Assembly: GCA_003170475.1 (NCBI GenBank) | Contig: PMZI01000082.1 | Span: forward strand, 18,697 to 82,696 | Length of the DNA stretch: 64,000 bases | Source of the DNA: Ignavibacteriota bacterium | Lineage (GTDB): Bacteria > Bacteroidota > Ignavibacteria > UBA10030 | Direction: 5' to 3' | Shown here: piece after piece, positions 1 to 64,000 of the stretch | How positions within the stretch are numbered: the stretch's first letter is position 1 | Layout: each line of letters opens with the position of its first letter | Notes under the pieces: model-generated | Told to the model about the DNA's origin: nothing | Database searches by the model: none | Seen by the model: the letters and a program-made list of their open reading frames with translations, nothing else | Position numbers and translations under genes: made by a program

Positions 1-1038
1 CTGTTTCTTGACGGCGAAGAGGGTGTAAAACTTTTTGCCATCGGGATTCTGTGCGGTTTTTGCAGACCACAGAAATTCAAAATCAGCCGGGAGCAACCGC
101 TGGACATCGGAGCGGCTCAGGAGCTGGATGACCCGGTCACGATTTCTGTCAAGAACATATGCCTCACCGCTATTGCGCTGGTCGGGGCTGACATTAGAGA
201 AGAAGGGGTGCTCATGGATGAACTTGGATTCTTTCGAGGTATCGGTGCTCGACGGCTTGTTGTTGCCAAGCAGGTCCTGCAAGGCGTCTTTCGATTCTTC
301 TGCCTTTTGGCCCGTTTTTGCGGCCGAAGCAGTATCTCCTACGACCTTTCCGGCCAGAAAATCATCGATGGATTGCATGACACGATAGGAAACTGTCGCT
401 TCACGCAAGAGCCGAAACTCGAGCATTGCAGTTCCCTGAAGAAGCGAACTGACTTCGCGTTCGTCCTTGACACCGGGCAGATCAACAATAATTCGCCGCG
501 ATCCCTGCTTCTGGATGTTGGGCTCAGAGACCCTGTATTGATCAACACGGTTTCGGACGATTTCGATGGCACGGTCAATAGCCTTGGCCGTCTCGCCGTC
601 GAGTTGAGTCAGAATAGCGTTGTCAGCATCGCGAATGTTGCCATAGTAGCGGCTCATCCGAATACCGCGCTCGGCGAATTTCTTGCCGAACATCGGAATG
701 ACAGACTCGTCATTCGTCGTTGCCTGTGAACGGATTTCCTTGATGATCGCGTGGAAATTATCGTCTTGGTTCTTCGCGAGACTCTCGAGCAACTGGATGA
801 CATCCACTTCCAGCACGACACGCATGCCCCCCTGGAGGTCGAGACCGAGTTTGATGCGTTTCAGCTTTGCGCTGAGGATAGCGTCCTGGTTTTGCTCAGC
901 GTAGGTGATGCTGTCCTGGCCTGAAAGGGAAGCGAGTTTCTTGCGGAATTGATAGTCCTGAAATGTTGGATACAGGAAGACCAGTGACACGACGACGGCC
1001 GCAAGAATCAGAAAGATCCTTGAAAATTGGTTTCTCAC
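1..1038 (-). CDS. secD: Protein translocase subunit SecD (3' end truncated by window; GTG start)
   Basis: Reverse-strand translation MRNQFSRIFLILAAVVVSLVFLYPTFQDYQ...LGLDLQGGMRVVLEVD...AIEIVRNRVDQYRVSEPNIQKQGSRRIIVDLPGV: SecD N-terminal TM and P1 motifs; missing from the ORF track because of its GTG start. Confidence 0.9.
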   Translation of the reverse strand, partial: MRNQFSRIFLILAAVVVSLVFLYPTFQDYQFRKKLASLSGQDSITYAEQNQDAILSAKLKRIKLGLDLQGGMRVVLEVDVIQLLESLAKNQDDNFHAIIKEIRSQATTNDESVIPMFGKKFAERGIRMSRYYGNIRDADNAILTQLDGETAKAIDRAIEIVRNRVDQYRVSEPNIQKQGSRRIIVDLPGVKDEREVSSLLQGTAMLEFRLLREATVSYRVMQSIDDFLAGKVVGDTASAAKTGQKAEESKDALQDLLGNNKPSSTDTSKESKFIHEHPFFSNVSPDQRNSGEAYVLDRNRDRVIQLLSRSDVQRLLPADFEFLWSAKTAQNPDGKKFYTLFAVKKQ

Positions 1039-1190
1039 AAATCGTTCTCCGAGCTATATCGAAAATCATTACTCTCAGGCATCGAGCGGGGAGTATGGGG
1101 ACTCACGTCGGATGCAAACTGGAGGTGGAAAGATCTGAAAAGCGAATAAAAAGATAACCGAATGTGCCTGCAAAGTCAATAAGAAAATCG

Positions 1191-1219
1191 TTGCTTTTCA
1201 GGGGTTTCACGGCTATATT
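1191..1219 (+). promoter_or_regulatory. Candidate sigma70-like promoter for the PPIase gene
   Basis: TTGCTT, 17 nt, TATATT, about 50 nt upstream of the ATG at 1269. Confidence 0.45.
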
Positions 1220-1268
1220 AAAATTCCATGTCCCAACCCATCGCATTATTCTAGGAGATGTACCCGTT

Positions 1269-3374
1269 ATGCCGTTGATGACGCAAATCCGAAACAATCT
1301 TACCAAGGCATTCGCTGTCTTTGCCGTTTTCTTCATCGTTTACATCGTCCTCGATTGGGGAATGGACATCACAGGGCGGAGGCACCAACAAGGGACGCGT
1401 GACTACGTCGGAAAGGTGAACGGAACGACGATCAATTACAGCGAATTCTCAGCCCTTCTGAAGCAACAGACGGACGCGTATCGTAAGCAGTCCGGCGCCG
1501 AACCGGATGAAGAATCAGAGCGACAGTTGCGCACACAAGTTTGGAACACGATGGTGCAGCAGACTCTTATCGAACACGAGCTTGAACGCCTCAAGATTAC
1601 CGTGACGGATGACGAAGTCCGCGAGATTCTCCTCGGACCAAATCCGCCTCAGATGATCGCCAGTCAGTTTATCGATTCCACAGGAAAATTCAATAGAGCC
1701 GCGTATGACCAGGCTCTTCAAAACACTCAAAACCGCGCGATCCTGGTCCAGATCGAAGGCGAAGTGCGACGGCAGCGACGTCTCGAGAAGCTCCAAAGTC
1801 TCTTGTTCGCATCAACCCGAGTGACGGATCCTGAAATTCGCCAGCGTTTTGCAGACCGATCCGTTGCCATGGATGCAGAGTACGTTCTCTTCGATCCCAA
1901 CACGCTTGTGCCGGATTCGATGGTTCAGGTCGGCGACGATGACCTTCGCAAACACTATAACGCGAACCAGGAGGAATTCAAGGTTCGTCCTTCCCGGAAA
2001 CTGAAGTATGTTCTGTTCAGCACAGCCCCGACGAAAGATGATACGACAGCTGTTGCGACGGAATTGAACCGCACGTTGGATCAGGTGAAAAGCGGTTCGG
2101 ATTTTGTGGAGCTCGCAAAGACCTATTCAGAAAATCCAGTCAACGACACAACATTTGTGAAACACGGAGATCTCAGTCGGCAGTTGGAAGGCGCAGTTTT
2201 TTCAGCGAAAAAGGGGGAAATTGTCGGACCGATCAGCGACTACTCCGGCATGCACCTCGTCAAGATCGTAGCTGAGCGCAAAGGGAGCAAAGATTTCGTC
2301 CGCGCGAGTCACATTCTCCTGAACGCGACTTCAGGGCCGGATTCTGTTGCAAAGATTCAGAAGGCGAAAGACATTCTTCGCCGCGCCCGGAGTGGCGAGA
2401 ATTTTGGCAAGCTCGTTGCGGAATTCAGCGAAGACTACGGTTCCAAGGTGACCGATGGCGATCTGGGATGGAACGGAAAGGGTGGCTGGGTGAAGCCATT
2501 CGAACAAGCAGCGTTCGCGGCAAGGGTAGGTGAGATTGTTGGACCGATCCGTTCGCAGTTTGGCTGGCACATCATCAAAGTAACGGGCAGGGATAATCGG
2601 GAATTGCGTATCGCAGCGTTGACGATGAAGGTGAAGGCGAGCTCGCAAAGTTCGGAAGCGGCGACCCAGAAGGCTCAGGACTTCTCCTACCTTGCAAAAG
2701 AGGAAGGATTCGAGAAAGCTGCAGAGACCAGTGCATATGCGTTGAGAGAGACTCCGGAATTTTTCAAAAGCTCTGTCATCCCGGGCATTGGTATCAACGA
2801 TGCAGCCATGAACTTCGCCTTTACGAAAAAACTCGATGCGCTCAGCGAGCCGATCGCCGTCACAGGGGGATTGGGAGTATTCAAGATTACAAGCGTGCGT
2901 GAAGAGAGCGTTCGGCCCTTCGATGAAGTGAAACCGACTCTTCGGATGCAGGTCCTTCGCGAGAAGAAAATGCAGAAGCTGAAAGAACAGGTAGACGCTC
3001 TTTACAAAACACTCGGATCGAGCACAGATCTCTCAGCTGCTGTGCGAGCGATCCCGAGCGCCCCTGTTCAAAAAACAGGTTCGTTCAAGGCTATGGATGC
3101 TCCGCCGGGTGTCGGACGCGATTACGCTTTCATCGGGCAGGTGGTTTCACTGAAGCCCGGAGAACTGTCCAAGCCGTTTGAAGGTGGGCGAGGATATTAT
3201 ATCGTGAAGTTGCTTTCAAAGACGGCATTTGATTCGACGCAGTTTGCCGGCGAGAAGAACACTCTCAGAGACCAAATCCTCCAGGAAAAGCGCAACCGGA
3301 TGTTTTCCGATTGGCTGACAGCGCTGAAGGATAAGGCTACGATCGAAGACCAGCGGGAAAAGTTCTTCCGCTGA
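1269..3374 (+). CDS. SurA/PpiD-type peptidylprolyl isomerase, membrane-anchored, with two parvulin-like domains
   Basis: N-terminal TM, SurA-N-like region, parvulin repeats (e.g. RASHILLNA...GDLGWNGKGGWVKPFEQAAFAARVGEIVGPIRSQFGWHIIKV). Confidence 0.85.
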   Translation: MPLMTQIRNNLTKAFAVFAVFFIVYIVLDWGMDITGRRHQQGTRDYVGKVNGTTINYSEFSALLKQQTDAYRKQSGAEPDEESERQLRTQVWNTMVQQTLIEHELERLKITVTDDEVREILLGPNPPQMIASQFIDSTGKFNRAAYDQALQNTQNRAILVQIEGEVRRQRRLEKLQSLLFASTRVTDPEIRQRFADRSVAMDAEYVLFDPNTLVPDSMVQVGDDDLRKHYNANQEEFKVRPSRKLKYVLFSTAPTKDDTTAVATELNRTLDQVKSGSDFVELAKTYSENPVNDTTFVKHGDLSRQLEGAVFSAKKGEIVGPISDYSGMHLVKIVAERKGSKDFVRASHILLNATSGPDSVAKIQKAKDILRRARSGENFGKLVAEFSEDYGSKVTDGDLGWNGKGGWVKPFEQAAFAARVGEIVGPIRSQFGWHIIKVTGRDNRELRIAALTMKVKASSQSSEAATQKAQDFSYLAKEEGFEKAAETSAYALRETPEFFKSSVIPGIGINDAAMNFAFTKKLDALSEPIAVTGGLGVFKITSVREESVRPFDEVKPTLRMQVLREKKMQKLKEQVDALYKTLGSSTDLSAAVRAIPSAPVQKTGSFKAMDAPPGVGRDYAFIGQVVSLKPGELSKPFEGGRGYYIVKLLSKTAFDSTQFAGEKNTLRDQILQEKRNRMFSDWLTALKDKATIEDQREKFFR

Positions 3375-3504
3375 TATCGGCTGCAGGGTGGATTGTTTAT
3401 TCCATCGATGTAATGGTTCCGCGGCCGGGAACGTCGCGAGAAGTGTGCCCGGCCAATTGAAGATGTGCGACGGCGTCAGTTTGTCGACTGATCCTGAGGT
3501 GTTG

Positions 3505-4224
3505 ATGAGGCGCGTGTTCCCGTCGATCGTTGCCATCGTCGTGTTTGCAGGGACCCTTCCCGCGCAGACGAACGAGAAAATCCTATCCATTGCCTTCCGC
3601 GGCACCTACACAACTTCTTCCAAGGTTTTCAACAATCCCGATTCACCATCAGACGATATGCGGGGGCAATATGTTGCCCTCGACAATATCTATGGCCCCG
3701 GGATTGAACTGCGGATCAACATTCCAGGTCAGTCCGTCGCACTCACGCTCGCGGCCGAATATCTTTCGAAACAAGACGAATCCAGCCAGCTTGTCGGTTT
3801 CACGACTCCTCCGCGCCTCCTGATCGTGAGAGAGGGCTTCAAGCTCATCCCGATCGAGCTAGGGGCCAATGTTCCTATTCCTCTGGGATCTGACGGTGTT
3901 CGAATGTCCATCGGTGGAGGAATCGGCGCATACATCGGAACGAGAATTCTGAATGTCGCCGGAGCAGATGCCCTGCAGCAGAACAAACCGGTGAGCTACG
4001 GAATCCACGTGGAAACAAACTTCGACTATCAGATATTTCCGCGCCTCTACGCGCGTGCGGAAATGCGTTTTCGGGATCCGGAATTCACAACGGAAAGCAA
4101 ATTTGCACAGCAGGCAACCAGCTCAAACGGTGTTCTCATCCTCCTGCCGCAGGATCCCTTCCGTGCGCGGATCAACGTGAACGGACTGACATTCGGAATG
4201 GGTCTCGTCTTTGACCTCTTCTGA
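3505..4224 (+). CDS. Outer-membrane beta-barrel-like protein, function unknown
   Basis: Signal peptide MRRVFPSIVAIVVFAGTLPAQ and alternating beta pattern ending in ...GLTFGMGLVFDLF (terminal aromatic). Confidence 0.5.
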   Translation: MRRVFPSIVAIVVFAGTLPAQTNEKILSIAFRGTYTTSSKVFNNPDSPSDDMRGQYVALDNIYGPGIELRINIPGQSVALTLAAEYLSKQDESSQLVGFTTPPRLLIVREGFKLIPIELGANVPIPLGSDGVRMSIGGGIGAYIGTRILNVAGADALQQNKPVSYGIHVETNFDYQIFPRLYARAEMRFRDPEFTTESKFAQQATSSNGVLILLPQDPFRARINVNGLTFGMGLVFDLF

Positions 4225-4264
4225 ACCGGAACACACCAGCTCCTCGCTCTCTCGCACAGTGAGT

Positions 4265-4828
4265 ATGAACAACGATCAACAGAAGAAAAAGAGCCTTATC
4301 TACCTCGCCGGATTCATGGGAAGCGGCAAGAGCACCATCGGCCCGATCCTCGCCAATACCCTTGGCTTTGAATTTGTCGATACGGACAGGATCGTTGAGA
4401 AAAAGGCGAATAAGAGAGTCATCGATATTTTCACAACGGATGGTGAGCAGGCATTTCGCACGCTTGAGCTTGCTTCGCTCCGGGAAATTGCAACGCGTTC
4501 GCATTCCGTTGTTTCTCTCGGAGGCGGGACCATTGCAGATGAAGAGAATTTTCGACTGATTCATGGAAGCGGGATTATTGTCTACCTGAAGCTTTCACCG
4601 GAGGAAATCCTCCAACGGGTTCATCATCGTACTGACCGTCCGTTGCTGACGGGAGCCAGTGGTGAGCGGTTGCCCGTGGAAGAAATTGAGAAGCGGGTGC
4701 AGGATCTCCTCGCGCGACGGGAACAGTTCTATGCGCGGGCTGATGTTGTCATTCAGACCGACCGCAAACGTGTCGGTACAACAGTCGATGAGATCGTTCG
4801 AAGGCTGCGCGGTCTCATTGATGGATAG
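4265..4828 (+). CDS. aroK: Shikimate kinase
   Basis: GFMGSGKSTIGPILA P-loop, FVDTDRIVE, SLGGGT, RPLL motifs; directly upstream of aroB. Confidence 0.93.
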   Translation: MNNDQQKKKSLIYLAGFMGSGKSTIGPILANTLGFEFVDTDRIVEKKANKRVIDIFTTDGEQAFRTLELASLREIATRSHSVVSLGGGTIADEENFRLIHGSGIIVYLKLSPEEILQRVHHRTDRPLLTGASGERLPVEEIEKRVQDLLARREQFYARADVVIQTDRKRVGTTVDEIVRRLRGLIDG

Positions 4829-4837
4829 GGAGGATAC

Positions 4838-5956
4838 TTGATACAGCGACAGATTGATGTTGCGTTGGGTGAACGGAGTTATCCCATCTATTTTGGGACC
4901 GGCATGACGGCCTCTTTTGCTCCGACCTGTCAGCAACACGGTATTCCTCGTCAAGTGGTCATCATCACCGATACGACGGTAGCACAACATTACCTCGAGC
5001 CTCTTCAGAAACACCTCCACCATTTCGAATTCGACGCTTCATCGATCATTCTTCCTCCAGGCGAAATTCAGAAAAGCCTGTCTCGTGCGAATGTCATCTT
5101 CACCGCACTCCTTCAGCGAGGGATTGGGCGCAAGGCGGCGATCATTGCCCTCGGCGGCGGTGTGATTGGCGATCTGGCCGGTTTTGTTGCTGCGACGTAT
5201 CAGCGCGGGATTACGCTGATCCAGGTACCCACGACACTGCTTGCTCAGGTCGACAGTTCCGTTGGCGGAAAAGTTGCCGTGAATCACCCGCTGGGGAAAA
5301 ATATGATCGGTGCATTCTACCAGCCGAAATTTGTGTGGATCGATGGCCAGACTCTTCAAACTCTGCCGTCGCGAGAAGTGATCTGTGGCCTGGGAGAAGT
5401 CGTGAAGTACGGAGTCGTTTTTGATGCGGAATTCTTTGCCTTCCTCGAAGTTAACCTGGATGCCATCATGAAACTTGACCAGGCAGCATTGATGCATGTT
5501 CAGGCTCGCTGCTGCGAGCTGAAAGCACGCGTCGTGGCGGAAGACGAACGGGAGATTGGACTTCGGGCGGTTCTGAACTACGGGCATACTGTCGGCCACG
5601 CGCTGGAGGCTGCAGGGAATTACCGTGCCCTGAAACATGGGGAAGCCGTGCTGCTGGGAATGGCGGCCGAAGCATTTATCGCACAGCAAATGGGATTACT
5701 TCCCCTTGATGTGCTCGAGAGAATCGAATCGTTTGTCTCACGCATCCCTCTTCGTATGAAAAGAGACGCATTGGCGTCATCGAAAATCCTCGATGCAATT
5801 CAGCGCGACAAGAAGACAGTGGATGGCAAGACGCGTTTTGTGTTGCCTGTTCGTCTGGGAGAAGTCCGGATTCTCGAGGGAGTCGAGCCCGAACTCATTC
5901 GGTCGTCTCTCAAACGTGCTTTTGATCTCGTCGGGAAAAGTCGTTCATCTCAATAG
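4838..5956 (+). CDS. aroB: 3-dehydroquinate synthase (TTG start)
   Basis: ALGGGVIGDLAGFVAATYQRGITLIQVPTTLLAQVDSSVGGKVAVNHPLGKNMIGAFYQP. Confidence 0.96.
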   Translation: MIQRQIDVALGERSYPIYFGTGMTASFAPTCQQHGIPRQVVIITDTTVAQHYLEPLQKHLHHFEFDASSIILPPGEIQKSLSRANVIFTALLQRGIGRKAAIIALGGGVIGDLAGFVAATYQRGITLIQVPTTLLAQVDSSVGGKVAVNHPLGKNMIGAFYQPKFVWIDGQTLQTLPSREVICGLGEVVKYGVVFDAEFFAFLEVNLDAIMKLDQAALMHVQARCCELKARVVAEDEREIGLRAVLNYGHTVGHALEAAGNYRALKHGEAVLLGMAAEAFIAQQMGLLPLDVLERIESFVSRIPLRMKRDALASSKILDAIQRDKKTVDGKTRFVLPVRLGEVRILEGVEPELIRSSLKRAFDLVGKSRSSQ

Positions 5957-5997
5957 TGAAATCTCTGGCGTTTGCCGGAACCACCAAGGAGTATTGC

Positions 5998-8364
5998 ATG
6001 AAATCTTGTCACAGAGTTCTTCTCGCGCTCGTCCTGCTGTTCACATACTCATGCCTCTTGGCTCAGGCTCCCCTGAAAAGGGAATTTCGGGGTGCGTGGG
6101 TTGCGACTGTCGCCAACATTGATTGGCCATCCGCACCTGGAATCATTCCACAAGTTCAACGCTCTCAACTCACGGCCATGCTGGATCAATTGGCTGCCAC
6201 CGGAGTCAACGCCATCGTGTTCCAGATTCGTCCGGCGTGCGATGCATTCTACGCGTCGCCGTACGAGCCGTGGTCGTACTGGCTGAGCGGAACCCAGGGT
6301 CAAGCCCCCAGCGACTCGTACGACCCTCTCCAGTTTGCCTGCCAGGAAGCTCATAAGCGCGGAATGGAGTTGCACGCCTGGTTCAATCCGTATCGGGCCA
6401 AGCTCAGCAAAAGTTCACCTCCCCAAATTGACTCGACCAATGTTATCAGGCGGCACCCGGATTGGGCCATTACATGTCCGACCAACGGGTATGTCTTTCT
6501 CGACCCAGGACTTCCCTTGGTCCGTGATCATGTTGCGCGCGTCATTGCCGACGTTGTGCGGCGATATGACATTGACGGCGTTCACATGGACGACTACTTC
6601 TACCCCTATGCAGACGAGGGCTTCACGAAAGAGGACTCAGCCACGTTTCGCATTTACCGTCGAGGATTCTCCTACCCTGACAGTCTTGCCCCGTGGCGGC
6701 GCGATAATGTCAATTTGCTGATGAAGATGATCTACGACAGCGTCCAGGCAATCAAGCCTGCGGTGAAAGTGGGGATGAGTCCGTTCGGGATCTGGAAAAA
6801 CGGTATTCCGGCGGGGACCTCGGGTACGAGCGGATATGATGAGTTGTACTGCGATGCGGTCGCGTGGATGAGCGGCAAGTACATTGACTACATCGTTCCT
6901 CAGTTGTACTGGCGATTCGGTGGCGGACAGGACTATGCGAAGCTTGAGCCATGGTGGAAATCGGTCACGTATGGGAGGCATTTGTACACGGGAAATTACG
7001 CTCCGCTCGGTCCGACCGAAATCGGATCGCAGATCAATTTCAACAGGGTCAACGGAGCACAGGGGGTAACCCTGTTTTCGGCCAAAACTGTGACGACCAA
7101 CTCCGGTGGGTTGATGGACTCGTTGAAGAACGGTTACTTTGCGACTGCGGCGGTCATCCCGGTGATGAATTGGAAGGATACCCTCGCGCCGAATCCGCCG
7201 GCAAATCTCCAGGCGTCGCTGAATCCAGTCACAGGTTTGTATCAACTGACATGGACATCTCCGCTCGCTGCAACCGATGGCGATACTGCACGACGCTATC
7301 TAGTCTATCGATTCAAGAAGCAGACCTATCAACCCGCGGACCTCGATGCAGCGACAAACCTGCTCGCATTGACAGGTGTACCCACTGTCGTTCCGCCAGC
7401 CCGCCTTGACAATGAGAACTCGCAATATTTCTTCGCAGTCTCTGCGTTTGACCGGAACAACAATGAAAGTGCTCTCAGCAATGTGGTCGCAATCAGTTCA
7501 TCGGTAACGACGCCAGTGCTGGCTTCTCCGGTCAATGGTGAAAAGAATTTCGTTCGGGGAGCTTTTCTCTCCTGGAATCGAAACTCTACTCTCTTGAACT
7601 ATCGGATGCAGGCAGCCACGAGCAGTGATTTCGCTCCAGCGTCACTCGTCGCAACGGTCAACACGGCTGATAGTGCCGCGTCCATCTCGACGCTCGCTCC
7701 TCAGAGCACATACTATTGGAGAGTCTTGGGTGGAAATCAAGGGGCGACAGGTACGTATTCCGGCGCGTGGAGTTTTAGGACGGGCTGGCCGCTACCGGTG
7801 ACAATGATTTCACCTTCCAGCGGGTTGCGAAGCGTCTCGCGCACGCCGACCTTTGTTTGGCAAAAGGGCGCCGGAACTTCATTCCATATTCGGGTGACGG
7901 CAGTTGTTACGGGAGCGCTGGTGGTGGATGTCATTCAGACTGATACTACCCTGTTGTGTCCTACGGTACTCAATCCAACGACGAATTATTCCTGGATCGT
8001 CGCCGCGTCGAATGCATATGGCGCTGGCGACTACGCTTCTGAATTCAGATTCCAAACCGGCCAGGATGCGACTACGGTGGATCGCAACGGAGCAATCCCG
8101 ACTGAGTTTGCTTTGAGTCAGAACTACCCCAATCCTTTCAATCCAACGACCAATATACAGTTCGCCGTTCCTCAAGCTGGCCCGGTGAGTCTTCGTGTTT
8201 ACGATGTGCTTGGCCGCGAGGTGGCGCGCCTGGTGGACGATGTGTTGCAACCGGGATACTACACAGCGCGTTTTGAGGGGCACACCTTGGCGAGTGGCGT
8301 CTATTTCTATCGCTTGATCGCCGGGGGGGTTGTTGAGATGAGGAAGATGCAGTTGGTGAAGTGA
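5998..8364 (+). CDS. GHL10/DUF187-type glycosidase-like protein with FN3-like domains and T9SS type A sorting domain
   Basis: FRGAWVATVANIDWPS...; C-terminus NYPNPFNPTTNIQFAVPQAGPVSLRVYDVLGREVARLVDD...GVYFYRL...RKMQLVK is a classic T9SS CTD. Confidence 0.88.
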   Translation: MKSCHRVLLALVLLFTYSCLLAQAPLKREFRGAWVATVANIDWPSAPGIIPQVQRSQLTAMLDQLAATGVNAIVFQIRPACDAFYASPYEPWSYWLSGTQGQAPSDSYDPLQFACQEAHKRGMELHAWFNPYRAKLSKSSPPQIDSTNVIRRHPDWAITCPTNGYVFLDPGLPLVRDHVARVIADVVRRYDIDGVHMDDYFYPYADEGFTKEDSATFRIYRRGFSYPDSLAPWRRDNVNLLMKMIYDSVQAIKPAVKVGMSPFGIWKNGIPAGTSGTSGYDELYCDAVAWMSGKYIDYIVPQLYWRFGGGQDYAKLEPWWKSVTYGRHLYTGNYAPLGPTEIGSQINFNRVNGAQGVTLFSAKTVTTNSGGLMDSLKNGYFATAAVIPVMNWKDTLAPNPPANLQASLNPVTGLYQLTWTSPLAATDGDTARRYLVYRFKKQTYQPADLDAATNLLALTGVPTVVPPARLDNENSQYFFAVSAFDRNNNESALSNVVAISSSVTTPVLASPVNGEKNFVRGAFLSWNRNSTLLNYRMQAATSSDFAPASLVATVNTADSAASISTLAPQSTYYWRVLGGNQGATGTYSGAWSFRTGWPLPVTMISPSSGLRSVSRTPTFVWQKGAGTSFHIRVTAVVTGALVVDVIQTDTTLLCPTVLNPTTNYSWIVAASNAYGAGDYASEFRFQTGQDATTVDRNGAIPTEFALSQNYPNPFNPTTNIQFAVPQAGPVSLRVYDVLGREVARLVDDVLQPGYYTARFEGHTLASGVYFYRLIAGGVVEMRKMQLVK

Positions 8365-8379
8365 GATGGGGGAGAGGAA

Positions 8380-8480
8380 GACGTTAGACGTGAGGCGTTC
8401 GATGGAAGTCAGTAGCCGGAATTGAGTCCCCAGAGTTTTGAGTTCTGAGTTTTGAGTTTCGAGTTCTGAATTGTGACTCC
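8380..8480. repeat. 7-nt-periodic intergenic repeat (GACGTNA-type units, then GAGTTYT units)
   Basis: GACGTTA GACGTGA GGCGTTC, then 8433-8474 GAGTTTT GAGTTCT GAGTTTT GAGTTTC GAGTTCT GAATTGT. Confidence 0.8.
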
Positions 8481-8493
8481 TGGATTCTATCTC

Positions 8494-10791
8494 CTACCAA
8501 TTCACTTTGTTCGGATTTTTCTCGACACGCCAATTTGGACTGGTGTGAACATCGCATTGACCGATGGGGTATTTTGAATTGAAGATTTCTGTCGTCTTCT
8601 CGGGGCAGAATTCGCGGGCTTTCTTTTTTGTATCGACGCAGATGGTATCCGTCTCAATTCCATCCGGTTCCTTGAAGTAGTCGAGTTGCAGGCCAATTTC
8701 GGGATCATCGTACGTGTATCGCATGAAGCGTCCGAAAATCGGAGCTGCTGCGCGTCCACCTTGTCCATCAGCACTTCCGAACTTGATCCGGTTGTCGTCA
8801 AAGCCAACCCAAACGCCTGCGGCGAGGTGAGGCGTGAAGCCCTCGAACCATGCATCGCCGTAGTCGTTGGTGGTTCCCGTCTTCCCGGCCGCCGGGAGCG
8901 AGAAAAACGAGCGAACCGACCTGCCTGTGCCACCCTCCTCATTCACGCCGCCTTCCATCAGGTTCGTCATCAGGTACGCCGTTTCCTTGCTCAGCACTTC
9001 CTTCTTCTCGGGAATGTTTTCCTCGATCAGATTTCCATCCTTGTCTTCGATGCGAAGGATGGCAATCGGTTCGACGAGAACGCCTTCGTTTGGATAGACT
9101 CCGTACGCCGACGTGAGCTCAAGAGGAGAGACCTCCGCGGTTCCAAGCGCAATAGACTCATACGGCGGGATTGACGACTTTATCCCCATGCGATGAGCAT
9201 ACTCAACAACCTGTTTTGGCGGGGCAATCTCCATGATGAGGCGAACTGCTATCAGGTTGATGGATCGCTTGAGCGCCTCTCGAAGTGTTACCCACCCGCC
9301 AAATCCCCCGTCGAAATTCTGCGGAGTCCATCGTGTGCCGTCAGGCATCATAACCGTCACCGGTTGATTCTGGAGCATGAAGGTGACAGGCGTTCCATTG
9401 TCAATGGCGACGGTGTAGACAAACGGCTTGAACGCTGAACCGGGCTGGCGGTGGATTTGTGTGACGTGGTTCAGTCCATAGCGGAAGACGTGGCTTCTGC
9501 CTCCCACCATCGATTTGATATGCCCGTTGTGTGGGTCAATCACGACCATCCCCACCTCGATGTTTCGGGCAATTTTCCTCACGGAATCGACAAACATGTT
9601 GTTCGTCCTGAGGGCAGCCACAATGCTGTCCCGGATCGATGGAGTTTTCGCTTTCTTGTAGACATCCAGGTCCCGGATCATTTTGTCGACGTTGCTCTCA
9701 AGGATCTCTGGGTATTTTTTCCAATCCCAGTACTTGTCGAACTTCTCTTGAAAAATCGCCAGGTGTTCGTCGACGGCCCGGTTCGCGTTCCGCTGCATGC
9801 GGCTGTCGAGCGACGTGTAGATGCGCAGGCCGTCGCGATAGAGATTGTAGCCGTACGTCTCGGCTTTCTGCTCCATTTGCTGTCGTACCCATTCCACGAA
9901 GTGAGGGGCAATTCCAACCCGGTAGTCGCCTTCGAAGTTTCGGAAGGAGAGGCTGTCTGCCTTGATATCGTCGACCTGCTTCGCATCGAGTTTTCCGTCA
10001 TGAAGCATCTGATTCAGGACGATGCTCCGGCGACGCAATGCCCGGTCGAAATTCTTGAACGGATTGTAGTAATTTGGGCCCTGCAACATGCCGACGAGCA
10101 ACGTGTACTCGGGAGCCGTCAGATCCGCAGCGGACTTGTTGAAATACTGCTGTGCAGCAGACTCAATGCCATAGGCCTTGCCCCCGAAGAAAGAGACATT
10201 GAGATAGAGTTCAAGGATCTCCCTCTTCGTGAAGTTACGTTCGATCTGAACGGAGGTGAAGAATTCGCGGACTTTCCGGGTAATCTTATCGAACATCGAC
10301 TCTTCGCGGCCTTGTAGCTTGTAGAGGTTGCGTGCGAGCTGCTGTGTGATGGTGCTAGCCCCGGCCAAGCGGAAGGTTAGCAGGTTGATGACCATCTGAC
10401 GGGCGAATCGCGGCAGGTTGACGCCCCAGTGTGTGTAGAAATCCTTGTCTTCGGTGGCTACCAGCGCGTCGATCAAACCCTGAGGGAGCTTCGCCAATTC
10501 GATGCGGGTTCGGTTTTGTTCCGCAAACTGGTCGAGGATGGCGCCATCCTCAGCGTACACTTTCGAAGCGAGTGCAGGTCGGGGGTTCTCAAGTTCTTCG
10601 AGGGAGGGAAGGCCTCGCGCAATGTAGTATCCGTACCACGAGAGGAGAGCAACGAAGAAAACAAAGAGGCCGACGACGAGCTTTCGATTCCGTTTCAAGA
10701 ATCCCTTGCCCCGGCCGAGGAATGAGCGCCGGTACGAAGGATCATTGAAATATCGATCCATTTCTTCGGAACTGTATGTTTTCTTTGTCAT
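8494..10791 (-). CDS. Penicillin-binding protein 1A family (transglycosylase/transpeptidase)
   Basis: GT51 motifs VATEDKDFYTHWG, GASTITQQLARNLY; transpeptidase QPGSAFKPFVY, SINLIAVRL, KTGTTNDYGDAWFEG. Confidence 0.93.
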   Translation of the reverse strand: MTKKTYSSEEMDRYFNDPSYRRSFLGRGKGFLKRNRKLVVGLFVFFVALLSWYGYYIARGLPSLEELENPRPALASKVYAEDGAILDQFAEQNRTRIELAKLPQGLIDALVATEDKDFYTHWGVNLPRFARQMVINLLTFRLAGASTITQQLARNLYKLQGREESMFDKITRKVREFFTSVQIERNFTKREILELYLNVSFFGGKAYGIESAAQQYFNKSAADLTAPEYTLLVGMLQGPNYYNPFKNFDRALRRRSIVLNQMLHDGKLDAKQVDDIKADSLSFRNFEGDYRVGIAPHFVEWVRQQMEQKAETYGYNLYRDGLRIYTSLDSRMQRNANRAVDEHLAIFQEKFDKYWDWKKYPEILESNVDKMIRDLDVYKKAKTPSIRDSIVAALRTNNMFVDSVRKIARNIEVGMVVIDPHNGHIKSMVGGRSHVFRYGLNHVTQIHRQPGSAFKPFVYTVAIDNGTPVTFMLQNQPVTVMMPDGTRWTPQNFDGGFGGWVTLREALKRSINLIAVRLIMEIAPPKQVVEYAHRMGIKSSIPPYESIALGTAEVSPLELTSAYGVYPNEGVLVEPIAILRIEDKDGNLIEENIPEKKEVLSKETAYLMTNLMEGGVNEEGGTGRSVRSFFSLPAAGKTGTTNDYGDAWFEGFTPHLAAGVWVGFDDNRIKFGSADGQGGRAAAPIFGRFMRYTYDDPEIGLQLDYFKEPDGIETDTICVDTKKKAREFCPEKTTEIFNSKYPIGQCDVHTSPNWRVEKNPNKVNW

Positions 10792-10826
10792 GGCCGGTCA
10801 CAGCAGATGATAAGCGCTTCTCGGTC

Positions 10827-11633
10827 TTATGTCCACGACTTCAGCTCGAGCGATATCCCGTCGAACACTGCGTAGGTTCTTTCGCGCACCCAGTCTCCTA
10901 AATTGACGTAGACGCCAGAAGCGATGTTCCGCTTGCAGGGGACATGGTTATGTCCCATCACGACGAAATCATATCCCTCATGAATCTTTGAGCGAGCAAA
11001 CTCTGTCATGTCGTCGCCTTCATACTCACGTTTCGATGTGTATTGGCGACTTTTGTGCGACGACCAACGAGCGATACGGGCCGCCAAATCCGGATGAACC
11101 AGTGAAAAGAGAAAGATGTTCGTCCGGTTGCGAAGCACACGTTTCAGCATTCTGTACCCGGTATCGTTCTTCAGCAGGCCGTCTCCGTGATGGATGTAGA
11201 ACTTCTTCCCGCCGATCACGCGCTCAATCGGGTCATGCTCAATCATCATTCCCAGCTCCTCGGCGAAGTACCCCCGAAGCCAGAAATCATGGTTTCCCGC
11301 CAAATAGATCAGCTTGACGCCCGACTCTGAGAGTTCTGCCAGCTTTGCAAACAGGCGAAAGTACCCCTTCGGGACGACGAACCGGTATTCAAACCAATAG
11401 TCGAACAGGTCACCGACAATAAAGAGCTGCTCGCCGTCGCTGCGAACCATTTCAAGGAACCGCACGAGAGCCTGTTCTTTCTGGCGGTCCTCCTCCTTTG
11501 TTCCGACTCCAAGATGGGCGTCTGAGAAGAAGTAAGTTTTTCGCTTAGGTATGTTCAGAGAAGCTCCCGATCGGGGCGGAACAGTCGACGCGTCAAATTC
11601 ATTATGCAGAAACGATGTCGCATGGACGAACAA
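10827..11633 (-). CDS. lpxH: UDP-2,3-diacylglucosamine pyrophosphatase LpxH-like metallophosphoesterase
   Basis: FFSDAHLG, VGDLFDYWFE, LAGNHDFW, IHHGDG, MGHNHVP metallophosphoesterase motifs. Confidence 0.75.
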   Translation of the reverse strand: MFVHATSFLHNEFDASTVPPRSGASLNIPKRKTYFFSDAHLGVGTKEEDRQKEQALVRFLEMVRSDGEQLFIVGDLFDYWFEYRFVVPKGYFRLFAKLAELSESGVKLIYLAGNHDFWLRGYFAEELGMMIEHDPIERVIGGKKFYIHHGDGLLKNDTGYRMLKRVLRNRTNIFLFSLVHPDLAARIARWSSHKSRQYTSKREYEGDDMTEFARSKIHEGYDFVVMGHNHVPCKRNIASGVYVNLGDWVRERTYAVFDGISLELKSWT

Positions 11634-11734
11634 TTCGTCCGTAACACATCGTACATAGCGAAAAAAGGTGCGAAAATCAAGGTAAGCTCAGGGGGAGGGC
11701 GGGGATGGCATGAAAAAAGGTGGACGGTTGTCTA

Positions 11735-13204
11735 TCAACTTGCGCTGGGAGAGACGGGGAGTGTGACGGTAAACGTGCTTCCTTTTTTCTCGCGGCTCGA
11801 AACCTGAATGGTGCCATGATGAGCTTCAGCAATCCACTTGGCGATTGCCAGACCGAGTCCGCTGCCGGTGCCGTCCGATTTCACCCGGTAGAAACGATCG
11901 AACACCTTCTCGACATCTTTCTTTGGTATTCCGATACCCGTATCGCTGATGCTGACGATCGCCTGATCGTTTTCCCGCGTCAGTGAGAAGGAGACCGTGC
12001 CGCGTTGCGGGGTATATTTGATTGCGTTCTCGATCAAGTTGAGGAAGAGCTGTCTCAATCGCCCTGCGTCACCGCGAATGATGACGGGATCCATCCGGAG
12101 GATTTCTACCGTGATTTTCTTTTTTGAGGCGAGGACGCGGGCATCTTCAGTTAAGCCGAGCACCATTTCATCAAGAACGATATTGCTCAACTGGAACGCC
12201 AGGCGGCCGGATTCGGTCTTGATGAGAATCATCAGGCTCTCTACGATGGAGGAAAGCCGTACGAGCTCGTCATGCACACTGGTGAGAAGTTCACGTGTCG
12301 GAGTGGGGAGACGTCTCCTGCGGAGCGCGACCTCGATTTCTCCACGCATGATTGTTAGTGGGGTGCGAAGCTCATGTGACGCGTCGGCGGAGAACTGCTG
12401 TATTTGAACAAATGATTCCTGCAGCCGTCCGATCATGTCGTTGAAGGTGGCAGTCAATCGTCCCAGCTCGTCATCCACTGCCTGAGCTGGCAGCCGCTGG
12501 TTCAAGTTCTTCGCACTGATTTCGCGGGCAGTCTTCGTAATCGTATCCACAGGTTTTAACGATCGGTGCGCAAGGAACCAGCCTCCGATCACGGAAATGA
12601 GGAGAGCGATTGGTGCAAGGATGCGAAAAATCATGAAGATTCCGTCGAGGACCTCATTTAGTTCTTCCATCGGATATGCCACGAGGATCTTCACGTAATC
12701 GTTTTGAGTTGAGGCAATGCGCAACTCATGCCCCTCGTCGTTGTAGATCGTCACGACTTTGATCCATCCGTAGGGAATGTCTGTGAACCGGAGGGACTGT
12801 TTGCCGAGGCTTGGTGAACGGTACAACAGGTCTCCATTCCGGTCGAGAATCTGGATGTACTGCCGGCGAGGACTCAGGATGGTATGCTGGTAGATCTGGT
12901 TCCAGATTTCATCGACTGCGGCGGAGTCAGTCGAAATCTGTTCCGTTTCTATGGGTGCTGCGGCCGATTTCTTGAGCTGCTGGAGTTCGAGCAGTGCGGA
13001 TCGTTTCAAGCGAACCTTTTTGGCTTTCGGCTCGATGAATTCATTAACCCATGTCACTTCGCTGTGGAGCGAGCGGTCGAGATTGTCGGAAAGAGTTGAT
13101 CTGGTGAAGAAATAGGAAATGCCGCCGAAACTGAGAAGCATGATGCCGAGGAGTGCTGTGTACCACAGCGTCAACTTTGTACGAATAGAATGGAACAGCT
13201 TCAT
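11735..13204 (-). CDS. Sensor histidine kinase (HAMP, HisKA, HATPase_c)
   Basis: SADASHELRTPLTIMRGEIEVAL H-box, NLIENAIKYTP N-box, DTGIGIP, GSGLGLAIAKWI. Confidence 0.93.
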   Translation of the reverse strand: MKLFHSIRTKLTLWYTALLGIMLLSFGGISYFFTRSTLSDNLDRSLHSEVTWVNEFIEPKAKKVRLKRSALLELQQLKKSAAAPIETEQISTDSAAVDEIWNQIYQHTILSPRRQYIQILDRNGDLLYRSPSLGKQSLRFTDIPYGWIKVVTIYNDEGHELRIASTQNDYVKILVAYPMEELNEVLDGIFMIFRILAPIALLISVIGGWFLAHRSLKPVDTITKTAREISAKNLNQRLPAQAVDDELGRLTATFNDMIGRLQESFVQIQQFSADASHELRTPLTIMRGEIEVALRRRRLPTPTRELLTSVHDELVRLSSIVESLMILIKTESGRLAFQLSNIVLDEMVLGLTEDARVLASKKKITVEILRMDPVIIRGDAGRLRQLFLNLIENAIKYTPQRGTVSFSLTRENDQAIVSISDTGIGIPKKDVEKVFDRFYRVKSDGTGSGLGLAIAKWIAEAHHGTIQVSSREKKGSTFTVTLPVSPSAS

Positions 13205-13893
13205 TTGGCAGAACCTCTGGCGGGTTCTTTGTCCGAAATGTAATAGCCTTTTCCTCGTTCCGTGTGGAGGAGCTTGACGTCGAATCCCTGGTCGATCTTC
13301 TTGCGCAGATGATTGATGTAGACGTCGATGATGTTCGTTCCCGGATCGAAGCTGAAACCCCAGACTTCTTTTGCCAACTGCTGGCGTGAAACGAGTTTGT
13401 GGGGATTGCGCATGAGGTATTCCAGCAATGAGTATTCACGCGCCGTCAGGTCGATCGAGGAGCCTGCCCGGGTTGCTTTGCGAGAAATCGTGTTCAGCTG
13501 CAGGTCGGCAAGGCGGATCGTTGTCAGGCTCTGGCGTTCGCGGCGAATGAGCGAGCGGATTCTTGCCAGCAGTTCGTTGAACGCGAACGGTTTGGTGAGG
13601 TAATCATCTGCCCCATGATCAAGCCCTTGGACGATGTCTTCCGTAGCGGTCCTCGCTGTCAGCATGAGAATCGGCGTACGGATCCCTTCTGTCCGCAGCG
13701 AGTGAAGAACATCGAATCCGTTTTTCTTCGGCAGAAGCACGTCGAGCAGAATGAGATTAAAGTCGCCTTCGCGCGCCTTTTTCTCGCCGAGTTTGCCGTC
13801 ATCGGCGATCTCGACTTCGTATCCTTCAGCCGTCAGCCCTTCTTTAATGAATCGGGCGACCTTGGCTTCATCTTCGACGAGGAGTATGCGCAT
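13201..13893 (-). CDS. OmpR/PhoB-type response regulator
   Basis: MRILLVEDEAKVARFIKEGL...LLDVLLPKKNGF...LTARTATEDIVQGLDHGADDYLTKPF...winged helix; 4-nt overlap with the kinase. Confidence 0.94.
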   Translation of the reverse strand: MRILLVEDEAKVARFIKEGLTAEGYEVEIADDGKLGEKKAREGDFNLILLDVLLPKKNGFDVLHSLRTEGIRTPILMLTARTATEDIVQGLDHGADDYLTKPFAFNELLARIRSLIRRERQSLTTIRLADLQLNTISRKATRAGSSIDLTAREYSLLEYLMRNPHKLVSRQQLAKEVWGFSFDPGTNIIDVYINHLRKKIDQGFDVKLLHTERGKGYYISDKEPARGSAK

Positions 13894-14174
13894 GGAAAAT
13901 TGAGTGCCTGGTAGTTACGCGTTCTGGAGGGAGAGGAGACACGCAACCGGGTTAGAGAAACCATTGAAAAGGTAGTTTTTATTCCGAACACTATCAAATC
14001 TCTTTCCGCATTCCCGTTCTCCATGCATCCCGCTCCAGAACGGGGTTCCCGATTTGAAACTCGGCCTTTTTTCAGTATATTTTGAGGCAATTATCTGACC
14101 TCTGAAAAATATCTTTTGTGAGATGGGGCACAGTGATGCTCGCCGAGCCCTCCTCAAATGCCGAGAAACCCTCA

Positions 14175-15029
14175 ATGAAGAAACTTCCTCTCCTTCTTGC
14201 AGCATTGATGCTCCAGGGTTGTATACAGACGATGGCCATCCGGACCATGGGTGGCATCATGGATTTTGGACTCGAGACTTTTAACGAGGAAAGTGATCTG
14301 AAGCTCGCAGAAAGCGCCCTCGGTTCCAATCTCAAGCTCGTTGAAGCGCTGATCAAAGGGGATCCCGAGAATAAGAAGCTTCTCGTGATGGCCTCTCAGG
14401 GATTTAACGCATTCTCTCTGGCGTTTGCCGAGGACGACAGTGTCGAACGGGCGCGCGTTTTCTATTTGCGCGCACGCAACTATGGCATGAGGGTCCTGAT
14501 GCAGAACGCGGCATTCAGGGATGCGCTGGACAAGGACGTCGCCACGTTTCAGTTCGCATTGATGACATTCTCTAAAGATGACGTGCCGGCGTTATTCTGG
14601 ACGGCGTTTGGATGGGGAAGCTATATCAATATTACCCGCTCCGATATCAGTGCACTTGCGGATCTGCCAAAGGTGTTGGCAATGATGGAGTGTGTTCGTC
14701 AACTTGACTCGACGTATTACTACGGCGGTCCGTACCTTTTCCTTGGAAGCATCGAAGGGAGCATGCCAAAGGCGATGGGAGGAAAGCCGGAACGGGCAAA
14801 GGAGTATTTCGACCGCGCACTCGACTTGACCGGTGGGAAGTTCCTCTTGACGTACGTGTATTACGCGAAGACCTACGCGGTCCAGATTCAGGATCAGGGA
14901 TTGTTTGAAACGCTGCTCAAGAAGGTCGACGATGCCTCGGCCGATATCTTGCCGGAGGCCCGTCTGTCGAACGCCATTGCCAAGAAAAAGGCGAACCTGC
15001 TCCGCGAACACATGAACGAACTCTTTTAG
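14175..15029 (+). CDS. TRAP transporter TatT component family protein (lipoprotein)
   Basis: MKKLPLLLAALMLQGCIQ lipobox; TPR-like helical protein; adjacent to DctPQM genes. Confidence 0.72.
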   Translation: MKKLPLLLAALMLQGCIQTMAIRTMGGIMDFGLETFNEESDLKLAESALGSNLKLVEALIKGDPENKKLLVMASQGFNAFSLAFAEDDSVERARVFYLRARNYGMRVLMQNAAFRDALDKDVATFQFALMTFSKDDVPALFWTAFGWGSYINITRSDISALADLPKVLAMMECVRQLDSTYYYGGPYLFLGSIEGSMPKAMGGKPERAKEYFDRALDLTGGKFLLTYVYYAKTYAVQIQDQGLFETLLKKVDDASADILPEARLSNAIAKKKANLLREHMNELF

Positions 15030-15076
15030 AACTAAATACGAAAGCCTACGAGTTGCCACAACCGCACAAAGAAGAT

Positions 15077-15216
15077 GTCGTCCCGAAAATCTTTTGTTCG
15101 GGACCTCGTTTTCAGACCCCGAGCATCCTTCCCCGCCCGACCGCCTGCGGTCAGGCGGGCGGGGACTCAGAGGGCTGAACAACGCCCCCTTCGCTCAGGA
15201 TCATCTCGGGGTGACA
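15077..15216 (+). repeat. Dispersed palindrome-rich intergenic element, copy A
   Basis: Near-identical reverse-complement copy at 61296-61431; contains CCCCGCCCGACCGC..GCGGTCAGGCGGGCGGGG, TCCCGA..TCGGGA and ACCCCGAG..CTCGGGGT inverted repeats. Confidence 0.92.
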
Positions 15217-15264
15217 GGGTTGCTGTCTTGACTTCGTGGCGACACTCACCAATAAGGAGTACCA

Positions 15265-16272
15265 GTGAAACGACTACAGTACGCCGTTGGGTTGCTTTTT
15301 CTTGCCTCCCTCGCTGTCTATGGACAACAGTACACGATCAAGTTCGCGACCATTGCTCCGGAGGGAAGCACATGGATGAACGTCATGAAGGAGTATGATG
15401 CCGCGATTCGCAAAGAGAGCGGCGGGCGCATGGGATTCAAGATTTACTCGGCGGGTGTTCAAGGAGACGAAAAGAGCGTTCTCCGCAAGATCCGCGTAGG
15501 GCAGCTTCACAGTGGTGGTTTCACCGGCTTGGGCATGGGAGAAATTGCACCGAAAGTGCGGATTCTCGACTCGCCATTCCTCGTCCGCAATAACGACGAA
15601 GTCGACATGCTCTACAAGAACTATAGCAAGGAGTTCGAACAGGCGTTCGAGGAGGGAGGATATGTCCTCTTGGGCTGGGCGGAGGTGGGATTTGTCCACG
15701 TGTTTACCTCCACTCCGATCCGAAAGAAGGAAGATTTAAAGGGGCTCAAAATGTGGACATGGGAGGGAGATCCGATTGCCGAGACTGCATTTCGCACGCT
15801 TGGCATGAATCCAATTCCCCTTTCCCTCCTCGATGTCAATACATCTCTCCAGACCGGATTGATTAATGCGTTTTACACGACCCCGTACGCCGCAATCGCC
15901 CTTCAGTGGTATACAAGAGTAAAATACATGGTCGATGTTCCGCTGGCCGACGCGGCGGGCTCCGTGCTGATTTCGAAAAAATACTACGACCAGCTTCCGA
16001 GTGATCTGCAAGAGATTCTGCTCCGTAATGGACGTCTCTATATCGCAAAACTCACGCAGCTCAGTCGCAAAGACAATGTAGACTCCATCACCGAACTGCA
16101 GAAGAGGGGAATCACGATTTTGACCGCCGATCAAAAAGAGCTGCAGGACTATATCGAGGTGGGAAGCAAGTCGCGTCGTGCCCTTGTCGGCAAACTCTTC
16201 ACCGAGGAGTTCCTGAACCGAGTCGAAAAATCTGTCGCAGATTACCGCATAGCACAGAAGACGGCAAAATGA
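15265..16272 (+). CDS. TRAP transporter substrate-binding protein (DctP family)
   Basis: YTIKFATIAPEGSTWMNVMKEYDAAI...GGRMGFKIYSAGVQGDEKSVLRKIRVGQLHSGGFTGLGMGEIAP. Confidence 0.92.
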   Translation: MKRLQYAVGLLFLASLAVYGQQYTIKFATIAPEGSTWMNVMKEYDAAIRKESGGRMGFKIYSAGVQGDEKSVLRKIRVGQLHSGGFTGLGMGEIAPKVRILDSPFLVRNNDEVDMLYKNYSKEFEQAFEEGGYVLLGWAEVGFVHVFTSTPIRKKEDLKGLKMWTWEGDPIAETAFRTLGMNPIPLSLLDVNTSLQTGLINAFYTTPYAAIALQWYTRVKYMVDVPLADAAGSVLISKKYYDQLPSDLQEILLRNGRLYIAKLTQLSRKDNVDSITELQKRGITILTADQKELQDYIEVGSKSRRALVGKLFTEEFLNRVEKSVADYRIAQKTAK

Positions 16273-16766
16273 ACGTTCTCAAGACTCTTGACAAACTCCT
16301 GACGAGATTTGAGGGGTATGTGCTCATCACGCTCCTGTTCGTCATGGTCGTCATGGCGTTTCTTCAAGTAGTGCTGCGCAATTTGTTCTCGTCCGGCATT
16401 CTCTGGGCGGATGTCTTCCTCCGCCATCTGCTCTTATGGCTCGGATTCCTCGGGGCGGCGATTGCGACGAGCGAGAACCGTCATATCAATATCGACGCGG
16501 TGCGTCGGTTCCTTTCAAAACGCATGCGATCTGCTGTCGAGGTGTTGACTGACTCATTCGCGGCGGTGGTCTGCTTCCTGCTTGCCCGCGCGTCGTGGAC
16601 ATTCGTGCAAGGAGAGATCGCGGATCGGCGCGTTTTGTTTGGAGATATTCCTTCCTGGTATGCCCAGATGATCATCCCTATCGGCTTTGGTCTGTTGGTC
16701 GTGCATTTTGCGATCCGTGCGTTGCTTCACTTGGGGGCTGTCGCAGGAAAGGAGACGGCTGCATGA
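16269..16766 (+). CDS. TRAP transporter small permease (DctQ family)
   Basis: Four-TM protein with LLWLGFLGAAIATSENRHINIDAVRRFLSKR. Confidence 0.92.
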   Translation: MNVLKTLDKLLTRFEGYVLITLLFVMVVMAFLQVVLRNLFSSGILWADVFLRHLLLWLGFLGAAIATSENRHINIDAVRRFLSKRMRSAVEVLTDSFAAVVCFLLARASWTFVQGEIADRRVLFGDIPSWYAQMIIPIGFGLLVVHFAIRALLHLGAVAGKETAA

Positions 16767-18040
16767 GTGTTTGGCTTTTCGTCATCATCCTTCTTCTCTT
16801 TGCCTTCCTTGGCGCTCCACTGTTCACGATTATCGCGGCTATCGGATTGTATGCATTCACGTCTGCCGACATCGACACGTCGGCACTGATCATCGATCTC
16901 TACAAGATTGCAGATACGCCGACGCTCATTGCAATACCGCTTTTCACTTTTGCCGGCTATTTGCTCGCTGAAAGTAAAGCTCCGAAGCGTCTCGTCGATC
17001 TTGCCCAGGCCCTCTTTGGCTGGATGCCGGCCGGACTTGCCATCGTCGCTCTGGTCACCTGTGCGATGTTCACGGCATTCACGGGTGCATCCGGCGTGAC
17101 GATTGTTGCGTTGGGCGGCCTGTTATATCCTATCCTTTTGAAGGAAAAATACCCCGAGCAATTCTCCCTCGGTCTCGTGACAGCTTCGGGCAGCATCGGA
17201 CTTCTCTTCCCTCCCAGTCTTCCGATCATTCTTTACGGATTTGTCGCCAACGTCAGCATTGACAAGCTTTTTGTCGCCGGGTTGATTCCGGGACTCATCC
17301 TCATTGCTTTCCTTTCCATCTACAGCCTTCGTGTGAGCATCAAGGCAAAAGTGCCTAAGATGCCGTTCGAATGGAAGAATGTGACGAGAGCACTGAGGGC
17401 GTCCGCCTGGGAGCTCCCGCTGCCATTCATCGTCATCGGCGGCATTTATGGGGGGGCGTTCACTGCCACGGAAGCAGCGGCGATTACGGCGTTCTATGCG
17501 TTCGTTGTTGAAGTCTTTATCTACAAGGATCTGCATTTCTTTCGTGATCTGCCGCGCGTCATGAAACGCAGCATGATTCTAGTCGGGGCAATCCTGATGA
17601 TTCTTGGATCAGCTCTCGGCCTCATGAATTACCTCATCGATCAGCAGGTCCCGCAACGATTGTTCGAGATTGTTTCGCAGCAGATCAGCAGCAAGATCAC
17701 CTTCCTGCTGATCCTCAATGGTTTTCTCATCATCATCGGAATGATGATGGAGATTTTTTCGGCGATCGTGTCCGTGCCGCTCATTCTCCCGATTGCGCAA
17801 CAATTCGGCATTGATCCCGTTCATCTCGGCATCATCTTCCTGACGAACCTGGAATTGGGTTACCTCATGCCCCCGATGGGGCTGAACCTGTTCTTGTCGA
17901 GTCTGCGATTTGAGAAATCCATATTCCATTTGTCAAAAGCGGTCTTCTGGTTCATCATCATGGAAACCGTTGCATTGCTCGTCATAACCTATGTACCTGA
18001 ATTGAGCCTCTGGCTCCCGCGCGTTCTGGGAACTCAATGA
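16763..18040 (+). CDS. TRAP transporter large permease (DctM family)
   Basis: IPLFTFAGYLLAES..., GASGVTIVALGGLLYPILLKEKYPEQFSLGLVTASGSIGLLFPPSLPIILYG; ATGA overlap with DctQ. Confidence 0.93.
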   Translation: MSVWLFVIILLLFAFLGAPLFTIIAAIGLYAFTSADIDTSALIIDLYKIADTPTLIAIPLFTFAGYLLAESKAPKRLVDLAQALFGWMPAGLAIVALVTCAMFTAFTGASGVTIVALGGLLYPILLKEKYPEQFSLGLVTASGSIGLLFPPSLPIILYGFVANVSIDKLFVAGLIPGLILIAFLSIYSLRVSIKAKVPKMPFEWKNVTRALRASAWELPLPFIVIGGIYGGAFTATEAAAITAFYAFVVEVFIYKDLHFFRDLPRVMKRSMILVGAILMILGSALGLMNYLIDQQVPQRLFEIVSQQISSKITFLLILNGFLIIIGMMMEIFSAIVSVPLILPIAQQFGIDPVHLGIIFLTNLELGYLMPPMGLNLFLSSLRFEKSIFHLSKAVFWFIIMETVALLVITYVPELSLWLPRVLGTQ

Positions 18041-18106
18041 CCTGTGAATTGGTTGAGGAGACTCAGGAATCTTAACACCATGAACTCTCGAAAGGAGTGA
18101 ATTCCC

Positions 18107-18601
18107 ATGTTTACCAAGAAAGTGCAAGATGGATTGAACGATCAGATCAACAAGGAGTTGTTTTCGTCGTACCTGTATCTCGCGATGTCTGCGCATTTTG
18201 AGTCTGTGAATCTGTCGGGCTTTGCCGGGTGGATGAAGGTTCAAAGCCAGGAAGAGACCGAACACGGCATGAAGATGTATCAGTATGTGTTTGAGCGGGG
18301 CGGACGAGTGGTTCTGGAAGCGATCGCCAAACCGGCGGCAGAATATAAAACTCCCCTGGACGTGATGAAGAAGGTGCTGGAGCACGAGAAGAAAGTTACA
18401 GCGTCCATCGAAGCTCTCTATGAACTCGCCCTGAAGGAGAAGGACTACGCCTCCGAGGTGATGCTGCATTGGTTCATCAAAGAACAGGTGGAAGAAGAGA
18501 AGAACGTGAACGACATCATCGAGCTGCTCAAGAGCATCGGTGACAATCCCGCAGGGTTGGCGATGGTGGATCAACGTCTGGGATTCCGCAAAAAAGGCTG
18601 A
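18107..18601 (+). CDS. Ferritin
   Basis: LNDQINKELFSSYLYLAMSAHFESVNLSGFAGWMKVQSQEETEHGMKMYQYV. Confidence 0.95.
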   Translation: MFTKKVQDGLNDQINKELFSSYLYLAMSAHFESVNLSGFAGWMKVQSQEETEHGMKMYQYVFERGGRVVLEAIAKPAAEYKTPLDVMKKVLEHEKKVTASIEALYELALKEKDYASEVMLHWFIKEQVEEEKNVNDIIELLKSIGDNPAGLAMVDQRLGFRKKG

Positions 18602-18627
18602 TCAAAGTCACTCAGGTGGTGAAAATG

Positions 18628-18662
18628 AAAAAGGCCCGATCGAAATCCGATCGGGCCTTTTT
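18628..18662 (+). terminator. Rho-independent terminator
   Basis: AAAAAGGCCCGATCG-AAATC-CGATCGGGCCTTTTT: perfect 10-bp GC-rich stem with U-tract in both orientations; lies between convergent genes. Confidence 0.93.
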
Positions 18663-18687
18663 GCATGCCAGACGAGTACAGGGGAAG

Positions 18688-19383
18688 TCACTTCTCCCCG
18701 AGAAACCTCAACATCTCATCAGCGACAAGTCGGTTTCCGGCGTCATTGAGATGGACGCCGTCTACCGTAAGAATGTTCTTCTCGCTTTTTTCGGTGTTGT
18801 GTGCCGTGAGGTAGGCGATGAAAGCCTTTCGAAGGTCACAGAGGCGGATTCCCTGATCAAATGCAACTCTGCGACTGATAGCACAATATTCGTTGAGCAT
18901 CGGATTTTGACCAACCGTCGAATCGGGATTTTCTCCGATTACGCTGGGAGTGCAAAGGAGGATTTCCGATCCGGAGTACCGAATCCTGGCGATGATTTCC
19001 CGCAGCATGCGTTCAAATTCTTCTTTCGTTGTTCCCTTATGGTTTTCCAACGCCCAATGCCAGACGTCGTTGATACCGATGTAGATGACTACGATGTTTG
19101 GCTTTCTTTCGATCACGTCTTTGCTGAGCCGCTTCTCGAGATCGGTGACTTTATTTCCGCTGATTCCAGCGCCGATGATCTCAAGACCGAGCTCCGGATG
19201 TCGCGCGCGAAGGTCTTCCTGGAGAAGTGCAACATAGCCCTTAGGTTTCACGCCCTGCTCGGTGATGGAGTCACCGAGAAAAAGTATTCGTTCTCCTTTG
19301 CGCAGCAGCATTCGTTCCCCCATGCAGCTCGTCATTGTGGCGGCGATCACCAGGAGCATGAACAAGCTCCGAGCGGTTTTCAT
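18688..19383 (-). CDS. SGNH/GDSL hydrolase (lipoprotein)
   Basis: ILFLGDSITEQG, IYIGINDVWHW, DGVHLNDAGNRLVADEML; lipobox MTSC. Confidence 0.88.
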   Translation of the reverse strand: MKTARSLFMLLVIAATMTSCMGERMLLRKGERILFLGDSITEQGVKPKGYVALLQEDLRARHPELGLEIIGAGISGNKVTDLEKRLSKDVIERKPNIVVIYIGINDVWHWALENHKGTTKEEFERMLREIIARIRYSGSEILLCTPSVIGENPDSTVGQNPMLNEYCAISRRVAFDQGIRLCDLRKAFIAYLTAHNTEKSEKNILTVDGVHLNDAGNRLVADEMLRFLGEK

Positions 19384-19491
19384 GATCAACTCCGGTGGAA
19401 AGGTGTTTGAACGCTCAGGCCTGGGCACGCGGCAATCGCGAAGACACAAGACGAAGAGCACATACTTCACGGTAGGTTTTTTTTGTTTCAA

Positions 19492-20325
19492 TCACAATTT
19501 GAGAGACCCCGGCGAGACTTTTTGACCGCGGATCACATGGACTTCATCACCGACAGCGAGAATCCCCCCTTTGTCGAGGATCAGGTTTTGACCAAAATAA
19601 ACTTCTCCGTTGATGGTCCTGTACGAACTGAGAGTGAGAATGGGTTCCGCAGCACGAGTTCCCGTTTCCTGATTTACCGTTGGAACAGTGCAGCGTGAAC
19701 AGGGCTTTGCGACACGGAAACGTACATCACCAATCCTCAGAGCGGTCCATGTGTCCTCCTCGTATGCCCTGCACCCCTCAAGAACGAGGTTGGGTCGGAA
19801 TCGATTCATCGGGACCGGCTCGACGAGGCGAGCATTGAGATCAGTCAATGACGCTTGGGACATGAGCATGAAAGGAAATGCGTCGGCAAAACTCACTTCT
19901 GTTTTCTGAAGTGAGTACTTCGGGTTCACGAAGCGTTCTGTCTGATCGGGCATGAAGACAAGCCTGCACGAGCGTGAAAGCATCTTCGTAAACCAAGCCG
20001 CCGCCTCCGGTCCGGCGTCCATCGCGTCGAAGGAGTCGTTCCATATATTCACTCGTATTGCGTCCCCGAAGGCCGGCCTCAACGGGAGAGATAGTTCTTC
20101 CATCCCCTGAGATTCAACGATGAGACGCGAAGCATCCAACGTCACGCGGATCAAGGCCATGCGAGGAATCGAGCGTTGGGTAAGGAACTTCCCCCGCTCA
20201 TCCACCACCATCCATCGTCGGTCGTATTCGAGACCGCGGCTCTCAACTCGAGCCGAAGTGACCGGGATGCCCCGAGCGGACTTAATCGGATAGATGTGGA
20301 GTTCGGAGAGTCGAAGGGATGGCAC
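19492..20325 (-). CDS. MOSC domain-containing protein (MOSC N-terminal beta-barrel plus MOSC)
   Basis: LRLSELHIYPIKSARGIPVTSARVESRGLEYDRRWMVVDERGKFLTQR...RFRPNLVL...KPCSRCTVPTVNQETG. Confidence 0.9.
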   Translation of the reverse strand: MPSLRLSELHIYPIKSARGIPVTSARVESRGLEYDRRWMVVDERGKFLTQRSIPRMALIRVTLDASRLIVESQGMEELSLPLRPAFGDAIRVNIWNDSFDAMDAGPEAAAWFTKMLSRSCRLVFMPDQTERFVNPKYSLQKTEVSFADAFPFMLMSQASLTDLNARLVEPVPMNRFRPNLVLEGCRAYEEDTWTALRIGDVRFRVAKPCSRCTVPTVNQETGTRAAEPILTLSSYRTINGEVYFGQNLILDKGGILAVGDEVHVIRGQKVSPGSLKL

Positions 20326-20446
20326 GTTCGCTAATTCGCCTTCAGAGCGCTTGCTGTGGATGATGTGCTGCGTTCAACGGCAAGGTTGTACGCGCTTTCA
20401 GAAACAAACTCATTGTGCATTGAAAGTTGTCCCTCCGTCTTGTCCT

Positions 20447-21619
20447 CTACAAAGAACCCGTTGAGTCAAAGGTAATCCGCAGGTTGATAATCTCCGGCGT
20501 GTTGCCAAGGCGGATCGGCGGCCCCCACGTTCCCACACCGCTCGACACATAGAAGTGCGTCTGGTTCTTTTTCTTGTATCCCCAGCTGACTTCGTAGATG
20601 GCTTCCGTAATCCATCCAAAGGGCCAGATCTGGCCATGGTGTGTGTGACCGGAGAGCTGGAGGTCAACCCCGGCGTCCACCGCCTCATTCAAGCCAATGG
20701 GTTGGTGATCCATCATGATGATGGGAAATCGTCTGTCCACGTTGGCCAGTAACTCCTGGAGAGGCTTTCGCTTCCTTCCCGCAAATTGCGAGATGCTCCT
20801 GTCTTCTCTTCCCACGAGTGTGATATTTCCGTTCACGGTAATCACTTCATCGCGGAGCACTCGAATGCCATGGTCCATCAGGTATTGGTAGGCTTCTTCC
20901 ACTCCGCCAATATACTCATGGTTTCCCGTAACGGCGTAGACTCCGTATTTCGCTTTGATGGTTCGAAGAGTTTCACCGAGGTTCTGTTTGATCACTGGAG
21001 CAAGGTCTTCGTCGACGATGTCGCCCGGGAGCAGAACAAGGTCGGCGTGGAGACTGTTGATCGTGTCGACGATCCGGTTCAATCTTCCGTTCCCAATAAT
21101 CGTCCCCAGATGTATATCCGAGGCTACGGCCACGCTCAGCGTCTTCAATGAATCGGCAGACTTCGGGATGTGAATTGCGAGTGTCTTGAGGCGCGGGTTC
21201 TTCGCATTGAAATATCCCGCGACCAGGGCTATGACAACAACGGACGACACACCGATGACCAAAACAGCTTTTGTGCGGGCGAGGTGTTCGGTGATGAACG
21301 CCGGAAAAAACGGAATGATGTAGTTGACCAAACGGAGCAGATCGATGCACAGGGCCGCCAGCGTGAAATAGGCAAACGCAGCAAACCAGAAACTTCCCAC
21401 CCAGACCACCGCCGTGCTGAATGGTGTGATCGCCACCCGTTCCAGGAGCCTCCCTGCAATGAATGACAGTGAGACCACCCAGAACGCAATCATGTACACC
21501 GTCCGCATTGGTGAACCCGCAGGAATTGCGTGCAGGCCGCGGAAAAATATATAGTAGTTGATAAGGCCATACAACAACAAGAAAATGGAAAAGAAAATGA
21601 TGAAGTTGAGTCGATTCAT
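20447..21619 (-). CDS. Membrane-bound metallophosphoesterase
   Basis: N-terminal TM helices; ASDIHLGTIIG, LPGDIVDED, VTGNHEYIGG, LSGHTHHGQIWPF. Confidence 0.9.
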   Translation of the reverse strand: MNRLNFIIFFSIFLLLYGLINYYIFFRGLHAIPAGSPMRTVYMIAFWVVSLSFIAGRLLERVAITPFSTAVVWVGSFWFAAFAYFTLAALCIDLLRLVNYIIPFFPAFITEHLARTKAVLVIGVSSVVVIALVAGYFNAKNPRLKTLAIHIPKSADSLKTLSVAVASDIHLGTIIGNGRLNRIVDTINSLHADLVLLPGDIVDEDLAPVIKQNLGETLRTIKAKYGVYAVTGNHEYIGGVEEAYQYLMDHGIRVLRDEVITVNGNITLVGREDRSISQFAGRKRKPLQELLANVDRRFPIIMMDHQPIGLNEAVDAGVDLQLSGHTHHGQIWPFGWITEAIYEVSWGYKKKNQTHFYVSSGVGTWGPPIRLGNTPEIINLRITFDSTGSL

Positions 21620-21670
21620 ACCGTCTTCACGTCAGGCAGCGCTCGATGAGGATGCTTGCTCGTGGTCCTT

Positions 21671-22171
21671 TCATTTCATGAGTCGTTTGAGAATTTGAAT
21701 TTGTCCTGCATGGTAAACATCATGCGAGGCAATCCCGGTCAGGATCATCGCATTCTTCACCGTGCTTCCTCGCGGAACACGCTTCAGGTCATTCGCCTGG
21801 AGTGATGTGACTGCTTCGCTCAAAGAACGATGGCACTCATCCATCAGCCGTATGTCACTTCGCCACTGGCCTTCGGTGTGTTGTCCTGTCCTGCGAAACC
21901 AATTGCTTCCCTTCCGTGGAAATGAGCCTCGTTTCTCTCCCAGAATTCTGCGCCGCACGACGTACTTCCAATATGTGCAGTGGACGATGATTTCCCAGAT
22001 GTTGTGTCGGCCGGGTGCAGGACGCCAGAGCGCCTTGCGTAAAGAGAGACCGCGGATTGACCCCCGCAGGTTCGTACCGTGCCACGACTTCCTGTTGTAG
22101 GATTGATCAATGAGCTCCAGAAACGCCTGAACAGGCGCTGAAACAGGTTTCCTCGCCATGGTTGCCTCCAT
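21671..22171 (-). CDS. DinB family protein
   Basis: Four-helix DinB pattern: NIWEIIVHCTYWKY..., ASHDVYHAGQIQILKRL. Confidence 0.8.
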   Translation of the reverse strand: MEATMARKPVSAPVQAFLELIDQSYNRKSWHGTNLRGSIRGLSLRKALWRPAPGRHNIWEIIVHCTYWKYVVRRRILGEKRGSFPRKGSNWFRRTGQHTEGQWRSDIRLMDECHRSLSEAVTSLQANDLKRVPRGSTVKNAMILTGIASHDVYHAGQIQILKRLMK

Positions 22172-22419
22172 GATTCATAGGATTTTCAGCGAATCCGCCT
22201 TTGTGCGATGAAGAATTTCACGTTGCGATTCACTACACGTGGTCGAGTCCACCACTAGAGAACAGTGGTTTTCGACCGAGAGTTTCGCATGTGGACTCGA
22301 AAGAACTCGGTCTCCTGCAATCACGCTAGGGGCCTCGTGAGCGCCTTCTGGACAGACGATAGGCGTTTGTCGCGTTCTCCCAATGTGCTTCACAAGGTAC
22401 GAAAAGAAGGGAAGAAGCT

Positions 22420-23505
22420 CTAGAGGCGTTTGAGAATGGCTATGGTGATATCATCATACGTCCGCGCATCGCCCACGAACCGGTCGATTTCGGCGAGCAG
22501 GCGGTCTCCGATCTGCTGAGGAGAGTATGTCGCAAGCTGCGGCAACAAATCCAGAATCTTTTGTTCTCCGAAGAACGCGCCCGACTCATTGCGGGCTTCC
22601 GTGAGGCCGTCGGAGTACACAAAGACCATGTCATTCGTGTTGAGCTCAAGGCGCTGTTCCTGGTATGTAGCTTGAGGGGAAAGGCCGAGAGCCATTCCGC
22701 CTTTGTCTGTTCTTTCAAGTTGCGCACCACGGACGATGAGAGGAGGAAGATGTCCTGCGTTCACCAGGCGAATAGAGCCCGCGTTGGGCTGAACCTCAAG
22801 ATACACCACTGATGCGAAGAGGTTCGGCAAACTGTCGCGGCAGAAAATGAAGTTGAGCTTCCGACCGAGCTCCGAGAGCGAGGAGAAATCGGGAGCAAGA
22901 GCACGGATCGTTGCCTGCAATTTTGCGGTGAGCAAAGCGGCGCGCAATCCTTTCCCGGCGATGTCACCCAGTGTTACCCCAACTCTGTCCGGGCTGATAT
23001 TGATGAAGTCGACCAGGTCGCCGCCGACTTCATTGGCAGACCGCGTGAACAACCAGAGGCCCCATCCTGACACCGGAGGAGTGCGCTCCGGCATCAAGGC
23101 GTTCTGCACTGCGTGACCTGCCTCTAGTTCCTCGTGAGCGATGAGCTTGTCTTTCAACTCAAGCATGATGATGAACAACAACACAAGAGCGCCGAGCAAA
23201 TGGAGACCCTCATTTCCATTCTTCCCCCAACTGCTGATAATCAGGAACACAGCGACGAGCAGGAGGATGCGGCGGGCGGGGGTGAGTTTGAGAATGAGGC
23301 CCTCGAGAAACCACCAGGAGATGAAAAACAAGCGCCTGAGTGTTCTCATCTCCTTCAGGCGTTTTTCTCTTTCTTCTGTCAGCATGAAATCCTTGAGCTC
23401 TCGGTAGTCGCGCTTCATGGAGCGCTCGAAATCCCCGCGACGAAAATCATCGAGAATGGTTCTACCGATGTTTGGCTGAGAAGAAGAGGAGGTATCGTTT
23501 GTCAT
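22420..23505 (-). CDS. SpoIIE/RsbU-type PP2C-like serine phosphatase with membrane region
   Basis: EVGGDLVDFINISPDRVGVTLGDIAGKGLRAALLTAKLQ...NAGHLPPLI...VFVYSDGLTEARN...YDDITIAIL. Confidence 0.9.
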   Translation of the reverse strand: MTNDTSSSSQPNIGRTILDDFRRGDFERSMKRDYRELKDFMLTEEREKRLKEMRTLRRLFFISWWFLEGLILKLTPARRILLLVAVFLIISSWGKNGNEGLHLLGALVLLFIIMLELKDKLIAHEELEAGHAVQNALMPERTPPVSGWGLWLFTRSANEVGGDLVDFINISPDRVGVTLGDIAGKGLRAALLTAKLQATIRALAPDFSSLSELGRKLNFIFCRDSLPNLFASVVYLEVQPNAGSIRLVNAGHLPPLIVRGAQLERTDKGGMALGLSPQATYQEQRLELNTNDMVFVYSDGLTEARNESGAFFGEQKILDLLPQLATYSPQQIGDRLLAEIDRFVGDARTYDDITIAILKRL

Positions 23506-23639
23506 GGTTTTGAACCGTCAAAGGGAAAGGATACTGCCCGTATAAGGACGTAAGTTCACGTGGAAAGTTATGAAAGGAGAATCAATCCGGGTGACTTTGT
23601 GGCACAGAGAAGCCCTGATAATCCGATGTATTCTCAATT

Positions 23640-24086
23640 TCAGAACAGAAATGGTATCAGGCGCTTTGTTTCTTTGGCGTAGTTGTCGTATTCCGGGTAC
23701 CGAACACGAACGAGAGCTTCTTCGCAACCGATGCGGATGAGGGCACCCGCAAGAGTCAGAAGACCGAATGCGACATTAAGCATGGACAGATTTCCAAAGA
23801 CACCAGCCCAAATAATGTATAAAGCGGCTGCATAAATAGGATGGCGAACATAGCGATAGGGTCCAGTTGTTATCAGCCCACCTTCTGTCGGGCTGGCCGT
23901 GGCATGAAAGCTGCGCCCGCCGAGGTTCACTCTGGCCCAGATCATCAGGCAGAATCCGAGAATTTGGACTGCGATGACGAAGGGAGAGAGGGAGAGGAGC
24001 CCCTGGTTCCGTAGCAAGAGCAGAACACCCGCCATCATCACCACCAATCCCACAGCCGAGAGAAAATCGATCGTCGTCTTTTTCAA
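23640..24086 (-). CDS. Isoprenylcysteine methyltransferase-like/PEMT family membrane protein
   Basis: GLITTGPYRYVRHPIYAAALYIIWAGV motif. Confidence 0.82.
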   Translation of the reverse strand: MKKTTIDFLSAVGLVVMMAGVLLLLRNQGLLSLSPFVIAVQILGFCLMIWARVNLGGRSFHATASPTEGGLITTGPYRYVRHPIYAAALYIIWAGVFGNLSMLNVAFGLLTLAGALIRIGCEEALVRVRYPEYDNYAKETKRLIPFLF

Positions 24087-24490
24087 GGTCCGGCCCCTTC
24101 TCCTGATGAGGTTCGAGCAAGTCCCTTCTCGGCGTCCTCGCTTGCTCTCTTCAACGCTTTGTTGACCGCATCACCGAAGGGACACGTGAGGATCTCTCCG
24201 TACCAATTGCTCTCTGTGATCAGTTCGCCGACAGTCTTCCCGATCCCGATTTCTTCGAAGACCGTACCTGCTTTTCGAAGACTCCCAGCGCCTGCAGTCA
24301 GCTTGAGACTCTTTGTCCTGCCGCCTCTTTTGATGAGATAGAAGGAAAGGAAGATTCCGGGTTCAGTTTCTTCCCAGTAGTGCGGTTTTGAGGCGCGGAT
24401 CTTGTCCTGCAACACTCTCAGATCTATGCCTGTGATGGGTGTCTTGCTGTGAATACAGACGACAATGTAATCCTTCAGTTTCGCCAGCAT
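24083..24490 (-). CDS. Hypothetical protein
   Basis: Intact ORF MLAKLKDYIVVCIHSKTPITGIDLRVLQDK...; 4-nt overlap with the downstream ICMT-like gene. Confidence 0.6.
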   Translation of the reverse strand: MLAKLKDYIVVCIHSKTPITGIDLRVLQDKIRASKPHYWEETEPGIFLSFYLIKRGGRTKSLKLTAGAGSLRKAGTVFEEIGIGKTVGELITESNWYGEILTCPFGDAVNKALKRASEDAEKGLARTSSGEGAGP

Positions 24491-24521
24491 AGTGTGCTCC
24501 CGGGAAAAGAACGTGCATCGA

Positions 24522-25310
24522 TCAACGAAACAAGTCGCGCTTGCTGAAAAGGGATCTCAAGAAACAGTACGCCAGTCTTGAAGGAGTTAACCACTGGATG
24601 CGAATTCCGGACTTGGTGTTGGAGAGGACCTCGTCGGCGATCCAGGGTGTTACCGTCTCGACCCGTTCTGCTAACACGTTGAAGACTTTTTTCGCTCGTT
24701 CCCATTCAGCAGGATTGCCGTCGAACGGCTTTGTCAACAAGTTTGTGAGCACCATACCGGGCCTGATGGCTCCAACGATGACCGGTGTTCCCTTGGTTTC
24801 TCCGGCGAGGGCATCGGTGAGGTAGGCGAGGCCGTATTTTGTCGTGCCATAGAGCGTCAGTCCTTTGATCTTGCGGCCATTGCTGCCGAGGCCCTCCATG
24901 TTGTAGACTGCGCCCGATCCCTGTTCCAACATTCCCCTGATTGCGACGACGGAACCGTGCATTGCACCGATCAGATTTGTTTCTACTCCCGTCTGAATGC
25001 CGTCCGGAGACTGTTGCCAGAAAGGAATTTGACCTGCATTGACGCCTGCATTGTTGATCCAAATATCAACTTTGCCGAAGTGGCCATGAGCTGCATTCCA
25101 AAGGGCCTGGATCTGCTCATACCTGGTTACATCGCACGCCAATCCTATCATCTGCTCCGGCTTGTGGCTCGCGCTGAGGCGAGCCACAGCCGCATCGACC
25201 TTCTCTTGTGTTCGGCCGCTGATTGCGACCGAGCACCCCCGTTTGAGAAAAGCATCCGCAAGACCGTACCCAATACCTTGTGTGCTGCCGGTAACGACGA
25301 TGTTTTTCAT
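24522..25310 (-). CDS. SDR family oxidoreductase
   Basis: VTGSTQGIGYGLADAFLKRG, INNAGVN, YGTTKYGLAYLTDAL. Confidence 0.92.
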   Translation of the reverse strand: MKNIVVTGSTQGIGYGLADAFLKRGCSVAISGRTQEKVDAAVARLSASHKPEQMIGLACDVTRYEQIQALWNAAHGHFGKVDIWINNAGVNAGQIPFWQQSPDGIQTGVETNLIGAMHGSVVAIRGMLEQGSGAVYNMEGLGSNGRKIKGLTLYGTTKYGLAYLTDALAGETKGTPVIVGAIRPGMVLTNLLTKPFDGNPAEWERAKKVFNVLAERVETVTPWIADEVLSNTKSGIRIQWLTPSRLAYCFLRSLFSKRDLFR

Positions 25311-25351
25311 GGGTTCATCTTGCCGGAGATCGGTGATTGGGACTGCTCACT

Positions 25352-26113
25352 CTATTTTCCGTCGATCTGGGACAACACCTTGCCGCTGTCTATCTTCTTT
25401 GCCCAGGCCTCGATCTCTGTCGTCGGGCCGGAGAACTCCATAGTGATATTGTACACTGAGGTCTTCGAACTCACGCCTTTCTCGGGCATCTTCATGTCAA
25501 CTTTAGAAAGCTGTTTTGTGTCTTTGAGATTGACGGGATCGAAAAATATGCGGACCCTGCTTTTTTCCTCATTCCCATCGCTTTTTTCCTTCAACGCTAT
25601 GAGGCCTGTCCGCTCAAAGAGCACGCCGTCGGGATCAATGGCCTCCCCGCCACTTTGATTGATGTTGACGTGAATCTCGATCGGCTCCTTCTTTCCCTCA
25701 ATCTTCTTCAGTTGCATCTGGCCCGACTTCTGCTGCATTTCCTGGGCGAGTTTTCCGATAGCCTGATAGTCCCCTTTTGCCTGAGCTTCAGCGATCTTTT
25801 TCTCGTAGTCTTTTTGGAGATCTTTCTCGGACTTTTCGGCTGACTTGTCGCTCCCAAACGTCCTACTCCCACTTCCGTAGGCAGGATAGAACAGACCGCT
25901 GTCGTGGTTTTTGCTTGCGTCCGTCGGGAGACTAAAATTCTCCTTCTCCTTCACGTAGCCGGCTGGAGGTTGGCCGACCGCATCCAGAGCATTGACCAGT
26001 TTCTTCTTCAGGGTTGCAACTTCATCGCGGGTATACGGTACGGAGTTCTGCGCAACCGCAATTCCGAAAAACAACGCCGCAAAGATGACGATTGAGGTCA
26101 AACGACGTGTCAT
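25352..26113 (-). CDS. Hypothetical secreted protein
   Basis: Signal peptide MTRRLTSIVIFAALFFGIAVAQ; intact 253-aa ORF. Confidence 0.6.
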   Translation of the reverse strand: MTRRLTSIVIFAALFFGIAVAQNSVPYTRDEVATLKKKLVNALDAVGQPPAGYVKEKENFSLPTDASKNHDSGLFYPAYGSGSRTFGSDKSAEKSEKDLQKDYEKKIAEAQAKGDYQAIGKLAQEMQQKSGQMQLKKIEGKKEPIEIHVNINQSGGEAIDPDGVLFERTGLIALKEKSDGNEEKSRVRIFFDPVNLKDTKQLSKVDMKMPEKGVSSKTSVYNITMEFSGPTTEIEAWAKKIDSGKVLSQIDGK

Positions 26114-26214
26114 GATTGTCTCCTTGGTGGTGTGAAAGAGGTGAATTTGATTTCGGAAGTGTAGGAGTGTGATTGGAGTATCGCTAACTTTTCGGGAAAC
26201 CGCAACAGCGCGTT

Positions 26215-26595
26215 CTATCGCATGCCGTTGTCATAGTTTGCCCGCACCGAAAGTAATTCTCCCGACTTCACAGTGTAAGGGCCGGTCTCAGAGGGAATCA
26301 TCGACTCCTTCACGCGCAGATAATATGTCCCGGGATCGAGGGACGAAGAGAACCTTCCTTTGCTGTCCGTCAGCACCTCGAAAATGACAATGTGATTTGA
26401 AGTGAGAACCAGAACAGTACTGATTGTCTCAAGCGGAGGAGGAACCCAGCCCACGGGTGTGGGGCCGGGGGTGGCGACGGAATATACCTGTCCCTGAATT
26501 TCGGCCATCGGAGTGACCACGTTTCCCCGATCGCTGCAGCCACTCATAGCGGCGGCGATCAAAGCCGAGACAAGAACAAATTTGAAGATTCTCAT
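26215..26595 (-). CDS. Putative lipoprotein with carboxypeptidase-regulatory-like fold
   Basis: Lipobox MSGCSDRG; DSKGRFSSSLDPGTYYLRV resembles CarboxypepD_reg motif. Confidence 0.55.
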   Translation of the reverse strand: MRIFKFVLVSALIAAAMSGCSDRGNVVTPMAEIQGQVYSVATPGPTPVGWVPPPLETISTVLVLTSNHIVIFEVLTDSKGRFSSSLDPGTYYLRVKESMIPSETGPYTVKSGELLSVRANYDNGMR

Positions 26596-26645
26596 AAGCG
26601 CTCTTCTTCAGCTCGGAATCAAGCCAGGTAACGTGAACGCTTCTT

Positions 26646-27158
26646 CTACGGCAGGTCGATCATCTTTGGATCATGTTCCAGGCGCACCACTTTCCACTCT
26701 TGCTCGGCCGCATCGAAATCAGCGATCTTCTCCAATGGCAGCTTGATGTATTTCCCATAGCCGGTTGCTGCCACCTCGCCGTCCTGGAGGAGTATTTCGC
26801 CGGTGCCTTCGAAGAAACGGCTGGTGTCGTTCGTGATGCGTCCGACAACGCGAAGTTCCTGGTGAAGAGGAATCGGCTTCTTGAACTTCGTCGTGAATTC
26901 TACCGTAACGCCCCACAACATTTCTTCGTAGTGCATCATAATGGCTCTGCCGATTGTCTCGTCCAGAAGTGCGGTGGTGATGCCGCCGTGCAATCTGCCC
27001 GGGTAGCTTTGGTGGCCGTCGGATGGCGTGAAGACACACACAAGCTCTTTGTTCTCCAATTCATAGAAGGATGCTTTGAGGCCGTACGGATTTTTCAGGC
27101 CGCACACAAGACACATTTTGCTGTTTTGTTGTTTTCCTGTTACATGGTGATGCGCCAA
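26646..27158 (-). CDS. PaaI family (hotdog) thioesterase
   Basis: YPGRLHGGITTALLDETIGRAIM hotdog motif. Confidence 0.85.
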   Translation of the reverse strand: MAHHHVTGKQQNSKMCLVCGLKNPYGLKASFYELENKELVCVFTPSDGHQSYPGRLHGGITTALLDETIGRAIMMHYEEMLWGVTVEFTTKFKKPIPLHQELRVVGRITNDTSRFFEGTGEILLQDGEVAATGYGKYIKLPLEKIADFDAAEQEWKVVRLEHDPKMIDLP

Positions 27159-27193
27159 GATGATCTCCTGTCTTTTGCCCGATACGGATGGAT

Positions 27194-27598
27194 CTAGGCT
27201 GATTCTTTGATGTTGCCGCTGGTTACCATTGCCACAAACTCCTTTGACATGAACTTAGCCGCTCCAAGTTTCGTCAATTCTCTGAGTTCCTTGAGAAGGG
27301 TTTTGTCGACCGTCGTGAAGTTGAGACAAGCCTTTCCCTGCATGCGTTTCTTCAGTGCTGGGGACATGGATTTCGACAACTCGGGGAAGCAGTACAGCGC
27401 CATCAGGTGGAAGCTGACATACGCCTTTTCGGTTCGCACGCCCCCGAAGAAAATGCGATGCTTGTTTTTCAGGACAACTTTGGTGTCGAGGTAGATACCC
27501 GTATCACTTTCAGAGACGACAATCAGCTTCTTCAGATATGGTTTGAAGATTCCTTTGAGCTCTCGCGCGACAGCTTTGAATTCACTCTTGTCTACCAT
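27194..27598 (-). CDS. DUF1801-like hypothetical protein
   Basis: Intact ORF with VSFHLMALYCFPEL...KKRMQGKACLNFTTVDKTLLKEL. Confidence 0.55.
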   Translation of the reverse strand: MVDKSEFKAVARELKGIFKPYLKKLIVVSESDTGIYLDTKVVLKNKHRIFFGGVRTEKAYVSFHLMALYCFPELSKSMSPALKKRMQGKACLNFTTVDKTLLKELRELTKLGAAKFMSKEFVAMVTSGNIKESA

Positions 27599-27680
27599 CG
27601 AATATTCCTCTTTTCTCGGTGCGGTTGCTCCCTCGATGCAGGTGCAAAGTAATTCAAAATGAATGGAGTTTCAAGAAGGG

Positions 27681-28190
27681 TCAGGACTTCTGCGTGGGCT
27701 CGTACCGCCAGCGCCACACCGGACCATCCTCAGGATCAATCACGTCGCCGACGAATTTCATCCCGACGTTCTGTAGCACTTTGGTTGATGCATTAGGGTG
27801 GGGAAGCGTGTGAGCAATGATCTGAGGAAGATCAGGATGGGAAAGAGCGATCTGTATGAGTGCATATGCCATCGCGGTGGCGTAGCCTTTTCCCTCGTTG
27901 TCTGGAAACGTGAAGTAAGCTATTTCTACCGTCTTCTCCCGGTTGGGTCCTCCCTTGAAGGCGCAGGTGCCGACGATGGTCCTGCTGAGTTTGTCGACAG
28001 TCAGATAGCCGATCCACGGTGGAACCGCGCCCACCGAAAGCATGAACTTTTTCCAGAGTGCCGCCATATCGCGAGTATGTCCGCTGTTCAGCCCGGCACT
28101 CACGTTGTGCTTTGCGCAGTAGGATCCAAGGTCCGCTTCGATCAGCGCCAGTGCATCCTCTCCGAGCTCGAGCAGTTGAATGTCAGTCAT
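27681..28190 (-). CDS. GNAT family N-acetyltransferase
   Basis: IVGTCAFKGGPNREKTVEIAYFTFPDNEGKGYATAMAYALIQIAL...NASTKVLQNVGMKFVGDV. Confidence 0.85.
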   Translation of the reverse strand: MTDIQLLELGEDALALIEADLGSYCAKHNVSAGLNSGHTRDMAALWKKFMLSVGAVPPWIGYLTVDKLSRTIVGTCAFKGGPNREKTVEIAYFTFPDNEGKGYATAMAYALIQIALSHPDLPQIIAHTLPHPNASTKVLQNVGMKFVGDVIDPEDGPVWRWRYEPTQKS

Positions 28191-28238
28191 GAGATGGTCG
28201 TGATCCTGGTGACATTAGATTAGACTCGCATGCGATGA

Positions 28239-28700
28239 TCAACCGATCAGTGAATATGATCCTTCCACCATGGCTTGCCATTGATTCCCATCACTGGAAG
28301 TCTCCAGTTTGTATATATAGCTTTTGTCGGAGATGATTTCCCAAGATGCACGGGCGTAGCCTTGTTGAGACTTGTTCGTCATTGTAAGTTTCTTGTTATC
28401 AAACGACCCCTGGAAAACATTCGCCCCCGTTTCCATTGAATCGAACCAGTGCAGAACATACAATTGACTAATCGGGTCCCATGTGAATATTCCATGTCCT
28501 CGAAAATTGACGATGTCGTTCATTGCCACCTCATAATCCTGAATGACGGCAAGTCCATCCAGCGCGGACCGGTTGTTCACATGGCTTACAACCATCACAC
28601 CCTTAGGATCCCAGGGGGGAAACATCTTTTCTTCTGCTTTCCAGATACCGACAAGTGACTGGAGTTTGCGATGCGCATCGGTTGGTTTCGGAATTTCCAT
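28239..28700 (-). CDS. DUF1579-like protein
   Basis: LQSLVGIWKAEEKMFP...YVLHWFDSMETGANVFQGSFDNKKLTM. Confidence 0.6.
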   Translation of the reverse strand: MEIPKPTDAHRKLQSLVGIWKAEEKMFPPWDPKGVMVVSHVNNRSALDGLAVIQDYEVAMNDIVNFRGHGIFTWDPISQLYVLHWFDSMETGANVFQGSFDNKKLTMTNKSQQGYARASWEIISDKSYIYKLETSSDGNQWQAMVEGSYSLIG

Positions 28701-28769
28701 GGTTTGTCTCCAAGTAGATTACCTTCTATCGCTGAATCTTGACCGCGCCATTTCCAACATGAACACTCC

Positions 28770-29219
28770 TCACCCTTTTACATATGACAGTTTCTCCGCA
28801 ACCTTGCCGTCTCGGACACGAAACACATCCACCCCACGGATATGCCACGGTTTTCCGTCCTTCGTCTTGGTATAAACCCATCGGACAGTGCAACGGTTCC
28901 CCACTGCAAAGATGTCTTCAGTCTCGAATTTGGCGGTTGGTGAACCCTGGAAGAATTTTTCCCAGTACGCCCGGACAGCGTCCTGCCCCTCCCATCGCGT
29001 CCCATCGGGAAATGGACTCGTGTTTTCAAAGACACAATCGTCGGTCATGGCAGCCATCACCGCATCGATATCATGCTTGTCGAACGCCTCATTAAAACGA
29101 ATGACGGCGGCAAGCGTCTTCTCTGTCTCTGGATCGTTCTGCATCGTTCCCTCATGTGTGATGGCGATTATCATACTCACGATGACGCCGAGTACCAACG
29201 CTGCGATTGAATGGATCAT
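28770..29219 (-). CDS. SnoaL/NTF2-like protein (secreted)
   Basis: NEAFDKHDIDAVMAAMTDDCVFENTSPFPDGTRWEGQDAVRAYWEKFF. Confidence 0.82.
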   Translation of the reverse strand: MIHSIAALVLGVIVSMIIAITHEGTMQNDPETEKTLAAVIRFNEAFDKHDIDAVMAAMTDDCVFENTSPFPDGTRWEGQDAVRAYWEKFFQGSPTAKFETEDIFAVGNRCTVRWVYTKTKDGKPWHIRGVDVFRVRDGKVAEKLSYVKG

Positions 29220-29279
29220 CGTAGTTCCTTCAGTGTAATAGATCCGGTGCGTTTATAGTTCCCTTGAGTGCTACTCCTG

Positions 29280-29448
29280 TCAGACTTCAACCACCATCGG
29301 AACAACGTCAATGCCCTCCTTTCTCTGCAACGTGCTGGCGGCACGAAAGCCCAGCCGTTTGTGGGCCTCGACAGCGTTCGGCGAAGACCAGATCGCACAC
29401 TTTCTGGTACTCCTCTGATCTTCCGAGTCTGATTTGTATTCGATCCAT
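29280..29448 (-). pseudogene. GNAT acetyltransferase remnant, apparent internal deletion with frame change
   Basis: N-terminal frame MDRIQIRLGRSEEYQKVCDLV; C-terminal frame SSPNAVEAHKRLGFRAASTLQRKEGIDVVPMVVEV*; central domain absent. Confidence 0.6.
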
Positions 29449-29484
29449 CATGACGAGCGTCTTTCGGAAAAGGGGAGGAAATCG

Positions 29485-29850
29485 TTATGGGAGTTCCCCA
29501 ACCCCTCGGGCAACATGAGTATTGACGAGAACCTGCCCATGATCAACAATGATCGTGTCGCCAGGCGAGAGCCGTTTATACGCTTTGCCGTTGACCATGA
29601 GCAGATCATGGTGTATGACGACATCCGCATCCACACAAGGAGCCCAGCGATAGACAACGGTACCGTCGACCGGGTCTTTGGTCATTTGTGTGGAAGGCAC
29701 ACTGGTGCGGTAGCAGTCCGTGACTATGATCGGATGAGTGCCGAGGTTTGCTTCAACGCGCCCAAGCAATACGCTATTTGATTTGCTGCACCCCGTGACA
29801 ACAACGGCAGCGGACAGAACCGTCATGACAGTGAAAATCCCGGATGTCAT
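29485..29850 (-). CDS. Hypothetical lipoprotein
   Basis: Lipobox VVVTGCSKSN; intact 121-aa ORF. Confidence 0.5.
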   Translation of the reverse strand: MTSGIFTVMTVLSAAVVVTGCSKSNSVLLGRVEANLGTHPIIVTDCYRTSVPSTQMTKDPVDGTVVYRWAPCVDADVVIHHDLLMVNGKAYKRLSPGDTIIVDHGQVLVNTHVARGVGELP

Positions 29851-29999
29851 TTAGCGCAATTCATCTCCTTTTCGATAAAACGCCTTCGAACGCAACCTTG
29901 GTTTCATGGTACGGAATTCCCTCTCTTCGCTCAAGAGGCTTGCAACGCACCATGGCGTTCTTTACCTTGAGAAAGCGCCTGAAAGAAAGGAAGTGCCGA

Positions 30000-31088
30000 A
30001 TGTTACTGCATATATCCACTGCATCGCCGCCGTATAGAGTCGAGCAACGCAAAGCCGCTGAAGAATTGAAACAACGCATGGGCGAACGTCCGGCGGTTGC
30101 GCGCATGATTGATGCCGCCGCGTCACGATCGGGCATCGAAACTCGCCACGTGGTAGTGCCGGACGCAGAGCCTTCTGTGTCCACACGGTTCTATCCGGTC
30201 GATCCGTCCGCGCCTTCGCCCGGCACCAAACAGCGAATGATGCTGTATAAAGAGTGGTCCAACAAGCTCTCCGTCGCTGCCGTCACTGATCTGCTGCAAT
30301 CGACAGGCCGCTCAGCTTCGTCAATTGATCGCTTGATTACAATCTCGTGTACGGGTTTCTCCGCGCCGAATTTCGATTATCACCTCATCACAACGCTCGG
30401 CCTCTCCCCGGATGTTCAACGGACCCACATCGGTTTCATGGGGTGCGCTGCATCTCTCGTTGGATTCACTTCTGTGCTGGATTCACTGCGCAGCGGTACC
30501 GGGATGCCCCGGACGACACTGCTGGTGTCTGTCGAACTCTGCTCGCTCCATCTCCAAACCGAGCCAACACGCGACAACATTCTCGCGAACATGATTTTCG
30601 CGGACGGTTGCGGGGCTGCGTTGTTTTCCACTGCACCCGGCGTGCCAGCAAAGGCTGAGTTGGTCCGGACTTTTTCCCATGTCTTCCCCGCCTCCGCGCA
30701 CTTCATGGGGTGGGAGATTGGCGATACGGGATTTGAAATGATGCTGTCGTCGCAATTGCCGGAAATCATTGCGCAGCAAGCCGCCCCCGTTGCCAGGCAG
30801 ATCATCGACCGGATGGGCTTAACACCCGGACAGATTCGTCATTGGGCGCTGCACCCCGGCGGCCGAGCGATCATCGATGCACTGCAGACGGGCCTTGATT
30901 TGACCAATGAGCAGGCTGAACCATCCCGCGCCGTTCTTCGCCGGTATGGCAACATGTCGTCTGCATCGATTCTCTTTGTGTTGAAAGAACTCTTCTCCCG
31001 TACCCGCGTGCAGCCTGACGAGTGGTTGTGCGCGATAGCCTTCGGCCCGGGATTGTCGATGGAAATGGCATTCCTGAAAGGGGTTTGA
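30000..31088 (+). CDS. Type III polyketide synthase (chalcone/stilbene synthase-like)
   Basis: Active-site Cys region ITISCTGFSAPNFDYHL, His region WALHPGGRAIIDAL, Asn region YGNMSSASILFVL, C-terminal GFGPG-like AFGPGLSMEMAFL. Confidence 0.93.
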   Translation: MLLHISTASPPYRVEQRKAAEELKQRMGERPAVARMIDAAASRSGIETRHVVVPDAEPSVSTRFYPVDPSAPSPGTKQRMMLYKEWSNKLSVAAVTDLLQSTGRSASSIDRLITISCTGFSAPNFDYHLITTLGLSPDVQRTHIGFMGCAASLVGFTSVLDSLRSGTGMPRTTLLVSVELCSLHLQTEPTRDNILANMIFADGCGAALFSTAPGVPAKAELVRTFSHVFPASAHFMGWEIGDTGFEMMLSSQLPEIIAQQAAPVARQIIDRMGLTPGQIRHWALHPGGRAIIDALQTGLDLTNEQAEPSRAVLRRYGNMSSASILFVLKELFSRTRVQPDEWLCAIAFGPGLSMEMAFLKGV

Positions 31089-31792
31089 TGCTCGGCGCAC
31101 GCAGCAGTTCGATCGAAATGATCGACGATATGTCGATCACCGATGAACGGATCGACGATGCCCTGCAAGAACTGAAAGTGATCAATCGCTTTCTTGGCGG
31201 CGACCATGTGTCGCGGGTCGGCATCGCCCAGTTGACACGAACGCATCCGAAAAGTGTTCCCCTGAAAATTCTTGACTGCGGGGCGGGAGGATCGGATCTT
31301 GCCATCGTTCTGCAATCGCCCGACCGTGCAGTGGACGTCACTGCCCTCGATTTGAACTTGCGCGCCTGCCAATATTCTGCTCCTCACGTTCCTTCGACGA
31401 AGGTCGTGAACGGATCGGCGTTTCGTCTTCCATTCCGCGATCAGTCATTCGATATCGTCCACGCGTCGCTCTTTTGCCATCACTTCGGCCCGGAAGACCT
31501 GCACATGTTGCTTGATGAGTGGTCGCGTGTGGCGCGTGTTGGTATTGTTATCAATGATCTCCAACGATCAGTGTTTGCCTTTCTGGGCATTACCTTGTTG
31601 ACGCAACTTTTCTCACACAGTGTCATGGTTCGTCACGATGCACCGGTTTCCGTTCGGCGAGGTTTCGTGAAGGAGGAACTGAACGAAATTACTTCGATGT
31701 TTCGTCGGGTCTCGATAACCTGGCACTGGGCTTTTCGCTGGCTCGTCTCAATCGATTTGACCGGGAGAGGCGATGGCCGAATCAAGATTTGA
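31088..31792 (+). CDS. Class I SAM-dependent methyltransferase
   Basis: KILDCGAGGSDLAIVL motif I, NGSAFRLPFRDQSFDIVHASLFCHHF; ATGA overlap with the PKS. Confidence 0.87.
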   Translation: MLGARSSSIEMIDDMSITDERIDDALQELKVINRFLGGDHVSRVGIAQLTRTHPKSVPLKILDCGAGGSDLAIVLQSPDRAVDVTALDLNLRACQYSAPHVPSTKVVNGSAFRLPFRDQSFDIVHASLFCHHFGPEDLHMLLDEWSRVARVGIVINDLQRSVFAFLGITLLTQLFSHSVMVRHDAPVSVRRGFVKEELNEITSMFRRVSITWHWAFRWLVSIDLTGRGDGRIKI

Positions 31793-32918
31793 TATCGTCG
31801 TCATTGGTGGAGGCCCCGCTGGTGCAATGGTATCGCTGACTCTGGCGCAGTCCGGCTATTCGGTCTGTCTGGTAGAGCGCCGGGAATTTCCACGCGAAAC
31901 TCTCTGCGGTGAATTCCTTTCCCATGAAGTGTTCGACATCATCGGCAATCTAGGAATGGAGCGCGAATTCCTTCAGCTCGGTCCAACACCGATCAACAGA
32001 TTTGCTCTCTGCCCGGAGTCTGGACCAATACTCTCCGAATCATTAGGGTTCACGGCGTACGGCCTGAAGCGCGGAGCGTTCGATCAGTTCCTGTTGAACG
32101 CCGCGATACGGCAGGGAGTCCAGGTCCTGCAACCGGCCGAAGCCGAATCAGTCGTTCGACGGGGAGACGGATTCGAAGTTTACTGTCGATCAGGTGAGGC
32201 CTCACGGTCGCTTCAATCAAGGTGGTGCATCGGCGCATACGGAAAGACATCACCGCTTGACAAGCGGCTCCATCGTCCATTCGCGGGAAGGCGTACGCAA
32301 TTGAACGGGATCAAGTTCCATGTCCCGTCGTCGGCGCTGACGGGAATGAATGCAGATGAAATTCGGATCTTCACCGGACCGGACATGTATTGCGGCGTCA
32401 ATCAAGTGAACAGCGGAATGGCAACGATCTGTTTCCTCGAACGAAGAAGAGGGGATAATGTGTCACCGCGGGCACGTTTGCGGGAACTGGCGTCCGCCAA
32501 CAAGCACTTTGCAGGTATTCTGGAGGGGACGATGATGTCCGTGGTTGACGACGCACCAATCTATGGAACAGGCAACATCTATTTCGGAAGGCGGAATGTT
32601 GTTGAGAACGGCATCTTCATGGTGGGCGATGCGGCGCGAGTGATCTCGCCGCTTGCAGGTGACGGCATCGGGATAGCACTGCAAAGTGGAGAATTGCTTG
32701 GCAGACTCTTTCGCGAACACCGTCATTCGGGCCCGAATCCCGTGGTGCTTGAAACAGAGTACCCCCGTCGTTGGGGGCAATCGTTCAATGCGCGCCTCCG
32801 TTCCGCAGCCGCGTTACAACGAATTATGCTTTCCACTCCGCTCCGTCACATCGGAGCGGCCCTTCTTTCCCTTTCTCCCTCGTTGCTCCGAGCCGCCATC
32901 CGTTTGACGCGTGAATGA
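31773..32918 (+). CDS. NAD(P)/FAD-dependent oxidoreductase (geranylgeranyl reductase-like family)
   Basis: DIVVIGGGPAGAMVSLTLAQSGYSVCLVER, FMVGDAARVISPLAGDGIGIALQSGELLG; 20-nt overlap with the methyltransferase. Confidence 0.9.
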   Translation: MAESRFDIVVIGGGPAGAMVSLTLAQSGYSVCLVERREFPRETLCGEFLSHEVFDIIGNLGMEREFLQLGPTPINRFALCPESGPILSESLGFTAYGLKRGAFDQFLLNAAIRQGVQVLQPAEAESVVRRGDGFEVYCRSGEASRSLQSRWCIGAYGKTSPLDKRLHRPFAGRRTQLNGIKFHVPSSALTGMNADEIRIFTGPDMYCGVNQVNSGMATICFLERRRGDNVSPRARLRELASANKHFAGILEGTMMSVVDDAPIYGTGNIYFGRRNVVENGIFMVGDAARVISPLAGDGIGIALQSGELLGRLFREHRHSGPNPVVLETEYPRRWGQSFNARLRSAAALQRIMLSTPLRHIGAALLSLSPSLLRAAIRLTRE

Positions 32919-32964
32919 ACCCGCACCGTTGGACTCATTGATGGTTGGTTGACTGTACCCGAAC

Positions 32965-33384
32965 TTAGAACTCAGTAAGCGACAACACATTCCCATCCGG
33001 ATCTGTGAACCATGCAATCTTCGCTTTGCTGGGTGCAGTCCAAATCCCGTCTTCGTCCTGATTCATTCCTTCGTACCGAGCAAACACAACGCCACGTTGT
33101 GAGAGTGCATGAACTTCCGTTGTGATGTCGGCAACTTTCCAACCGAGGACTGTAAAACCCTGAGCCTTGACGTGGTCAACTTTCTGAATCCGGAGCATCG
33201 TTCCGTTCACGTCAAAGACCAGGGCGAACTGATCACCGCTCACGAATGTCAAACCGAGAGTCTTTTCGTAGAATTGTTGAGCTTTTGCGGCGTTGTTGGT
33301 TGCGACAAAACTGATGAGATCCGATTTGGCAAGCATCAGAGCATTCTCCATGTGGAAGGGATGATGAGCATCGCAACGTCTCAT
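32965..33384 (-). CDS. VOC family (glyoxalase-like) protein
   Basis: NNAAKAQQFYEKTLGLTFVSGDQFALVFDVNGTMLRI...AWFTDPDGNVLSLTEF; true start may be internal. Confidence 0.83.
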   Translation of the reverse strand: MRRCDAHHPFHMENALMLAKSDLISFVATNNAAKAQQFYEKTLGLTFVSGDQFALVFDVNGTMLRIQKVDHVKAQGFTVLGWKVADITTEVHALSQRGVVFARYEGMNQDEDGIWTAPSKAKIAWFTDPDGNVLSLTEF

Positions 33385-33459
33385 TGGGCCGCTGGCGTTG
33401 ATCGCGAAAGCCCGAGTGCATCCAACACAAACTGCGGTCAGCAGATGAGGAACAGTGGC

Positions 33460-34029
33460 CTATTTCTTCCGTCGAGCAGATGCCTCGATATATCGGGAAA
33501 ATGATTCTGGCTTTCCGGGAGGCGCAATTTCAAAAGTAATGGCGATCTTGTCCGTTCCTGATTTTGCATTCGTCAATCGAAAGCGCGGCGTTGACGGTAC
33601 CGCATCGCTGACGAAGACGACGGAATTGGAATCGCTGGAGATGGTCACACTGTAGTTGATCACGTGCTGCTCATTATCGAAGTACGTTGCACGCGTTTTC
33701 CCGTTTTCCTGAAATACAATCATCAGATCGTCGTGCCTGAATGCCGGCCGGTCCTTTGTGGCCGGATACGTGACAAAGTTTTTTCGAACCAGAACGGTAT
33801 TCTGAAGATCGAACGAAAACGTAAATCCTCCCGTTCCTTCTCCTGGCGCCCCGGTGTCTTCGCCAACCCATTCTCCCATGAGGAACTTGAATGCGTTCCA
33901 GTTGATCACGGATGATGATTGTTGTACCGACGACGGATGTATCACCAGGCCAACGAACACGACAGCGAAAATGCTCCAACGTGCGATCTTCCGACTGAGG
34001 CGGCGAATCGAGTTCCCAAATGTTGCCAT
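33460..34029 (-). CDS. Hypothetical secreted protein (DUF1579-like)
   Basis: WNAFKFLMGEWVGEDTGAPGEGTGGFTFSFDLQNTVLVRKNF. Confidence 0.5.
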   Translation of the reverse strand: MATFGNSIRRLSRKIARWSIFAVVFVGLVIHPSSVQQSSSVINWNAFKFLMGEWVGEDTGAPGEGTGGFTFSFDLQNTVLVRKNFVTYPATKDRPAFRHDDLMIVFQENGKTRATYFDNEQHVINYSVTISSDSNSVVFVSDAVPSTPRFRLTNAKSGTDKIAITFEIAPPGKPESFSRYIEASARRKK

Positions 34030-34092
34030 GATCGATTCTCTCCCTTGCAGGATGATGAATGCTTATGAAGAACCTGGTGGCAATCGCTCCGT

Positions 34093-34506
34093 TTATCGGA
34101 ATGACTTCTTTGCCTCTCCCGGTTTGTAGGGGCGCAGAGCGAATGCCGACCACGTCTCATTGACCGAAATGAGAGTAATCCACTTGAGATCCGCCTTCTT
34201 CAATACGTCCCACCCTTTGTCGCGTGTGAGGTCAGTCTGAATTTGCGAAGAACCCTTTGGGAATGAGATCCAGAGAATACTCTGTGGATTGAGAGCTCGA
34301 ATCGCTCGAGGTGCCATGCGTCCAAGCTCCGCTTTGCTCTTCACAAAAAGCTGAACCCAATCATATGTTCCTTTCAGGTCCGTTGCTACGGAGACGCTGG
34401 CAGGCAGAGGTGAAAGATCTTTGAGATAGTTCGCCGGGGCGGCAACGATGGCCGCATGGAGTCCGGGCTTGAGCTTCAGCTTGACTGCAAGGGGGCTGAT
34501 TGCCAT
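34093..34506 (-). CDS. DUF3052-like hypothetical protein
   Basis: MAISPLAVKLKLKPGLHAAIVAAPANYLKDL...DWVQLFVKSKAEL...ILWISFPKGSSQIQTDLTRDKGWDVL. Confidence 0.6.
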   Translation of the reverse strand: MAISPLAVKLKLKPGLHAAIVAAPANYLKDLSPLPASVSVATDLKGTYDWVQLFVKSKAELGRMAPRAIRALNPQSILWISFPKGSSQIQTDLTRDKGWDVLKKADLKWITLISVNETWSAFALRPYKPGEAKKSFR

Positions 34507-34551
34507 ACGGTTCCTTGTTCCATCTAGGAGGATGCTGAAAAACAAAATTTG

Positions 34552-34619
34552 GTCACGTTGAGCGAAGTCGAAACGTCTCAATGATGCAAATGACAGGGTT
34601 CGACTCCGCTCACCCTGAC
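34552..34619. repeat. REP/MITE-like imperfect inverted repeat
   Basis: GTCACGTTGAGCGAAGTCGAAACG (34552-34575) versus reverse complement of 34596-34619 GTCAGGGTGAGCGGAGTCGAACCC: 19/24 matches, 20-nt spacer. Confidence 0.75.
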
Positions 34620-34655
34620 GGTTTTGCCTTCTTGGATGCCTTTTTCCGCATCCTG

Positions 34656-36332
34656 CTAGTGTTGATCGATTCGCACGTTAGCCGTCGGCAAGAACCGCGG
34701 TGGTTTACGGTGCTTCGTAGCCTGCTCGAATGCATAGGCGATCTTGATCAAGGTGGATTCGCTCCATGCCCGTCCGAAGAAGGAAATGCCCACGGGCAAG
34801 CCGAACACAAATCCCGCCGGGACGGTGATGCTCGGATAGCCTGCCACTGCCGCCGCTGTTGTGCTGCCGGACAGGAAATGATCTCCTGTGACAAGATCTG
34901 TGCACCAGGCAGGACTTTCACTGGGCGCAACAAGAGCATCGAGCTTGAATTTGTCCATGATAGCGTCGATTCCTTCAGCGCGTGCGAGCCGCAGATTGTT
35001 ATCCCTTGCTTCGATGTATTCTTTCTCCGTCAAAGGCCCTTTGGCTTCTGCCTGGATGAATGTCTCTTGCTGAAAGTAAGGCATCTCTTTCTCTTTGTTC
35101 CGTTCATTGAACTCGATGATCTCCTTGAGTGTGTGCACAGGAGCGCTCGAGCCCAGTCGCGCAAGATAGGCGTTCATGTCGGCTTTGAGTTCATACCGTA
35201 GCACTAGGCCCTCGTTTTTGTCGAGCTGACCGAGAGTGTCGGCGTCTGCCGGGTCCACCATGGTTGCGCCGTTCTGTTTCATAACATCAAAGGCTCTCGC
35301 CATCAACGCGTCGACTAACTCGTGGAAGCCGAAGTAGCGACGCACCACACCAATCCTCGTACCCTGGAGTCCCTTGATATCAAGAAATTGAGTGTAGTCA
35401 CTAGAAGATTTTCCACGGCTTTCGAGCGTTGCCTTGTCCTCTGGGTCTATTCCGGAAAGTGCGCTCAAGAGAATGGCCGCATCTTTGACTGTTCGGGTCA
35501 TCGGTCCCGCGGTGTCCTGCGTGTGCGATATGGGAATGATGCCTGTACGGCTGATGAGGCCAACCGTTGGCTTGATCCCGACGACACTGTGAATTGAGGC
35601 AGGGCTGATAACGGAACCGTCCGTCTCAGTGCCAACAGCCACGCCGCAGAGATTTGCTGCGACGGCCGCTCCTGATCCGGCGCTTGAACCAGAAGTGTTT
35701 CGATCCAGTGCGTAAGGATTCTTTGTCAAGCCGCCTCTGCCACTCCAACCGCTCGTTGAGCGACTGGAACGAATGTTTGCCCATTCGCTGAGATTTGTCT
35801 TTCCGAGGATAATTGCTCCGGCTTGTCTCAATTGATGTGCCACAAAGGAATCAGCCGGTGGTTTCGATCCCACGAGTGCAAGTGACCCTGCCGTTGTTGC
35901 CATCTTGTCTGCAGTATCGATGTTGTCTTTGATCAACACGGGAATACCGTGCAGGAGGCCGCGGGGACCCTTTTCCTTTCGCTCTTTGTCGAGAGCGTCT
36001 GCGATGGTGAGTGCGTCCGGATTCAATTCGATGACGGTCCGGAGTTCGGGTCCATTCCGGTCGATAGACTTGATGCGTTCGATATATTTCTCCGCGATGG
36101 AACGGGCGGTATATTTTCCCGAACTCATTCCTGCCTGGAGCTCCGTGATGGTGATCTCGTCGAGCTCGAACGGCTTGCTCTCCAACGACGGAAGGGAGGG
36201 ATGATTGATCTCGGTTGCGGTGGCCAAGCCTGGAATTGTTGCAGCGATGATGCCACCGGTGAGGCCGGTCTTCAGAAAATCGCGTCGGTCGAGCTGTCGG
36301 GCTCCGGAATTTGGTTTCTGCTTGAGCTTCAT
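34656..36332 (-). CDS. Amidase-signature family enzyme with twin-arginine signal
   Basis: [81 protein letters not shown]. Confidence 0.93.
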
Positions 36333-36449
36333 GCAATACCTTCCTTTAGAGTGAAAAGGGGGGAGATCCTTCAAGAATCTTTTCGCCTTCGAGTATCTCT
36401 GAAAACGGAATGAACACGTTCAATTCGATGGCTTGGCCTTGTTGTTCAT

Positions 36450-36797
36450 TCATTCACCGAGATTGACGCGATCTCCGGCTGTTGTAGGGGACGAGATGAC
36501 AAGAAAATGTGCGTCCGTGTCCGATGTGTTTGTGACACGATGGTGCTGCATCGGCGCAATTTCGAGGGAGTCGCCAGGAGTCAAAGGCGTCTTGCTTCCA
36601 GCGACTTCGATTTCCAGTTGTCCTTGAAGAACGTAAAACAGCTGTCTGGCGCGGGCATGGTAATGCAAGATTTCACCGAGTCCTGGTGGGATCCGTTCCT
36701 GGATAACAGAGAGATCTTCCCGATTCAGGAGCCGCCAGCCGTCACAACCAGCTCCCCATGTGTAATGCTCTGCATTTTCTTTGTTTTGTCCTGCCAT
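36450..36797 (-). CDS. Cupin domain-containing protein
   Basis: EILHYHARARQLFYVLQGQLEIEVAG...LTPGDSLEIAPMQHHRVTNTSD. Confidence 0.87.
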   Translation of the reverse strand: MAGQNKENAEHYTWGAGCDGWRLLNREDLSVIQERIPPGLGEILHYHARARQLFYVLQGQLEIEVAGSKTPLTPGDSLEIAPMQHHRVTNTSDTDAHFLVISSPTTAGDRVNLGE

Positions 36798-36804
36798 CTC
36801 GTGA

Positions 36805-37275
36805 TCACCTGATGGTTTCTGCGATTGTTCCCGCCGGCTCCTTGAGCAGGCCTTTTGATCTGAAGATATCAATCAGCCTCGGCTTCACAAGCTTGTGCTG
36901 ATCATAGGTCAACTCACCAAGGTCGATGTGAATTGTCCCGCCCCCTTTGGTCCTGAGGATGAGAGCGAACATCTTGATTTCGGCGAGGGCAAGGTCTTCC
37001 CAGTGGAGGTCAATGAGTGTAGAGTACCCTGTTCTGCCCCGGATTCCCTGATCATCAATTCTTATTGAGTATTCCTTCGTCAGACGCGGCAGAACAATTA
37101 TCGCCGCCAACAAAGCAACCCCATACGCAATTGCGAAGCGGGGAAACCATATGAAAGTGCCCGAATATGTAATCCCTTGTGCGATGAAGAGTATGGCGCA
37201 GATTATCTGTGTGACGCTGAACCATTGCGGGCCAAAGGTCAGCTTCTCTTTGACAGGAATCCTTAGATCTTCCAT
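36805..37275 (-). CDS. Hypothetical membrane protein (PH-like)
   Basis: Two TM segments followed by beta-rich domain; intact ORF. Confidence 0.5.
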   Translation of the reverse strand: MEDLRIPVKEKLTFGPQWFSVTQIICAILFIAQGITYSGTFIWFPRFAIAYGVALLAAIIVLPRLTKEYSIRIDDQGIRGRTGYSTLIDLHWEDLALAEIKMFALILRTKGGGTIHIDLGELTYDQHKLVKPRLIDIFRSKGLLKEPAGTIAETIR

Positions 37276-37322
37276 ACTCGCTCCAAACGATGTGAGTGCC
37301 GGTCGATGTACTTCGAGTGACT

Positions 37323-39089
37323 CTAGGGTTTCAACGATTTCTCTTTAAATGCTTCTTTGCCTTCAAAGAATGTCATCACCACCCGGGCTTTGCCGATGTC
37401 TGTCACCGGAATGTTGAAGAGATTCTTGTCGAGCACGATCAGGTCAGCCAACTTGCCGACTTCGAGGGAGCCGGTGGATTTCTCAAGGAAGTTGGCGTAG
37501 GCCCCGTTGATGGTGAAGCTCGCGATCATCTGGTCCAACGTTGCGTTTTCTCCGGGCCAGAGAACCTCTTTTGGATCGACGGTCTCCGGACGGCTCCGGG
37601 TCATTCCTGTTTGGATCGCCACAAGAGGATCACAAGGAATAGTGACCGAATAGTCGCTGGAGGAGGTCACCTTCACTCCGGCCTTGAAGAAGCTCTCCAT
37701 CGGATATTCGGCATCTGCACGTTCCTGACCGAGATATGGCACCTGGATGTTATAGTAGTAGTCATCTTTCATGAACCAGTACGGCTGTGTTACCGCGATG
37801 ACACCAAGCTTCTTGAAACGGAGGATGTCGTCAGGGGAAACGAGTTGAAGATGAGTGATGAGGTTTCGTGAATCACGCGGGCCATTCTGCTTGGTTGCGT
37901 GCGCAAAGGCATCCAGCGTCACACCTGTTGCTCCATCGCCAATGGCATGAACGTGAATTTGCACGCCGTTCTTGTCGAGCTCGGCGCACATGGCATTGAG
38001 ATCTTCGGGCTTCCAGAGGAGTTCGCCCCTGGAGTTCGGCACGTGTTTGTACGGTTCCTTGAGATAGGCAGTGCTTCCCTCGACGACACCATCGATGTAG
38101 ATCTTCGCTGCCAGAATCTGGAAATGAGGTCCTTTGTGCTTCGCCCGTTCCGCCGTAATCGCTGCGACTTGTTTAAGTCCATCCTTCGGACTGACATACA
38201 GTGAACCGCGGAAACGCATGGCGAGTCGATTCTCTTTCTCAAGCATTTTGTATGCTGCGATCTCGTTGCTCTCGAGGTCGATGTCAGCGTCATGCGCCAT
38301 CGTGATGCCGAACGCCAGAGCCATTTGCTGATATGCTTCGTAGCCTTTCATCAATTCGTCAATGCTGTAGTCCGGGAACAACTTTGCAACCAGACCTGCA
38401 GCACTCTCCCGGAGTGTCCCTGTCGGTTCACCTGTGATGGGATCGAGTTCAATGACGCCTCCTTCTGGACTTGGAGTGTTCTTCGTAATGCCAGCCAGCT
38501 CGAGAGCCTTTGAATTCACCCACTTCGAATGTCCATCCTCCGAAGAAAGCGAAACAGGAATGTCGTTGACGATCTCGTCGATGAGCTTCTTGTCAGGACC
38601 TGTTTTCGGGAAGAGCGTGTTGCTCCAACCACGACCCTTGAGATACTTTGCCCCTGCATGACTTGCGTAGTACTCCCGAATGGCTTTCTGATACTCCGGA
38701 ACAGTCCGCACGCTATTGAAGCTGATTTCATAGAACTGCTTGTATGCGCCGGAGGGATGACAGTGGCTGTCAATAAAACCGGGGAGGATCATGCGACCGC
38801 CGAGATCGATGACCTGTGTCTCTGTGCCGACAAATCTCGAGACATTGTCGTTATGGCCTACGAATACAATTCTTCCGTTCCGGATTGCCAACGCCTCCGC
38901 CACTGTGCGCTTCTGATCAACAGTATAAATGTATGCGTTACGGAGAACGAAATCTGCCGCGGAAGGATTTTGTCGTTGCTGTGCGGCAGAAGGAAGTGAT
39001 GAGCAGATCGTACAATAGAAAGAAAGGGCAAGTAGCTGTGCAGCGTTCAAGAAGCCTCCTTCGTGATCAGGTGGCTGGTATGTGTCCAC
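37323..39089 (-). CDS. Amidohydrolase family protein (YtcJ-like)
   Basis: GGRMILPGFIDSHCHPSGAYK, KIYIDGVVEGSTA, QIHVHAIGDGATG, SSSDYSVTIPCDPL. Confidence 0.9.
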   Translation of the reverse strand: MDTYQPPDHEGGFLNAAQLLALSFYCTICSSLPSAAQQRQNPSAADFVLRNAYIYTVDQKRTVAEALAIRNGRIVFVGHNDNVSRFVGTETQVIDLGGRMILPGFIDSHCHPSGAYKQFYEISFNSVRTVPEYQKAIREYYASHAGAKYLKGRGWSNTLFPKTGPDKKLIDEIVNDIPVSLSSEDGHSKWVNSKALELAGITKNTPSPEGGVIELDPITGEPTGTLRESAAGLVAKLFPDYSIDELMKGYEAYQQMALAFGITMAHDADIDLESNEIAAYKMLEKENRLAMRFRGSLYVSPKDGLKQVAAITAERAKHKGPHFQILAAKIYIDGVVEGSTAYLKEPYKHVPNSRGELLWKPEDLNAMCAELDKNGVQIHVHAIGDGATGVTLDAFAHATKQNGPRDSRNLITHLQLVSPDDILRFKKLGVIAVTQPYWFMKDDYYYNIQVPYLGQERADAEYPMESFFKAGVKVTSSSDYSVTIPCDPLVAIQTGMTRSRPETVDPKEVLWPGENATLDQMIASFTINGAYANFLEKSTGSLEVGKLADLIVLDKNLFNIPVTDIGKARVVMTFFEGKEAFKEKSLKP

Positions 39090-39154
39090 TCAATCGAGCG
39101 GTCGGGCAAACAGTCGGGTATTCTCGCAGTCTGGGTGAGACCGGAAAACTGGAA

Positions 39155-40267
39155 CTACTTCGCTGAGAAGTCTTCATGGTGCTGAGTGACGTGGTTCAGT
39201 TGTTCCATCACGACTTCAACGCCAATGCCTGGCATGGTCGGCACAACCATTGTCCCATCGGGCAGAACCCGGAAGGGAGGATCAACGATATCCTGCTTGT
39301 AGTATCGATCGCTGGCAGAGATGTCGCCGGGCAGCTTGAAATTCGGCAGCGAGGCAAGAGCGACGTTTCCTGCACGACCGATGCCGGATTCCAGCATTCC
39401 ACCGTGCCAGACAGGAGTGCTCTTCGACGCGCAGAAATCATGAATAGCCTTTGATTCCGTAAATCCTCCCACTCGGCCCGGCTTGATATTGATGCTGCGG
39501 CAACTCTTCAGTTCGAGAGCGACACGTGCGTCGGAGAGAGATTGCACACTTTCATCCAGGCAGATGGGAGTGTTCAACTCTTGTTGAAGCCTGGAGTGGT
39601 CATACAGGTCATCGTAGCCGAGGGGCTGTTCGATCAGTAAGAGGCCGTAGTTGTCCATGGCCTTGAACACATTCACATCGCTGAGCTGATACGAGCAGTT
39701 CGCGTCGACCTGAAACAAAATGTCGGGATACTCTTTGCGGATCGCACTGATCAATTCCAGGTCATTCCCGGGCTCGATCTTGATCTTAATTCGTTTATAC
39801 CCTTCTTCCAGATAGCTGGCCACTCTTTGGAGCAACTCGCTGATCGATTCCTGCATACCGATGCTGACGCCGACGTCAATACGATCTTTGACTCCACCAA
39901 GCATCTCCGAGAGGGGGATATTCCTTTCCTTCGCAATAGCATCCCACAGAGCTGCCTCCAGTCCCGCTTTTGCCATCCTGTGACCGCGTACCCGTGCACA
40001 GAATCCGATGGCCTCGTCGACAGAGACGATTCTTTTGCCCAGCAGGCTCGGTATCAAATAATCGCGAAGAATATGCCAGGCAGTATTCACCGTCTCGTAG
40101 GAATAGAACGGATTTCCCTGAGCAACGCATTCGCCCCAGCCCGTGACGCCATCACCATCCAAACGAATGATGATGTGCTCCTCGTGTGTCTCGACTCCCA
40201 TCGAGGTGACAAACGGAGCGACGAGCTCCATCTTTATATATCGCAGCTCAATTCTCTTGATCAACAT
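39155..40267 (-). CDS. Enolase-superfamily o-succinylbenzoate synthase / N-succinylamino acid racemase family
   Basis: KIKIEPGND, VDANCSYQ, EQPLGYDD, CLDESVQS, NIKPGRVGGF, NVALASLPNFKLPGDISASDRYY: OSBS/NSAR signature. Confidence 0.85.
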   Translation of the reverse strand: MLIKRIELRYIKMELVAPFVTSMGVETHEEHIIIRLDGDGVTGWGECVAQGNPFYSYETVNTAWHILRDYLIPSLLGKRIVSVDEAIGFCARVRGHRMAKAGLEAALWDAIAKERNIPLSEMLGGVKDRIDVGVSIGMQESISELLQRVASYLEEGYKRIKIKIEPGNDLELISAIRKEYPDILFQVDANCSYQLSDVNVFKAMDNYGLLLIEQPLGYDDLYDHSRLQQELNTPICLDESVQSLSDARVALELKSCRSINIKPGRVGGFTESKAIHDFCASKSTPVWHGGMLESGIGRAGNVALASLPNFKLPGDISASDRYYKQDIVDPPFRVLPDGTMVVPTMPGIGVEVVMEQLNHVTQHHEDFSAK

Positions 40268-40293
40268 GAATCTTCTATCCCTTCGATCTGTTC

Positions 40294-40713
40294 CTACTTT
40301 GGTTTTGCGACGACGTAAAGGTAGCGCATCGGCACCGATCCTGTGTTGACAACGTCGTGCTCCGTCATCGGCGGACAATAGGCAACGACATTAGGCTTGA
40401 GTTTTAGTGTTTGTCCACCCGTGATCCTCATTTCCCCGGAGCCAGCGAGGACGATGACGGCCTCCTCGTAGCTCTTGGTCGAGTGCTTGCCCACCGATTT
40501 GGCGGGAGCCAGGGTCACGAGGCCGGATTCCATCGAGACAGTTTGCGGTGGGCCGGCTAATATCTTCTGATAGTCGATTGAACCCACATTGAGTTCAACT
40601 ACGAGAGGTTTTGCCTTCGGATCTTTAATCTGCGCGCAGGCACAAGAAACAATCACCAGAAACAAACCAGTCGATAGTATCAGGCTCATGCCAAGAACGG
40701 ACTTGGTATTCAT
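40294..40713 (-). CDS. Secreted cupin domain-containing protein
   Basis: Signal peptide MNTKSVLGMSLILSTGLFLVIVSCACAQ; KHSTKSYEEAVIVLAGSGEMRITGG...YCPPMTEHDVVNTGS. Confidence 0.8.
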   Translation of the reverse strand: MNTKSVLGMSLILSTGLFLVIVSCACAQIKDPKAKPLVVELNVGSIDYQKILAGPPQTVSMESGLVTLAPAKSVGKHSTKSYEEAVIVLAGSGEMRITGGQTLKLKPNVVAYCPPMTEHDVVNTGSVPMRYLYVVAKPK

Positions 40714-40820
40714 CTCTTCTTTACTCCAAATGGTCAAAGCGGGGTACAATCGCATCCGAAAGCTGCATGTCGACAGCGTCTTCGCGAGCATCCGGACGCC
40801 TTTCGTCGTATTCCGAATCG

Positions 40821-41318
40821 TCAGCCGCGAACGAATTTCTCTGCTTTTGTTCCGCAGATCGGGCAATCTTTCGTGGGCTTGCCAAGCTCGATATAACCGC
40901 AGACCGGGCAGAGATAGAATTCCACGTCTGTCAGGTCTTTTCCCTGTTTTGCTGACTCCAAGGCGAGTGCGTACAACTTCGCATGCACGGCCTCTGCCTC
41001 GACGGCGTAACCAAACATCCGCTTCGCTTTGTGGTTGTCTGCTTCTGCCTGCTTCAGCATCGGCGGATACATTTTCGTGTACTCATAGGTCTCTCCGTCG
41101 ATTGCAGCCTGCAAGTTCTGAGCAGTCGAGCCAACGCCTTCAAGTGATTTGAAATGACCTTCTGCATGAATCTTCTCCGCTTCAGCAGTAAGCTTAAACA
41201 AACGGGCAATATTGCGAAGCCCTTCCTGCTCTGCCTTCTTTGCAAAGTTGGTGTATTTCTGGAATGCCTGACTCTCGCCGGCGAAAGCTTCCTTGAGATT
41301 GTCTATTGTTGTAGCCAT
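40821..41318 (-). CDS. Rubrerythrin
   Basis: Erythrin domain with EAFAGESQAFQKY...EAEKIHAEGHF; C-terminal rubredoxin CPVCGY...CPICGTKAEKF. Confidence 0.95.
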   Translation of the reverse strand: MATTIDNLKEAFAGESQAFQKYTNFAKKAEQEGLRNIARLFKLTAEAEKIHAEGHFKSLEGVGSTAQNLQAAIDGETYEYTKMYPPMLKQAEADNHKAKRMFGYAVEAEAVHAKLYALALESAKQGKDLTDVEFYLCPVCGYIELGKPTKDCPICGTKAEKFVRG

Positions 41319-41391
41319 ACCGAACCTCCCGTTCAAGTACTGACTGTGATATGTAATTTGCATCGAAAAGTCTTTGGCGAGAGAATCCTCC

Positions 41392-42390
41392 CTACTGTCC
41401 TGACAGAATTCTCTCTATTGCCTGATATTCTTCCTGTGAAAATGCCAGATTCTTCAACGCGCCAACACCATCATCGATTTGTGCTTTGCTGCTTGCGCCG
41501 ATGAGCGCCGATGTGACTTCGCTGCAGCGCAACACCCAGGCAAGAGCCATTTGCGCCATGGACTGACCGCGCACCTTGGCAAGTTCATTCAACTGGCGGA
41601 CTTTGCCCAGCTTCTCTTCGGTAACCTGCTCCCGTTTGAGGAATCCGTGCGGTTTGGCAGCCCGCGAGTTTTTGGGGATTCCGTTCAGATATTTGTTTGT
41701 CAGGATCCCCTGTGCGAGAGGGGAGAACGGGATGCACCCGATGCCTTCTTCGTTCAAAACTCCAAGCAGTCCGTTTTCTATCCAACGGTTGAACATACTG
41801 TAACTTGGCTGATGAATCAAGCACGGCGTGCCCAGTCCGCGTAGCATCCGGGAGGCCTGACGCGTCTGATCCGCTGAGTACGAAGAAATTCCGACATACA
41901 GAGCTTTCCCACTTCGGACAATCTGATCGAGTGCCTGCATGGTTTCTTCCAGCGGAGTTTCGGGGTCGGGACGATGGCTATAGAATATGTCAACATACTC
42001 CAACCCCATTCTTCGCAGGCTCTGGTCGAGGCTGGCAATGAGGTATTTTCTCGATCCCCATTCTCCGTACGGTCCGGGCCACATCAAGTAGCCCGCCTTC
42101 GTCGAGATGATCAACTCGTCGCGGTACGGAGCAAAGTCCTTCCGGAAGATCTTGCCGAAGTTTTCTTCGGCGGATCCGGGAGGCGGGCCGTAATTGTTCG
42201 CCAGATCGAAATGGGTGATGCCGAGGTTGAATGCATGTCTGAGCATCGCCCGCGAATTTTCAAGCGAGTCGACTCCGCCGAAATTGTGCCAGAGTCCAAG
42301 AGCGATCGCCGGCAGCTTCAGGCCGCTGCGTCCGCATCGATTGTACGTCATTGAGTTGTAGCGCGTCTCTTTGGGATGATAAGGAGGCAT
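41392..42390 (-). CDS. Aldo/keto reductase (YghZ-like)
   Basis: GLWHNFGG...FDLANNYGPPPGSAEENFGKI...YVDIFYSHRPDPETPLEETMQALDQIVRSGKALYVGIS. Confidence 0.92.
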   Translation of the reverse strand: MPPYHPKETRYNSMTYNRCGRSGLKLPAIALGLWHNFGGVDSLENSRAMLRHAFNLGITHFDLANNYGPPPGSAEENFGKIFRKDFAPYRDELIISTKAGYLMWPGPYGEWGSRKYLIASLDQSLRRMGLEYVDIFYSHRPDPETPLEETMQALDQIVRSGKALYVGISSYSADQTRQASRMLRGLGTPCLIHQPSYSMFNRWIENGLLGVLNEEGIGCIPFSPLAQGILTNKYLNGIPKNSRAAKPHGFLKREQVTEEKLGKVRQLNELAKVRGQSMAQMALAWVLRCSEVTSALIGASSKAQIDDGVGALKNLAFSQEEYQAIERILSGQ

Positions 42391-42406
42391 GTCCTATTCT
42401 CCGCGA

Positions 42407-42673
42407 TCAATCGTTGAGTAGAATTATTTCCGGTTTTCCAATTACTCCTGATTGCTCACCGGCCTGTGTCGCCTCCGGCGCCTTGGTGAAGGCCTTCGCG
42501 ACATCCATGTTATCGACTTTGAAGAGATACACGATTTGGTTCGGGTCGTTGGTTGCCCGGAGAAGGTACAGGAGATGAAGACCTGACTTCTTTTGTGCTT
42601 CAGCGTGAGAAGTAAAGATCTTGTGCCATCGTTCGAAATCGTGAACGCGGTGCTTACACAACATGTAGGTCAT
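42407..42673 (-). CDS. Hypothetical dimeric alpha/beta-barrel-like protein
   Basis: VHDFERWHKIFTSHAEAQKKSGL pattern; intact 88-aa ORF. Confidence 0.55.
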   Translation of the reverse strand: MTYMLCKHRVHDFERWHKIFTSHAEAQKKSGLHLLYLLRATNDPNQIVYLFKVDNMDVAKAFTKAPEATQAGEQSGVIGKPEIILLND

Positions 42674-42744
42674 TGTTCTCTCACCATGAACTCAGAGTAC
42701 CAGAACGGATCGCTCGTTTTGCGGGATTGCTTCAGGCGCCAGCG

Positions 42745-44892
42745 CTAGCTTTCCTTCATTTCCTCCAAGATTCTTTCCGGCGTCATCGGGAGGTGGTGCA
42801 TTCTGATGCCGACAGCATCATAGATGGCATTTGCCACCGCACCGCCCATGGTGACGATTGCCGGCTCACCGCCGCCTTGAGGATCAAGTTCCTTATTGTC
42901 GAGGATGACCGTCTCGATTTTGGGGAGCCAGGAGAATCGTGGGATCTGGTATGTGTCGAAATTGGCCTCCAGGATATCTCCGCCCTTGAAATGAACCTGT
43001 TCTGTCAGCGTGTAGCCCAACCCCATCATGATGCAGCCTTCCATCTGAATCGTGGCACCTTCGGGGTTAATGACGACGCCCATGTCCTGTGCGCAAACCA
43101 CGCGCTTCACCTGGACGTTCCCGGTACCCTTGTCCACCTTGACTTCGGCAATCGATGCCACGTACGTGCCCGCATCGATGCCGCACGCAATGCCGCGACC
43201 TCTGCCGCTTGGGGCCTTCCCCGGTTTCCAACCGAATTTCTCGGCTGAAGCTTTGAGAACGCGGATCATTCTCTTGTCACCCAGGTTCTGCAGGCGAAAC
43301 TCCAGTGGATCGATCCCCACTTTCGCAGCCATGATGTCGATCTGAGATTCTCTGGCAAACGAATTCGTGTTATTCCCCGGCGCGCGCCAGGGACCGGTCG
43401 CAAAAGGATGAGAACCCGAGGCTCCAACCCAACTTGAATTGTATGCAGTCGTGTTGGCGTTCGGGATGTCATAGAAATGCTGAGCGCCTCGCTCGCCGGC
43501 AAAGTAGACTCCATAATCCCACAGACTGATCTTACCTTTGTCCGTGACGCCGGATTTGATTTTCACGACAGCAGCCGGCCTGAAAGAATCAAAAAAGAAT
43601 TCTTCCTTTCGAGTGTATGCAACCTGAACCGGTTTCCCGGTGATCTTAGCAAGCCGCGCCGCGTCCAAAGCCTGGAGATTTGTCGTTTTCCCTCCGAAGC
43701 CTCCGCCGACGTACGGCGTAATGACACGAACATTCTGGGATGGAAAGCCGAGCTCCTTTGCAATTTCTTCTTTGCAGGTGAAGGGATTCTGAGTCGAAAC
43801 CCAAACGGTTGCTTTGCCCCCCTCGATGTTCGCAATGGCGGCATGCGGTTCAATTGCTGAGTGCGCAACGTAGGCATTGAAATAACTCTCTTCGACGATG
43901 ATCTTGGCCGCACTCTCGCCGGCTTTGAGGTCTCCGTTCGTCGACACGCTTCTCCCTGCCGGAGCGACCTTCACAAGATGGTCGAAGATGTTCTTGTCGT
44001 CGAGAACGGACGTTGGTTGATCGAATTTCGCTTTGATTTTTGAGAGTGCCTCCTCTGCAACGTCCGGATACTTGTGCAGGACGGCGACAAAATCACCCTC
44101 CCTGACAACCTGGACATCCTTCATCTTCTTCGCCTCTGACACATCGACATCGATGAACTTTGCCCCGTGAGCCGGAGGTCGAAGTACCTTCGCGTAGAGC
44201 ATCCCGGGCAGCCGGATGTCACCGGTGTATTTTGCGTTGCCGGTGACTTTTTCCTGAGCATCACGACGCGTCAACGACGCGCTCATGATCTTGAACTCTG
44301 CGGGTTTCTTGAGCGCCACTTTTCCCGACGCATGTCGCTCGATCTTCTTCCCCTTCGCCAACTGAGCATAGGACACCCGATGCTCTTTGTTTGTCTTATC
44401 GACTACGAAACCATCTTCCGTTGCCAGATTGTCTACTGCGATTTTCATCTGCTCTGAGCCCAGTTCGAGCAGCACTTGCCTGGCTTCAGCTCCGGCTGCA
44501 CGAAGCGATGGTCCGAATGACCTCGTCGACAATGAGCCGAAGGTTCCCATGTCCCACGGACAGAGATCGGTATCACCCATGACGATATCGACTGAGTCGA
44601 CCGACACGTCGAGTTCGTCGGCAAGCATCTGCGGCAGGGAAGTGACGATTCCCTGTCCCATTTCGATTTTTCCGACGTAGCAGGAAACGCGTCCATCTTC
44701 GCCGATCTTCAGAAAAGCGTTGAAATCGGTCGGCAGGCGGCTGCCTTGTCGTTGTTGAGCAAGAAGCGTGTCTCCGAGGGTGAAGAGCACAAAGATACCG
44801 CTGCCCGCCACTTTGAAGAAGTCCCGGCGGCTGATCTGGAAATCGGATGGCTCTTCGAGGAATTCGAGCCCTGAGGTTTGATCGTCGTTCAT
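42745..44892 (-). CDS. Xanthine dehydrogenase family molybdopterin-binding subunit (IorB-like, Tat-exported)
   Basis: Twin-arginine SRRDFFKVAGSG; GKIEMGQGIVTSLPQMLADEL, TPYVGGGFGGK, FATGPWRAPGNN. Confidence 0.92.
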   Translation of the reverse strand: MNDDQTSGLEFLEEPSDFQISRRDFFKVAGSGIFVLFTLGDTLLAQQRQGSRLPTDFNAFLKIGEDGRVSCYVGKIEMGQGIVTSLPQMLADELDVSVDSVDIVMGDTDLCPWDMGTFGSLSTRSFGPSLRAAGAEARQVLLELGSEQMKIAVDNLATEDGFVVDKTNKEHRVSYAQLAKGKKIERHASGKVALKKPAEFKIMSASLTRRDAQEKVTGNAKYTGDIRLPGMLYAKVLRPPAHGAKFIDVDVSEAKKMKDVQVVREGDFVAVLHKYPDVAEEALSKIKAKFDQPTSVLDDKNIFDHLVKVAPAGRSVSTNGDLKAGESAAKIIVEESYFNAYVAHSAIEPHAAIANIEGGKATVWVSTQNPFTCKEEIAKELGFPSQNVRVITPYVGGGFGGKTTNLQALDAARLAKITGKPVQVAYTRKEEFFFDSFRPAAVVKIKSGVTDKGKISLWDYGVYFAGERGAQHFYDIPNANTTAYNSSWVGASGSHPFATGPWRAPGNNTNSFARESQIDIMAAKVGIDPLEFRLQNLGDKRMIRVLKASAEKFGWKPGKAPSGRGRGIACGIDAGTYVASIAEVKVDKGTGNVQVKRVVCAQDMGVVINPEGATIQMEGCIMMGLGYTLTEQVHFKGGDILEANFDTYQIPRFSWLPKIETVILDNKELDPQGGGEPAIVTMGGAVANAIYDAVGIRMHHLPMTPERILEEMKES

Positions 44893-44893
44893 G

Positions 44894-45370
44894 TCAGAAT
44901 CCTCCTTCTACTTCTTTTGCAGCCATCTGGATGGCCTGCACAATGCGGTTATGAGCACCGCAGCGGCAGAGGTTGTCATTCATCCCTTCTATGATATCTG
45001 CAGCCGAGGGTTTCGGGTGGTTGCGCAAGACGGAGTATGCGTTCATGATCATACCCGGAGTGCAGTAACCGCATTGAAGCGCGTCATGGTCCATGAAAGC
45101 CCTTTGGAGAGGGTGAAGTTTGCCCTCCTTCATCAGGCCTTCGATCGTGACGACTTCACGACCCTGAATGTGTTTCACCGGTGTCTGGCAGGATCGAACC
45201 GCGATGTTGTCGACAACGACTGTACAGGCGCCGCAGAGGCTCTCGCCGCAACCGTATTTTGTTCCTGTCAACTCCAGGTCGGTGCGCAACACCCAGAGCA
45301 GCATTCGATCGCTGTCGACCGTCAGCTTCATGGGTTTGCCGTTGAGTGTGAACTGAATGGTCTCCGTCAT
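44894..45370 (-). CDS. (2Fe-2S)-binding subunit (IorA-like)
   Basis: YGCGESLCGACTVVVD...CGYCTPGMIMNAYSVL...NLCRCGAHNRIVQAI. Confidence 0.95.
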   Translation of the reverse strand: MTETIQFTLNGKPMKLTVDSDRMLLWVLRTDLELTGTKYGCGESLCGACTVVVDNIAVRSCQTPVKHIQGREVVTIEGLMKEGKLHPLQRAFMDHDALQCGYCTPGMIMNAYSVLRNHPKPSAADIIEGMNDNLCRCGAHNRIVQAIQMAAKEVEGGF

Positions 45371-45463
45371 TGCTGATTCCTCCATGGTGGAAGAGAGATT
45401 TGAGGGCCGCCTTGTATCCATCGCCACTTGCGAGTGGAAGTATCCCTGTCATATTACCAGAGA

Positions 45464-46231
45464 TCAGATCTGTTGAATCGGCAGATGTTTCGCATACCAG
45501 TTGTTTGCCTCTTCGATTACTCTGTCGAGATGTTCGCGAAATGTGTGATTCGCGCCGTCGATGATTTCGAGCTGAGAGCCCGCGGGCAGCAGGTTGATGC
45601 CCTGCTTCGATTTCTCGAGAAGCAACGTCTCCTCCCAATCGTTCGGATCGTTGCCGTGGATGAGAAGGACGGGGCAGTGGATTCCGCCCAGGAGTTCTCT
45701 TTGATTTATTTCCTCAAAGCTTCGCAAGAGCTGCCTGCCAATGAGTCTATCTTGCCCCGAACGATCCTTCGCCGTCAAATATCCTTTTGCCCGAATTTCC
45801 CTCAACTGTTCCTCGGAATAGTATTCCGACCAGTCGTATTTCATGTAGTCGGTCGGTGCTCCGGTGAGGACCATCGTGCGAATGGAAGGTTCATCACACT
45901 TCAGACAAATCAATCCCCCGAGGCTATGACCATAGAGTGCAATGGCTGTGCAGCCTTGTTTCTTCACGAACTCGATTGCGCATTGCAGGTCATCGATCAT
46001 GTTGTGGGTGGAGAGAATGTCTGTGCTACTCTCGCCGCATCCGCTGAAATCGAACCGAAGGACGTTGTAGCTATTTCGATTGAACGATTCGGCAAGGGCA
46101 TCAAACCTTCCTTGCGACGATTTGTCGTTTGTGAAACCGTGGGCCATCACGACTGCCGCTTTGGAGTCAGCGGGATGAAAGCAGCCGATGAGCGTCAGGT
46201 GTCTTGAGTTTTGAAAGTAGATTCGATCCAT
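45464..46231 (-). CDS. Alpha/beta hydrolase
   Basis: VMAHGFTNDKSS, LRFDFSGCGES, ALYGHSLGGLI, LLIHGNDPNDWEE. Confidence 0.88.
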   Translation of the reverse strand: MDRIYFQNSRHLTLIGCFHPADSKAAVVMAHGFTNDKSSQGRFDALAESFNRNSYNVLRFDFSGCGESSTDILSTHNMIDDLQCAIEFVKKQGCTAIALYGHSLGGLICLKCDEPSIRTMVLTGAPTDYMKYDWSEYYSEEQLREIRAKGYLTAKDRSGQDRLIGRQLLRSFEEINQRELLGGIHCPVLLIHGNDPNDWEETLLLEKSKQGINLLPAGSQLEIIDGANHTFREHLDRVIEEANNWYAKHLPIQQI

Positions 46232-46258
46232 AAAAGTGGGGGGTCTGAAAAGTGAGCT

Positions 46259-46816
46259 TCACACTCCGTGTACAATGACGACCTTGAGAGCAATGATCAA
46301 GAGAACAACTGCGCCGAGGATCTGTGCATGAGAACCAAGCGAACGACGCGCCCGCCTTCCTCCGGCGATCGCAAACATCGAAACGAGCATTGTCACGCAT
46401 CCAATGATAACGCTGGGGTACCAGACTTCGATTCCCAGCGCTGCCAGTCCCAATCCTACAGCGAGAGCGTCAATGCTTGTTGCTGTGGAGAGTGTGACAA
46501 GTGTCCACCCCCGGCTGGGATCCTTGGATGGCTCGGTACTGGGCACCTCTTTTGAAGCGAGAGCCATACGGATCGCAACGAACGATAAAAGCGCAAATGC
46601 AATCCAATGATCGAATGATGCAATATAGGGCTCGATTTGCGCACCGACAGACCAACCTGCGATCGGCATCAAAGACTGAAACAGGCCGAAGTGGAAAGAA
46701 ATTCTGAACGCGGCTCTTTTATCATTGAGATAACCGGATGCGCTCAATGCCAAAGAGACTGCAAAGCAATCGAGTGAAAGCGAGAAGGCAAGAGCTATGA
46801 TTTCTACGGTAGTCAT
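46259..46816 (-). CDS. mntP: Manganese efflux pump MntP family
   Basis: Six-TM protein with ALAFSLSLDCFAVSLALS and STATSIDALAVGLGLAALG repeats. Confidence 0.9.
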   Translation of the reverse strand: MTTVEIIALAFSLSLDCFAVSLALSASGYLNDKRAAFRISFHFGLFQSLMPIAGWSVGAQIEPYIASFDHWIAFALLSFVAIRMALASKEVPSTEPSKDPSRGWTLVTLSTATSIDALAVGLGLAALGIEVWYPSVIIGCVTMLVSMFAIAGGRRARRSLGSHAQILGAVVLLIIALKVVIVHGV

Positions 46817-46950
46817 CGTTACAAGCGCTGTGTCTGTTCCGAAGTTCGTGAAACTTCCCGCTTTCCCAAAAGGGGGGGCATCTATATCAACATAGCAATT
46901 GCAGATCGGTTTTCAAACAGCCGCGATCAACATTGAATACGCTGTGTTTT

Positions 46951-47769
46951 CTATTTCAGCCAGGCTTCGTAAAGTTCTGTTCTCCGATTTGGAAGAAACA
47001 AGGTGCGCGCATGCGATTTCGGAATCAGGGTGAGATCAAGATCACAGGAGAGGATTTCCTCCGTTCCTTTCCCGGCACGCGCAACGACCGTGCCATCGGG
47101 ACAGCAAACGAAGGACTCGCCTGAAAATTCAAGTTTCTTTTCTTTTCCAACGCGGTTGCACAGCGCCGTGAAAAATCCGTTGTGAAAAGCGGCGACGCGC
47201 ATCTCCGCTTCGTAGAGCCCATCTGGCCACTCGTCGACTGCGCCGGCCTGCGGTATGATCACGACTTCCGCTCCGGCGAGCGCCAACGCACGCATGTACT
47301 CAGGGTAGTGGCGATCGTAACAAACGGCCACTCCGATCTTGCAAAAGCCAAGATCATAGACCGGGGCGCCGAGATTCCCCAGTGAGTAATATCCTCTTTC
47401 GTGGAAGCAAGCATAGTCGGGCACATGCACCATTCTTGTTTTCCCCAGCAGTTCGCCTGTGGAAGAAATAACCGGAGAAGAATCGTATGTCAGATCGCCA
47501 TCTCGCTCGAAAATGTTCAGAACGAAAGTGACTTCGTGCTTCCGCGCCAATGAGGCAAATGCTTCGGTTGCCGGACCCGGAATGGGTTCGGCAAGATCCG
47601 CGACAGTCCCTGACGCTCTATCTTGCGGGTAGAACGGTTCGAATGCCAGTTCGGCAAAACAGATGACCTGTGCCCCTTGTTGCGCGGCCTTCGCGGCGTT
47701 TTCAAGTCCCCGGGCGAGGTTTGCGGCCTTGTCTTTGGTGGCGCGTTGTTGGATAAGGGCGATTCTCAT
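46951..47769 (-). CDS. Nitrilase-superfamily carbon-nitrogen hydrolase
   Basis: E-K-C catalytic context CFAELAFEPFYP, KTRMVHVP, GVAVCYDRHYPEYMRALALAGAEVVIIPQA. Confidence 0.92.
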   Translation of the reverse strand: MRIALIQQRATKDKAANLARGLENAAKAAQQGAQVICFAELAFEPFYPQDRASGTVADLAEPIPGPATEAFASLARKHEVTFVLNIFERDGDLTYDSSPVISSTGELLGKTRMVHVPDYACFHERGYYSLGNLGAPVYDLGFCKIGVAVCYDRHYPEYMRALALAGAEVVIIPQAGAVDEWPDGLYEAEMRVAAFHNGFFTALCNRVGKEKKLEFSGESFVCCPDGTVVARAGKGTEEILSCDLDLTLIPKSHARTLFLPNRRTELYEAWLK

Positions 47770-47827
47770 GCGATGTCTTTGCCTTGTTCAAAAAGTGGAC
47801 AGCAATCTGAATATGTGCAGTGCATGC

Positions 47828-50800
47828 TCACTCCTCCCAGAAGAATTTTCCACGCTTCTGTGGATGATTCCCGATCTGATCCATCGTGCTGGCATCAAAC
47901 AACCGGCCGTTGATCATGACGTAATGAACAGAGTTGCTGTTGCGAATATTCTCAAGAGGATTCTTGTCCATCACCACGAGGTCGGCGAGCTTCCCCGATT
48001 CGAGAGATCCGAGATCTTTGTCAAGTCCGAGATAGGTTGCTCCGTTGATTGTCGCACAGTGGAGAGCTTGCATTGGCGTCATGCCGCCCAGTTGCAGCAT
48101 CCACAATTCCCAGTGCGCACCGAGTCCCTGAAGTTGTCCATGCGCTCCCAATTGAACGCTGCCTCCTGCATCGAGGACGCTCTTGAGAGTTTTCGACGTT
48201 TCGATGAAGGAGTAGTCATCATCGTTTGCCATGATGCGCCTGCGCGAACGTGAATCGACAACATCCCGGGGAGTAAACGTGAGCAGTCGCTCGTTCTCCC
48301 AGACCTTTGTATTTTGGTACCAATAGTTTTCGCCCATGATTCCGCCGTAGTGCACGATGAGTGTCGGTGTCAGTCCGGACTTTGATTTCGCAATCACTTG
48401 GATGGCATCATTATATAACGGGACCACTGGCATATTGTGCTCAATGCCTGTGTGACCGTCGAGCACCTGGTTCATATTCCAAAAGAAGGTCGAGCCACCC
48501 TCAGGAACGACCATCATCTTCAACGATCGCGCAGCTTCGATGATTTCCTGGCGCTGGTCCCGGCGCGGCTGGTTGTAGCTCTTGACCGAAAAGGCCCCTA
48601 CCGCTTTCATGCGACGAAGATGTGACATCGCATCCTCGAAGTTGTCGACGATGGCTTTGATGGAACCTTCTGCACCGTAGAGAACTGTTCCTGTAGAATA
48701 CAACCGCGGAGCGACCGTCAATCCTCCCTTGATCATTTCGGAGTTGGAGAAGACTGCCTCGGTAGTGGCGGATGGATCGTGCATCGTCGTGACGCCGTAG
48801 GCAAGGTTCGCGTAGAAACGCCAATTTGTCTGTGGTGTCCAACTTTCGAAATTGCCGTGAGCATGGACATCAACGATTCCGGGCATGATTGTCTTGCCGG
48901 TCACGTCAACGATATGGGTCCCCGGTGGAACCAGCGTGCTTGCTGATGTTCCGACCGTCTTGATGCGATTGCGTTCGATGAGAATGGTCGCATTGGGAAT
49001 GACTTCGTCCCCCTTCATCGTGATGACCGTCGCGCCAACAAGAGCAATAGAGCCCGTTGGATTGTCCGTGATCGCCTGAAACGCAATGTTCAATCCGGTC
49101 GTGTCCGGTTTCTCCTGCACACTGTCTTTTGCTCCCGGGACAAAGGTGAACGTGTTGCTCAGGTCGCGTGTATACAACTCCGGTCCGAGCGACCAGAAGA
49201 GCTTTTTGCTATCCTGAGACCAATTCAGGTATGTGCCCGCGTCCCGGGAAACCTTTTTCAGCGGATAGTCCGAAGATCCCGGTCCAATGTTCACGGCCTG
49301 ACCTGTCTTTGGGAAGACGGCGATGTAGGCGTTGAAGCGTTCGACCAGTGCAACCCATTCCTCGTCGGGGGAGGCGATGATCTGTTCTGCATTCTCTGAA
49401 AGCAGATGCACACGGCGTTGCTCACCACTCAATCCGATGCTGATCAGTGCGGTTTTCTCTCCTTCCGCGGAGAGCAAGAAAATTCTGTCACCGTTCTTGT
49501 TGAATACGGGACGTGAGCCCTCTTCGGTGATCAGGGTGGCCTTTCCCCCGTCTGACGTCATCCAGTAGATGCCTTGCTCCTTGCTATAGAGATTTCCGCG
49601 CAGACCGTCACCGCCTGTTTTGTGATAGACGATTCTCTTTCCGTCCCGCGAAAAGGAAGGTTCTTCGTACGTCCCCTTTGCGGAAGTCAGTTTCAGGGGG
49701 TTCCTTCCGTCGGACTGAACCTTCCAGATTGCTCCCAAGTCTGCGTCACTCCACGTCGTGTAGGTAATCCACTTTCCATCGGGCGAAAAGCCCGGAAACA
49801 TCTCAAGATTCTTCTCATCCTTCGTCAGACGCTTCGGAGTTCCGTCGGGGAGGGGGCGAACCCAGAGTTTGCCAAGTGAAGAGTAGATGACAGACTTCTG
49901 GTCGGGGGAGACGGTCACCCAACGGAGCATCTTCACACCAAATTTCTCCGGTGCGACTTCCTGCGGAAATCGAACAGCTTCGGCAATCGTTTGTTTCACT
50001 TTTGCTTTGAACGGAATCTCGGACGCCTGTTTCGTCTGAACATTGATCTTCCAGATTTTTCCTTTTGCCCAGATGATCAGGTTCTTGCCGTCGGGTGTCC
50101 ATGAAAATCCCGGGTACACTCCAAAGATTGCCCATGCTTCTTGCTGATCATGGTTCAATCGGTCGAAGAGTGGTGTTTCCTTTCCGCTTTCCATATCGTG
50201 GAGGTAGAGGACGGTGTTCAGTCGCACCCGCCGTACGAATGCGATGGTCTTTCCATCGGGTGAGACCTGCGGACGAGCCGATCCTCCGGCGCCACTGATG
50301 TATTGCTCGGTCTTTCCGGTGGTGCGATCCAGTCGTTGAATAGCATAAATTACGCCATAAGGGTCCCTGTTGTATTCGAAGTCTCCGCCTCCGCTCACAT
50401 CCTCACTATAGTAGAGATAGCGTCCATCGGGAGAAACACACGGTTCGCCGGCATCTTGCTGCCAGTTTCGCCGCTTCGTAAGCTGCAATCCGCCCCCGCC
50501 TCCGATATGATAGAGCCACATCTCTCCGGCGCCGAGAGATCGTGTATTCCGGTAGTGTTTTCGTCCAACGAGATAGAGCCCATCGGTCGTCCAGACGGGA
50601 TTGTTGACCTGCCGCTCTTTTTCTTTCGTAATCTGTTTCAGATTTTTTCCATCAATGTCCATGATCCAGAGATTGTCCAGTCCGTCCCTATCGCTCGTGA
50701 AGGCGATCTTCTTGCCATCAGGACTAAAGCGAGGTTGCACGTCGTAAGCCGGCCCGCCGGTGAGTAATTTCGCATCGCCGCCGGTCGACGGCATGAGATA

Positions 50801-51013
50801 GATATCGCCGAGTAGATCGAAAACGATCCACTTTCCGTCGGGGCTCACATCCACCGCCATCCATGTTCCTTCGGTGGTCTCGAACTCAACGTCTGACGAG
50901 GGGCCGTGCTTGGCGTTGACGTCCCACTTGTTTTCAGTCTGCTTCGCAGCCTGTCCAAAAACAATGCTTGCACTGAGGAGAAACATGAAGAAAGAACTTA
51001 GAATGCTGCGCAT
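47828..51013 (-). CDS. Amidohydrolase fused to TolB/PD40-type beta-propeller (secreted)
   Basis: N-terminal PD40 repeats (FSPDGKKIAFTSDRDGLDNLWIMD etc.); C-terminal TGKTIMPGIVDVHAHG, LGSLESGKLADLVVMDKNPLENI. Confidence 0.9.
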   Translation of the reverse strand: MRSILSSFFMFLLSASIVFGQAAKQTENKWDVNAKHGPSSDVEFETTEGTWMAVDVSPDGKWIVFDLLGDIYLMPSTGGDAKLLTGGPAYDVQPRFSPDGKKIAFTSDRDGLDNLWIMDIDGKNLKQITKEKERQVNNPVWTTDGLYLVGRKHYRNTRSLGAGEMWLYHIGGGGGLQLTKRRNWQQDAGEPCVSPDGRYLYYSEDVSGGGDFEYNRDPYGVIYAIQRLDRTTGKTEQYISGAGGSARPQVSPDGKTIAFVRRVRLNTVLYLHDMESGKETPLFDRLNHDQQEAWAIFGVYPGFSWTPDGKNLIIWAKGKIWKINVQTKQASEIPFKAKVKQTIAEAVRFPQEVAPEKFGVKMLRWVTVSPDQKSVIYSSLGKLWVRPLPDGTPKRLTKDEKNLEMFPGFSPDGKWITYTTWSDADLGAIWKVQSDGRNPLKLTSAKGTYEEPSFSRDGKRIVYHKTGGDGLRGNLYSKEQGIYWMTSDGGKATLITEEGSRPVFNKNGDRIFLLSAEGEKTALISIGLSGEQRRVHLLSENAEQIIASPDEEWVALVERFNAYIAVFPKTGQAVNIGPGSSDYPLKKVSRDAGTYLNWSQDSKKLFWSLGPELYTRDLSNTFTFVPGAKDSVQEKPDTTGLNIAFQAITDNPTGSIALVGATVITMKGDEVIPNATILIERNRIKTVGTSASTLVPPGTHIVDVTGKTIMPGIVDVHAHGNFESWTPQTNWRFYANLAYGVTTMHDPSATTEAVFSNSEMIKGGLTVAPRLYSTGTVLYGAEGSIKAIVDNFEDAMSHLRRMKAVGAFSVKSYNQPRRDQRQEIIEAARSLKMMVVPEGGSTFFWNMNQVLDGHTGIEHNMPVVPLYNDAIQVIAKSKSGLTPTLIVHYGGIMGENYWYQNTKVWENERLLTFTPRDVVDSRSRRRIMANDDDYSFIETSKTLKSVLDAGGSVQLGAHGQLQGLGAHWELWMLQLGGMTPMQALHCATINGATYLGLDKDLGSLESGKLADLVVMDKNPLENIRNSNSVHYVMINGRLFDASTMDQIGNHPQKRGKFFWEE

Positions 51014-51425
51014 TGCGGTGCTCCTTCGGAAGGTCATGGGTGAGCGATCTCTTGAGCCCAAACAGGGTGATTCGACAAGGTAGCAAGAATGAGGAAAAAG
51101 GAAAAGGAGCAAACAGCAGCAATAGGCAGAGAGCAGATCGCACTTGGAGATCGTGACAAAGGAGAGGCCGCGATGCGTGCTCGGGTCATCGATGAAAATG
51201 GGTCGTCATCGACTGAAGTCGACGCCTTTGCAGATGCAAAACCCTTCGGGTTTTATAGAAATCGAGCCGTCCCCGCCAGACCGCGAGACGGCTGGCGATT
51301 TATCGGATGGCGAGGGAAAGCCGTTCTTCTGCGAGTTGCTGGCGCCAACCGTTCCCTCTGTCCTTTCAATGAGGTTTTTCCTATTTTCCGACTACTCTTT
51401 TTCATCGTCCATTTTGCATTGACCT

Positions 51426-52535
51426 ATGGCTGATTTTGAAATAGCTGTTATCGGAGCAGGTGTTGTCGGACTCGCAATCGCCGCCCGGCTCTCGGAGAAG
51501 CACAAGAACCTCGTGATTCTTGAAAAGAACGAGAAATACGGAATGGAAACCTCGAGCCGGAATAGCGAGGTAATTCATGCCGGGATCTATTATAAGCCGG
51601 GTTCTTTGAAGGCGACGCTGTGCGTGGAAGGGCGGGAGGAGCTCTACAGGATTTGTCGAAAGCACAACGTCGGACACAAGCAGATCACAAAAATCGTTAC
51701 CGCTACGAACGAGAGCGAATTAATGGTCCTTGAGGCGACGTACGCCAATGGAAGGGAGAACGGGGTCCCGCTTGAGATATTGACGAAACAGCAGACGCTC
51801 GCTCTGGAGCCGCACATCAATACCGTCGGTTCGATTTTCTCACCGACGACCGGCATCGTCAGTGCCCACGAATTGATGGATTGCTACTATCATCTCGCAG
51901 TGAGCAATGGAGTGACGGTTCAGCATCACTGTGAGGTGGTGGGAATCGAAAGGCGCGGCGGAGAGTATGCGATTACGGTGGACGAAGGCGGGCAGCGTTC
52001 GGTCGTTACGAGTGAAAAAATCATCAACTCCGCTGGTCTCTATTCGGACAAAGTCGCTCAGATGGCCGGCATCGATATCGACAAAGCCGGATATCGGATG
52101 GTGTTCGCGAAGGGTTCCTATTTTTCTGTGGCTTCTACGAAAGCTAAACTGGTTTCACGCCTCGTCTATCCCGTGCCGCACAAAGAGACGCTTGGCGTTC
52201 ACGTCGTGCTTGACCTCGGCGGTCGGCTTAGGATGGGACCCGACACCGAGTACATGGATGAGCTCAACTGCGACTACTCAGTCGCAGAGTCGAAACGAAA
52301 CGTGTTTGCCGAGTCCGTCCGCCGGATTCTTCCCGCCATTGCCGATGAAGACCTGGCACCAGACATGAGCGGCATACGACCCAAGCTCCAACGCAGGGGA
52401 GAAGATGAAAAAGACTGGATCATTGTGCATGAAGCGCAGAGGGGATTGGAGGGGTTCTACAACTTGATCGGAATGGAGTCACCGGCACTGACAGCTTCTG
52501 CGGCAATAGCGAAGCACGTGGAAGGCATTCTTTGA
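51426..52535 (+). CDS. lhgO: L-2-hydroxyglutarate oxidase-like FAD-dependent oxidoreductase
   Basis: IAVIGAGVVGLAIAARL, SSRNSEVIHAGIYYKPGSLKATLCVEGR, GIVSAHELMDCY, NLIGMESPALTASAAIA. Confidence 0.85.
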   Translation: MADFEIAVIGAGVVGLAIAARLSEKHKNLVILEKNEKYGMETSSRNSEVIHAGIYYKPGSLKATLCVEGREELYRICRKHNVGHKQITKIVTATNESELMVLEATYANGRENGVPLEILTKQQTLALEPHINTVGSIFSPTTGIVSAHELMDCYYHLAVSNGVTVQHHCEVVGIERRGGEYAITVDEGGQRSVVTSEKIINSAGLYSDKVAQMAGIDIDKAGYRMVFAKGSYFSVASTKAKLVSRLVYPVPHKETLGVHVVLDLGGRLRMGPDTEYMDELNCDYSVAESKRNVFAESVRRILPAIADEDLAPDMSGIRPKLQRRGEDEKDWIIVHEAQRGLEGFYNLIGMESPALTASAAIAKHVEGIL

Positions 52536-52743
52536 CAGCTCAGAACTCTTGCGCGGATTTTTGAATGCGATGATCCAACCCTGATTGGCTCCTGCTTTTA
52601 TGACTTTTCCTGCCATAGATTCTTCGAACGCTTCTGCGTTCCTCCCTTTGAACTCTATTGTGCACGTCCCCTCTCGAAGCAGGAGGAGGCACCCCGTTCA
52701 TTCCTGAGATAGTTCGACGGGGTGGCATTTCTTCATAGTTCGA

Positions 52744-52764
52744 TTATATTGTAGCACGATATAA
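52744..52764. promoter_or_regulatory. Candidate MarR-type operator
   Basis: TTATATTGT-AGC-ACGATATAA, 8/9 arm match, 48 nt upstream of the MarR-type gene; overlaps a TATAAT hexamer. Confidence 0.4.
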
Positions 52765-52811
52765 TTGGCAACCATGGTGACCCGCACGTTCCATTCTGAA
52801 AGATTGAAGCT

Positions 52812-53348
52812 ATGGCCAAAAAAAGTGTCACGGCTCGCGCAGAGCGAATCGTCAGACTTCTGCCCGGGATCATGAGGTCAATTGCCCGCTGGCATAACAA
52901 TCGGATGATCATGGGCATCACCGAAAGCGGACGGATGGATCGGCCCGTCGGTGATGTGAAGATTCAGGGGGGCAAGGGGTTGAAGCTGACGTTGAATCAG
53001 TACCAGGCACTCGTCACAATTCGGGAATTGGGCGAGTGCTCGGTGAATGATCTCGCTGACAAACTCGGCATTGCCCAGAGCACGACGTCTCAGCTTGTCG
53101 ATCGATTGGTCAAGAGCGGCTGCGTCAGCAGGGAAACATTTGCCGATGATCGCAGAAGGATGGTTGTGGCGCTCAGCAAATCGGGCGAACAAATGATAGA
53201 ACGCAGAAAACAATCGCTCCTCAAAGCATATGCTCACATCCTCCTGATGCTGGATGAGAATGATCAGAATATGCTCGAAGAGGCATTCGAAAAGTTCTAT
53301 CGGATTGCCGCGAAATTGAGTCTGTGGCCGAAAAAGCGCCGACATTGA
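52812..53348 (+). CDS. MarR family transcriptional regulator
   Basis: LTLNQYQALVTIRELGECSVNDLADKLGIAQSTTSQLVDRLVKSGCVSRETFADDRRRMVVALSKSG wHTH. Confidence 0.92.
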   Translation: MAKKSVTARAERIVRLLPGIMRSIARWHNNRMIMGITESGRMDRPVGDVKIQGGKGLKLTLNQYQALVTIRELGECSVNDLADKLGIAQSTTSQLVDRLVKSGCVSRETFADDRRRMVVALSKSGEQMIERRKQSLLKAYAHILLMLDENDQNMLEEAFEKFYRIAAKLSLWPKKRRH

Positions 53349-53384
53349 CAAAAAGACTTTCCTTTCCTCTTTCTGGAGATTGTT

Positions 53385-54554
53385 TTGACGATCCTCCTCA
53401 TCACAGTATTTGTCTTTGTCCTTTACCTCGTCTATGAGAGAGTTGTTCTCGATCGGCTGAGGAAATCCATTCCGCTCGTCATCACCGTCACCGGTACGCG
53501 CGGGAAATCGACAGTCGTCCGCCTGCTCGCCTCGATCCTTCGAGAAAACGGTGGCGTCGTGCTGGCGAAATCCACCGGCTCACAGGCGCAATATGTTCTG
53601 CCTGATGGTACTGTGGAAGATGTTGCCCGCCGCGGATTGGTGTCTATTCTCGAACAGAAGAAAGCCCTCAAGAAAGCCGTGATTCTCAAGGCAGACTGCC
53701 TTGTTGCTGAGATCATGAGCATCCGGCCGGAGAACCATCTCGTCGAATCACAGCGTATCCTCAAGCCAAATATGGTTATTCTGACGAACGTTCGGAAAGA
53801 TCACACGGATGCAATGGGAGAGAGGGAAGATGACATCGCCCGGGTTCTCAATCTCGATTTTCCCAAGGGCGCGGCGGTCTATGTGTCCCAGGATTCCCAA
53901 CAGTATATCGATGAAGAAATCGTTCAGACGCGTTCGTTGCAGCTCAGAGTGGTTCCGCGTACTTCGATGCTTTCTCCGGCCGATCCGAAGTCTCCTCTTC
54001 CGAGAAACGAGTTTTCAGAAAACCTGGATCTCGTCGCCGCTGTAGCGCGAGGACTGAACATCGAAGACGCGGTCATTGTGCGGGGAATACAAAATGCAAT
54101 CCACGATATAGGTCGATTTACGATCTGGAGCCTGCAACTGAATGGAAAAAAGATCTTCGCGGTCAATGCCTTCGCAGCCAATGATCCGGACTCCACACTC
54201 AAGGTGCTTGCAAAAACTCATGAGTTGCTTGCAGGCAAACCGCGGGCGTTTACAGGACTGTTGAATCTGCGCGCCGACCGCCCCGAGAGGACGTTACAGT
54301 GGATCGAAGCGCTGAACTCGGGGGTGGCGAAGGAATTTTCTCAGCTGTATGTTCTCGGCGGGCACGCAAACGTCGTGAAGCGGAAAATTGACAAGACACT
54401 AACCGTCGCGTCGAAGTCTCCGGACACTGTAACCCAGACCATCGCTGAACATATGGAAGAGGACGAAGTTCTTTTCGGGTTCGGCAATATCCGGGGCGCC
54501 GGAGAACAACTTGTCGAATACTGGCGGCGGGAAGGAAAAGAATATGGAATATGA
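53385..54554 (+). CDS. pgsB: Poly-gamma-glutamate synthase PgsB-like Mur-ligase (TTG start)
   Basis: N-terminal TM; VTGTRGKSTVVRLLASILRENGG P-loop; MVILTNVRKDHTDAMG; FGFGNIRGAGEQLVEYW. Confidence 0.92.
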   Translation: MTILLITVFVFVLYLVYERVVLDRLRKSIPLVITVTGTRGKSTVVRLLASILRENGGVVLAKSTGSQAQYVLPDGTVEDVARRGLVSILEQKKALKKAVILKADCLVAEIMSIRPENHLVESQRILKPNMVILTNVRKDHTDAMGEREDDIARVLNLDFPKGAAVYVSQDSQQYIDEEIVQTRSLQLRVVPRTSMLSPADPKSPLPRNEFSENLDLVAAVARGLNIEDAVIVRGIQNAIHDIGRFTIWSLQLNGKKIFAVNAFAANDPDSTLKVLAKTHELLAGKPRAFTGLLNLRADRPERTLQWIEALNSGVAKEFSQLYVLGGHANVVKRKIDKTLTVASKSPDTVTQTIAEHMEEDEVLFGFGNIRGAGEQLVEYWRREGKEYGI

Positions 54555-54981
54555 ACTCATTTTCGTCGCATTGCTCGCTTCGCTGCTCTTCATCGGAGTG
54601 ACAGGGTTTTATCCGGGAGGAATCATTGTTCCAAGCTACCTCGTCCTCTTCATCCATCAACCCGGACGTCTTCTCGGGACTCTCATCGCAGCACTGCTGA
54701 CGTACCTCTGTTACAAACTCCTCTCCCGCTATCTTATCATCTTCGGAAGACGGATATTTGTGTTCATGGTGCTGGTCGGCGCGTTATGGACGTTCTGCTG
54801 GATGCAGGTGGTTCCGATCCTCTCGCCGGGTTCACTCGAATTCAGAGTCATCGGATGGGTCATCCCGGGTCTCATCGCGAACAACTTTGAGAAACAAGGC
54901 ATCGTTTCCACGACGGCATCGCTCGTCACAGTGACCGTCACTGTTTATCTTCTCGGCCGGCTTTTAGGATTGGTTGCGTAG
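54544..54981 (+). CDS. pgsC: Poly-gamma-glutamate biosynthesis protein PgsC-like
   Basis: Multi-TM protein with TGFYPGGIIVPSYLVLF and GWVIPGLIANNFEKQG; overlaps the pgsB end by 11 nt. Confidence 0.9.
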   Translation: MEYELIFVALLASLLFIGVTGFYPGGIIVPSYLVLFIHQPGRLLGTLIAALLTYLCYKLLSRYLIIFGRRIFVFMVLVGALWTFCWMQVVPILSPGSLEFRVIGWVIPGLIANNFEKQGIVSTTASLVTVTVTVYLLGRLLGLVA

Positions 54982-54983
54982 GC

Positions 54984-56105
54984 ATGGTAAGACTCTTCGA
55001 TCAGTTCAGGATGATATTTCCCGATCCGAAAGTGCAGGGACTGGTTCTCTGTGCTCTCGTGAGCACTGCGATGGTTGGTGTTGTGCTCTCATTGGATCCG
55101 GCTCCTCGCGGTGGGAACATTGAGCGGAAGGTCGCTGCTTCCGAGTCGATGGAACTGGCCATCAAAGCATTGCGCGAGAACTACCTCTCCCGCGGATTTC
55201 AATTCGACGATACCGTAGATCCGAATCACACTGCACTCGTGGGGGTTGAGTATTCAGACATGGTGACGACACTTGGGAGCGCTGATGCAAAGAGGTCAAC
55301 GACCAATCCAAACGTTGCAGGGCTTGTCGTGCAGCTCCTCATCGAAGCCGGCGTGAAGCAAGGCGATACCATAGCAGTCGGATGTTCCGGATCGTTTCCG
55401 GCGCTTGCGGTTGCGACGCTTGCTGCAACTAAAACTCTGGGTGTGCATCCGGTGATAGTCCTTTCTCTCGGATCTTCTTCTTTTGGTGCAGACAGGGTTG
55501 ACTGGACGCTTCTGGATATCCTGGGATTGTTAAAGAGCAAACATCTGGTGGATGTGTCGTTTGCGGGAGTTTCGTTGGGCGGAGCCGCTGATGTTGGAAA
55601 TGACTTTGAGCCGGAAACGAGAAAAATGCTCGCCGAGAAGATGAACCTTTCCGGAATCCCGATTATCAACGAACCGGATCTTGTGCGAAACGTTGCCAGG
55701 AGAATGGGAATCTACTTTGGCGCAACGGGGGCAAGAGGAATTGCAGCCTTTGTCAATATTGGAGGAAGTCAGGCCGACCTTGGAATAGATCCAATCATCT
55801 TGAAGCTCGAACCGGGTGTCAACCGACAAATCACATTGCCGGAGAAAGAGGAGAGGTACGGTGTTGTTTTTGCGATGGCCAAGCGCCATATTCCAGTGGT
55901 ACACCTTCTGCATATCAAAGGGCTCATGTTGAAATACGGGCTCCCGTGGGATCCGACCCCCTTGCCGAGTGTCTCGGCAGAAGACGTCTCACAACCCCAC
56001 TCGGCACTGAATGCCTCTCTGGTTGCAGCCATGAGTCTCTATTTCTTTCTCATCCTCATGATTTTCATCTTGTACAGAAGAAAGTTGTTGCGAACATCAT
56101 CCTGA
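54984..56105 (+). CDS. pgsW: Poly-gamma-glutamate system protein (PgsW-like)
   Basis: N- and C-terminal TMs; IAVGCSGSFPALAVATLAATKTLGVHPVIVLSLGSSSFGADRVDWTLLDI; 2 nt after pgsC. Confidence 0.8.
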   Translation: MVRLFDQFRMIFPDPKVQGLVLCALVSTAMVGVVLSLDPAPRGGNIERKVAASESMELAIKALRENYLSRGFQFDDTVDPNHTALVGVEYSDMVTTLGSADAKRSTTNPNVAGLVVQLLIEAGVKQGDTIAVGCSGSFPALAVATLAATKTLGVHPVIVLSLGSSSFGADRVDWTLLDILGLLKSKHLVDVSFAGVSLGGAADVGNDFEPETRKMLAEKMNLSGIPIINEPDLVRNVARRMGIYFGATGARGIAAFVNIGGSQADLGIDPIILKLEPGVNRQITLPEKEERYGVVFAMAKRHIPVVHLLHIKGLMLKYGLPWDPTPLPSVSAEDVSQPHSALNASLVAAMSLYFFLILMIFILYRRKLLRTSS

Positions 56106-56116
56106 AGGAGTCGATC

Positions 56117-56719
56117 ATGAAATATGTGTCGTTCATTCTCTTGCTTGTAGTCGCTGCGGGATTGGTCTGGTCTCCGGCCGCGGCGCAAAAGCAGCAAGTA
56201 AAACTCGAACAGCCCGTCCTTCTGACATCCTGCGGCCAAAGCCCCGGGCCGCTCAAGATCAAAGTGTTCTTCGGAAGACTCGGGATCGACTATGTCTACA
56301 ATGTGCAAGCTGCGGCCGGCGACATCATTGCAAAGAAAAAGGAAGGCAAGCCGTTCAAGTCTCTGATCATTGTGGTTGGAGCAAGTCTGAAGGGAATGGG
56401 AGCGGCAAAGGTCTCGATCGAAGAAGAAATTGATCGGACGAAAAAGCTGATCGCGGAAGCCCGGAAGCAGGGGATGAAGGTGGTTGGTTCGCACGTTGAA
56501 GGCATGGAGCGTCGTGCTCAGGGAGCGGCTCCCGGCGATAACTCCGACGAACAGTCGATTGATGCCGTTTGTCCGCAGTCAGACATTATGGTCGTTCGCA
56601 AAGACGGTGACGAAGACAAGCGGTTCACGACGATCTCGACGGGAAAGAAAATTCCGTTGGTGCTGTTTGAAAAGAACATGGAACTATCAGATGTTCTGAA
56701 AAATCTCTATCAGAAGTAA
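56117..56719 (+). CDS. DUF6305-like secreted protein
   Basis: Signal peptide MKYVSFILLLVVAAGLVWSPAAAQ; VLLTSCGQSPGPLKIKVFFGRLGIDY...VGASLKGMGAAKVSIEEEIDRTKKLIAEARKQG. Confidence 0.65.
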   Translation: MKYVSFILLLVVAAGLVWSPAAAQKQQVKLEQPVLLTSCGQSPGPLKIKVFFGRLGIDYVYNVQAAAGDIIAKKKEGKPFKSLIIVVGASLKGMGAAKVSIEEEIDRTKKLIAEARKQGMKVVGSHVEGMERRAQGAAPGDNSDEQSIDAVCPQSDIMVVRKDGDEDKRFTTISTGKKIPLVLFEKNMELSDVLKNLYQK

Positions 56720-56722
56720 ACT

Positions 56723-58015
56723 ATGGATCTCACTACCTATGCCTCTCTCGTCCTGGTCGTGATGGTCGCGGCGTATGCCGTGGCCAAGTTCTTCAAGCTC
56801 TCGACTGAGATCTCAATGTTCATCGGCGCCCTTGCAGGGTGTGTTGCCGGCGGGTTTGGCATTTCTGCCCGTCACATCGCCGAAGGTGCGATGACCTACC
56901 TCGACATCAACCTCATTTTCATCACGGCAACACTCTTTATGAACATCCTCAAGGAATCGGGAGGGGTTGCCTTCGTGGTGAGAGGGTTGTTCAAACGGTT
57001 TCATCATCGCCGGGCAATTCTTCTGGTCTTGTTGACCGTCATCCTTCTCGTTCCCGGCGCTCTCACCGGAGCCGGAAGTGTGACAGTTCTTATCTGTGGG
57101 GGCATGGTTGCGACAGTCCTTGTCAGTATGGGTGTTCCCAAAGTAAAAACAGCGGCGATTGTCTTCATAATTGCAGGCTTAAGTGCCGCGGCGCCGCCGG
57201 TCAGCCTGTGGGCAATGATGACGGCTGCAGGGGTGAACATGCCGTATGTCGGGTTCTTCTGGCCGCTAATGATCCCCTGCCTCGTGGCAGGCATTGCGAC
57301 CATGTTCATTCTCGGCTGGAAAGGGAAGCCTGCGGAGACCGAGGAGGTCCTCGCCAGCCTTCCCGCTGCGCCGGAGGGAATGAACTGGTTCAAGATCATC
57401 CTTCCGTTTGTTGTATTCCTCGGCTTCATTTTCTTGGGAAGGACTTGGCCTCATTCAACGGTCGTTACTGGACTCCCGTTCATGTTCCTTTGTTCGGCGC
57501 TGGTCTCGTATATTCTCTCGCCGCTTAAGCTCAATTTCCTCAGGATTTCCCGGGACACCGTCAATCAGCTTCTGCCGTTGCTCGGAACATTGACGTGCGT
57601 GGGAATTCTCGTTCAGATCATGACGCTCACCGGCGTTCGCGGTTTGCTGGCGGTGACCACGGTGACACTGCCCGTGACAATAGTGTTCGCATCGCTGTTC
57701 ATTGTTCTTCCCCTCTCGGAAGCTGTGTTGATGTGGGGAGCGGCTCCTGTCATCGGCGTCCCGCTGGTGCTTCTCTTTAACACCCTTGGCCTCAATCCCA
57801 TCGTTGCGCTTGCGGGCATGAGTATTATCTGGCCGCTGGGCGACGCTCTGCCGCCGACAGCAATCATTGGCCGGTTGACGGTCGATGTCACAGGATACAA
57901 AGATTCGTATGCTCAGTTCCTGAAAGCATGCATCATTCCGGCGATCATCATGATCATGATCGGGATGCTGATGGTCATTTACAGCAAGCAGCTTGGGTTT
58001 CTGACAGGACTCTAA
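56723..58015 (+). CDS. Large TRAP/DctM-like permease, substrate unknown
   Basis: About 12 hydrophobic segments; GALTGAGSVTVLICGGMVATVLVSMGVPKVKTAAIVFIIAGLSAAAPPVSLWAMM. Confidence 0.75.
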   Translation: MDLTTYASLVLVVMVAAYAVAKFFKLSTEISMFIGALAGCVAGGFGISARHIAEGAMTYLDINLIFITATLFMNILKESGGVAFVVRGLFKRFHHRRAILLVLLTVILLVPGALTGAGSVTVLICGGMVATVLVSMGVPKVKTAAIVFIIAGLSAAAPPVSLWAMMTAAGVNMPYVGFFWPLMIPCLVAGIATMFILGWKGKPAETEEVLASLPAAPEGMNWFKIILPFVVFLGFIFLGRTWPHSTVVTGLPFMFLCSALVSYILSPLKLNFLRISRDTVNQLLPLLGTLTCVGILVQIMTLTGVRGLLAVTTVTLPVTIVFASLFIVLPLSEAVLMWGAAPVIGVPLVLLFNTLGLNPIVALAGMSIIWPLGDALPPTAIIGRLTVDVTGYKDSYAQFLKACIIPAIIMIMIGMLMVIYSKQLGFLTGL

Positions 58016-58050
58016 TGAGTTGTTCGGGCGAAGCGTATCACAGATCGCGC

Positions 58051-58175
58051 TACGAAATCCGAAATGCTAAATTCGAAATCTCAAAACTTGAAAAGCAAGA
58101 CAGGGGCTTCCGTTTAGGATTTGTTCTTTAGAGTTTCGTACTGCTCTGGCATTTCGATATTCGAATTTCGTATTT
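58051..58175. repeat. Inverted pair of heptamer-periodic arrays
   Basis: 58051-58085 TACGAAA TCCGAAA TGCTAAA TTCGAAA TCTCAAA; 58155-58175 CGATATT CGAATTT CGTATTT (reverse-complement unit). Confidence 0.8.
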
Positions 58176-58196
58176 ACTCAAGTCAGAGGAAATCTC

Positions 58197-58352
58197 ATGG
58201 ATATCATCATCACCTTCATCTACTACTGTCTGGTCGCCTTTGTCAGCGCGGTTCTGATCTACAATTTCTTCAAGACAAAGGAATGGCAGAAGGAAGTGCT
58301 CACGATCATCGTGGTGCTTCCGTTCCTCCTCCGTTTGTTCATGTTGAAGTAG
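58197..58352 (+). CDS. 51-aa small membrane protein
   Basis: MDIIITFIYYCLVAFVSAVLIYNFFKTKEWQKEVLTIIVVLPFLLRLFMLK*; two hydrophobic segments around a charged loop; 9 nt before the next gene; below the ORF-track size cut-off. Confidence 0.72.
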   Translation: MDIIITFIYYCLVAFVSAVLIYNFFKTKEWQKEVLTIIVVLPFLLRLFMLK

Positions 58353-58361
58353 GAGACGGCC

Positions 58362-59522
58362 ATGACCCCTATGATTCGTAAACTTGTGTTTGGCTTCGCG
58401 GGATTAGCGCTGCTGGTGTTCTCCGGCATCAGCTTCTATCAGAGCAGGCGTCTGAAGGAGCCCGTCGTTGTCAGTGACGGAGTGACGCAGGTCGTCAGGT
58501 TAAGCAAGTACTTCTCCGGTGTCGAGGGGACAGCGAACGACTGCAACATGTACATCCTGGAAGGGAAGGAACCCGGAGCGACGTTCTGTATTCTCGGCGG
58601 GACGCATCCTGAAGAGCCCGCGGGACGACTTGCCGCATGGATCTTTGCTGAGAACGCGGTTCTCCAAAAGGGAAGACTGATCGTTGTTCTCAGCGCAAAC
58701 CGCAGTGCAACCACGGTAACCAGAGTCGGCGGAGCCTATCCACCCGAATTCTCCATCCCGACATCCTGGGGTGAACAGGGATTCCGTATGGGAGATCGGT
58801 GGTCGAATCCGCTCGATCAGTGGCCGGATCCCGAAGTGTATATCCACTATCCGAGCGGTCAATATCTCGCATATGTCGACGTGCGTAATCTGAATCGCTG
58901 CTGGCCCGGGCGGCCGAACGGCACTCTCACGGAAAGAACAACGTACGCCTTCATGGAAATGATCAGGAAGGAAAAGGTGGATATTGTCATCGATCTTCAC
59001 GAGGCTGAGCTTCAATATCCGGTGATCAGCACCATCGTCTCGCACGAAAAGGCACAGGACCTGGCCGCAATCGTTTCGATGACGCTGACGGATATGGAAG
59101 GATTCAAGATGGGAATGGAGTTTTCTCCAAAGAACCTGCACGGCCTCTCGCATCGCGAGATCGGGGATTTTTCTGATGCAGCCGGACTCTTATTCGAGGC
59201 GCCGGAACCGTTTCTTGATGCCACGCGGGGCAAAACGAACACAGAACAATTGCTCACAGGTAAAGACGATTTTGTGGTGAGGGCGGGACAGCATGGACTG
59301 CTGTTCGAGAAGATTGACGCGAATGGATGGCCTATCGACAAGCGTGTCGGTCGACATACATCGGCGGTTCTGCAGACGATGGTCAGCTGGACAGAGATGC
59401 ATCCCGACAAACCGATGGTGTGCGACAGCATCCCCAGGTACGCTGATGTCGTCGCCCGCGGACTAGGTCAATATTTGCGCAATCCGGCCCTGGCCAAACC
59501 CGGTCGAATTTGGTACGAATAG
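58362..59522 (+). CDS. Succinylglutamate desuccinylase/aspartoacylase (M14-like) zinc hydrolase, membrane-anchored
   Basis: N-terminal TM; LGGTHPEEPAGRLAAW (HxxE), DVRNLNRCWPG, VIDLHEAELQYP. Confidence 0.82.
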   Translation: MTPMIRKLVFGFAGLALLVFSGISFYQSRRLKEPVVVSDGVTQVVRLSKYFSGVEGTANDCNMYILEGKEPGATFCILGGTHPEEPAGRLAAWIFAENAVLQKGRLIVVLSANRSATTVTRVGGAYPPEFSIPTSWGEQGFRMGDRWSNPLDQWPDPEVYIHYPSGQYLAYVDVRNLNRCWPGRPNGTLTERTTYAFMEMIRKEKVDIVIDLHEAELQYPVISTIVSHEKAQDLAAIVSMTLTDMEGFKMGMEFSPKNLHGLSHREIGDFSDAAGLLFEAPEPFLDATRGKTNTEQLLTGKDDFVVRAGQHGLLFEKIDANGWPIDKRVGRHTSAVLQTMVSWTEMHPDKPMVCDSIPRYADVVARGLGQYLRNPALAKPGRIWYE

Positions 59523-59569
59523 AAGAATATTCACACATACGTCACGTTCACACCGAAAGGACTGAACAC

Positions 59570-61231
59570 ATGGAACAATTTCTTCGCTTCAACTTCCGAA
59601 AGTACATGGCGCTTCTTTTTTCCGTGCTGCTTCTGGTGGTCTACGCACAAGCTCTCGGGCAGCAGAAGAAACAGATCGAGACTGACGAAGGCTGCACAAG
59701 CATCATGGTTGGCAGGTTGGCGAGCGTTGATGGCTCGGTGATGGTCGGGCACACCTGCGACGGCAATTATCGCACATGGGTCAATGTCGTTCCTCACAAG
59801 AAGAACGGCAAAGGCGCCGTCAAGAAGATCTACTGGGGAAATCTCCACACGGAATTTGTGACCGACATGCGCGGGAAGATCTACAAAGGAGATGTGCCGG
59901 ATGCGGAAGAGACGTATTCCTATGTCAACGTCGCTTATCCTTGTCTCAATGAGAAGCAATTGGCGTTTGGCGAGACCACGATCAATGGACGCGATGAGTT
60001 GCGCAATGATGAAGGGTGGTTCCTGATCGAGGAGCTGCAGTCGATCGCCCTGGAACGCTGCTCCACCGCACGCGAAGCGATCAAGCTCATGGGAAGTCTT
60101 GCCATGAAATATGGTTATGGCGACTATGGCGAGTGCCTGACGGTTGCTGATAAGAAAGAAGTTTGGCAATTCGAGATCTTCGGTGCCGGACCGGCGGAAA
60201 AAGGGGCAGTGTGGGCTGCGGCAAGGATACCGGACGATCATATCGGCGTCTCTGCGAACATTCCGCGGATCAGCCAGCTGAACGTCAAAGACACCAACAA
60301 CTATCTCGCTTCGGAGAATGTGCAGACGGTCGCGAAAGACATGGGCTGGTGGGATCCCGCGAAGGGTGAGCCGTTCAAATTCTGGAAGGCATATAGCGGC
60401 AAGAAACCTTTCTCGACCCGCGAATTCTTCATCTTCAACTCGTTTGCTCCGTCGCTGAAGCTTTCGATGGATGCGGATGAGTTGCCGTTCAGTGTGAAGC
60501 CAGAGAAGAAGGTTGCCGTTCGCGACGTGCTCAAGATGTACCGCGAAACATACGAGGGAACCGATCTTGATATGATGAAGAATTTAATGGTACCCAAGTA
60601 TCCGAGATCACGGGAAGACGTCGTGAAGGACAGCATCGCCGGCAAACAGCCTGAGATGGTGAAGAGTCCCATTGCGAACCCTTGGATGAGCCGCGAGCTG
60701 ATGACGATGTTGAATACACTGAAGCCCGGAACGATCACAGGACAACGGACGATTGCAATCGCACGCTGCTCGTACTCGCAGGTGATCCAGGTCCGCGGAT
60801 GGCTGCCGGATGAAGTCGGCGCTGTGGCGTGGTTTGCATTTGACAATCCGGCTCAAAGTCCCCGGTTCCCGATTTTCTCGGGCGCTCTCGAGCTCCCGAA
60901 GAGCTTCGAAGTGTGCGGTCAGCAACGGTACCGTGAGGATGCGGCAACGTGGTGGTTCCGCCGGACAAATCGCCTGGCGACACTCATGTACGGACGAACA
61001 CGCGCCATGATGGACAAGGCACAAACGGAGTACGAGGACAAAGCATTCAGCGATCTGCCGGGAATCGAACTGCGGGTCCAGGAAATGCTGAAGAAGGATG
61101 GCTCGGAAGCGGGCCATATGAAAGCGCGGGAGTATGTCACCGGATACACAAACGACATGGCGCGCTCGGCGATGTCAAAATGGTGGGAGATGGGGAATCA
61201 ATTCTGGGGAATGTTCTCGGGAGGCTTCTAA
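59570..61231 (+). CDS. C69 family dipeptidase-like protein (secreted)
   Basis: EGCTSIMVGRLASVDGSVMVGHTCDGNYRTWVNVVPHK Ntn-Cys motif; C-terminal EYVTGYTNDMARSAMSKWWEMG. Confidence 0.88.
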   Translation: MEQFLRFNFRKYMALLFSVLLLVVYAQALGQQKKQIETDEGCTSIMVGRLASVDGSVMVGHTCDGNYRTWVNVVPHKKNGKGAVKKIYWGNLHTEFVTDMRGKIYKGDVPDAEETYSYVNVAYPCLNEKQLAFGETTINGRDELRNDEGWFLIEELQSIALERCSTAREAIKLMGSLAMKYGYGDYGECLTVADKKEVWQFEIFGAGPAEKGAVWAAARIPDDHIGVSANIPRISQLNVKDTNNYLASENVQTVAKDMGWWDPAKGEPFKFWKAYSGKKPFSTREFFIFNSFAPSLKLSMDADELPFSVKPEKKVAVRDVLKMYRETYEGTDLDMMKNLMVPKYPRSREDVVKDSIAGKQPEMVKSPIANPWMSRELMTMLNTLKPGTITGQRTIAIARCSYSQVIQVRGWLPDEVGAVAWFAFDNPAQSPRFPIFSGALELPKSFEVCGQQRYREDAATWWFRRTNRLATLMYGRTRAMMDKAQTEYEDKAFSDLPGIELRVQEMLKKDGSEAGHMKAREYVTGYTNDMARSAMSKWWEMGNQFWGMFSGGF

Positions 61232-61295
61232 GGTCTGTGGTGCAGGGGGCATCAGCGTGCATGCCCTGACATATCGCTAGCAGCTCGAGTTAGTA

Positions 61296-61431
61296 TGTCA
61301 CCCCGAGATGGTCCTGAGCGAAGCGGGCGTTGTTCAGCCCTCTGAGTCCCCGCCCGCCTGACCGCAGGCGGTCGGGCGGGGAAGGATGCTCGGGGTCTCT
61401 GAGGTCCCGAACAAAAGATTTTCGGGACGAC
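61296..61431 (-). repeat. Dispersed palindrome-rich intergenic element, copy B (inverted relative to copy A)
   Basis: Reverse complement matches 15077-15216 apart from a 4-nt indel and a few substitutions. Confidence 0.92.
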
Positions 61432-61449
61432 GTCATAGGCTGACATGTC

Positions 61450-61474
61450 ACCCCGAGTTGCCTTTGCTCGGGGT
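61450..61474. repeat. Short hairpin related to the element B end
   Basis: ACCCCGAG-TTGCCTTTG-CTCGGGGT perfect 8-bp arms, preceded by TGTC as at the element terminus. Confidence 0.7.
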
Positions 61475-61569
61475 CTCAAATCAAGCTGAAGTTCGGAGAA
61501 TATCCAGAATGTGTTATGAAGTGGTTCGTGACACCCGAGATGAGAGACAGCGTCGCGTGAGAAAACAGC

Positions 61570-61598
61570 AGAGCCCACTCAGATTTTGAGCGGGCTCT
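61570..61598. terminator. Candidate intrinsic terminator between convergent genes
   Basis: AGAGCCC-A-CTCA-GATTT-TGAG-C-GGGCTCT stem with one mismatch; weak T-tract. Confidence 0.55.
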
Positions 61599-61632
61599 TA
61601 GCTTTGGCGAACTTTGAATCACAGACCGCTGG

Positions 61633-64000
61633 CTACTTTGCCCAGAGGATCAATCCCAACTTGAGCGGATTCTCAAGATCCTCGTGATGCGGAAGTACCC
61701 GGACAGTGTGCCCCAGCCGTCCGCTCATCTCCAGCTTGTTCGTCCCAAGGAAGTTGTACACGGATCCCTCGGGCTTGTCCTGCGGTTTCATCAAGACGAT
61801 CTTCGGGTTCTCAATTTCTCCCTCTGCGTTCAAGTTGCCGTAGATCAACTCGACAGAGACATCTTCGGGTTTCAACTGACCAAGATCGATGCGGGCATGG
61901 ACCGTGAGCGTCTCGCCGACTTTCAGCGTTTTGTGATTCTCAGCGCTGACTTCCACCATCTTGATCCCTTGCCAGCGTTCCCGGAGGTGCTGTTTCCACA
62001 CAGCGATCTGTTTCGCCCGGGCAAATCCGTCGCTGCTGAGTTCGCTGTAACGGTCGAGGGCAGGAAGATACATCTTCTCGGCATAATCCCGCACCATCCG
62101 ATTGGTGTTGAAATCAGGTCCGATGGCCCGCATTGCACCTTTCATCTTTGCGATCCAGTGACGGGGCAGGTCATCAGCACCGCGGGTGTAGAACAGAGGA
62201 ACAATTTCCTTCTCGAGGAGGTCGTAGAGTGCATGTGATTCGATCTCATCCTGCATCGCTTCGTCGGTGTATTCCTCGCCTCGTCCGATGGCCCATCCTG
62301 TATTCGCAGTGTACGCCTCGTCCCACCATCCGTCGAGAATACTGAGGTTGATGGCGCCATTGAGCGTTGCTTTCATGCCGCTTGTTCCGCTGGCCTCCAG
62401 AGGACGGCGCGGGGTGTTGAGCCACACGTCGACGCCCTGCACCATGTAGCGGGCGACAACCATGTCGTAGTCTTCGAGGAACACCATCCGCCGTCGTGCT
62501 CCTGGAGTGCGTTCAAAATGTATGATCTGCCGGATGAGTTCTTTGCCCGGATTGTCGTGAGGATGTGCCTTACCGGCAAATATGATCTGCACGGGACGAT
62601 CTTTATCGGTGAGAATGCCAAGAATGCGCTCAACGTCTTTGAGGATTAACGTCGATCGTTTGTACGTTGCAAAGCGCCGCGCAAAACCGATCGTCAGGGC
62701 CTGTGAATTCAGAACCTCGTCTGCCTGAGCGAATTCAGACGGCGGCGCGCCTCGTGATTCAAGTTGCTTGCGCAGGCGGCCTCGGGCAAACGCGACCAAT
62801 CGTTCCCGTCGTCTCTCGTGTGTTCTCCACAACTCTTCATCAGGAATCTGATCGACGCGGCCCCAGAGTCCATGGTCGCCCGCATCTTCCCGCCATCGGG
62901 GACCAAGGTAGCGATCATACAGGCCCGCCATGTCACGGCTGATCCACGAGGGAGCGTGGACACCGTTCGTGATCGAAATAATCGGGACCTCTCGCGCAGG
63001 AAGTCCGGGCCAGACATTCTTCCACATGTTGCGTGAAACCACGCCATGGAGTTTAGCGACGCCGTTGCTGTTCCCTGCCATCCTCAACGCAAGGACGGTC
63101 ATGCAAAAAGCCTCCTGGTTATTGTTTGGGTCTTGCCGGCCCAGGCCGTGGAATTCTCTCCCACTGAGTCCTAGTTCCGGGTAGTACCGCGAGAAGTAAC
63201 GCTCCATGAGCTCGGGAGAAAAGTAGTCGTTGCCTGCGGGGACGGGCGTATGCGTCGTGAAGGCGATGCCGGACGTCGACGCTTCCCGCGCTTCAGCAAA
63301 AGAGAGCTTGTGCGTCTGCATGAGATCCCTGCAGCGCTCAAGAGCTAGAAATGCCGAATGTCCTTCATTCATGTGATAGACCGAAGGATGGATTCCCATC
63401 GCCTTCAGCGCTCGGTATCCGCCGATACCGAGGAGAATCTCCTGTTTGATTCTCAGCTCACGATCCCCACCGTACAATTGATCCGTGATATCCTGATCTT
63501 CCTGACGGACATTCATCGGTATGTTTGTGTCCAGGAGATATAATGAGATTCTTCCGACCTGCACTTTCCAGATCTGAGCATAGACCGCCCGGCCGTCAAG
63601 ATCGACGGAGACGATAATCGGCTTGCCAGATTCATCAAGCTTGAGATGGATCGGCAACGTGTAGAAGTCGTTCTCCGGATTCCGCTCCTGCTGCCATCCG
63701 TCGACGTTCAAGTATTGCCGGAAGTACCCTTGTTGATACAACAAGCCAACGCCAACCAGAGGTAATCCAAGATCGCTTGCCGATTTCAGATGGTCGCCGG
63801 AGAGGACGCCGAGCCCGCCCGAGTAGTTCTGCAGGCACTCCGTGATGCCGAACTCTGCCGAGAAGTATGCGATCTGATTTTGTTCCACTTGTGAGTACGT
63901 TTTGCGGAACCATGTCGACCCGGTGTCGAGATATTTCTTGTATCGCTCGAAGCCGCGTTCAAGTTGTGCCAGCAGTGCGTCGTCCCGCGAAGCGGCATTC
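61633..64000 (-). CDS. glgP: Alpha-glucan phosphorylase (5' end truncated by window)
   Basis: IAYFSAEFGITECLQNYSGGLGVLSGDHLKSASDLGLPLVGVGLLYQQGYFRQ...TRRPLEASGTSGMKATLNGAINLSILDGWWDEAY; frame open to window edge (NAASRDDALLAQLERGFERYKKYLDTGSTWFRKTYSQVEQNQ). Confidence 0.95.
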   Translation of the reverse strand, partial: NAASRDDALLAQLERGFERYKKYLDTGSTWFRKTYSQVEQNQIAYFSAEFGITECLQNYSGGLGVLSGDHLKSASDLGLPLVGVGLLYQQGYFRQYLNVDGWQQERNPENDFYTLPIHLKLDESGKPIIVSVDLDGRAVYAQIWKVQVGRISLYLLDTNIPMNVRQEDQDITDQLYGGDRELRIKQEILLGIGGYRALKAMGIHPSVYHMNEGHSAFLALERCRDLMQTHKLSFAEAREASTSGIAFTTHTPVPAGNDYFSPELMERYFSRYYPELGLSGREFHGLGRQDPNNNQEAFCMTVLALRMAGNSNGVAKLHGVVSRNMWKNVWPGLPAREVPIISITNGVHAPSWISRDMAGLYDRYLGPRWREDAGDHGLWGRVDQIPDEELWRTHERRRERLVAFARGRLRKQLESRGAPPSEFAQADEVLNSQALTIGFARRFATYKRSTLILKDVERILGILTDKDRPVQIIFAGKAHPHDNPGKELIRQIIHFERTPGARRRMVFLEDYDMVVARYMVQGVDVWLNTPRRPLEASGTSGMKATLNGAINLSILDGWWDEAYTANTGWAIGRGEEYTDEAMQDEIESHALYDLLEKEIVPLFYTRGADDLPRHWIAKMKGAMRAIGPDFNTNRMVRDYAEKMYLPALDRYSELSSDGFARAKQIAVWKQHLRERWQGIKMVEVSAENHKTLKVGETLTVHARIDLGQLKPEDVSVELIYGNLNAEGEIENPKIVLMKPQDKPEGSVYNFLGTNKLEMSGRLGHTVRVLPHHEDLENPLKLGLILWAK

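What the first reader, a model, noticed from the sequence alone, without database searches (positions are those of the whole stretch)
52812..61231. PgsA-less poly-gamma-glutamate-type operon with its own permease and two hydrolases
Seen: one plus-strand run of MarR regulator, PgsB-type Mur ligase (GTRGKST P-loop), PgsC, PgsW-like protein, DUF6305-like secreted protein, large permease, 51-aa membrane protein, aspartoacylase/M14-like hydrolase and C69 dipeptidase, with tight spacing (11-nt overlap B/C, 2 nt C/W). Known: Bacillus PGA export and anchoring uses PgsB, PgsC, PgsA/CapA (plus PgsE and CapD). Here no CapA-like metallophosphoesterase, PgsE or CapD/GGT is present. Inference: PgsB/C activity may serve a different polymer or a short gamma-peptide, with PgsW replacing PgsA and the permease and hydrolases handling export, turnover or uptake. 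PgsBC+W neighbourhoods appear to be described at family level, but I know of no defined product.
Basis: partly seen in the sequence, partly recalled or inferred. Interest (0 to 1): 0.82.

Follow-up and report, generated by a model that had tools for sequence, protein, structure and literature searches.

The report
PgsBCW synthesis–uptake operon without PgsA
This is a real, undescribed bacterial operon, recurring in at least five phyla, that joins enzymes resembling those that make the slime polymer poly-gamma-glutamate to secreted enzymes and a transporter that probably break such a polymer down and take the pieces back up; the product itself is unproven.

Summary
Nine closely packed plus-strand genes encode MarR, PgsB, PgsC, PgsW (TIGR04332), DUF6305, a 12-TM permease, a 51-aa two-TM protein, an exported AspA/AstE-like hydrolase and an exported C69 hydrolase. 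None is PgsA/CapA.

The downstream genes are not passengers. Permease, 51-aa protein, AspA and DUF6305 accompany pgsBCW in 27 loci from at least five phyla, nearly gene for gene between Ignavibacteria and Clostridia. In an independent search with the permease alone, all 4 positives among 392 Clostridia genomes also carry PgsW, one only as a contig-end fragment.

Two corrections. (i) GGT is not foreign to the system: related operons carry GGT in the slot held here by C69 (10 GGT, 11 C69, none both). (ii) CapA is absent from several PgsBCW genomes and present in a PgsB-less one, so its single distant copy here is uninformative.

Best reading: a PgsBCW synthase with a dedicated hydrolysis-and-reuptake half. 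The permease is DctM/TRAP-like; DUF6305, also found beside other transporters and peptidases, is probably its extracytoplasmic partner. A separate "type A" pgsBCW cluster instead carries a periplasmic protein and a beta-barrel.

Not shown: product, transport direction, substrates. New variant of a known kind.

The parts
52812..53348 (+). MarR-family regulator; probable operon regulator
   Evidence: PF01047 55 bits; also next to pgsB in the nearest relative L028 only
53385..54554 (+). PgsB-type Mur-ligase-like amide ligase, one N-terminal TM, GTRGKST P-loop
   Evidence: TIGR04012 266 bits over cut-off 222.7; type B PgsBs score 242-266 against 401-460 for type A
54544..54981 (+). PgsC membrane subunit
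   Evidence: PF14102 112 bits, TIGR04011 102 bits
54984..56105 (+). PgsW: N- and C-terminal TM helices around an alpha/beta domain, probably extracytoplasmic
   Evidence: TIGR04332 292 bits; TM scan; AlphaFold2 model pLDDT 82; no PDB fold match at E<=0.001
56117..56719 (+). DUF6305: exported single-domain alpha/beta protein, candidate extracytoplasmic partner of the permease
   Evidence: PF19823 151 bits; signal peptide here, lipobox plus linker in clostridial members of the operon; model pLDDT 89.6
56723..58015 (+). DctM/TRAP-like 12-TM permease
   Evidence: 14 of 25 family members match PF06808 DctM, best 3e-11; 11 of 25 match TIGR02123 TRAP_fused; near full-length profile match to TRAP DctMQ 9pym, E=0.0013. 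The window member alone matches only PF03553, below cut-off
58197..58352 (+). 51-aa two-TM protein, C-terminal P-x-x-L-R...K signature; candidate small subunit of the permease
   Evidence: 19-sequence alignment with invariant P42, R46, K51; follows the permease gene in the loci where both are found
58362..59522 (+). Membrane-anchored, extracytoplasmic AspA/AstE/DoeB-like zinc hydrolase
   Evidence: PF24827 34 bits; 2qj8 E=5e-10, DoeB 6twm E=2e-8; H82, E85 and H213 invariant
59570..61231 (+). Exported C69 family Ntn hydrolase
   Evidence: PF03577 192 bits; clostridial homologues have signal peptides ending at the nucleophile Cys

Best explanation
The operon is a two-part cycle for a gamma-linked glutamyl polymer or oligomer. 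Synthesis half: PgsB (ATP-dependent amide ligase) and PgsC (membrane) polymerise glutamate at the inner face of the membrane, with PgsW as the membrane-anchored partner in place of PgsA. Turnover half: outside the membrane the anchored AspA-like zinc hydrolase and the exported Ntn hydrolase (C69 here, GGT or C45 in relatives) trim the polymer, and the DctM/TRAP-like permease, with its 51-aa subunit and DUF6305 as extracytoplasmic partner, takes the released glutamate or gamma-glutamyl fragments back up. Shown: gene content, order, recurrence, slot exchange, predicted export of the hydrolases. Inferred: polymer identity, PgsW role, permease direction and partners, hydrolase substrates.
For: PgsB, PgsC and PgsW pass curated cut-offs. 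Of 28 loci holding the turnover genes, including the window, permease is in 28, DUF6305 27, AspA 27, 51-aa 26, PgsB/C/W 27, in Ignavibacteriota/Bacteroidota, Bacillota, Aminicenantota, Thermodesulfobacteriota and a Pseudomonadota bin. Searched by permease alone, 4 of 392 Clostridia genomes match and all 4 also have PgsW, one as a contig-end fragment. DUF6305 and PgsB co-occur in 6 of 7 DUF6305 genomes among 299 of the phylum, hypergeometric p=3e-9. GGT, a gamma-glutamyl enzyme, passes TIGR00066 in relatives and replaces C69, never both in one locus. The DUF6305+permease+AspA tree splits 100/100 into a C69-type and a GGT-type clade. Outside this operon DUF6305 sits with a peptide-binding SBP, a two-component system, ABC or AbgT transporters and M20 peptidases. 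In this operon clostridial DUF6305 are lipoproteins and Gram-negative ones have signal peptides, as solute-binding proteins do. CapA is not needed: three PgsBCW genomes about 99% complete lack it.
Against: No product, transport or enzyme assay exists. DUF6305 does not fold like a two-lobed solute-binding protein; best PDB matches are generic alpha/beta folds with TM about 0.4. The window permease itself does not pass DctM. The two halves have only moderately correlated divergence (Spearman about 0.35-0.5 between PgsB/W/C and the turnover genes, 0.83-0.91 within the turnover half) and one genome has the turnover half with no PgsB, so obligatory coupling is not shown. The C69 members fall below the NCBIfam dipeptidase cut-off (183.8 of 250), so their substrate is open.
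Confidence: 0.5

Rival explanations
1. PgsBCW makes a different gamma-linked product (another amino acid, or a short conjugate), and the hydrolases and permease serve that compound.
For: Type B PgsBs are far from the TIGR04012 core (242-266 bits against 401-460 for type A) and form lineages outside the type A clade; C69, GGT and C45 differ in typical substrates.
Against: They still exceed the PgsB equivalog cut-off and keep the P-loop; GGT in the same role points to gamma-glutamyl bonds.
Confidence: 0.25
2. It is a capsule operon: AspA and the Ntn hydrolase anchor or release the polymer as CapD does, and the permease exports ions or polymer.
For: CapD is a GGT-family enzyme (established knowledge), and GGT occurs in the operon in relatives.
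Against: The permease resembles uptake carriers of the DctM kind; DUF6305 recurs with importers and peptidases; the turnover half stands without PgsB in G140.
Confidence: 0.15
3. Ordinary PgsBCA system with CapA acting in trans from elsewhere in the genome.
For: One PGA_cap protein is encoded on contig C10.
Against: It lies among M48, CN_hydrolase, YfiO and thioesterase genes; genomes G082, G069 and G109 have PgsBCW and no PGA_cap, G140 has PGA_cap and no PgsB, and PGA_cap rings in E. coli and other controls.
Confidence: 0.05

Closest known systems
Bacillus PgsBCA(E)/CapBCA(E)(D) poly-gamma-glutamate synthase
   Same: PgsB and PgsC families; a GGT-family enzyme (as CapD is) in related operons
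   Different: No CapA metallophosphoesterase and no detected PgsE homologue; PgsW instead; adds permease, 51-aa protein, DUF6305, AspA and C69
Cloacimonadota and Fusobacterium nucleatum cap operons (PMC13082233, PMC3815933)
   Same: PgsB/PgsC outside Bacilli; F. nucleatum is reported to make the polymer
   Different: Described as CapB, CapC, CapA (Cloacimonadota) or as homologous to the B. subtilis operon (F. nucleatum); no turnover half described
TRAP transporters (DctP-DctQ-DctM)
   Same: Permease of the DctM superfamily; a small membrane protein and an exported protein encoded alongside
   Different: The exported protein is DUF6305, not DctP; the small protein is 47-62 aa with two TMs, not DctQ; no Pfam DctP or DctQ hit
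PghP/PghL phage gamma-PGA hydrolases (PMC4497714)
   Same: Zinc hydrolases related to carboxypeptidase A; the AspA/AstE fold is of the same general kind (the latter from general knowledge)
   Different: Different family (PF05908); the AspA-like protein here is membrane anchored and operon encoded

Membership tests
PgsBCA/CapBCA poly-gamma-glutamate synthase | PgsB ligase (TIGR04012) | tested here: met
   266 bits, cut-off 222.7
PgsBCA/CapBCA poly-gamma-glutamate synthase | PgsC (TIGR04011/PF14102) | tested here: met
   102 and 112 bits, over cut-offs
PgsBCA/CapBCA poly-gamma-glutamate synthase | PgsA/CapA (PF09587) in the operon | tested here: not met
   No hit in the operon; single distant copy in the genome
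PgsBCA/CapBCA poly-gamma-glutamate synthase | PgsE/CapE small protein | tested here: inconclusive
   The 51-aa protein hits no NCBIfam family and only a chance-level Pfam match; whether it is an analogue is unknown; it is tied to the permease gene
PgsBCA/CapBCA poly-gamma-glutamate synthase | Product is poly-gamma-glutamate | not testable with these tools
   Needs biochemistry
TIGR04332 poly-gamma-glutamate system protein (PgsW) | Curated model cut-off | tested here: met
   292 bits, cut-off 100
TRAP transporter | DctM large permease (PF06808) | tested here: inconclusive
   14 of 25 family members match at E<=0.01 (best 3e-11), but not the window member; near full-length profile match to 9pym
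TRAP transporter | DctP solute-binding protein and DctQ small subunit | tested here: not met
   No Pfam DctP or DctQ match in the operon; DUF6305 and the 51-aa protein stand in their place
AspA/AstE zinc hydrolase | PF24827 over cut-off with H, E, H ligands | tested here: met
   34.2 bits over 25; H82, E85, H213 invariant in five homologues; ligand role inferred from the family
C69 dipeptidase | PF03577 and NCBIfam equivalog NF033678 | tested here: inconclusive
   PF03577 192 bits met; NF033678 183.8 below its cut-off 250

The most novel reading that the evidence does not exclude
The permease, the 51-aa protein and DUF6305 form a new class of tripartite, TRAP-like transporter with a miniature membrane subunit and an unrelated one-domain extracytoplasmic protein, dedicated to recovering what a PgsA-free PgsBCW synthase has exported: a polymer synthesis, hydrolysis and reuptake cycle in one operon.
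Probability: 0.35. Interest if true: 0.75.

Novelty: new variant of a known kind. Interest (0 to 1): 0.58.

Why it matters
Poly-gamma-glutamate synthesis is known mainly from PgsBCA systems. A widespread PgsA-free form with its own hydrolases and a candidate new transporter gives a direct test of what PgsBC can do without PgsA, offers a function for two uncharacterised families (PgsW, DUF6305) and a 51-aa protein, and suggests that some bacteria reclaim the polymer as a reserve instead of only shedding it.

Tried and rejected
Search for CapA elsewhere as hidden partner: one copy found, unrelated neighbours, and PGA_cap presence does not track PgsB. PgsW fold: no solved relative by sequence or Foldseek. 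PgsW related to DUF6305: hhalign probability 2.6%, rejected. DUF6305 as classical two-lobed binding protein: not supported by the model. DUF6305 as marker of the operon: rejected, since 17 of 20 further clostridial DUF6305 loci lie in a different operon. 'AAT/C45' hits in Bacteroidota in an early scan were mostly type IX sorting tails; the profile was trimmed and all but one vanished. Promoter and terminator scans gave no clear excess over shuffled sequence. Literature: no paper in the library on DUF6305, no relevant one using TIGR04332 or PgsW, and none found on this operon. A reference Bacillus PgsB was not fetched, so tree placement is relative to type A only.

Full report
1. Observation. 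The nine genes are present and in order on the plus strand. Re-measured starts and gaps: MarR 52812-53348, 36 nt, PgsB 53385-54554, 11-nt overlap, PgsC 54544-54981, 2 nt, PgsW 54984-56105, 11 nt, DUF6305 56117-56719, 3 nt, permease 56723-58015, 181 nt, 51-aa protein 58197-58352, 9 nt, AspA-like 58362-59522, 47 nt, C69 59570-61231. PgsB, PgsC and PgsW pass curated cut-offs. No CapA, GGT or PgsE family hit occurs in the operon.

2. Genome check. The 4.08-Mb assembly (96% complete) holds a single PgsB, one PGA_cap protein on another contig, surrounded by M48 peptidase, CN_hydrolase, YfiO and thioesterase genes, and three GGT genes elsewhere. PGA_cap is a poor marker. PgsBCW genomes G082, G069 and G109 (about 99% complete) have none, and G140 has two but no PgsB. 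Among 398 genomes of the phylum 12 have PgsB; PgsW lies beside it in the 11 whose neighbourhood was examined (G384 was not).

3. Two kinds of pgsBCW cluster. Ninety-two loci were analysed: 80 from named genomes, ten neighbourhoods from whole genomes in the window's phylum found by PgsW or DUF6305, the turnover-only locus L116 being one of these, and the remainder including the window. By gene content 50 are type A (PgsB-C-W followed by an uncharacterised exported protein of about 300 aa, with a beta-barrel protein recognised in 30), 28 are type B (DUF6305, permease, AspA), and 14 are neither or are short contigs. In the PgsB and PgsW trees type A forms essentially one supported clade, with myxobacterial 'neither' loci inside it. 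Type B fills several other lineages. Type B PgsBs of the window's phylum score 242-266 bits on TIGR04012 against 401-460 for type A.

4. The window is type B. Type B loci carry permease 28/28, DUF6305 27/28, AspA 27/28, the 51-aa protein 26/28 and PgsB/C/W 27/28; several absences are contig ends. The order C69-DUF6305-permease-51aa-AspA-PgsB-PgsC-PgsW is shared by Oscillospiraceae, Lachnospiraceae, Tissierellia and Clostridiales loci. Sedimentibacter saalensis has PgsBCW-C69-DUF6305-permease-51aa-AspA, close to the window's order. Because most of these loci were found through PgsW, the linkage was tested independently. Searching 392 Clostridia genomes with the permease alignment alone gave 4 genomes; all 4 have PgsW, one only as a below-cut-off fragment on another, contig-end piece. 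Searching 299 genomes of the window's phylum with DUF6305 gave 7 above cut-off, 6 with PgsBCW adjacent, p=3e-9 for co-occurrence with PgsB.

5. The Ntn-hydrolase position. In relatives the operon holds GGT (10 loci) or C69 (11 loci including the window), never both, mostly directly beside DUF6305. In L071 the gene after DUF6305 is a C45-type Ntn hydrolase (70.5 bits, below the 85-bit cut-off). In L062 and L072 a protein of about 700 aa lies between permease and DUF6305 instead (M28-like in L062). GGT members pass TIGR00066. A concatenated DUF6305+permease+AspA tree separates the C69-type loci (Ignavibacteria, Aminicenantes, Clostridia) from the GGT-type loci with 100/100 support; the tool warns of long branches there. 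Divergence is strongly correlated within DUF6305/permease/AspA (0.83-0.91) and weaker against PgsB/W (0.35-0.50). So the turnover genes appear to move as a unit and can be combined with different pgsBCW lineages.

6. The permease unit. The permease family is DctM-like: 14 of 25 members match PF06808 and 11 of 25 the fused TRAP model, with a near full-length profile match to the isethionate TRAP protein 9pym (E=0.0013). The window member alone shows only a sub-threshold PF03553 match. The 51-aa protein has two TM segments and an invariant P/R/K signature at its C-terminus, and follows the permease gene where both are found. DUF6305 is exported, with a lipobox and linker in clostridial type B loci and a signal peptide in Gram-negatives, folds confidently (pLDDT 89.6) as one alpha/beta domain, and has no clear solved relative. 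In 17 further clostridial loci (16 genomes) it lies in another setting: where sequence is long enough, beside a protein of about 545 aa and ones of about 470 and 212 aa. In the loci tested these are a peptide-binding SBP_bac_5, a histidine kinase and a response regulator, next to ABC or AbgT transporters and M20 peptidases. This recurrent company suggests a role in sensing or uptake of peptide- or amide-like substrates. It also means DUF6305 is not specific to pgsBCW, whereas the permease nearly is. The exception is G140, which has the turnover genes and no PgsB.

7. Mechanism. Established family knowledge makes PgsB/PgsC an ATP-dependent gamma-amide polymerase and GGT a gamma-glutamyl enzyme. 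With exported hydrolases and an uptake-type permease in the same operon, the simplest reading is synthesis and export of a gamma-glutamyl polymer followed by extracytoplasmic hydrolysis and reuptake. PgsW has TM anchors at both ends and a probable extracytoplasmic domain, broadly as PgsA is anchored (from general knowledge), but no structural relation was found. Product identity, transport direction and hydrolase specificity are inference.

8. Novelty. PgsB outside Bacilli is known (PMC4497714), Cloacimonadota operons are described as CapB-CapC-CapA (PMC13082233), and F. nucleatum is listed as a producer (PMC3815933). No text found in the library treats DUF6305, TIGR04332/PgsW or this operon, though most subscription papers are not held. 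I rate it a new variant of a known kind, with a novel transporter arrangement as the most interesting untested part.

Noticed in passing
L018:6853-11656 and about 50 type A loci, e.g. L020, L032, L035, L074: A second conserved cluster, PgsB-PgsC-PgsW followed by an exported ~300-aa protein without Pfam match and a ~380-aa beta-barrel-like protein, mainly Bacteroidota: a candidate outer-membrane export route for a gamma-glutamyl polymer.
   Followed up: partly
L154-L170, e.g. L156:2-11134, L159:3691-10875: Clostridial operon SBP_bac_5 - DUF6305 - histidine kinase - response regulator followed by an ABC transporter (with a DUF3798 protein) or AbgT, and M20 peptidase: a sensing/uptake system using DUF6305 that I found no description of.
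   Followed up: partly
L116:2438-12339 (G140): Permease, 51-aa protein, AspA, DUF6305 and GGT in a genome in which no PgsB was found; possibly a scavenger of others' polymer.
   Followed up: yes
window 51426-52535: L-2-hydroxyglutarate oxidase-like FAD enzyme upstream of marR; the same gene also lies upstream of pgsB in L028 and L030.
   Followed up: partly
L063, L077, L152, L054: These operons carry one or more extra AspA-like genes directly upstream of pgsB.
   Followed up: no
L105:7041-8282: Myxobacterial pgsBCW preceded by a type I phosphodiesterase-like gene, a possible further accessory.
   Followed up: no
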